Virus record (IMG/VR): IMGVR_UViG_3300043436_000632
Location: 1 to 24,357 of that record
Reading direction: 5' to 3' (one strand)
Source: a virus
Length of the DNA stretch: 24,357 nucleotides
Shown: positions 1 through 24,357 of the stretch, in pieces
Position numbering within the stretch: the stretch's first letter is position 1
How the letters are laid out: each line of letters opens with the position of its first letter
Notes under the pieces: model-generated
What the model saw: the letters and a program-made list of their open reading frames with translations, nothing else
Databases searched by the model: none
What the model was told of the DNA's origin: nothing
Made by a program: the position numbers and the translations under genes

Positions 1-11
1 AAAAAAATTAA

Positions 12-19
12 TAACTTTG
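12..19 (+). promoter_or_regulatory. -7 promoter element (TAACTTTG) abutting the protease start
   Basis: TAACTTTG matches the Bacteroidota sigma-A -7 consensus TAnnTTTG. It ends 4 nt before the ATG at 24, so transcription would begin at or within a few bases of the start codon. The -33 region lies outside the window and cannot be judged. Confidence 0.5.
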
Positions 20-23
20 TTAT

Positions 24-767
24 ATGAGTAAGATTGAAAACAAAAGCTACAATGATATGATTTTGGATATAGAGCCAGAATCAAGAACAGTAAAAGCGTG
101 TTGGTCAAGAATTGGAAACGTTGATTTAGACAATGATATTATCGTTGCTGAAGCGTTTACCAAGACTATCAAAGAACGTGGACCGAAAGGTAAAAATATG
201 ATTTGGTCTTTAGTAGACCATAAAGCTGATATGGCGCACACTTTGGGTAAGCCTAAAGAGTTATACATAGAAGGCGATATGCTTGTTGCGGTTACTGACT
301 TAATAGAAACTGAATGTGGCGAAGATGCTATCAAATTATATGAAGCTGGTTTAATCAATCAACACTCAATCGGTTTTAGTACGTTAAAGTCGGATGTAAA
401 CCAAAAGACTGGTGTGCGTACAATCACGGAATTAAAACTATATGAAGGTTCTGCGGTTCTTTGGGGTGCTAATCCAGAAACACCAACATTGGGTTTCAAG
501 GGTGAGTTCAAAGAAACTAAAGAAAACTTATCAATGAGATTAGAAAACTTAATTAAGGCATTTAGAGGTGGTACATTCACAGATGACACCTTTGCTTTAA
601 TGGAGATTCAAATAAAACAAATACAAGCCGAGTTATTGGCTTTGGAAATTACTGAAACAATCACTCAACCCGCAGAAGCAGTTGAGCCGACACCAGTGGT
701 TGAAGAAAAGAATAACGAAGAAGTATTAAAGGCAATTAAGCAATTTAACAATCTATTTAAAAAGTAA
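24..767 (+). CDS. Prohead protease, HK97 family (peptidase U35-like)
   Basis: This 247-residue protein is the likely head maturation protease, which trims the capsid protein scaffold domain inside the prohead. The N-terminal ~165 residues carry the family pattern: a beta-rich start, then DHKADMAHTLGKP with the candidate catalytic His66, and the segment INQHSIGFST with candidate catalytic Ser115 after His114. The C-terminal ~80 residues are charged and helical, rich in Glu and Lys, as expected for a scaffold-targeting tail. It sits 2 nt before the major capsid gene, the usual order. The start at 24 is chosen because the Bacteroidota -7 element ends 4 nt upstream and no SD sequence is expected. 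The family assignment is firm; the exact catalytic residues are inferred from the pattern. Confidence 0.92.
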   Translation: MSKIENKSYNDMILDIEPESRTVKACWSRIGNVDLDNDIIVAEAFTKTIKERGPKGKNMIWSLVDHKADMAHTLGKPKELYIEGDMLVAVTDLIETECGEDAIKLYEAGLINQHSIGFSTLKSDVNQKTGVRTITELKLYEGSAVLWGANPETPTLGFKGEFKETKENLSMRLENLIKAFRGGTFTDDTFALMEIQIKQIQAELLALEITETITQPAEAVEPTPVVEEKNNEEVLKAIKQFNNLFKK

Positions 768-769
768 AA

Positions 770-1864
770 ATGGAAAATTTAATCAACGAAATGGCTGAGA
801 ACCTTAAAGGTTTCCAAGCTAATGCAGAAGCTCAAATCAAAGAGGTATCTGCACAAGTAACTGTTGTAAAGGACGAGTTACAAAAGCAAATCGACTCTCA
901 ATTAGCTACACAAAAGAAAGCAGCTAAGAAAGAAGTTAAGTTTATGGATGAAGTTATCTTAGAGAAATTAGATGGTAACTTTGACGCAATGGAGAAGTCT
1001 TTAAAGAATAGCGGTAAATTCCGTTTAGACTTATCTGATGTTAAGACAATGACTTTGAGTGGTAACTTAACTGGTGATTCTCAAGCAACTTATGCTCCGA
1101 ACCCAGCTATCCAACCAGCACAAAGCATCAACTTTAGAGATTTAATCCCTACTGTAAGAAGCGAAACTGGATTGTATGTTTACTATCGTGAGAACGCTGG
1201 TTTAACTAACAACATCGCTGCTCAAACTGAAGGTAACGATAAAGGTGAGAACAACTACTCTTTAACTGAAGTTAAGGTTGTAAACGATTACTTAGCTGGT
1301 TTCTCTACTTTCTCTAAGCAAATGTTGAAGTCATTACCTTTTATGACTCAAACTTTACCAAGAATGTTACAAAGAGATTTCTTTAAGGCTGAGAACGCTG
1401 CATTCTTTACTGCTGTATCTGGTGCTGCAACTGGTTCAACTACAACTGCTGAAACTAACGATTTGTTACAATTAGTAGATTATATCGGTAACCAAAAAGC
1501 TGCAAACTTTGTACCTTCTTATGCTTTAGTATCTCAACAACAAATGGGTCGTTTATTGAAAGCAACTATCGCTGCTGGTTACTATGCTGGTGCTGGTTCA
1601 GTTATTGTAAACCCTAATGGTGGTATCACAATCTGGGGAGTTCCTGTAATTTCTGCATCTTGGGTAACTGATGACAAAGTATTAATCTTTGATTCAAGCT
1701 ACTTAGAAAGAGTTGAAGTTGAAGGTTTAGCTATCGAGTTCTCTTACGAGAATGGCGAAAACTTCCAAAAGAACTTGGTAACTGCTCGTATCGAGTGTTA
1801 TGAAGACATCAACTTAATGTTGACTACATCTGCAATCTTTGCTGATATGGGTAACGTAGGTTAA
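770..1864 (+). CDS. Major capsid protein, HK97 fold
   Basis: This 364-residue protein should be the major capsid subunit. Residues 1-~85 are highly charged and helical (Glu, Lys and Gln rich, coiled-coil-like), matching the delta/scaffold domain that a prohead protease removes. The rest begins near INFRDLIPTVRS and has the mixed alpha/beta texture of HK97 capsid proteins, with the late GVPVISASWV segment and a C-terminal part on E-loop/A-domain lines. It directly follows the protease gene and is closed by a strong terminator. Codon use stands out: Asn is mostly AAC and Ile almost all ATC with no obvious ATA, unlike the tail genes, which fits a very highly expressed protein. The exact cleavage site cannot be read from sequence alone. 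Confidence 0.9.
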   Translation: MENLINEMAENLKGFQANAEAQIKEVSAQVTVVKDELQKQIDSQLATQKKAAKKEVKFMDEVILEKLDGNFDAMEKSLKNSGKFRLDLSDVKTMTLSGNLTGDSQATYAPNPAIQPAQSINFRDLIPTVRSETGLYVYYRENAGLTNNIAAQTEGNDKGENNYSLTEVKVVNDYLAGFSTFSKQMLKSLPFMTQTLPRMLQRDFFKAENAAFFTAVSGAATGSTTTAETNDLLQLVDYIGNQKAANFVPSYALVSQQQMGRLLKATIAAGYYAGAGSVIVNPNGGITIWGVPVISASWVTDDKVLIFDSSYLERVEVEGLAIEFSYENGENFQKNLVTARIECYEDINLMLTTSAIFADMGNVG

Positions 1865-1886
1865 TCTTAAGGATTAGTAAATAATG

Positions 1887-1915
1887 ACCCCTGCCAATTC
1901 GGTGGGGGTTTTTTA
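1887..1915 (+). terminator. Intrinsic terminator after the capsid gene
   Basis: A 9-bp stem (ACCCCTGCC with GGTGGGGGT, including two wobble pairs) closes an AATTC loop and is followed directly by a run of six T. It lies 23 nt after the capsid stop codon and probably keeps capsid-protease transcription partly separate from the connector genes. Confidence 0.85.
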
Positions 1916-1930
1916 TTGGAATAAATTAAG

Positions 1931-1938
1931 TAATTTTG
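1931..1938 (+). promoter_or_regulatory. -7 promoter element (TAATTTTG) restarting transcription
   Basis: TAATTTTG matches TAnnTTTG and lies between the capsid terminator and the ATG at 1951, with 12 nt between the element and the start codon. The only nearby TTG (1916-1918) is just 12 nt upstream, shorter than the usual ~19-23 nt, so the -33 part is weak. The position after a terminator supports a real promoter. Confidence 0.5.
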
Positions 1939-1950
1939 TAAAAAAAGGAT

Positions 1951-2493
1951 ATGTCTTATTCTAATTATATTAATGACTTTAGTGCCGTTCCTATCGCACC
2001 AATAGTAGAGCCAGTTACTTTAGCAGAAGCAAAATTGTATTGCCGTGTTACTACAACCGCCGAAGATACTTTGATTACGTTAATGATTACACAAGCAAGG
2101 GAAGCTATTGAAGTGGCAACAGGATTGAGTTTAATACCAAAAGACATAACTACTTATTTTAACAACGTGAGTGGCAATTTTGATATTCCTTTCGGACCGA
2201 TTGACATTGATACGTTTGAGTTGTTTGATATGGAACAAAACGGATTAGAGGTTACACCACCTAACTTACAATTAATAGGCAACGAGTTCCCTAAATTAGT
2301 TTCTCCAAGATATGCCAACTTAAAGGCTACTTATGAAGCTGGTTACACAACTATCCCTAAAGACCTTAAATTAGCCATATTAGACCAAATTAGCTACGAT
2401 TACGAAAATAGAGGTTTAGATGGTGATTCTGGTATTTGTGAGAAGTCTTGGAAAGCGTGTCAAAGATGGACAAGAATAAGCCCAATTTTATAA
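1951..2493 (+). CDS. Head-tail connector, gp6/gp8-like
   Basis: This 180-residue protein probably forms the adaptor ring beneath the portal. After the opening it has the typical VTLAEAKLYCRV motif, then a helix with AREAIEVATG, then a beta-rich middle and a final helix (LKLAILDQISYDYENRG). This is the pattern of phage gp6-like (QLRG/phiE125 gp8 type) connectors, which run about 100-200 residues. It is the first gene after the capsid terminator and begins 12 nt after a -7-type element. The next gene starts 1 nt after its stop codon. The family is likely; the exact subfamily is uncertain. Confidence 0.8.
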   Translation: MSYSNYINDFSAVPIAPIVEPVTLAEAKLYCRVTTTAEDTLITLMITQAREAIEVATGLSLIPKDITTYFNNVSGNFDIPFGPIDIDTFELFDMEQNGLEVTPPNLQLIGNEFPKLVSPRYANLKATYEAGYTTIPKDLKLAILDQISYDYENRGLDGDSGICEKSWKACQRWTRISPIL

Positions 2494-2494
2494 T

Positions 2495-2836
2495 ATGAAG
2501 TTAGGAAAAGCGAAAGCAAACTATATTGATGCCAACACGATGACTCGTGAGGTCAAAATCTATGCTGCCACAAGAACAAGTGATGGTCAAGGTGGGTACA
2601 CTACCACGTTTGCCCTACAAAGCACTGTTTGGGGCGATTTAAGACCAGATAATCAAGTTCGTGAGGTAGGAGAGTCGGAATTGCAATTTGACCAAAGAAA
2701 CCGCCTTTATATTCGTTTTGGTGCTGCTATAACAGATTCAGATGAAGTTGAGGTAGAAGGCGATAGATTTACAATACATTCCATTAAGAACGTAGAGAAC
2801 CAAAATAGGTTCTTGGAGTTAATAATTTACAAGTAA
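2495..2836 (+). CDS. Head closure / head-tail joining protein
   Basis: A 113-residue beta-rich protein that follows the SPP1 gp16-like head-tail joining pattern: an early REVKIYAATRTSDGQGG segment, then WGDLRPDN, and a C-terminal pair of strands (RLYIRFG, DRFTIHSIKNVE). Such proteins close the connector after DNA packaging and bind the tail. The gene begins 1 nt after the connector gene, and its stop shares bases with the next start (TAATG), so translation is probably coupled. The assignment rests on pattern, length and position. Confidence 0.82.
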   Translation: MKLGKAKANYIDANTMTREVKIYAATRTSDGQGGYTTTFALQSTVWGDLRPDNQVREVGESELQFDQRNRLYIRFGAAITDSDEVEVEGDRFTIHSIKNVENQNRFLELIIYK

Positions 2837-3408
2837 TGGCATTTGGAATTGACTTATCTGGCATCCCAAGACTTGAAAAAAAGTTAGCTGACCTTAATAG
2901 TAAGATAGCTAATGACATAGCTAAAGAAATGTCAGCATCAACATTGAAGATTGAAAGGGATGCTAAAAGAAATGCTCCTGTAAATTTGGGTACTTTAAGA
3001 CAAAGTATTCACGCTACAAGTAAAGATAAGTTAACGCATTATGTAGAGGTTGGAGTGTCTTATGGTGCTTATGTTGAATTTGGTACAGGTGGAAAGGTTT
3101 CAATACCATCTGGATATCAAGATTATGCTGCAACATTTAAAGGGAATAAAGGTGGTAGTTTAAATGATATGATTCAAGCGTTAACTTTGTGGGTAAAAAG
3201 GAAAGGATTAGCTGGTACTTATAGTGTAAAAAGTGGTAGAAGGTTAGGTGGTAGGTCAACACAAACATCACAAGATGAAAAGTTGGCAAGGTTTTTAGCT
3301 ATAAAAATATTAAAGAATGGTATTACACCACAACCATTTTTAATACCAGCTTATGAAGCAGAAAAGCCTAAATTAATAGAAAGATTAAAAAAGATATTAA
3401 ATGCTTAA
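2836..3408 (+). CDS. HK97 gp10-like tail completion protein
   Basis: This 190-residue protein has the HK97 gp10 family hallmark: an N-terminal helix followed by RDAKRNAPVNLGTLRQSI (residues ~42-58) and then EVGVSYGAYVEFGTG. Members act at the head-tail interface or in completing the tail. The middle (about residues 95-150) is Gly and Lys rich and longer than in many relatives, so it looks like an inserted loop. It is coupled to the gene before it (TAATG overlap) and overlaps the next gene by 8 nt. Confidence 0.85.
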   Translation: MAFGIDLSGIPRLEKKLADLNSKIANDIAKEMSASTLKIERDAKRNAPVNLGTLRQSIHATSKDKLTHYVEVGVSYGAYVEFGTGGKVSIPSGYQDYAATFKGNKGGSLNDMIQALTLWVKRKGLAGTYSVKSGRRLGGRSTQTSQDEKLARFLAIKILKNGITPQPFLIPAYEAEKPKLIERLKKILNA

Positions 3409-3808
3409 CCCTAATATAGAAATAAAAAAGTGGTTTTATACTAACTTGACAAGTGCAAGTGGATTAGTCGTTTACGATGGTTTTGCTCCAGAAGGTGCAG
3501 GAAATGAGTATATTGTAATGACAGGTAGAACATCAAGCCAAGAACAAGGTAAAGCAGGATACACAAATAGTATTAGCATCACAGTTGATATTATTACAAA
3601 AAATGCTAACTTTGGTTATAAACGTGCTGAAGCTATAAGCGATTTGATATTAGAAGATATAAACTCTGATTCAGTTATAACCTTGACAAATGGGTTTACT
3701 GCATCAAGTTTAAGTGTAGAAAGTATTAGAAATTTAGATGGCTTAAACCCTTTGGATAACGTTTTTAGAGTATTGATAACTTATAATATAATAATAACTC
3801 AAATTTAA
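3401..3808 (+). CDS. Tail terminator / tail completion protein (DUF3168-like)
   Basis: This 135-residue protein lies between the gp10-like gene and the tail tube gene, where the tail terminator is normally found. It has an N-terminal helix (IEIKKWFYTNLT), a strand turn, the ITVDIITKNANFGYKRAEAISDLILEDI stretch in which a strand is followed by a helix, and a C-terminal strand with VFRVLITYNI. That order matches DUF3168/tail terminator folds. No unmistakable motif exists in the family, so position carries much of the weight. Confidence 0.65.
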   Translation: MLNPNIEIKKWFYTNLTSASGLVVYDGFAPEGAGNEYIVMTGRTSSQEQGKAGYTNSISITVDIITKNANFGYKRAEAISDLILEDINSDSVITLTNGFTASSLSVESIRNLDGLNPLDNVFRVLITYNIIITQI

Positions 3809-3819
3809 AATTAAATAAA

Positions 3820-4269
3820 ATGCCAGAAACAAAAGTAAGCGCAAGAGATTATATTCTTTTAGCTGACATAAACAATGATGGAACATTCAAGCCTGTTGCT
3901 TGTTTAACTACCAACTCATTAACATCGACTAACGACACAATAGATGCAACTTCTAAGTGTGGTAACGAGTTCACTCCAGCTCCTTCTTTTTCTCAATCTT
4001 TTGAGTGTGAAGGTTTTGCTATTGATGAAACAGGAACTCCATCTAAGGATAGCTACCAACAATTGTATGCTGCTCACGCTGCTAAAACTTTATTCGCAAT
4101 TAAGATGGGTAAAGCAACTCCAACATCTGGCGATATCACTTATGGTGGTGCTGGTTCTTTAGTATTTATTAGCGATTTCGGTGTAACTGCAGACGATAAA
4201 GATGATGTTAAATTTACTGCAACTTTTGTAGTAAGTGTTCCTCCTATTGCACAAACTGAAACTGTATAA
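3820..4269 (+). CDS. Major tail tube protein (TP901-1-like)
   Basis: At 149 residues this is the likely tube subunit of a long non-contractile tail. It shows the typical tube pattern: an opening LLADINNDGTFKPVACLTT, then TIDATSKCGNEF, a beta region FSQSFECEGF, and a later alternating strand VKFTATFVVSVPP. Codons are biased to AAC, ATC and GCT, as in the capsid gene, which fits a high-copy virion protein. It lies just before the tail-assembly chaperone and tape measure, the standard order. The A-rich leader (ATTAAATAAA) has no SD motif, as usual for Bacteroidota. Confidence 0.85.
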   Translation: MPETKVSARDYILLADINNDGTFKPVACLTTNSLTSTNDTIDATSKCGNEFTPAPSFSQSFECEGFAIDETGTPSKDSYQQLYAAHAAKTLFAIKMGKATPTSGDITYGGAGSLVFISDFGVTADDKDDVKFTATFVVSVPPIAQTETV

Positions 4270-4282
4270 TAAATAAAAAACT

Positions 4283-4636
4283 ATGTACGAATTAAAGACT
4301 GACAACAACACAATCCACCTAAAGTGGGGAACTTGGGCTATGAAAAGGTTTTGCGAATTAGAGAATAAAAATCTAATGCAGCTAATTGAGGTTTTATCTG
4401 TAGGTGTTTATGACTTAGATACAATCGTTCATATCGTACAAGCCGCAGCAGAAAGTGGATGCAAGAGCCTTAAAAAGCCTATTGACTTTGATGAGTTTGA
4501 TGTGTGCGAATGGATAGACCAAGTTGGTGGGTTATCGGCAAAAGATGGACAATTAGTTGAGTTTATGAAATATATGCAAGACTCAATGACTCCAGATTTA
4601 AAGCCAGAGAAGGAAACGGACGAAAAAAAAAATTAG
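4283..4636 (+). CDS. Tail assembly chaperone, short form (G-like)
   Basis: The 117-residue short form lies between tail tube and tape measure, the position of lambda G and its analogues. It is mostly helical and acidic, with VYDLDTIVHIVQAAAESG and DFDEFDVCEWIDQVGG; the C-terminal part is rich in Lys and Glu. It ends at a TAG right after a run of ten A (4623-4632). A -1 slip on that run leads into a long open frame to 4941, which is the classic chaperone arrangement: short and long forms load the tape measure and recruit tube subunits. The role is inferred from position and this frameshift design, since these chaperones diverge strongly in sequence. Confidence 0.82.
   Translation: MYELKTDNNTIHLKWGTWAMKRFCELENKNLMQLIEVLSVGVYDLDTIVHIVQAAAESGCKSLKKPIDFDEFDVCEWIDQVGGLSAKDGQLVEFMKYMQDSMTPDLKPEKETDEKKN
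4623..4632 (+). promoter_or_regulatory. Slippery A10 site for -1 frameshift
   Basis: Ten consecutive A precede the short-form stop (TAG at 4634-4636). In the reading frame of the gene the run gives A AAA AAA T, a good slippery heptamer. Slipping back one base continues through TTA GGG TTT with no stop until 4941. Polymerase slippage on the same run could give the same product. Confidence 0.8.
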
Positions 4637-4941
4637 GGTTTTATAGTTGGGACTCAATAATTATTCTCGCTATTGAAGTTGGCTTAACGATTAACGAGTT
4701 TTGGCAATTGACGTGGCGAGAATTTTTGTTGTATAAAACGGCTTATCAAAACAAGGAAGTAAGGGAATGGGAAAGGACAAGGATGGTGGCTTATTTGATT
4801 TATAAAGTAAATACAAGTGAGAAAAGTCCAAAGAGTTTAAAATCATTTTTCCCTTTACCAAGTGATGAAGTTGAAGATGATAAGCCAAAGTTGACACAAG
4901 AACAATTGGCAAGGACTTTAAAGTTGTATGGAGTAAAATAA
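4630..4941 (+). CDS. Tail assembly chaperone, -1 frame extension (T-like)
   Basis: This is the downstream half of the long chaperone form. The -1 frame is open from the slippery site to 4941 and adds about 103 residues, beginning KLGFYSWDSIIILAIEVG, then the pattern INEFWQLTWREFLLYKTAY, which resembles T-type extensions, and ending in a basic/acidic tail. The fused product would be about 219 residues. No ATG lies near the beginning of this frame; the first plausible non-AUG start (TTG at 4708) would cut away the conserved IINEFWQ-like part, so independent initiation is less likely than frameshifting. The tape measure gene begins 4 nt after the stop. Confidence 0.8.
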   Translation, partial: KLGFYSWDSIIILAIEVGLTINEFWQLTWREFLLYKTAYQNKEVREWERTRMVAYLIYKVNTSEKSPKSLKSFFPLPSDEVEDDKPKLTQEQLARTLKLYGVK

Positions 4942-4945
4942 TAAA

Positions 4946-6481
4946 ATGGCACAAGAAACGTTAAAACTAACTATAACCGCTGACACGGCAGAAGCGTTAG
5001 CAAATTTAAATAACTTTATAAAGACATCTAAAGGTTTAAAAACCGAGATGCAAAACTTTGGTAATGTTAGCGGACAAGCCACAAATGCTTTAACAAATTT
5101 ATCAAGGGTTGCACAAGATGCTCCTTATGGATTTATAGGTATTGCGAATAACTTAAATCCTTTACTTGAATCCTTTCAAAGGTTAAGTAAAGAGGCTGGA
5201 GGTTCTGGTGCTGCTTTGAAAGCAATGGCAGGTGGTTTAATGGGTCCAGCAGGTATTGGTTTAGCTTTGGGTGCAGTTTCATCAATTTTAGTCGCATTTG
5301 GTCCTAAAATAGCTGATTTTATAAGTGGGACAACTGAAGCATCTAAAGCTGAAAATAAGTTTGCACAAAGTTTAAGAGATGCAAGAGCCGAAGCAAGTGA
5401 AACTGGAATAAGATTACAAGCATATTTAACTATAAGTGAAAATGCAAATGTTAGTGAGCAAAAAAGAGCAGAAGCATTTAAAGCGGTTGTAACTGAATTA
5501 AGCAAGGTAAATAAAGCATACGCATCAACAATTACAACTGTTGACCAAGCAAGAGTAGCAGTTGATTTATATACTCAATCTTTAGTAAATCAAGCAATTA
5601 CTACAAGATACATTGATGAAATTGCTAATAAAACAATTGCTTTAGCTGAAGCAAATAAAAGAATAATACAAACAGGAAGGGAATATTATGCAACTTTAGA
5701 GTCAACTAAATTAGCTATTAATGGTTATGCAGACGCATCTGTTTATCAAGCAAGTGCAATTGAAAAAGCAAAGAATGCTAACATAGAGGCAAGAAATGAA
5801 GCATTGGCATTAAGAAGTGGAATTATAAGTTTAAGAACTTCAGTAAATGATTTATATGTTGCTGCTACTAAAGACCCTTTTTTCACATTTACTAAAGGCG
5901 CGAATGAGACTACTAAAGCGACTGAAAAAGCAACTAAAAGTATTGAGAAATTAGGTAAACAGGCAAGAGTATTAAAGGTTAGTACAACTCAAATTATACA
6001 AACCGAAAATGAAATTAAAACACCTGCAACACCAAATAACTTAAGTAAGAATTTACCAATGTTTGCTCAAAAATATACTGCTGAACAAATATTTAAAAAT
6101 GAAGCAGCATTAAAAGCATATAATGCACAATTACAATTAGCAAACGGAATAACAGATACAATCACACCAGCATTTGAAGCAATGTTTCAAGCAATGGCAA
6201 ATGGTGAAAATATAGGTAAAGCATTGGAGCAATCATTTAAACAAATAATTATTCAATTAACTACTATGATTGTAAAGGCTTTAATTTTTAAAGCTATTAT
6301 GAGTGCATTAGGAATACCAACTATGGGTGGCGGTGGTGGTGGATTTACAAACTTTAATCCAATTGGCGCAGCTGGTGATGGTGGTGGTGCATTTGTTCTT
6401 AGAGGACAAGATTTATTATTAGCTACAAATAGAGCGCAAAAGGCATCTAATCTTAAAGGACAAAACATTAGTTTAGCATAA
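4946..6481 (+). CDS. Tail tape measure protein
   Basis: This 511-residue protein is the likely ruler of the tail tube. It has the usual features: an N-terminal TLKLTITADTAEALANLNNF segment, long Ala, Lys and Gln-rich helical stretches through residues ~140-430, a hydrophobic segment near residues 92-115 (GLMGPAGIGLALGAVSS) and another near 435-460 followed by a poly-Gly stretch. Tape measure length scales with tail length at about 0.15 nm per residue, so a short tail near 75 nm is predicted. I see no peptidase or muramidase domain. Its stop overlaps the next start (TAATG). Confidence 0.85.
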   Translation: MAQETLKLTITADTAEALANLNNFIKTSKGLKTEMQNFGNVSGQATNALTNLSRVAQDAPYGFIGIANNLNPLLESFQRLSKEAGGSGAALKAMAGGLMGPAGIGLALGAVSSILVAFGPKIADFISGTTEASKAENKFAQSLRDARAEASETGIRLQAYLTISENANVSEQKRAEAFKAVVTELSKVNKAYASTITTVDQARVAVDLYTQSLVNQAITTRYIDEIANKTIALAEANKRIIQTGREYYATLESTKLAINGYADASVYQASAIEKAKNANIEARNEALALRSGIISLRTSVNDLYVAATKDPFFTFTKGANETTKATEKATKSIEKLGKQARVLKVSTTQIIQTENEIKTPATPNNLSKNLPMFAQKYTAEQIFKNEAALKAYNAQLQLANGITDTITPAFEAMFQAMANGENIGKALEQSFKQIIIQLTTMIVKALIFKAIMSALGIPTMGGGGGGFTNFNPIGAAGDGGGAFVLRGQDLLLATNRAQKASNLKGQNISLA

Positions 6482-8448
6482 TGGCATACGGATTAAGATA
6501 TACAATAACACAAGAGTTAAGAGATGAAACATCATTAATAGTTAAGATATACGAAAAAAGCTATGTTGGTTCAACTGTTACTTCATATATAGGAACAAAT
6601 GTTTCTTTAGTACCAAATGCTACAAATGAAGACCCAATTGCTTCTATAATATCTTCGCAGTTAAATGTGTCTTTTATTATATCTGACCAAGATGATTACG
6701 ATAATTTCCCTGACTTATTAAACTTTGATGAAACAAAATATTATGTTGAGTTAGTTATTAATAATGTAATTAAATGGAGAGGTTTTTTACTTAACGATTA
6801 TATACAAGTTCCATTTACAACAGGTAACCAAGAAGTAACTATGGCTTGTATTGATGGACTTTCATTTTTAAGATACATATATTATGATGGTGATGTAAAT
6901 ACAAATTCATTAATTAAATTAATTGACATCATAGGTACTTGCTTAAATGCATTGCCATTTGAAGATATGATATTTATTTACGCTTGTTGTTCTTACTATG
7001 CAGATGGAATGTTTGATAGAGGCGATGCTGGTGGGGATGAACCATTTAGTCAAACTTATCAATACAAAAGGGATTTTTATAAATTAGATTATTACACTAT
7101 TTTAGAAAATATAATTAAAACTTTTGGTTGTAGGTTATTCCAAGCAAATGGAGATTGGTATATTTTACCAATGAATCAACAAGCCGAAACAATTTATTAT
7201 ACAAGATATGTTGTTGAAGATGCGCCAACTGTAAGTGGTAGTGGTATATTAACAAATACAATAAACATTCAACCTTATCAAGAAGGTAATGTCCATTTTG
7301 TAAATAATAGTCAAACAAAAATAGTTAGAAAAGGTTACCCTACTATTGAAGCAACTTTGCCGTATCAATATGCTAATAATTATATATATAACGGCACTTT
7401 TAAATTTACTACTGGCTCTGGTTCTTCATTAAGAGCGAATGGTTGGAGTGAGTTTGAGGTTGCGCCATCAAGAGCAACTTTGGTTGTTTTACCAGAAGAC
7501 CAATCAAATAGATATGAAATCTTTTATTTAGGTGGTAGCACAAATGCTTATATACAAAACTATTTTGCATTGCCTACAGCTTATGAATATTTGCCAAAAA
7601 TGTATGGAACAAGTGCATCTTTATCTTTTGAATATCAAGGAGGAAATGCTGGTAATAGAATAAGACTTTACATAACTGCTTTTATTGGTGGTACAACTTA
7701 TTATTTAAGAGATAATGATATTTGGTCAACTTCAGTACATTTTAGAGATATTGTTTATGATACATTTAACACTTATGTTTCTTATAATGTAAATATTCCT
7801 ATGGGGTATTCACAAGATTTAAGTTTAACTATTGAAGGTTTAATAGGTATTAAGTTTGAAGCAGCAAATGGTGCGGTTGGTGGATATATTAAGAATGTAA
7901 AATTAACACAAGGAGATGCTTCTATTAAGCAAGTTGTGTTAACAAGAAATATTGGTGCATCATCTCAAATAGCAACAGATATAGACATTCCTTATAGTGC
8001 TATTTATCCATTTCAAGGTGCATCACCAATACAAAATAATGTAGGTCTATTATTTGATGTAAATGGTGTTATATTGAGAGATTGGTATAGATACGGATAT
8101 CCACCAGAAGATTTTGGTATGTTGGCTGAATTAATTATGCGTCAATATTCAAACTTACTAAGTAAGAATATAGCTACTTTAGAAGGCGATTTGGGAGCAA
8201 TATCTGGAACAAATGGGTTTATTTATCTTGATAAAACATATACAATAGAAGATTCAAGTACAAATGCTTTGTCTTATAATAACAAGAAGTTTTTAATAAA
8301 TAGGCTTACATCAACTCCTTATTTGGATGAAACAAGCCAAATACAACTTTTAGAAATTACAATGGTCGATAATGCTTCAACTGCTACTGTTGATTACATT
8401 GGAGATGTTACCATAGAAACTCCAAAAAGATATTTTAATAATGCGTAA
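6481..8448 (+). CDS. Tail tip / baseplate protein (distal tail-hub-like)
   Basis: This 655-residue protein is beta-rich and follows the tape measure, where distal tail and hub proteins are encoded. The N-terminal ~140 residues have a domain pattern seen in Bacteroidota phage tip proteins (TITQELRDETSLIVKIYEK, later VELVINNVIKWRGFLLNDY). The middle (about residues 290-500) looks like a carbohydrate-binding or jelly-roll insert with many aromatic residues (SLSFEYQGG, RIRLYITAF), preceding a C-terminal part with ITMVDNAS. Codons favour AAT and ATA, unlike capsid. It probably contributes to host attachment, but I do not recognise a specific enzymatic domain. Confidence 0.65.
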   Translation: MAYGLRYTITQELRDETSLIVKIYEKSYVGSTVTSYIGTNVSLVPNATNEDPIASIISSQLNVSFIISDQDDYDNFPDLLNFDETKYYVELVINNVIKWRGFLLNDYIQVPFTTGNQEVTMACIDGLSFLRYIYYDGDVNTNSLIKLIDIIGTCLNALPFEDMIFIYACCSYYADGMFDRGDAGGDEPFSQTYQYKRDFYKLDYYTILENIIKTFGCRLFQANGDWYILPMNQQAETIYYTRYVVEDAPTVSGSGILTNTINIQPYQEGNVHFVNNSQTKIVRKGYPTIEATLPYQYANNYIYNGTFKFTTGSGSSLRANGWSEFEVAPSRATLVVLPEDQSNRYEIFYLGGSTNAYIQNYFALPTAYEYLPKMYGTSASLSFEYQGGNAGNRIRLYITAFIGGTTYYLRDNDIWSTSVHFRDIVYDTFNTYVSYNVNIPMGYSQDLSLTIEGLIGIKFEAANGAVGGYIKNVKLTQGDASIKQVVLTRNIGASSQIATDIDIPYSAIYPFQGASPIQNNVGLLFDVNGVILRDWYRYGYPPEDFGMLAELIMRQYSNLLSKNIATLEGDLGAISGTNGFIYLDKTYTIEDSSTNALSYNNKKFLINRLTSTPYLDETSQIQLLEITMVDNASTATVDYIGDVTIETPKRYFNNA

Positions 8449-8453
8449 ATTTG
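8446..8453 (+). promoter_or_regulatory. -7 promoter element (TAAATTTG), N4 before ATG
   Basis: TAAATTTG matches TAnnTTTG exactly and ends 4 nt before the ATG at 8458, the same spacing as at 12-19 and 23765-23772. No good -33 element is seen at normal distance, and the site begins in the last codons of the tail tip gene. Confidence 0.45.
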
Positions 8454-8457
8454 TAAT

Positions 8458-9150
8458 ATGGGAGCAGTAATAGGAAATAATGTAATGCTTTATTGGCATA
8501 GAACAGATGTAGACCCAGAGGTCGATGTCGCTTTTGCTTGTAGTACAAGTTGTACGTTTAACGTAAACGTAGAGCAAAAAGAGGTAACAAGTCAATCAAG
8601 TGCTTGGTTTAGAGAATATAAAAACGATGTGGCTACTTGGAATGTAACTTGTGATGGGTTAATTACTTTAAGTGGTTTTTCTTATTTGTTTATGCTTGAG
8701 AAGCAGTTATCAAGAACACCAATAGAAATTAAGTTTGTGGTTGATAACGGAGTTGATGGTTTAACAATTATTAACGGAATTTGTAATATATCAAGTTTAG
8801 CAATAAACGCACCACAAAAGGATGTGGCTACTTATAACGTGAGCCTACAAGGTAGCGGAGCATACAATACAACAGGAACAGAGGTTGACCCAAGCGGTGT
8901 GATTATCGTAGGTGCAAACCCAGTTAAGACAAAAGGTTACACGGCAAGTGGTGGCGAAACATCAATTACTTTTGCGGACACAATCGGTTATGCTTGTCTT
9001 TACGTTTCAAGAGGTGGTGTGGATGCGCAAAACATTTTAGCAACAGGAACTCCAACAGGGGATGATGTTAGATTTGTGAGTGCAACAGGGGTTCTTACTT
9101 TTGGTAGACCTTTAGCAGCTGGGGAATATATTAGAGGATTATTTCAATAA
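8458..9150 (+). CDS. Second tail-tube-fold protein with C-terminal extension
   Basis: This 230-residue protein has a first ~140 residues with the tail tube signature: AFACSTSCTFNVNVEQKEVTS, then SAWFREYKNDVATWNVTCDG, then a later ATYNVSLQGSGAY strand. This closely follows the TP901-1-type major tail protein pattern, but the gene lies after the tip protein rather than before the chaperone, and adds ~90 C-terminal residues rich in Gly, Thr and Val (TKGYTASGGETSITFADTIG), which look like a small beta domain. It may be a tip-proximal ring, a fibre adaptor or an external decoration. The start is 4 nt after a TAnnTTTG element. The fold assignment is by pattern only; the role is inferred. Confidence 0.6.
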   Translation: MGAVIGNNVMLYWHRTDVDPEVDVAFACSTSCTFNVNVEQKEVTSQSSAWFREYKNDVATWNVTCDGLITLSGFSYLFMLEKQLSRTPIEIKFVVDNGVDGLTIINGICNISSLAINAPQKDVATYNVSLQGSGAYNTTGTEVDPSGVIIVGANPVKTKGYTASGGETSITFADTIGYACLYVSRGGVDAQNILATGTPTGDDVRFVSATGVLTFGRPLAAGEYIRGLFQ

Positions 9151-9156
9151 AATATT

Positions 9157-12100
9157 ATGAGTCAATTACAAGTAACAGGCGAAGCAAAGATTAGGGATAT
9201 ACAAGGTCCAGTAGTGGCTAATGATGGTGTTATAACCGCTTTAGATGGTGCTGCTTCTCAATATGTACGAGGAGATGGTACGTTAGCTGATTTCCCAACA
9301 TCAAGCGGTGGAGGTAGTTCGGTTTCTTACTATCTTAACTCAAGTGTTTCACAAGGTACAATCGGAGGGGTTGCTTATAGAGAGTTAAGTAAAGAACCAA
9401 TCATAGGTGCTGGAACTGACATTGCTATATCGGCTAATGGATATGTAGCGAGTTACTTAACTGATGCTAATGACCCAGATGTATTATCAATTCCTGGCGG
9501 TAACTTTAATTGTGAGTTTTACTTTAGTGTAAACAACAATACAGGCAATCCTTTTTTTTATGCAGAACTTTATAAGTACGATGGTACAACTTTTACCTTA
9601 TTAGGGTCAAGTGTTGGTGTTCCAGAGTATATTAATCAAGGAACTATCATAGCACCTTATTATTTTGCTATTCCTGTTCCTACAAGTGCATTAGCTTTAA
9701 CGGATAGATTAGCAATTAGAATATATGTAAACGTAGATGGTAGAACAGTTACTTTGCATACCGAGAATGGACATTTGTGTCAAGTAGTTACTACTTTATC
9801 TAAGGGGATGGTTTCTTTAAATAACTTAACCGACCAATCACAATTTTTAACCACAGGAACAAGCGGAACAAACTTTGCTATCGTTTCAAGTGGGGATACG
9901 CATACTTTTAATTTACCTATTGCTTCGGCTACAAATACAGGTAAGTTAAGTTCAACGGATTGGAGTACGTTTAATAACAAACAAGCTGCTTTAACATTTA
10001 CTGCTCCATTAGATAACACAAGTAATACTATATCAATAGCAGCTGCATCTGCTTCGGTTGATGGTTATTTAGATAATTTAGATTGGACTAAATTCAATAC
10101 TGCTTACAATGATTCAATCATAAGTGCAGCGGTTACAGGAACAACTACTAAAACTTTAACGCTTAACCAACAAGATGGTGGTACAATAACTGCTTCTTGG
10201 ACAGATGACAATACTGATGCGGTTACAAGTGTATTTGGTAGAACAGGTGCGGTTGTAGCAGTTAGTGGCGATTACAATACATCACAAGTAACAGAGTTAA
10301 CAAACCTTTACTTTACGGATGCAAGGTCAAGAGCTGCTTTAAGTTTTACGGCTGGAAGTGGTGCTTACAATAGCACAACAGGGGTAATAACAATACCTAC
10401 AAATAATAACCAAATCACAAATGGCTCTAATTTTATAACCTTAGGTTCTTTAAGTGCAGGTACAGGAATAAGCTATAACAATACAACAGGGGTAATAGCT
10501 TCAACAATTACTCAATATACCGATGCTTTAGCAAGAGCAGCAATTAGCTTAACTACAACAGGTACAAGCGGTGCAGCTACTTACAATTCTACAACAGGGG
10601 TTTTAAATATTCCTAACTATGCACCTGATTTAAGTGGATATGTTACTTTAGGTACTGCTCAAACAATAACATCAGCTAAGACATTTACAGCTAGAATTAC
10701 TCAAAATACAGATGATAACTATTTAGTATTAAACAGAAGTGCAGTAAATAAATTTTTTGGTGTATTATATCAAACCGCAGGAACTAATCAATGGTTTGTT
10801 GGCTTAAGAGAACTTAATACAAATCACTATTACATTTACAATGAAGTTTTAGGAACAAATGCGGTTACAATAAATATAGCAAATAATAACGCAACATTTG
10901 GAGCGACTATATCTGCAACTAATTTTAGTGGAAGTTCATCAGGAACAAATACAGGCGACCAAACATTAGCAGGTTTAGGTGGAGTTGGTGGAACAGGAAC
11001 GATTAATACAGTACCTAAATTTACTGCTGCTTCTACTATTGCAAGTTCAAACATTTATGTAAATGGAAATTTTGTAGGAATTAATCAATCATCTCCAAGT
11101 ACATACGCTTTAGATATACATTCTGCAAATTCTTCATTTAATTTAAGATTATTTCAACCTTTAACTGCTACTGATACATACAATAGTATGTTTATAACAG
11201 GTAATATGACTACTGTTGCTGCTTATTTTGGAATAGGAGGTGCTACAACTGGAAATCCTTCATTTAGAGATGTTGCAGTTATAGGTACACAATCTTCACA
11301 TCCTTTAGTATTTAATACTTCTGATACTAATCAAATGCGTTTGTTTGCTAATGGCAATCTTCTTTTAGGTACAGGTACTACAGACGCAGGATTTAAATTA
11401 GATGTTAATGGTACAGGAAGGTTTGGCGGTGCATTAAGTGGTACAAGTGCTACGTTTAGTGGGAATGTTACATCTAATGGCACTTTTGTAGCTGCTTCAA
11501 CAGGTGGTAATATTCAATTAAAAGGTTCTACTGATGGTTTCTTAGGAGTAAATAATAGTAATACACTATTTTTAACAGATTGGGCTACTGCTGCAAAGGG
11601 CTTACAAATAAATCTTTCTACTGGTGCTGCTACATTCTCAAGTAGTGTAACGGCAGTAGGAAATGTAAATACAAGTAATAGTTTTGTTTCAAATATTATT
11701 AATGGGTATGGTTTAGTATTAAATAGGTCTGCGGTTACTACTTATAATGGAATAAGTTTACAAACTGCTGGTGTAGCTCAATGGTTTGTTGGAATGAGAG
11801 AAAATCTTAGTTCTAATAACTATATTATATATAATGAAAATGGTACAGATGCATTGACTATTTCTAAGTCTAATTCTAATGTATTAATCAATACCCCATC
11901 AGGTATAAGCGGTGGTGGTGCATTACAAGTTAATGGTAATGTAAATATTAACGGGGTATTTCAAATTAATGGAACTACTATTGGTGGTGGTGGTGGAAGT
12001 GGTGTAACAGGAAGTGGTACTACTAATTTTATTCCAAAATGGTCTGGTGGAACATCATTATCAAATTCTGCAATGCTTGAAGAAGCAGGTGGTATTCAAT

Positions 12101-12747
12101 ATTTTGGAGGTAGTTCAAGTGGTGGTAATCCAACTGCTACACCTAAGTTTTTTAGATTTAATAATGATTATTCAAGTGGGTATACAGATGCGTCATTAAA
12201 AATTTATCTTTTTAACGAAGGTGGTACAAGACAAGGATTTACATCTGGACCAGCTTACGATATTCAGTATCATTCAAGTGGAAGCGCATCTGGAAGACAC
12301 GCTTTTTATGTAGGTAATACTGAAATAATAAGATTTAATCAAACAAATGTATTAATAAATAGAATCACAAGTGCAGGATACACATTTGATGTTAATGGTA
12401 CAGGAAGATTTACAGGTCAATTAACAGGTACAGATGCTTTATTTGCAGGTTCAGTTACCGCATCAAGTGGTTTCTTTGATACATCTGATAGAAGATTAAA
12501 GATTATTGTTAAAGATTACGAACAACCAAAAGGAATTGAAAATGTTAAATCAAGGATGTATGTTAAAAATGGCAAAAAAGAATTAGGTTATTTTGCACAA
12601 GATTTACAAGAAATATTGCCAAGTGCAGTTGGTCAAGGTGATGATGGATTCTTAACTTTATCTTATAGTCAAGTACATACTGCAAAGATTGCTTATTTAG
12701 AAGAAAAGGTTGCACAATTAGAAAATCTTATTAAATCTTTATTATAA
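9157..12747 (+). CDS. Tail fibre with C-terminal S74 chaperone/autoprotease
   Basis: This 1196-residue protein is probably the receptor-binding fibre. It is low in complexity, rich in Gly, Thr, Asn and Ser, and includes NSTTGVI-type repeats and a fibre motif VTSVFGRTGAVVAVSGDYN near residues 356-374, common in tail fibres. The last ~87 residues form the S74 intramolecular chaperone: TSDRRLK with candidate catalytic Ser1110 and Lys1115, then YFAQDLQEILPSAV, a strand YSQVHTAKIAYLEEK and a coiled-coil end. By analogy with endosialidase fibres the chaperone should trimerise the fibre and cut itself off just before Ser1110. Internal duplications are present (see repeats). It is separated from the tube-like gene by 6 nt. 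Confidence 0.85.
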   Translation: MSQLQVTGEAKIRDIQGPVVANDGVITALDGAASQYVRGDGTLADFPTSSGGGSSVSYYLNSSVSQGTIGGVAYRELSKEPIIGAGTDIAISANGYVASYLTDANDPDVLSIPGGNFNCEFYFSVNNNTGNPFFYAELYKYDGTTFTLLGSSVGVPEYINQGTIIAPYYFAIPVPTSALALTDRLAIRIYVNVDGRTVTLHTENGHLCQVVTTLSKGMVSLNNLTDQSQFLTTGTSGTNFAIVSSGDTHTFNLPIASATNTGKLSSTDWSTFNNKQAALTFTAPLDNTSNTISIAAASASVDGYLDNLDWTKFNTAYNDSIISAAVTGTTTKTLTLNQQDGGTITASWTDDNTDAVTSVFGRTGAVVAVSGDYNTSQVTELTNLYFTDARSRAALSFTAGSGAYNSTTGVITIPTNNNQITNGSNFITLGSLSAGTGISYNNTTGVIASTITQYTDALARAAISLTTTGTSGAATYNSTTGVLNIPNYAPDLSGYVTLGTAQTITSAKTFTARITQNTDDNYLVLNRSAVNKFFGVLYQTAGTNQWFVGLRELNTNHYYIYNEVLGTNAVTINIANNNATFGATISATNFSGSSSGTNTGDQTLAGLGGVGGTGTINTVPKFTAASTIASSNIYVNGNFVGINQSSPSTYALDIHSANSSFNLRLFQPLTATDTYNSMFITGNMTTVAAYFGIGGATTGNPSFRDVAVIGTQSSHPLVFNTSDTNQMRLFANGNLLLGTGTTDAGFKLDVNGTGRFGGALSGTSATFSGNVTSNGTFVAASTGGNIQLKGSTDGFLGVNNSNTLFLTDWATAAKGLQINLSTGAATFSSSVTAVGNVNTSNSFVSNIINGYGLVLNRSAVTTYNGISLQTAGVAQWFVGMRENLSSNNYIIYNENGTDALTISKSNSNVLINTPSGISGGGALQVNGNVNINGVFQINGTTIGGGGGSGVTGSGTTNFIPKWSGGTSLSNSAMLEEAGGIQYFGGSSSGGNPTATPKFFRFNNDYSSGYTDASLKIYLFNEGGTRQGFTSGPAYDIQYHSSGSASGRHAFYVGNTEIIRFNQTNVLINRITSAGYTFDVNGTGRFTGQLTGTDALFAGSVTASSGFFDTSDRRLKIIVKDYEQPKGIENVKSRMYVKNGKKELGYFAQDLQEILPSAVGQGDDGFLTLSYSQVHTAKIAYLEEKVAQLENLIKSLL
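10720..10900 (+). repeat. Fibre internal duplication, first copy (approximate edges)
   Basis: This segment encodes LVLNRSAVNKFFGVLYQTAG, then QWFVGLRELN and a YYIYNEVLG stretch. A clearly related copy is encoded at about 11705-11885. Edges are approximate. Confidence 0.7.
11705..11885 (+). repeat. Fibre internal duplication, second copy (approximate edges)
   Basis: This segment encodes LVLNRSAVTTYNGISLQTAG, then QWFVGMRENL and YIIYNENGTDALTIS, about 1 kb after the related copy near 10720. A second shorter repeat pair (VNGTGRF...LSGT/LTGT) is at about 11402-11470 and 12390-12455. Confidence 0.7.
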
Positions 12748-13352
12748 TGCCTTGGGTAAGTTTAGCAAATAATCAAGCAATTACTTTTAACAATCTTTGG
12801 GATGCTGTTAATATTGGTGTTTTTGTTCAAAAGCAACCTATTCCTACTTCTAATGAATGTATTACAAAAGCTGACGCAAATGATTATGTATATATAAATA
12901 CGTCTTATGCTTCTTACGCAGCTAAAGCATCTAATCAATTAGTAGTAAAACAAGATTTACAGGCTGCAACTCCAAGCAATGTTATTGTTTATACTCCTTC
13001 AACTGGAGTTTATCCTTTAAGTGGTAGCACATCTGTTTCTACTTCTGGAACAATTACAAGCTATTATAGTTTTGATGTTTACTTGTATGTTGGTTTTAAT
13101 AGTGCAGGACTAAATAGTGGTACTGTAAATAATGATTCTATGCTAATTGTTCCTCAACCAGCAAAAAGTATTAGTGGTGCAACAATTACTTCTTTTGGTC
13201 AGGTAATAACTTCTGGCATTGCTCAACGATATATACTTACTCCAAGCACAACTTATAATATAACTTTAACTAAAGGTGATTTATTAGGTGGTGGTAGTAC
13301 AGTAAGATTCTATTATTCATTATGTGATTTATGCGTACAATTTCCTTTATAA
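12747..13352 (+). CDS. Fibre-adjacent structural protein, unknown function
   Basis: This 201-residue protein begins MPWVSLANNQAITFNNLWDAV, a pattern I associate with small structural proteins next to fibre genes in Bacteroidota phages, but I do not assign a named family. The N-terminal ~75 residues include NECITKADANDY and NQLVVKQDLQ, and the rest is Ser, Thr and Tyr-rich beta (TSGTITSYYSFDVYLYVGF). The C-terminal FYYSLCDLCVQ has two Cys near the end. Its start overlaps the fibre stop (TAATG), so it is probably cotranslated. It may decorate or anchor the fibre. Confidence 0.6.
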   Translation: MPWVSLANNQAITFNNLWDAVNIGVFVQKQPIPTSNECITKADANDYVYINTSYASYAAKASNQLVVKQDLQAATPSNVIVYTPSTGVYPLSGSTSVSTSGTITSYYSFDVYLYVGFNSAGLNSGTVNNDSMLIVPQPAKSISGATITSFGQVITSGIAQRYILTPSTTYNITLTKGDLLGGGSTVRFYYSLCDLCVQFPL

Positions 13353-13375
13353 AATAAAATAAAATAAAATAAAAA
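13351..13375 (+). repeat. Pentanucleotide repeat (AAAAT) in a leader
   Basis: Four AAAAT units and a partial fifth (AAAAATG) fill the whole gap from the TAA of one gene to the ATG at 13375. The A-rich leader fits Bacteroidota translation, but an exact unit repeat could also vary in copy number. Confidence 0.8.
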
Positions 13376-13719
13376 TGAAAACAATTCAACCAGTCTCAAT
13401 ATGGGACAATGGACAAAACTTACAGGCTACATTATTAAATGCTTATGCCGTAAACGTAACTTTAGGAACAAGTGCTACTTTTTACTACGCTTTATTTGCT
13501 GAAAATGCAGATGGTAGTCAAGGTACTCAAGTTGCACAAGGTAATCTTAATATGACAGGCGAAGCCTATGCACAATGGACTATTGATTCTTATGCTTGGG
13601 ATTGGGTAGCTGCTCAACTTAATTTAACAATCACAGGTGATTATGTACCACCAGTACCTCCTCAACCAGAGCCAACTCCAGAACCAATTGTTGAAGAAAA
13701 TATAGAAGAATCAATTTAA
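13375..13719 (+). CDS. Small virion-type protein with Pro-rich acidic C-tail
   Basis: A 114-residue protein with a beta-sandwich-like domain in residues ~10-88 (VNVTLGTSATFYYALFAEN, then QVAQGNLNMTGEAYAQW) and a C-terminal tail rich in Pro and Glu (PPVPPQPEPTPEPIVEEN). Its leader is the AAAAT repeat. It sits between structural and lysis genes. I recognise no named family; a small decoration or structural protein is likely. The acidic, proline-rich tail may be an unstructured exposed segment. Confidence 0.6.
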   Translation: MKTIQPVSIWDNGQNLQATLLNAYAVNVTLGTSATFYYALFAENADGSQGTQVAQGNLNMTGEAYAQWTIDSYAWDWVAAQLNLTITGDYVPPVPPQPEPTPEPIVEENIEESI

Positions 13720-13732
13720 TTCAATATTTAAC

Positions 13733-13740
13733 TATATTTG
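13733..13740 (+). promoter_or_regulatory. -7 promoter element (TATATTTG) before the lysis cassette
   Basis: TATATTTG matches TAnnTTTG and lies 13 nt after the stop of the preceding gene and 17 nt before the ATG at 13758. No clear -33 TTG is found at 19-23 nt upstream, so this is a half-match. Confidence 0.45.
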
Positions 13741-13757
13741 TATATAAAATAAAAACT

Positions 13758-13901
13758 ATGATAACAATTAATCAAGAACAAATCAAGGAATTAGAAGCGT
13801 TTATTAACACTATCCCAACTGCTTATGGTTTACCATTATTGCAATTTTTGGGTAAGTTAAACGCAGAGCAAAATCCACCACAAGAAACAACTGAAGCGTA
13901 A
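13758..13901 (+). CDS. Small hypothetical protein (47 aa)
   Basis: A short ORF, MITINQEQIKELEAFINTIP, then TAYGLPLLQFLGKLNAEQ. It is amphipathic and helical, without a TM segment or known motif. Support comes from its position: it starts 17 nt after a -7-type element with an A-rich leader, and its stop shares an A with the next start (TAATG, 13899-13903), a pattern repeated through this cassette. Function unknown. Confidence 0.65.
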   Translation: MITINQEQIKELEAFINTIPTAYGLPLLQFLGKLNAEQNPPQETTEA

Positions 13902-14074
13902 TGGTACATAATAGCAATCAATCGGACTTGTTAACTATTCTTAGCGGTACAACCGCATTTATTAGTGTTGTAAATGTGCAACCAGTAGTTAGTCTTATAG
14001 CGAGTTTGATTGCTATTGTTTCTGGTCTTTTTGCTATTCGTTATTACATTAAGGCAGCTAAAAGATTTAAGTAA
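13901..14074 (+). CDS. Small membrane protein (57 aa), holin-like
   Basis: The protein MVHNSNQSDLLTILSGTTAF, then a hydrophobic stretch (about residues 17-48, VVSLIASLIAIVSGLFAI), then a basic tail (RYYIKAAKRFK). The hydrophobic part could make one long or two short TM helices. Both ends overlap neighbours by one base (TAATG). The location at the start of a lysis cassette makes a holin or antiholin possible, but the 76-residue protein at 15519 is a better holin candidate. Confidence 0.65.
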   Translation: MVHNSNQSDLLTILSGTTAFISVVNVQPVVSLIASLIAIVSGLFAIRYYIKAAKRFK

Positions 14075-14622
14075 TGTATAAGAATATTGTAATAGCAATT
14101 TTGGTTATTATAGTATTTCTTTTCATTAAGGATAAATCTTCATACATAGGTCAACCATCGGTTATTATAGATACGGACACAGTTTACCAACAGAAAACTT
14201 TTACAAAGTACATCAAAGGGAAATCAATCCCTTTTGTCGTTTTAGACACAACCTACCTTATTGATGAAGTTCACGATACAATTACAATCGTTAAGGACTA
14301 TAACCAAGTAAAGGTTTATTCCGATACTATGCGTATAGATTCATTGGGATACGCATACATCCAAGATACAATAAGCCAAAATAAGATACAAGGCAGAGGA
14401 TTTAGTGCCAATTTTAACCTTCCTACTATAACAATTACCAAAGTAATTACACCAAAGCCTAAAAGCGAGGTTTATTTGGGTGTTTTAGGCGATTTAAGGG
14501 CATTTGACAATAAAGTAGGCTTAGGACTTGGTCTTGGGTATAAAACGGCTAAAAACGGCTTATTTACAATAAACGCAACTACTAATCATTATTCATTAGG
14601 TTACTATAAAAAATTATTCTAA
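14074..14622 (+). CDS. Membrane-anchored protein with C-terminal beta segment
   Basis: This 182-residue protein starts with a clear N-terminal TM anchor (NIVIAILVIIVFLFI, residues ~4-18), then ~115 residues with many Asp, Thr and Lys (VLDTTYLIDEVHDTITIVKDY) that should lie in the periplasm. The last ~50 residues (SEVYLGVLGDLRAF, VGLGLGLGYKTAKNG, NHYSLGYYKKLF) alternate Gly and aromatic residues and end in Phe, like outer-membrane beta-hairpins. A protein tied to the inner membrane and able to touch the outer membrane would suit a spanin, but this is inference; I do not recognise a named family. Confidence 0.6.
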   Translation: MYKNIVIAILVIIVFLFIKDKSSYIGQPSVIIDTDTVYQQKTFTKYIKGKSIPFVVLDTTYLIDEVHDTITIVKDYNQVKVYSDTMRIDSLGYAYIQDTISQNKIQGRGFSANFNLPTITITKVITPKPKSEVYLGVLGDLRAFDNKVGLGLGLGYKTAKNGLFTINATTNHYSLGYYKKLF

Positions 14623-14623
14623 A

Positions 14624-14893
14624 ATGGCTTTACCTGTATCATTTAAAGACTTCGCAAAGAATCCTGTTGTAGCTACTTTATTTATCGTTCTATGTGGAAT
14701 ATCTGCATTGTATATTGATGTTCGTTCTACGTTTAAAGACCAAATCACAAGCCAAGCGGTTAAAGTGCAGAAATTAGATGAAAAGGTTGACATTATGCAA
14801 TTGGCTTTAAGAAGATGTGATTCATCTTTGGCATCTGCAACCGCTAAATTAAGCACACTTGAAAGTTTAGGCAAAATTCAATCTATTAAGTAA
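14624..14893 (+). CDS. TM plus coiled-coil protein, inner-membrane spanin candidate
   Basis: This 89-residue protein has a TM segment at residues ~14-32 (PVVATLFIVLCGISALYI) and then a coiled-coil region (VKVQKLDEKVDIMQLALRR) to the end. An N-terminal anchor followed by a periplasmic coiled coil is the i-spanin layout. The next gene, which begins at the last base of the stop codon (TAATG), encodes a lipoprotein-like partner. The pairing resembles Rz/Rz1-type systems, though no sequence motif proves it. Confidence 0.55.
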   Translation: MALPVSFKDFAKNPVVATLFIVLCGISALYIDVRSTFKDQITSQAVKVQKLDEKVDIMQLALRRCDSSLASATAKLSTLESLGKIQSIK

Positions 14894-15219
14894 TGAAATA
14901 CTTATTATTTATATTTTTAATGGGGTGTACTGCATCTGCTCAAAACCAAAGCGAGGAAACAAAAGAAGACATTGAGTTCCAAAAGTTAATGAATAAGGTA
15001 ACTCAAACGAATAATTTGTCGGTACAAGTACAAGCAAAGGCGAGTAAAAAAGAAGCGGAATTGGTACAAAAGGCGGTTGAAACTATTAAGGAATTAAAAA
15101 GTGAAGTTACAATATTAAAAACGGAATTAAACGATGTTAAAGCAACTTTGGATAGTGTTAGTAATGATTCTGGTATCAGTTTCAAGTTACTCCCAATATC
15201 CGATAATAAAAAAAATTAA
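14893..15219 (+). CDS. Exported coiled-coil protein, candidate o-spanin lipoprotein
   Basis: A 108-residue protein whose N-terminus MKYLLFIFLMGCTASAQNQ has two export readings: a lipobox-like LMGC with Cys12, or a signal peptidase I site ASA-Q. The mature part is charged and coiled-coil-like (EDIEFQKLMNKV, then TIKELKSEVTILKTELNDV). A small exported or lipidated coiled coil directly after a TM/coiled-coil gene fits an o-spanin. Its 3' end is overlapped by the next gene for 86 nt in another frame. Confidence 0.55.
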   Translation: MKYLLFIFLMGCTASAQNQSEETKEDIEFQKLMNKVTQTNNLSVQVQAKASKKEAELVQKAVETIKELKSEVTILKTELNDVKATLDSVSNDSGISFKLLPISDNKKN

Positions 15220-15517
15220 ACAAGATTCGGTTGTTATTATGACCATTGAGCAAGGCAAAGAAATAAACGCTTTGTATTTAGGTTATAACAAGACAATAGA
15301 TTCATTACAAATTAAAACAAGATATTATGATTCAGCAATTAATCAAATTAGTAAAAAGCAAGATACAATCAACCTTTACAGATATCATATCGAAAATATT
15401 AAACCAGCCACAGGAATTGACCAAGAGTTCAAAGAAGCCTTCGAGAAAGAAAAAGGCATAAATAGACTTTGGACATTGATGTTGTTTATGGCATTAGTAC
15501 TTATTAAAACACAATAA
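15134..15517 (+). CDS. Exported protein with C-terminal TM segment
   Basis: This 127-residue protein begins with a likely signal peptide (LWIVLVMILVSVSSYSQ) and ends with a hydrophobic segment near residues 111-124 (LWTLMLFMALVLI). The middle contains charged helix (IKTRYYDSAINQISKKQDT). Its first 86 nt lie inside the preceding gene in a different frame, as is common for paired lysis genes. Alternative in-frame ATG codons exist downstream (for example 15239), but they would lose the signal segment. Function unknown; a spanin component is possible. Confidence 0.6.
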   Translation: MLKQLWIVLVMILVSVSSYSQYPIIKKIKQDSVVIMTIEQGKEINALYLGYNKTIDSLQIKTRYYDSAINQISKKQDTINLYRYHIENIKPATGIDQEFKEAFEKEKGINRLWTLMLFMALVLIKTQ

Positions 15518-15518
15518 A

Positions 15519-15749
15519 ATGAAATGGATAGCAAATTTATTAAGCGATGAAAGAGGTTCAATTAGCACTAAAAGGGTAATAGCTTTAATGAGTGCTTTAT
15601 TTTTATGTATTACTTTATTGGCTAATTCATTTAGCCACGTTGAAGTAGCACCAAGCGACAAACTTGTTGACTGCGTTATGGCTATTTGCATAGCTGCAAT
15701 GGGTACAAGTACTATTGATAAATTCTCAACTAAGAAGGATGCCGAATAA
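15519..15749 (+). CDS. Holin candidate, two TM segments
   Basis: At 76 residues, MKWIANLLSDERGSISTKRV leads into TM 1 (IALMSALFLCITLLANSF, ~20-37) and TM 2 (VDCVMAICIAAMGTSTI, ~50-66), ending FSTKKDAE. The GSISTKRVIAL opening and a DKFS end resemble a small holin-type family common in Bacteroidota phages. It lies directly upstream of the endolysin genes, the expected place. Its 3' end overlaps the next small ORF by 11 nt. Confidence 0.75.
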   Translation: MKWIANLLSDERGSISTKRVIALMSALFLCITLLANSFSHVEVAPSDKLVDCVMAICIAAMGTSTIDKFSTKKDAE

Positions 15750-15822
15750 CGAAAAAAGAGCATTTGCAATTGGATTTACCTTATGGGTAATATTATTAAC
15801 TTATTTTTTTTATAACGTATGA
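15739..15822 (+). CDS. 27-residue TM microprotein
   Basis: The peptide MPNNEKRAFAIGFTLWVI, then LLTYFFYNV, has a charged start and one TM segment. It overlaps the holin candidate by 11 nt and the peptidase gene by 4 nt (ATGA at 15819), so it bridges two genes by translational coupling. The tight overlaps make it a likely gene, perhaps an antiholin or holin regulator, although it is too short for family recognition. Confidence 0.6.
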   Translation: MPNNEKRAFAIGFTLWVILLTYFFYNV

Positions 15823-16283
15823 AACTATCACAACACTTATCATTAAGCGAGGTTACTCGTAGCGAGTCAGCAAAAAGAAACGGAATAAGTAATATGCCTA
15901 CAGAACAGCATATTGCTAATTTCAAGTTATTAGCAGAAAAAGTATTTGAGCCTGTTAGAGTTCACTTTGGAGTACCTATTCATATATCCAGTGCTTACAG
16001 GTCTATTGAACTTAATCGTGTGGTGAAGGGAAGTTTGACCAGTCAGCATTGCACAGGTGAAGCGATTGACGTGGATATGGATGGTTCTCCAAGCGGTGTA
16101 ACTAATAAAATGGTATTTAATTACATTAAAGATAATCTTGAATTTGACCAATTAATCTGGGAATTTGGAACAAAAGAAAATCCAGATTGGGTTCACGTTT
16201 CTTATGAATCAACAGGCAGACAAAGAAAGCAAGTATTAAGAGCAGTTAGGGCAAATGGTAAAACAACCTACCAAAACTACTAA
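15819..16283 (+). CDS. Endolysin, peptidase M15A family
   Basis: This 154-residue protein carries the M15A zinc peptidase pattern: SSAYRSIELN (residues 57-66), then SLTSQHCTGEAIDVD with zinc ligands His77 and Asp84, and WVHVSY with His126; Glu115 in LIWEFG is the probable catalytic residue. Members cut peptide stems of peptidoglycan (D-Ala-D-Ala or L-Ala-D-Glu). No signal peptide is seen, so it should need the holin for release. It starts by ATGA overlap with the microprotein. A second lytic enzyme follows 1 nt after its stop. Confidence 0.9.
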   Translation: MKLSQHLSLSEVTRSESAKRNGISNMPTEQHIANFKLLAEKVFEPVRVHFGVPIHISSAYRSIELNRVVKGSLTSQHCTGEAIDVDMDGSPSGVTNKMVFNYIKDNLEFDQLIWEFGTKENPDWVHVSYESTGRQRKQVLRAVRANGKTTYQNY

Positions 16284-16284
16284 T

Positions 16285-16878
16285 ATGATTCCCAAAAAGG
16301 CTATTGAACTAATTATCAAACACGAGGTTGGAGGTAGAGCCGTTTATGAACGCAGATACCAAAAACCTATCTTAACCGAGAACGGAGTAGTTATTGGAAT
16401 AGGATACAATTTGAGTGAGGTTAGGGATAATAAATTCTTTAGCGATTGGGATGGCTTAAATTTAAACTTCTTACACGCATTAAGGAAAGTGGTCGGTATA
16501 AAAGGTGAAGCCGTTAAATCAATGATGCGAGGCGAAATACTACAAGTTAGGATTCCGTACAATTTTGCATACGATGTATTCGTTAATAAGTCGCTACCTA
16601 AGTATTATGCAATGACTAAGGCAATTTACCCAGAATTAGACAATTTAAACGAGGACACAAGAGGTGCTTTGGTTTCAATGATTTATAACAGAGGGAACAA
16701 GTTAGATGGCGATAGTCGAAAGGAAATGAGGGCAATAGTTGACCTTGTGGCAAAAGCGGATTACGAGGGCATTGCCGACCAAATAGAACGCAGTAAAAGG
16801 CTATGGGAAAATGGATTAGATGGATTGGTCAAACGCAGAGAAGAAGAAGCAGATTTGATACTAAACTCACTAACCTAA
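16285..16878 (+). CDS. Muramidase, pesticin/phage lysozyme-like
   Basis: This 197-residue protein should cut the glycan strands of peptidoglycan. Near its start it has IIKHEVGGRAVYERRYQKP with candidate catalytic Glu14, then TENGVVIGIGYNLSEV, matching the pesticin/T4-like lysozyme pattern in which Glu precedes a GIGY motif. Later GALVSMIYNRG is the helix typical of these enzymes. I chose the start at 16285 over the in-frame ATG at 16255, because 16255 lies inside the peptidase gene while 16285 is 2 nt after its stop and gives the canonical short N-terminus. No export signal. Confidence 0.8.
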   Translation: MIPKKAIELIIKHEVGGRAVYERRYQKPILTENGVVIGIGYNLSEVRDNKFFSDWDGLNLNFLHALRKVVGIKGEAVKSMMRGEILQVRIPYNFAYDVFVNKSLPKYYAMTKAIYPELDNLNEDTRGALVSMIYNRGNKLDGDSRKEMRAIVDLVAKADYEGIADQIERSKRLWENGLDGLVKRREEEADLILNSLT

Positions 16879-16887
16879 AATAAACCT

Positions 16888-17928
16888 ATGGCAACAACAA
16901 AAAACAAAGGCGGAAGCAAAACCACAATGAGTGGAAAAATAGTCTTGGACTATTTAGCTAAATATCCTCAATGGATGCCTTCTAACACTTTAGCTTCTTT
17001 GATTATGAAGGAGCAAAGCGCACACTTTGACAATCAAGAGAATGTTAGATACTTGATAAGATATTACAGGGGTAAGGCAGGAGAAACTAAAAGTGTAAGA
17101 GGTGTAAACAAGCAATTTGTAGAAGATTTTAAACGTACAGGCTCACACTTTGTGCAACCGCCTACTTGGGTAGAAGAAAAGGTTGTTTATTGTTTACCGA
17201 TAGGAATTAAGAAGATGGGTTTTATAAGCGATTTGCAAGTGCCATTTCATGACCCAAAGGCAATAGATGTTTGCTTTAAATACTTAAACGAACAAAAGAT
17301 TGATTCATTATTTATCAATGGCGATTTGGTTGACTTTTACCAATTAAGTGATTTCCAGAAAGACCCAAGAGTTAGAAAGTTTGATGAAGAATACGAGGCA
17401 ATAATTGAGATGCTTGGATTTATAAGAGCATCATTTCCTTTGATTCCTATTTATTACAACTTAGATGCGAATCACGAATTTAGGTATGAAAGGTATATGA
17501 GAACCAAAGCACCAGAGTTATTAGGGTTGAATGGTAAGTTTGACATTGAGGAAATATTGATGCTAAATACTTTTAACATTATAGGAATTAAAAACATAGA
17601 CCACGTTAAGTTCGGCAAATTACCTATTATTCACGGAGATACTACATTTAGAAGGGGTAGCGGTGTAAACCCAGCAAAGACCCTTTACGACAGGGTTAAG
17701 CAGTCGGCAATCGCTTCGCACGTTCATCAAGTACAATCTTACACAACCAAGAATCAGTTTGATGAAGAAGTATTTACTTGCTGGACCACAGGGCATTTGA
17801 TGCATCCTAACGTGGAATATTGTAAGCACGTTGATAATTACTCACAAGGGTTTGCGATATTAGAAAAAGATGTTGAAGGATACTATTCGGTGCAAAATAA
17901 AAGAATATATAAAAACAAAATTTTCTAA
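16888..17928 (+). CDS. Calcineurin-like metallophosphoesterase
   Basis: The 346-residue protein has an N-terminal ~90 residues of unknown, partly HTH-like character, then a metallophosphoesterase domain: FISDLQVPFHD with Asp115 and His121, INGDLVDF with Asp146, NLDANHEFRYER with Asn195-His196-Glu197, IIHGD with His249 and SHVHQ with His278/His280. The third motif reads ANHE rather than the usual GNHE/GNHD. The fold acts on phosphoesters, but substrate cannot be told; phage members are proposed for nucleic acid processing. It begins 9 nt after the muramidase stop. Confidence 0.88.
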   Translation: MATTKNKGGSKTTMSGKIVLDYLAKYPQWMPSNTLASLIMKEQSAHFDNQENVRYLIRYYRGKAGETKSVRGVNKQFVEDFKRTGSHFVQPPTWVEEKVVYCLPIGIKKMGFISDLQVPFHDPKAIDVCFKYLNEQKIDSLFINGDLVDFYQLSDFQKDPRVRKFDEEYEAIIEMLGFIRASFPLIPIYYNLDANHEFRYERYMRTKAPELLGLNGKFDIEEILMLNTFNIIGIKNIDHVKFGKLPIIHGDTTFRRGSGVNPAKTLYDRVKQSAIASHVHQVQSYTTKNQFDEEVFTCWTTGHLMHPNVEYCKHVDNYSQGFAILEKDVEGYYSVQNKRIYKNKIF

Positions 17929-17929
17929 T

Positions 17930-18121
17930 ATGAGATTCCCTAAAAACTTTGCAAAATTGACATCAATACAACAAGAACAATGGCTGGTAGCTAAACTAAT
18001 TGAACTCCACAATTTAGAGCAAGAAATCAAGTTAACATTAGGCAAGATAAGAGGTGGAGAGAAACTAATATTTAAAGAGGTTGATAGACCAGATTTAGCT
18101 TTATTGAAAGATGAAGATTAA
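17930..18121 (+). CDS. Small helical protein (63 aa), unknown
   Basis: MRFPKNFAKLTSIQQEQWLV, then AKLIELHNLEQEIKLTLGKI, then a tail with VDRPDLALLKDED. It is predicted mostly helical, perhaps with a short coiled coil. I use the ATG at 17930, which is 1 nt after the phosphoesterase stop, rather than the frame-extended ATG at 17870 that lies inside that gene. The 3' end overlaps the next gene by 11 nt. No family recognised. Confidence 0.7.
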   Translation: MRFPKNFAKLTSIQQEQWLVAKLIELHNLEQEIKLTLGKIRGGEKLIFKEVDRPDLALLKDED

Positions 18122-18380
18122 AGTTATATATCGCAAACTCGGAAGGGAACAAGCGCACGGCATTGCCGAAAGTGATGGTGTAGTTTATATTGACTCACGG
18201 CTAAAGGGCAAGAAGCAGCTTGAAATTTTGTTGCACGAATGCTTACACATCCTGAACCCAATGGATGACGAAGATGCAATTATTGAGAAAAGCGTAACTT
18301 TATGTAAGGTTCTTTGGCAACAAGGATACCGAATGGTAGATAATTCAAACGATACACCATTACAAGATGGTTCTAAATAG
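18111..18380 (+). CDS. Small HExxH zinc metalloprotein
   Basis: This 89-residue protein contains LLHECLHIL (His42-Glu43-x-x-His46), a zinc metallopeptidase motif, followed by an acidic segment (NPMDDEDAIIEKS) and LWQQGYRMVDN, the pattern of very small phage metallopeptidases related in layout to SprT/ImmA-type minimal domains. The N-terminus has a strand (IKVIYRK) and VVYIDSRL. Candidate third ligand is one of the acidic residues after the motif. Role and substrate are unknown. It is the last gene of the late block, with two terminators following. Confidence 0.72.
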   Translation: MKIKVIYRKLGREQAHGIAESDGVVYIDSRLKGKKQLEILLHECLHILNPMDDEDAIIEKSVTLCKVLWQQGYRMVDNSNDTPLQDGSK

Positions 18381-18400
18381 TTGTTCGTTCATAGTTCCTC

Positions 18401-18424
18401 ACCCCTAAAAAGGTGGGGTTTTTT
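18401..18424 (+). terminator. Intrinsic terminator T1 of the late block
   Basis: ACCCC pairs with GGGGT across a 9-nt loop, and a run of T follows, 20 nt after the stop of the HExxH gene. Confidence 0.7.
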
Positions 18425-18463
18425 ATATATCTTTGGCTTTCATATTGGAGAACTTAGGTTTAG

Positions 18464-18495
18464 CCACCCTTTTAGTCTTATTAGGGTGGTTTTTT
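18464..18495 (+). terminator. Intrinsic terminator T2 of the late block
   Basis: CCACCCT (18464-18470) and AGGGTGG (18483-18489) form a perfect 7-bp stem with a 12-nt loop, followed by six T. It backs up T1. Confidence 0.85.
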
Positions 18496-18641
18496 ATGCA
18501 AAATATACTCTTGTACGTATAATAGCCGTACACTTGTTATACTTTTATGTATTAAAGTAACATATATTCATACAATAAAGTGTCATAAAACGCACTTTTT
18601 AGTACATATTTATATAAAAACGTAACAAAGTAAAGGTAAAA

Positions 18642-18682
18642 CTTGACTTATATTGTAATAAAGTAAGTCAATTACTTGACTT
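18642..18682. promoter_or_regulatory. Operator-like cluster of three TTGACTT/AAGTCAA elements
   Basis: Identical 7-bp words occur at 18643-18649 (TTGACTT), 18665-18671 (AAGTCAA, inverted) and 18676-18682 (TTGACTT). Their centres are 22 and 11 bp apart, so they face the same helix side. The last two make a perfect 7-bp inverted repeat with a TTAC loop and a short T-run. They lie ~95 bp upstream of the early promoter -7 element. Confidence 0.5.
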
Positions 18683-18749
18683 TTTGAGTTATATACCATT
18701 TATCCTTATTATTTGCCGTTCATCACATTTATTTAAAATACTTGGCTTG

Positions 18750-18783
18750 TTTGATAAAGTTATAAGGTTTTACCCTATCTTTG
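18750..18783 (+). promoter_or_regulatory. Early promoter (TTTG-N22-TATCTTTG)
   Basis: TTTG at 18750-18753 and TATCTTTG at 18776-18783 match the Bacteroidota -33/-7 elements with a 22-nt spacer, at the upper end of the usual range. It lies 20 nt before the first early ATG and just after the operator-like cluster. Confidence 0.7.
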
Positions 18784-18803
18784 AATCCTAAACCAAAAAC
18801 AAT

Positions 18804-19094
18804 ATGAAAACAGTTACACAAAAAGAATTACAAATGTTACACGACATCTATAATGAACAAAATACAGATAGTTGTGGTAATTACAAAGTTGAAACAAACG
18901 AGCAAAAAGGTTTAATTGGCTCTTTAGTAAAAAAAGATTTAGTTTTTGATGCATTTCAAGGAGATACATTTGGTAAGAATTGGCAGTTTACAAAATACTC
19001 ATTTTGTTGCACTATGGAAGGCATTAATCTTTTATCTAAAAATGGGTTTAATGTATCACATTTAATGGAATACTACGAATTATATCAATCATAA
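18804..19094 (+). CDS. First early gene, hypothetical protein (96 aa)
   Basis: The protein begins MKTVTQKELQMLHDIYNEQN and includes EQKGLIGSLVKKDLVFDAF and a late FTKYSFCCTMEGINLLS with paired Cys. It may carry a winged-helix-like layout (helix, then LIGSLVKKDLV as a recognition-like helix, then a strand), so a small regulator is possible, but I do not recognise a family. It is the first gene behind the early promoter and starts in the leader motif AAACCAAAAACAAT shared with two other early genes. Confidence 0.65.
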   Translation: MKTVTQKELQMLHDIYNEQNTDSCGNYKVETNEQKGLIGSLVKKDLVFDAFQGDTFGKNWQFTKYSFCCTMEGINLLSKNGFNVSHLMEYYELYQS

Positions 19095-19124
19095 AATAAG
19101 TTAGGGGTGCGGCTAATCAACGCA

Positions 19125-19149
19125 TAATTTTTAAACCAAAACAACCAAT
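19125..19149 (+). promoter_or_regulatory. Early-type leader with TAATTTTT element
   Basis: TAATTTTT (19125-19132), a one-base departure from TAnnTTTG, is followed by AAACCAAAACAACCAAT and ATG. The same arrangement occurs at 20275-20301 and, with a perfect element, at 18776-18803. No -33 match is found. Confidence 0.4.
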
Positions 19150-19278
19150 ATGAACAAGTTAAAAACACCACAACAAAAAGCTAATGAACGCTACCAAGCA
19201 GAAAGCATCAAACCTATGTACGCATTTATCATTGTATGCGTGGCATTTTTAATTACAGCAATCCTTCAAAACATTTAA
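19150..19278 (+). CDS. 42-residue membrane microprotein
   Basis: MNKLKTPQQKANERYQAESI, then a TM segment of about 19 residues (MYAFIIVCVAFLITAILQN). It starts directly after the conserved early leader motif, so it is likely translated, and ends 2 nt before the next ATG. Function unknown; small early membrane proteins of phages often act on host defence or superinfection, but nothing here proves that. Confidence 0.65.
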   Translation: MNKLKTPQQKANERYQAESIKPMYAFIIVCVAFLITAILQNI

Positions 19279-19280
19279 TT

Positions 19281-19448
19281 ATGGACGCAATTCAAACCTT
19301 TATTTACACATTAGAAACTCAATTAAAGACAATGCCAAATGGCTATGTAAGAGATACAGTAACCGCCTGTAAGGAATTAGCCGAAGGCATAAAAGCAATT
19401 TATGAAAACCCTAATAACAACATTAGTAACCAACCAAATCAAGACTAA
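19281..19448 (+). CDS. Small helical protein (55 aa), unknown
   Basis: MDAIQTFIYTLETQLKTMPN, then VRDTVTACKELAEGIKAIYE and a polar Asn/Gln-rich end. It is largely amphipathic helix. I take the ATG at 19281, 2 nt after the previous stop, not the in-frame ATG at 19236 that lies inside the previous gene. The last 47 nt overlap the ribbon-helix-helix gene. No family recognised. Confidence 0.65.
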   Translation: MDAIQTFIYTLETQLKTMPNGYVRDTVTACKELAEGIKAIYENPNNNISNQPNQD

Positions 19449-19620
19449 TCTGCAAACCGAAGCCGACAACAAAGGCATAACGCTTAGTAAGTTGGTTTAC
19501 AAAATCCTAAAACAATATGAGCAAACTAATCTATCAAGAGAAACAACTGAAGTTGCACAAAAGAGCAACAATCCTTCTGGAACTGCTAAAACAAGCACAG
19601 GGAAGGCAAAATCTATTTGA
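19402..19620 (+). CDS. Ribbon-helix-helix (CopG/Arc-like) protein
   Basis: Residues ~5-45 (LVTNQIKTNLQTEADNKGIT, then LSKLVYKILKQYEQ) show the ribbon-helix-helix order: short strand, helix A, GITLS turn, helix B. Such proteins dimerise and bind operators through the strand, so this may be an early transcriptional regulator, possibly for the cluster at 18642-18682. The C-terminal 25 residues are Ser/Thr/Asn-rich and probably disordered; that part is also covered by the next gene for 104 nt in another frame. A toxin-antitoxin partner was not found. Confidence 0.6.
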   Translation: MKTLITTLVTNQIKTNLQTEADNKGITLSKLVYKILKQYEQTNLSRETTEVAQKSNNPSGTAKTSTGKAKSI

Positions 19621-19813
19621 GGCTGACCTTGCAGAATGGAGGCGAGGATTGGACACAACAAGAACAATGATTAGCGAGGAAGATTTGTTAATTAAAATTG
19701 CAAGGATGAATGACATCCAACGCAGAATCCTTAAAAGCTACCATTACTTAATCTTAGACCTTTATACATTAACCGAGGACTTTATGTTACCAATAAACCT
19801 TTTACATTTCTAA
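19517..19813 (+). CDS. Helical protein (98 aa), overlapping the RHH gene
   Basis: MSKLIYQEKQLKLHKRATIL, then LLELLKQAQGRQNLFEADLA, WRRGLDTTRTMISEEDLLIK and later DIQRRILKSYHYLILDLYTL. The protein is strongly helical and may form a coiled coil. The first 104 nt are inside the ribbon-helix-helix gene. Later in-frame ATG codons (such as in TMISEEDLL) would shorten it to under half, so the long form seems more natural. Its stop shares bases with the next start (TAATG). No family recognised. Confidence 0.6.
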   Translation: MSKLIYQEKQLKLHKRATILLELLKQAQGRQNLFEADLAEWRRGLDTTRTMISEEDLLIKIARMNDIQRRILKSYHYLILDLYTLTEDFMLPINLLHF

Positions 19814-20250
19814 TGAGAGAAGTACACAAAACATATATGGCAGAACTTGAAATAGAGGTTTTGCGAGAAAAGAACAAAAAACTTAAGCAAGAAATAAATC
19901 AATTAAAGGATTTATTAGACAAGCATTTAAACATAAAAACAATAAGAATGGACAAAGAACAACAAAAGGAATATGCAATTCAAATGGCGGAAAAAATATG
20001 TAATTACTATCAAATTAAGTATGGACAAATGATGTCTAAATACAGAGGTGAGGAGGTTACTTTAGCAAGGCAAATGACTATGTATTTCACTAAGGAAAAG
20101 ACTGAATTAAATGGTGAGGAAATAGGTAAAATCTTTAATAGGGATAGAACCACAGTTTTACACTCTATCTCTAAAATCAAAGGACAACTATCAAATAAGT
20201 TTGATGATACCATAAAAAAGGACATTTTCAACTTAAATGTGCTACTTTAA
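19813..20250 (+). CDS. DnaA domain IV-like DNA-binding protein with coiled coil
   Basis: The protein has 145 residues. Residues ~8-38 are a coiled coil (MAELEIEVLREKNKKLKQEI), and residues ~55-122 match the DNA-binding domain IV of DnaA: CNYYQIKYGQMMSKYRGEEV, LARQMTMYFTKE, then the hallmark DRTTVLHSISKI at 111-122, close to DHTTVLHA of true DnaA. No Walker or AAA+ residues exist. It could bind DnaA boxes without ATP-driven unwinding, acting as regulator, decoy or origin-marking factor. It precedes bet and the replication protein. The domain match is strong; the role is inferred. Confidence 0.85.
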   Translation: MREVHKTYMAELEIEVLREKNKKLKQEINQLKDLLDKHLNIKTIRMDKEQQKEYAIQMAEKICNYYQIKYGQMMSKYRGEEVTLARQMTMYFTKEKTELNGEEIGKIFNRDRTTVLHSISKIKGQLSNKFDDTIKKDIFNLNVLL

Positions 20251-20282
20251 TTTGGTTATTAACACTAAAGTAACTAATTTTA
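20251..20282 (+). promoter_or_regulatory. Candidate promoter (TTTG-N20-TAATTTTA) for bet
   Basis: TTTG (20251-20254) and TAATTTTA (20275-20282, one mismatch to TAnnTTTG) have a canonical 20-nt spacer. The leader AACTCTAAAACCAACCAAT leads to the ATG at 20302 and resembles the leaders of two other early genes. Confidence 0.55.
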
Positions 20283-20301
20283 AACTCTAAAACCAACCAA
20301 T

Positions 20302-21018
20302 ATGAATGACCAACAACTGGCTAAAAAGCCACAACTTTCGTACACGAAAGACCAAGTAGAGTTGATTAAATCACAGATTGCTCCAGATGCAACAGTTGAT
20401 GAATTAAAACTCTTTCTTTATCAAGCACAACGCACAGGACTTGATGCATTATCAAGGCAAATTTATTGCATCCACAGAAACGTAAAAACACCAAATGGAT
20501 GGAGTAAAAAAATGACAATCCAAACGAGCATTGATGGATTCCGAGTAATTGCTGAACGTAGCGGAAACTATGGTGGACAAAGTGAACCAATTTTTACTGA
20601 ACAAGATGGTAAATTAATATCTTGCAAGGTATCAGTATTTAAGTTTAGAGGAGATGTAAGATATGAAGCAGCCGTTGGAGTAGCTTACTGGGATGAATAC
20701 TGTCAAACAACAAACGATGGTAAACCTATGGGTTTATGGTCGAAAATGCCACATACGATGTTGAGTAAGGTGGCAGAAAGTTTGGCGCTTCGCCGTGCAT
20801 ATCCTAATGATTTAAGCGGACTTTACACAGGAGATGAGATGGCACAAAGCGATGAAAAACCAGCCTACATTAAAACGCACAATAATCTTGATGACTTGGA
20901 GTTAGCTATTGATTTATGTATAAGTACAAACGAATTGGCTGAACTCTACACATTGAATCAAGAATTAGCCGATAAAGAAGTAACTAAATTATTTACCAAG
21001 AAAAAACAAACTTTATGA
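20302..21018 (+). CDS. bet: Single-strand annealing recombinase, Bet/RecT family
   Basis: The 238-residue protein fits phage recombination protein Bet: LKLFLYQAQRTGLDALSRQI at 36-54, MTIQTSIDGFRVIAERSG at 71-88, WSKMPHTMLSKVAESLALRR at 146-165, and LSGLYTGDEMA at 171-181. Such proteins coat single-stranded DNA and anneal it, for recombination and genome end repair. Its usual partner, a 5'-3' exonuclease, is not seen in this window. The gene has its own promoter-like sequence. The family call is strong. Confidence 0.92.
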   Translation: MNDQQLAKKPQLSYTKDQVELIKSQIAPDATVDELKLFLYQAQRTGLDALSRQIYCIHRNVKTPNGWSKKMTIQTSIDGFRVIAERSGNYGGQSEPIFTEQDGKLISCKVSVFKFRGDVRYEAAVGVAYWDEYCQTTNDGKPMGLWSKMPHTMLSKVAESLALRRAYPNDLSGLYTGDEMAQSDEKPAYIKTHNNLDDLELAIDLCISTNELAELYTLNQELADKEVTKLFTKKKQTL

Positions 21019-21260
21019 CACCATTAAGCAGATTATGGGATTTAAGAGAAGCAGTTAAGTTCTGGAATTACAAAGTTGAAACAAGCTACCCTCAAAACGC
21101 AAGTGAAATGATTCATCAATTAAATTTAGCTAAGTATAAACTTAAACTACATAAACAAAAATATTTCCCAGAGTTATTAGAGCAACCTAAAAGGGATTAC
21201 ATACCTTATCAAATGTTAGCTGATAAATTTGAAGTATTTGAAAACTATTTAAATGATTAA
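21015..21260 (+). CDS. Small helical protein (81 aa), unknown
   Basis: MTPLSRLWDLREAVKFWNYK, then NLAKYKLKLHKQKYFPELLE and MLADKFEVFENYLND. It is aromatic-rich and helical. It starts with ATGA overlapping the bet stop, so the two are probably cotranslated. Location between bet and an SSB-tip protein suggests a DNA metabolism helper, but no motif supports a specific role. Confidence 0.65.
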   Translation: MTPLSRLWDLREAVKFWNYKVETSYPQNASEMIHQLNLAKYKLKLHKQKYFPELLEQPKRDYIPYQMLADKFEVFENYLND

Positions 21261-21262
21261 TT

Positions 21263-21436
21263 ATGCCTTATTCAACTTGCTGCGGAGCATATACCGATAT
21301 GGATGAAATTGGAATTTGTCCAGATTGTTTAGAACATTGCGACTGGGAAGAAGAAGAAGATGAAGAAGAATTAGAACAAGATAGACAAACAGAACACTTA
21401 TTAGAACAAGAACAAATTAATAAACACGAAAACTAA
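21263..21436 (+). CDS. Zinc-ribbon-like acidic microprotein (57 aa)
   Basis: MPYSTCCGAYTDMDEIGICP, then DCLEHCDWEEEEDEEELEQD. The pattern CC-x(11)-C-x2-C-x3-C is a small Cys cluster that could bind zinc, followed by a very acidic stretch (DWEEEEDEEELEQD) and a polar end. It begins 2 nt after the previous stop. An acidic DNA-mimic-like tail is possible, but this is speculation; the role is unknown. Confidence 0.65.
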   Translation: MPYSTCCGAYTDMDEIGICPDCLEHCDWEEEEDEEELEQDRQTEHLLEQEQINKHEN

Positions 21437-21441
21437 AAACA

Positions 21442-21726
21442 ATGATTGTACTAAACATTTGCAAAGAAGACATCAACTGGAAAGAAGCTAAGAACGGCAA
21501 AAACTACGCAAACGTAGCTACTGACTTCTTAAAAGAACCAGATGAAAAAGGAAACACTCACACAGTATGGAACAACCAAAGCCAAGAGGAAAGAGCAGAA
21601 AAAGCTAAGAAAAACTATTGTGGTAGAGGTAAACAAGTATCTTACAATGCACCAGCTGCTAAAAAGGAATTTGCCGTAAACCAGCAAGAACTTGAAGCAC
21701 ATTCTGAAGATGATTTACCATTTTAA
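21442..21726 (+). CDS. Small protein with SSB-type C-terminal tip
   Basis: The 94-residue protein begins MIVLNICKEDINWKEAKNGK and includes YANVATDFLKEPDEKGNTHT and NYCGRGKQVSYN. The last residues, EAHSEDDLPF, match the acidic-hydrophobic tip of single-stranded DNA-binding proteins (DDDIPF), which recruits replication and repair proteins. The N-terminal 75 residues could form a small beta-barrel, but I cannot show an OB fold. Next to Bet, it may coat ssDNA or act as an interaction hub. Confidence 0.65.
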   Translation: MIVLNICKEDINWKEAKNGKNYANVATDFLKEPDEKGNTHTVWNNQSQEERAEKAKKNYCGRGKQVSYNAPAAKKEFAVNQQELEAHSEDDLPF

Positions 21727-21778
21727 AACAACCCCTCGTTGGGCGATAACGTTAAGCGCAAATTTAAAACTTACAACT

Positions 21779-21973
21779 ATGAGCCAAACAACACAAATTG
21801 CAAACTACCTAAATAAAGGCAGAAAGTTAACTCCTATTGATGCTTTAAATAAATTTGGATGCTTTAGATTAGCAGCAAGAATATCAGACTTAAGAAACGA
21901 TGGTATGAATATTAAAACTACCATTATTAAGCTAAAAAATAAAAAGCAAATAGCACAGTATTCAATTAATTAG
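21779..21973 (+). CDS. Helix-turn-helix protein (HTH_39-like, 64 aa)
   Basis: The sequence MSQTTQIANYLNKGRKLTPI, then DALNKFGCFRLAARISDLRN and DGMNIKTTIIK matches the small HTH family in which LT(P)xDAL..FGxxRLAARIxDLRxxG is conserved. It may bind DNA in the following region. I use the ATG at 21779, since the longer in-frame start at 21692 lies inside the SSB-tip gene and adds an unrelated basic segment. It lies 6 nt before the -7-like element of the structured leader, so it could control that region. Confidence 0.78.
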   Translation: MSQTTQIANYLNKGRKLTPIDALNKFGCFRLAARISDLRNDGMNIKTTIIKLKNKKQIAQYSIN

Positions 21974-21975
21974 TT

Positions 21976-21983
21976 TAACTTCG
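21976..21983 (+). promoter_or_regulatory. -7-like element (TAACTTCG) before the structured leader
   Basis: TAACTTCG differs by one base from TAnnTTTG. Its normal start point would be near 21989, the first base of the predicted leader hairpin. No -33 TTG is seen at normal spacing. Confidence 0.35.
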
Positions 21984-21988
21984 CACAA

Positions 21989-22072
21989 AGGATGTAGGAT
22001 ATCCTAACACAAACTTATTGGCTCAAAGCTGAAACCCTAATCCTACTGGGGTGGATGCCGAGAGCCTTTTTT
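21989..22072 (+). ncRNA. Structured 5' leader of the replication gene; kissing-hairpin candidate
   Basis: Hairpin A is AGGAT (21989-21993) with ATCCT (22001-22005), and its whole 7-nt loop is GTAGGAT (21994-22000). Hairpin B is ACCC (22034-22037) with GGGT (22049-22052), and its loop contains ATCCTAC (22040-22046), a perfect complement of loop A. An outer stem GGCTC (22020-22024) with GAGCC (22062-22066) encloses hairpin B and is followed by six T (22067-22072), 6 nt before the ATG at 22079. This could be a riboswitch-like or attenuator element. I do not recognise a known class. The DNA form also contains a perfect palindrome (21995-22006). Confidence 0.45.
21995..22006. promoter_or_regulatory. 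12-bp perfect palindrome, possible operator
   Basis: TAGGATATCCTA is fully self-complementary. A further inverted half (ATCCTAC) lies at 22040-22046 and a direct half (AGGAT) at 21989-21993. It lies near the predicted transcription start, a natural repressor site, just downstream of an HTH gene. Confidence 0.4.
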
Positions 22073-22078
22073 ATTTTT

Positions 22079-22729
22079 ATGGCTAAAGACCCAGCGGTGT
22101 TATTTTACACAAGCGATTTTCTTAGTGGCACTTTTACAATGGATAATGAACAGGTTGGTAAATACATTAGACTTTTATGCTTACAACATCAAAAAGGAAA
22201 ATTAACTGAAAAGGATATGCTAAGCATATGTAAAGCATATGATAATGAGATATGGGATAAATTTAAAGTTGAAGATGGTTTATACTACAATGATAGAATG
22301 TATAATGAAACCATTAGAAGGCAAAAATTTAGTGAAAGTAGGCGAAATAATGCTAAATCACCTAAAAAAGAAAGCACTTGCGAAGCATATGCTAAGCATA
22401 TGGAAACTGAAACTGAAAATAGAACTATAACTATAAATGAAAATATAAATATAGATTTTGATTGGTTTTGGAATGATTATGATAAAAAGGTAGGTGATAA
22501 GCAAAAGCTAAAAAAGAAGTGGAATAAATTAACCGATGAAGAAAGACAAAATGCAATGAATTATCTTGACCTTTACAAGCAATCAGTACCAGACAAACAA
22601 TTCCGTAAAAACCCAGAAACCTTTTTAAACAACAAATCTTGGAACGATGAAATCATTAACCGAAGTATTACCCCAATCCATAAACTCTCTTACGCTGAAC
22701 GAGAAGCTAATGCACTTAGAAATCTATAA
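22079..22729 (+). CDS. Replisome organizer / replication initiation protein
   Basis: The 216-residue protein begins MAKDPAVLFYTSDFLSGTFT and continues DNEQVGKYIRLLCLQHQKGK, the pattern of DUF1376/phage replisome organizer N-termini (winged-helix DNA binding), then IWDKFKVEDGLYYNDRMYNE. The C-terminal half (FDWFWNDYDKKVGDKQKLKK, KNPETFLNNKSW) is the YPKK..GK..A..W / ATYLNxxRW segment of phage replication proteins that recruit helicase machinery. I prefer ATG 22079 over the in-frame 22055, which lies inside the leader stem. Four origin-like repeats are inside the gene, and its 3' end overlaps the next gene by 83 nt. Confidence 0.8.
   Translation: MAKDPAVLFYTSDFLSGTFTMDNEQVGKYIRLLCLQHQKGKLTEKDMLSICKAYDNEIWDKFKVEDGLYYNDRMYNETIRRQKFSESRRNNAKSPKKESTCEAYAKHMETETENRTITINENINIDFDWFWNDYDKKVGDKQKLKKKWNKLTDEERQNAMNYLDLYKQSVPDKQFRKNPETFLNNKSWNDEIINRSITPIHKLSYAEREANALRNL
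22222..22241. repeat. Iteron pair 1 (AAGCATATG x2, 11-bp phased)
   Basis: Exact AAGCATATG at 22222-22230 and 22233-22241, with starts 11 bp apart. ATATGC and GCATAT flank a central TAA at 22215-22229, making an inverted repeat with the first copy. Confidence 0.8.
22383..22402. repeat. Iteron pair 2 (AAGCATATG x2, 11-bp phased)
   Basis: Exact AAGCATATG at 22383-22391 and 22394-22402, with starts 11 bp apart. CATATGC-TAA-GCATATG forms 7-bp inverted arms within the pair. The A-rich stretch begins at once downstream. Confidence 0.8.
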
Positions 22730-23381
22730 TAAACTTGAACCAGATGAATTAAAGGTTGTAGTTGCTTTAGATACAATGAGTGTTGGTAGATGTTCGCCAA
22801 TTGAAGTTAAGGAACATCTAAAGACCTGTATTGCTTTAAGTGGATGTCAAACACCAACAATAGAGTTATTTCAGTTTTTATGCGAATTTGTTATTAAGAA
22901 TTATGGGAACTATAAACTTAAAGAACTTGGAGTAGCTTTTGAACTTTACGCAATGGGGAAATTATCGGTTGACAAAGCGATTATGTTTACCCCTAAATTC
23001 TTTGGAGATGTGATGGCAGCTTATAAGCCAATAGCTTTGCAGGTAAGACAAAAGACCTATGTAGAGCCACAACCAGTAGAGATACCTAAAATCCAAGATG
23101 ATGAAATTATAGAAGCATTGTATCAAAACTGGGATAAGTCGGCTAAAAGAGGCTGGGAATTGCTAAATACAATGGCTTTTGATGTACTATGGAAACGAAA
23201 AGAATTAAACAAGGATAATCTAAGTCCAGAGAAGGCAGAAAAAATAAAGAACAAAATTATATCACATTACAAAGTAACGGCTAAAACACCTAAAGACTTA
23301 GAAAAATTAAATAACGAAATATTTATCAAAAACGAGTGCAAGAGATATACTTTGTACCTATTTTTACAAAATCAACTATAA
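22647..23381 (+). CDS. Replication-associated protein, unknown (244 aa)
   Basis: The protein starts MKSLTEVLPQSINSLTLNEK and includes ELKVVVALDTMSVGRCSPIE, FELYAMGKLSVDKAIMF, then a basic helical part. I see no Walker A motif, so a DnaC-type ATPase is excluded, but the position after the replisome organizer suits a helicase-loading or partner protein. The first 83 nt overlap the replication gene in another frame; an alternative start at 22710 would shorten overlap to 20 nt. The longer form reads as a natural N-terminus. Confidence 0.65.
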   Translation: MKSLTEVLPQSINSLTLNEKLMHLEIYNKLEPDELKVVVALDTMSVGRCSPIEVKEHLKTCIALSGCQTPTIELFQFLCEFVIKNYGNYKLKELGVAFELYAMGKLSVDKAIMFTPKFFGDVMAAYKPIALQVRQKTYVEPQPVEIPKIQDDEIIEALYQNWDKSAKRGWELLNTMAFDVLWKRKELNKDNLSPEKAEKIKNKIISHYKVTAKTPKDLEKLNNEIFIKNECKRYTLYLFLQNQL

Positions 23382-23382
23382 T

Positions 23383-23511
23383 ATGAAACAATTAACATTT
23401 ATTTATGAATTAGCAAAGTTTATGCTAATATCCGTTCCTTTGGCATCTTTAATTTATGTAACCGCACATCTATATTTTGAAATAAAACGATTATGTTTAA
23501 AATATTTATAA
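23383..23511 (+). CDS. 42-residue TM microprotein
   Basis: MKQLTFIYELAKFMLISVPL, then ASLIYVTAHLYFEIKRLCLK. It has one TM segment (residues ~10-31) and a basic C-terminus. It starts 1 nt after the previous stop, and its end overlaps the next ORF by 19 nt. No family recognised; the coupled chain of starts supports it as a real gene. Confidence 0.55.
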   Translation: MKQLTFIYELAKFMLISVPLASLIYVTAHLYFEIKRLCLKYL

Positions 23512-23567
23512 TCATAGCAATCTGGGAACTATTAAAACAACTTTATTACAAAATAATAAATCGATGA
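23493..23567 (+). CDS. 24-residue TM microprotein
   Basis: MFKIFIIIAIWELLKQLYYK, then IINR. It is a hydrophobic helix with basic end. It starts inside the preceding ORF and ends in ATGA with the NUMOD-like gene (ATG 23564). The tiny size makes certainty low, but the ATGA link supports translation. Confidence 0.45.
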   Translation: MFKIFIIIAIWELLKQLYYKIINR

Positions 23568-23761
23568 CAGGAATAGACAACAACATTGAGGTTAGATTAA
23601 TTTACTTAGATACAAAAGAGGAAATATGGTTTAGGTCAATAGCAAAGGCGATTAGGTTTTTAGGTACTGACTATAAAACGATAATGAACTATATGAACCC
23701 AATTAACAAAAAACGATACAAGCATAATGATAGACTTTGTGTTGTTAGATTGAAAAAGTAA
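23564..23761 (+). CDS. NUMOD1/IENR-like small DNA-binding protein
   Basis: The 65-residue protein MTGIDNNIEVRLIYLDTKEE, then IWFRSIAKAIRFLGTDYKTI, has the NUMOD1-type pattern: a strand with a short charged turn, then F-x-SI-x-x-A-x-x-FLG-x-x-x-x-TI. These modules usually accompany homing endonucleases and read DNA. Here it stands alone without a nuclease domain, right upstream of ninG. The start overlaps the microprotein stop (ATGA). A regulator or recombination accessory role is inferred; the motif match is moderate. Confidence 0.55.
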   Translation: MTGIDNNIEVRLIYLDTKEEIWFRSIAKAIRFLGTDYKTIMNYMNPINKKRYKHNDRLCVVRLKK

Positions 23762-23772
23762 ACCTAATTTTG
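23742..23772 (+). promoter_or_regulatory. Promoter TTG-N20-TAATTTTG, N4 before the ninG start
   Basis: TTG at 23742-23744, a 20-nt spacer, and TAATTTTG at 23765-23772 match both Bacteroidota elements. The -7 element ends 4 nt before ATG 23777, so the transcript should be leaderless or nearly so. Confidence 0.65.
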
Positions 23773-23776
23773 CTTT

Positions 23777-24136
23777 ATGCCATTAATACCTTTACCCAAG
23801 TTGTTAGAAAAGACCCAAAAGGTAGTAAATGCGTACATAAGGAAAAGAGATGAAGGATTGCCTTGTATTAGTTGCGGAAGCTACAATGGTAATCAAGCTG
23901 GACATTACTTTACTGTTAAAGGTTATTCGGCTTTAAGGTTTAACGAATGGAATATTCATTTGCAATGTGCTGGATGCAATATGTTTAAGCACGGAAACCA
24001 AGCAATGTACCGAATCGGATTAGTAGAAAGGATTGGTGAAAAAGCGGTTAAAGAATTGGAGTTTGAAGCGGTTAACAATAGGCTAAAGAAATGGACAAGA
24101 ACTGAATTAAACGAAATAATTGACAGATACAAGTAA
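23777..24136 (+). CDS. ninG: NinG-family recombination protein
   Basis: The 119-residue protein contains CISCGSYNGNQAGHYFTVKG, then ALRFNEWNIHLQCAGCNMFK, the NinG (Rap) family hallmark with CxxC and CxxC zinc-binding pairs and a GHY/H region like an HNH-type nuclease. NinG/Rap helps resolve recombination intermediates. It is shorter than lambda NinG (~200 residues), with only a short N-terminal part, which is normal for Bacteroidota phages. Its own promoter lies just upstream. A gene with a TTG start begins 17 nt before its stop. Confidence 0.88.
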   Translation: MPLIPLPKLLEKTQKVVNAYIRKRDEGLPCISCGSYNGNQAGHYFTVKGYSALRFNEWNIHLQCAGCNMFKHGNQAMYRIGLVERIGEKAVKELEFEAVNNRLKKWTRTELNEIIDRYK

Positions 24137-24296
24137 CATATTTGAAACGTGCAAAGAGCAAGAAATAGCAGGTTATCCTTGTTATGTTTTTGACATTGAT
24201 GGAACAACGCATTATGTATTTGGCGAAACTCAAGAACAAAGATTTGATTTTATGGCAGATTTAATTAATAACTATAATGGCAAAATTAGACAGTAA
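24120..24296 (+). CDS. Small hypothetical protein (58 aa), TTG start
   Basis: The frame from TTG 24120 reads TDTSNIFETCKEQEIAGYPC, then YVFDIDGTTHYVFGETQEQR, then FDFMADLINNYNGKIRQ. It overlaps ninG by 17 nt and the next gene by 20 nt. No ATG fits at the start, so the TTG is an inference; the first in-frame ATG (24252) would leave only 14 residues. No family recognised. Confidence 0.45.
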   Translation: MTDTSNIFETCKEQEIAGYPCYVFDIDGTTHYVFGETQEQRFDFMADLINNYNGKIRQ

Positions 24297-24357
24297 AGGC
24301 AAACAATCATTTGGGAAAAGAAAGTGTGGCAAGTACAAAAAGACATCTGGTCCAAAG
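24277..24357 (+). CDS. Basic small protein, 5' part only
   Basis: The frame from ATG 24277 is open to the end of the window: MAKLDSKGKQSFGKRKCGKY, then KKTSGPK. It is very rich in Lys and Gly. The same type of short, basic protein with a LDSKGKQ-like opening occurs in Bacteroidota phages near the early/packaging boundary, but function is unknown. The C-terminus is cut by the window edge. Confidence 0.55.
   Translation, partial: MAKLDSKGKQSFGKRKCGKYKKTSGPK

Follow-up and report, generated by a model that had tools for sequence, protein, structure and literature searches.

A kissing-hairpin pseudoknot in the messenger leader of uncultured phages that probably infect Bacteroidota

A short interval in front of a replication gene of an uncultured phage raises two questions: does it encode a structured RNA, and what would such an RNA do for the gene behind it? 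The window analysed here is the whole IMG/VR record of 24,357 bases, which carries genes for capsid, replication and recombination. The gene in question (22079-22729, plus strand) encodes a DUF1376-like, primosomal replication-initiation protein of 216 aa; its product matches primosomal and replication initiation families of PHROG (E values of 6e-11 to 7e-11) and, weakly and below the cut-off, DUF1376 of Pfam, and a search of GenBank phages with the protein yielded distant replication initiators only. Its distant relatives are found mostly within Bacteroidota genomes. Bacteroidota initiate translation without Shine-Dalgarno sequences, and to our knowledge the control of early genes in their phages is poorly understood.

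Anatomy of the leader

All features of the leader lie on the plus strand. The promoter box TAACTTCG (21976-21983) fits the consensus TAnnTTTG. Since this box occupies positions -12 to -5 in flavobacteria (PMC9723704; also given as TANNTTTG/TAHHTTTG in PMC6847099), transcription is predicted to start at about 21988, at the base of hairpin A, in line with the preliminary description, in which a -7-like element was proposed to start the RNA there. The cis location assumed in that description is likewise borne out, as the RNA lies between the -7 box and the first start codon.

Hairpin A (21989-22005) consists of a 5-bp stem, AGGAU/AUCCU (DNA AGGAT, 21989-21993, and ATCCT, 22001-22005), and a 7-nt loop, GUAGGAU (GTAGGAT, 21994-22000). 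A single-stranded linker, AACACAAACUUAUU (22006-22019), leads to the rod of hairpin B (22020-22066), composed of the outer stem P1, GGCUC/GAGCC (22020-22024/22062-22066), a near-symmetric 9x9 internal region that contains UGAA/GGAU and the 2-bp stem P2, GC/GC (22028-22029/22057-22058), the 6-bp stem P3, ACCCUA/UGGGGU (DNA ACCCTA/TGGGGT; 22034-22039/22047-22052), and a loop, AUCCUAC (DNA ATCCTAC; 22040-22046), that is the exact reverse complement of loop A. The stems had been described as short, of 4-5 bp, which holds for hairpin A and the outer stem (5 bp each) and not for P3, with its 6 bp; P2 is additional. The full complementarity of the two loops can be read directly from the sequence, as originally noted, and since their 7-bp kissing helix (21994-22000 with 22040-22046) crosses P1, the leader is a pseudoknot. 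A U-rich spacer, UUUUUUAUUUUU (DNA tract TTTTTTATTTTT; 22067-22078), separates P1 from the ATG at 22079. Spacer and start codon are unpaired, and the base of P1 lies at -13.

The nested part of the leader is the predicted minimum-energy fold of the single sequence, with both hairpins formed (-24.4 kcal/mol, z -2.1; hairpin B -18.8 kcal/mol), and the loop-loop duplex would contribute about -7.8 kcal/mol more, a value computed as for a free duplex. Folded by ViennaRNA alone, hairpin A has a loop of 3 nt, since G.U and U-A pairs are possible within the 7 nt. A strict search for the whole motif finds a single occurrence in the window, and none in 60 dinucleotide shuffles of that sequence. The single-sequence structure is only modestly above chance, and covariation is the decisive evidence.

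Relatives of the leader and their covariation

A scan with the downstream protein yielded 80 viral loci, whose leaders were examined upstream of their AUG, and the set was enlarged by two pattern scans and two further protein scans. The leaders of loci found by protein have the same architecture with different sequences, and their loop pairs are always complementary (GUAGGAU/AUCCUAC, GUCGGAU/AUCCGAC, GUUGCAG/CUGCAAC, AUGCGAC/GUCGCAU, AUGGUAC/GUACCAU). Reversed-sequence decoys gave 569 real against 533 decoy matches for the bare motif, and 409 against 2 once promoter and T-tract filters were applied. Because reversal preserves complementarity, such decoys test the bare motif poorly; dinucleotide shuffles and a model blind to kissing were therefore taken as controls instead. 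Alignment A1 had been picked with a descriptor that requires kissing, so that its covariation alone is circular for the kissing helix.

Covariance model R1 has only P1 and P3 as paired columns, leaving hairpin A and the kissing pairs unmodelled, with the caveat that its training sequences had been collected with kissing required. Searched against the window, R1 retrieved the leader as its only copy (96 bits, E 2e-17). Its 134 matches in 160 loci comprise 86 distinct sequences, in 85 of which loop B has a perfect complement of at least 6 nt upstream, with about two dozen loop pairs represented. The sole exception, L215, is a match truncated close to the end of its contig; the complement is present in its relative L227. 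Sequence families missed by the first descriptor were also recovered, among them those with CCGUAC/GUACGG, GUGCAA/UUGCAC and GGUUGCGG/CCGCAACC. All such figures count sequences and not events, as IMG/VR contigs are not independent.

Compensatory changes in homologues, to which the preliminary description had pointed as a check on the structure, are present in alignment A3, which comprises 50 distinct leaders whose loci were retrieved through homology to another replication gene, and which were not selected for kissing. This alignment contains 248 two-sided changes, against 74 in shuffles, with 94.6% of cells paired (68.6% in shuffles) and a covariation score of 0.63 (0.18 in shuffles); sliding the partners by one column lowers pairing to 44-55%. 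In the kissing helix, two-sided changes affect 5 of the 7 pairs and one-sided changes are limited to one end pair, with 8 G-U cells. Longer loops put eight rows out of register, and only for this reason do these rows appear unpaired. The stem of hairpin A, which lies outside the model, shows two-sided changes in three of four counted pairs, with 95% of cells paired, and covariation extends to nearly all pairs of P1 and P3, so that compensatory changes are found in all helices. Such evidence makes it almost certain that the structure, a kissing pseudoknot of hairpins A and B, is real. Because G.U pairs occur in P1 and P3, the element would be one of RNA rather than of DNA. A DNA-level reading, as an origin hairpin or recombination site, is disfavoured by the retention of these G.U pairs and by the orientation of the unit from promoter to AUG. 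As a clean natural example of an intramolecular kissing helix kept by repeated compensatory change, the leader may help to benchmark covariation methods that take pseudoknots into account.

The anatomy of the family was obtained from an automatic parse of 63 representatives, in which a few P1 calls are wrong. Stem A is mostly 5-8 bp, the linker mostly 11-15 nt (consensus AACUUAUU), P1 mostly 5 bp, P3 mostly 6-7 bp and the kissing helix 6-9 bp long. The internal region of hairpin B is typically 9x9 or 8x8 and differs between families (UGAA/GGAU, GGCG/CAAA, AUUGA/UUUGG), and relatives mostly have 9-12 nt between P1 and the AUG. Constancy across the family is confined to linker, spacer and architecture, and the linker is conserved also in the protein-homology loci, for which no DNA pattern was imposed. 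After P1, T is almost invariable at +3 to +5, and +1 and +2 also accept A, C or G, with a non-T at +2 in 21 and at +1 in 12 of the 63 representatives (a few P1 ends being misparsed). U is found at -3 in 56/63 and at -6 in 59/63 leaders, with paired bases at -13. Nearly all leaders share the -7 box, with the caveat that the box was both a requirement of the collecting descriptor and a part of the model. The box lies 1-5 nt 5' of hairpin A in most members and 9-16 nt away in some (L060, L314, L364). A strong -33 element was looked for across the leaders and none was seen; F. johnsoniae promoters likewise have no strong -33 element (PMC6847099). Some loop pairs occur with the A and B roles swapped (GUCGCAU/AUGCGAC, GUCGGAU/AUCCGAC and GUACGAG/CUCGUAC; L263, L121, L196 and L144 versus L303, L045 and L101).

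Genes behind the leader, occurrence and known likenesses

The first gene behind the leader is variable and belongs to at least six unrelated kinds. These include replication initiators (DUF1376-like; Lin1244-type, MKSN...; DnaD/DnaA-like, MAIFRKVHV...; and others), NUMOD4-HNH and other HNH endonucleases, two kinds of DNA methyltransferase, and a GIY-YIG-like ORF, read as such from its sequence and without family match. In five protein-homology loci (L045, L053, L059, L070, L071), ORFs are inserted between leader and replication gene; the leader remains at the front, and its spacing to the new AUG, which the search did not impose, is unchanged. Seven loci (L209, L212, L300, L351, L353, L355, L267) carry two leaders, always with different loops, but are too few in number and too closely related for orthogonality to be proven. 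The second leader of L209 is found with an HNH gene between the terminase large subunit and portal genes, and in L351 a leader and HNH gene sit between two genes whose homologues in the window, at 23564 and 23777, are neighbours. NUMOD4-HNH genes with their own promoter and a kissing leader with the loop pair GUGAGAU/AUCUCAC are seen at L351:2844-3468, L300:4610-4712 and L209:7430-8002, an arrangement that looks as if gene and leader travel together. Another HNH gene (L209, 1340-1834) starts 6 nt past the previous ORF, leaving no space for a leader.

The leader had been said to fit no riboswitch class, and indeed it fits no Rfam family: Rfam 15 gave no match in the window at the curated threshold, chance-level matches near the leader and none on it at E values up to 10, and an unrelated tRNA only among 15 diverse relatives. 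Among GenBank phage records no relative of the leader was found (no match or chance matches). Searches of 395 Bacteroidota genomes with model and pattern found no leader, a weak absence given that the model scored few candidates per genome; two pattern matches were without visible leader fold. No description was found in the literature on structured RNAs by matching of main-text terms, which one may have escaped. The fold is thus apparently undescribed, absent from Rfam and common in uncultured viruses probably infecting Bacteroidota. Promoter type and the Bacteroidota distribution of the gene's distant relatives suggest this host group.

The leader resembles other structured phage leaders and shows the full defining features of none. 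Like HK022 putL/putR, it is a cis RNA of about 70-100 nt with two stem-loops near a phage promoter, upstream of early genes; unlike put, it has a kissing helix joining the loops, abuts the AUG and is associated with Bacteroidota-type hosts. The T4 gene 32 leader also places a pseudoknot 5' of a phage replication gene, which is autoregulated by its own product, whereas the downstream gene is not constant here. Complementary 7-nt kissing loops that diversify by compensatory change are known from ColE1 RNA I and RNA II, which are two separate RNAs, whereas both loops here belong to one leader. In loop-loop riboswitches (purine, guanidine-II) two hairpins of a cis leader dock through their loops; here no conserved ligand pocket and no Rfam match were found. 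Hairpins of T4-type endonuclease genes (I-TevI, mobE, segB; seg43(25)) share an RNA structure beside the start codon of a phage endonuclease, the closest being that of seg43(25), whose stem ends just before the initiation site, upstream of the RBS (PMC2988022). These hairpins are simple, mostly RBS-sequestering, lack a pseudoknot and are not shared with replication initiators, whereas the start region here, spacer and AUG, is unpaired.

Possible roles in expression

It is very probable, judging from sequence comparison, that the leader is a conserved cis-acting 5' element of phages of Bacteroidota-type hosts with a cis role on expression, and the retention of the fold across about two dozen loop pairs suggests that phage messages may begin with a control element of a new kind. 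How it might act is a more tentative matter. In F. johnsoniae, ribosomes initiate better where the mRNA is unpaired from -20 to +20 and has A at -3, -6, -12 and -13, and domain 4 of bS1 is placed at -12 to -15 (PMC6847099). With U at -3 and -6 and with P1 at -13, the leaders may gate or limit translation, and the constant distance from leader to AUG, kept despite unrelated first genes, implicates translation initiation. The reading we favour, and hold as a possibility somewhat short of even, is that the folded leader gates ribosome entry and shields the 5' end of the mRNA. Hairpin A would close and protect the extreme 5' end of the message, and the base of P1, 9-12 nt before the AUG in the family, would occupy the site where flavobacterial ribosomes need unpaired, A-rich mRNA, so that the folded leader would set or gate translation of whichever gene comes next. 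Acting on both initiation and survival of the message, it would be expected to give low basal, structure-limited translation, and might be employed for genes of critical dose or timing, such as replication initiators, homing-type endonucleases and methyltransferases, along with which it could travel. The preliminary suggestion that the structure hides the start is only partly upheld: start codon and spacer are unpaired, so that a ribosome would be blocked by bulk or by P1 and not by direct sequestration, and the structure does reach -13, within the ribosome footprint. Against the translational gate it can also be said that the U tract is equally expected of an intrinsic terminator, and that nearly identical traces in the sequence would be left by a shape-based 5' stabiliser, a processive antitermination RNA or a protein-binding site.

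A termination-readthrough switch, as proposed earlier, is not upheld. No conserved, mutually exclusive alternative pairing was seen in alignments or single folds, in a search that was not exhaustive. The lack of alternative pairing, the variable internal region and the acceptance of any complementary loops speak for a single required shape and against a sensing switch, and the leader may best be pictured as a single-state, shape-based element. Transcription attenuation proper, with P1 and the U tract forming an intrinsic terminator before the first gene, the kissing helix tuning termination frequency and a terminated product of about 90 nt that may itself be a small RNA, is unlikely, but carries some weight. 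GC-rich P1 lies directly 5' of a U-rich stretch with T almost always at +3 to +5, hairpin B is stable (-18.8 kcal/mol), and the U tract is retained although U at -3 and -6 disfavours flavobacterial translation (PMC6847099). The first two bases after P1, where the U tract of a terminator should begin at once, are nevertheless often not T, as counted above; the 5-bp P1 gives way to a 9x9 internal region, a terminator scan makes no call, the constant AUG spacing is left unaccounted for, and no antiterminator pairing was seen. The copy between terminase and portal genes further argues against a strong terminator, which would be polar there.

Stabilisation of the mRNA 5' end alone, through a pseudoknot at +1 that blocks 5'-end-dependent decay with no direct effect on ribosomes, is doubtful. 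Hairpin A begins at the predicted +1 in most leaders, and the acceptance of any complementary loop sequence implies that shape and stability matter rather than sequence; such a role needs neither constant AUG spacing nor a conserved linker and U-rich spacer, and fits poorly with the 9-16 nt that precede hairpin A in L060, L314 and L364. Opposite in sign to the translational gate, and rather doubtful as well, is a portable, Shine-Dalgarno-independent initiation device whose pseudoknot docks on the 30S platform and recruits Bacteroidota ribosomes to the AUG some 12 nt downstream. If true, this would be a bacterial counterpart of viral IRES elements, moved between genes as a cassette by phages.

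A put-like RNA for processive antitermination, whose nascent fold would bind RNA polymerase for readthrough of the early operon, is improbable. PutL, too, follows closely on its promoter and forms unexpected tertiary pairing (PMC9378689); the two stem-loops just behind the promoter may be likened to it, and the leader stands at the start of phage early-type operons and is portable among phages. Yet it is also carried by single-gene HNH endonuclease units, constant AUG spacing would be unnecessary, and no downstream terminators were identified. It appears decidedly improbable that the leader is a riboswitch or the binding site of a repressor, sensing a ligand or protein through the internal region of hairpin B: this region is near-symmetric and often UGAA/GGAU, compatible with tandem G.A pairs, but changes between families with no sequence-conserved ligand-binding core, Rfam gives no match, and the unrelated first genes argue against autoregulation by their products. 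Very improbable is an incompatibility code in trans, like that of plasmid RNA I and RNA II, with same-loop leaders kissing across phages or genes: loop pairs are many, some role-swapped (GUCGCAU/AUGCGAC both ways), and differ in all seven two-leader loci, but these loci are non-independent, two random leaders would usually differ anyway, and intramolecular pairing should win.

A compact, abundant and covarying leader before replication initiators and mobile endonucleases offers a testable handle on early expression in Bacteroidota phages, and might be usable as an expression part for Bacteroidota.

Two other non-coding elements were noted in the window. In contrast to the leader, an ordinary-looking terminator (CCTCACCCCTAAAAAGGTGGGG followed by TTTTTT; 18397-18418) follows an ORF ending at 18380. 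A second conserved non-coding stretch, AACCCCUCGUUGGGCGAUAACGUUAAGCGCAAAUUUAAAAC (21728-21768), precedes the kissing leader by about 220 nt; it stands before varying small genes, and its exact 20-mer recurs in over 50 other loci. Its variants (CCCCUCGUU and CCCCCACGUU) keep CCC-GGG and CGUU-AACG arms, which would cross as a small pseudoknot.
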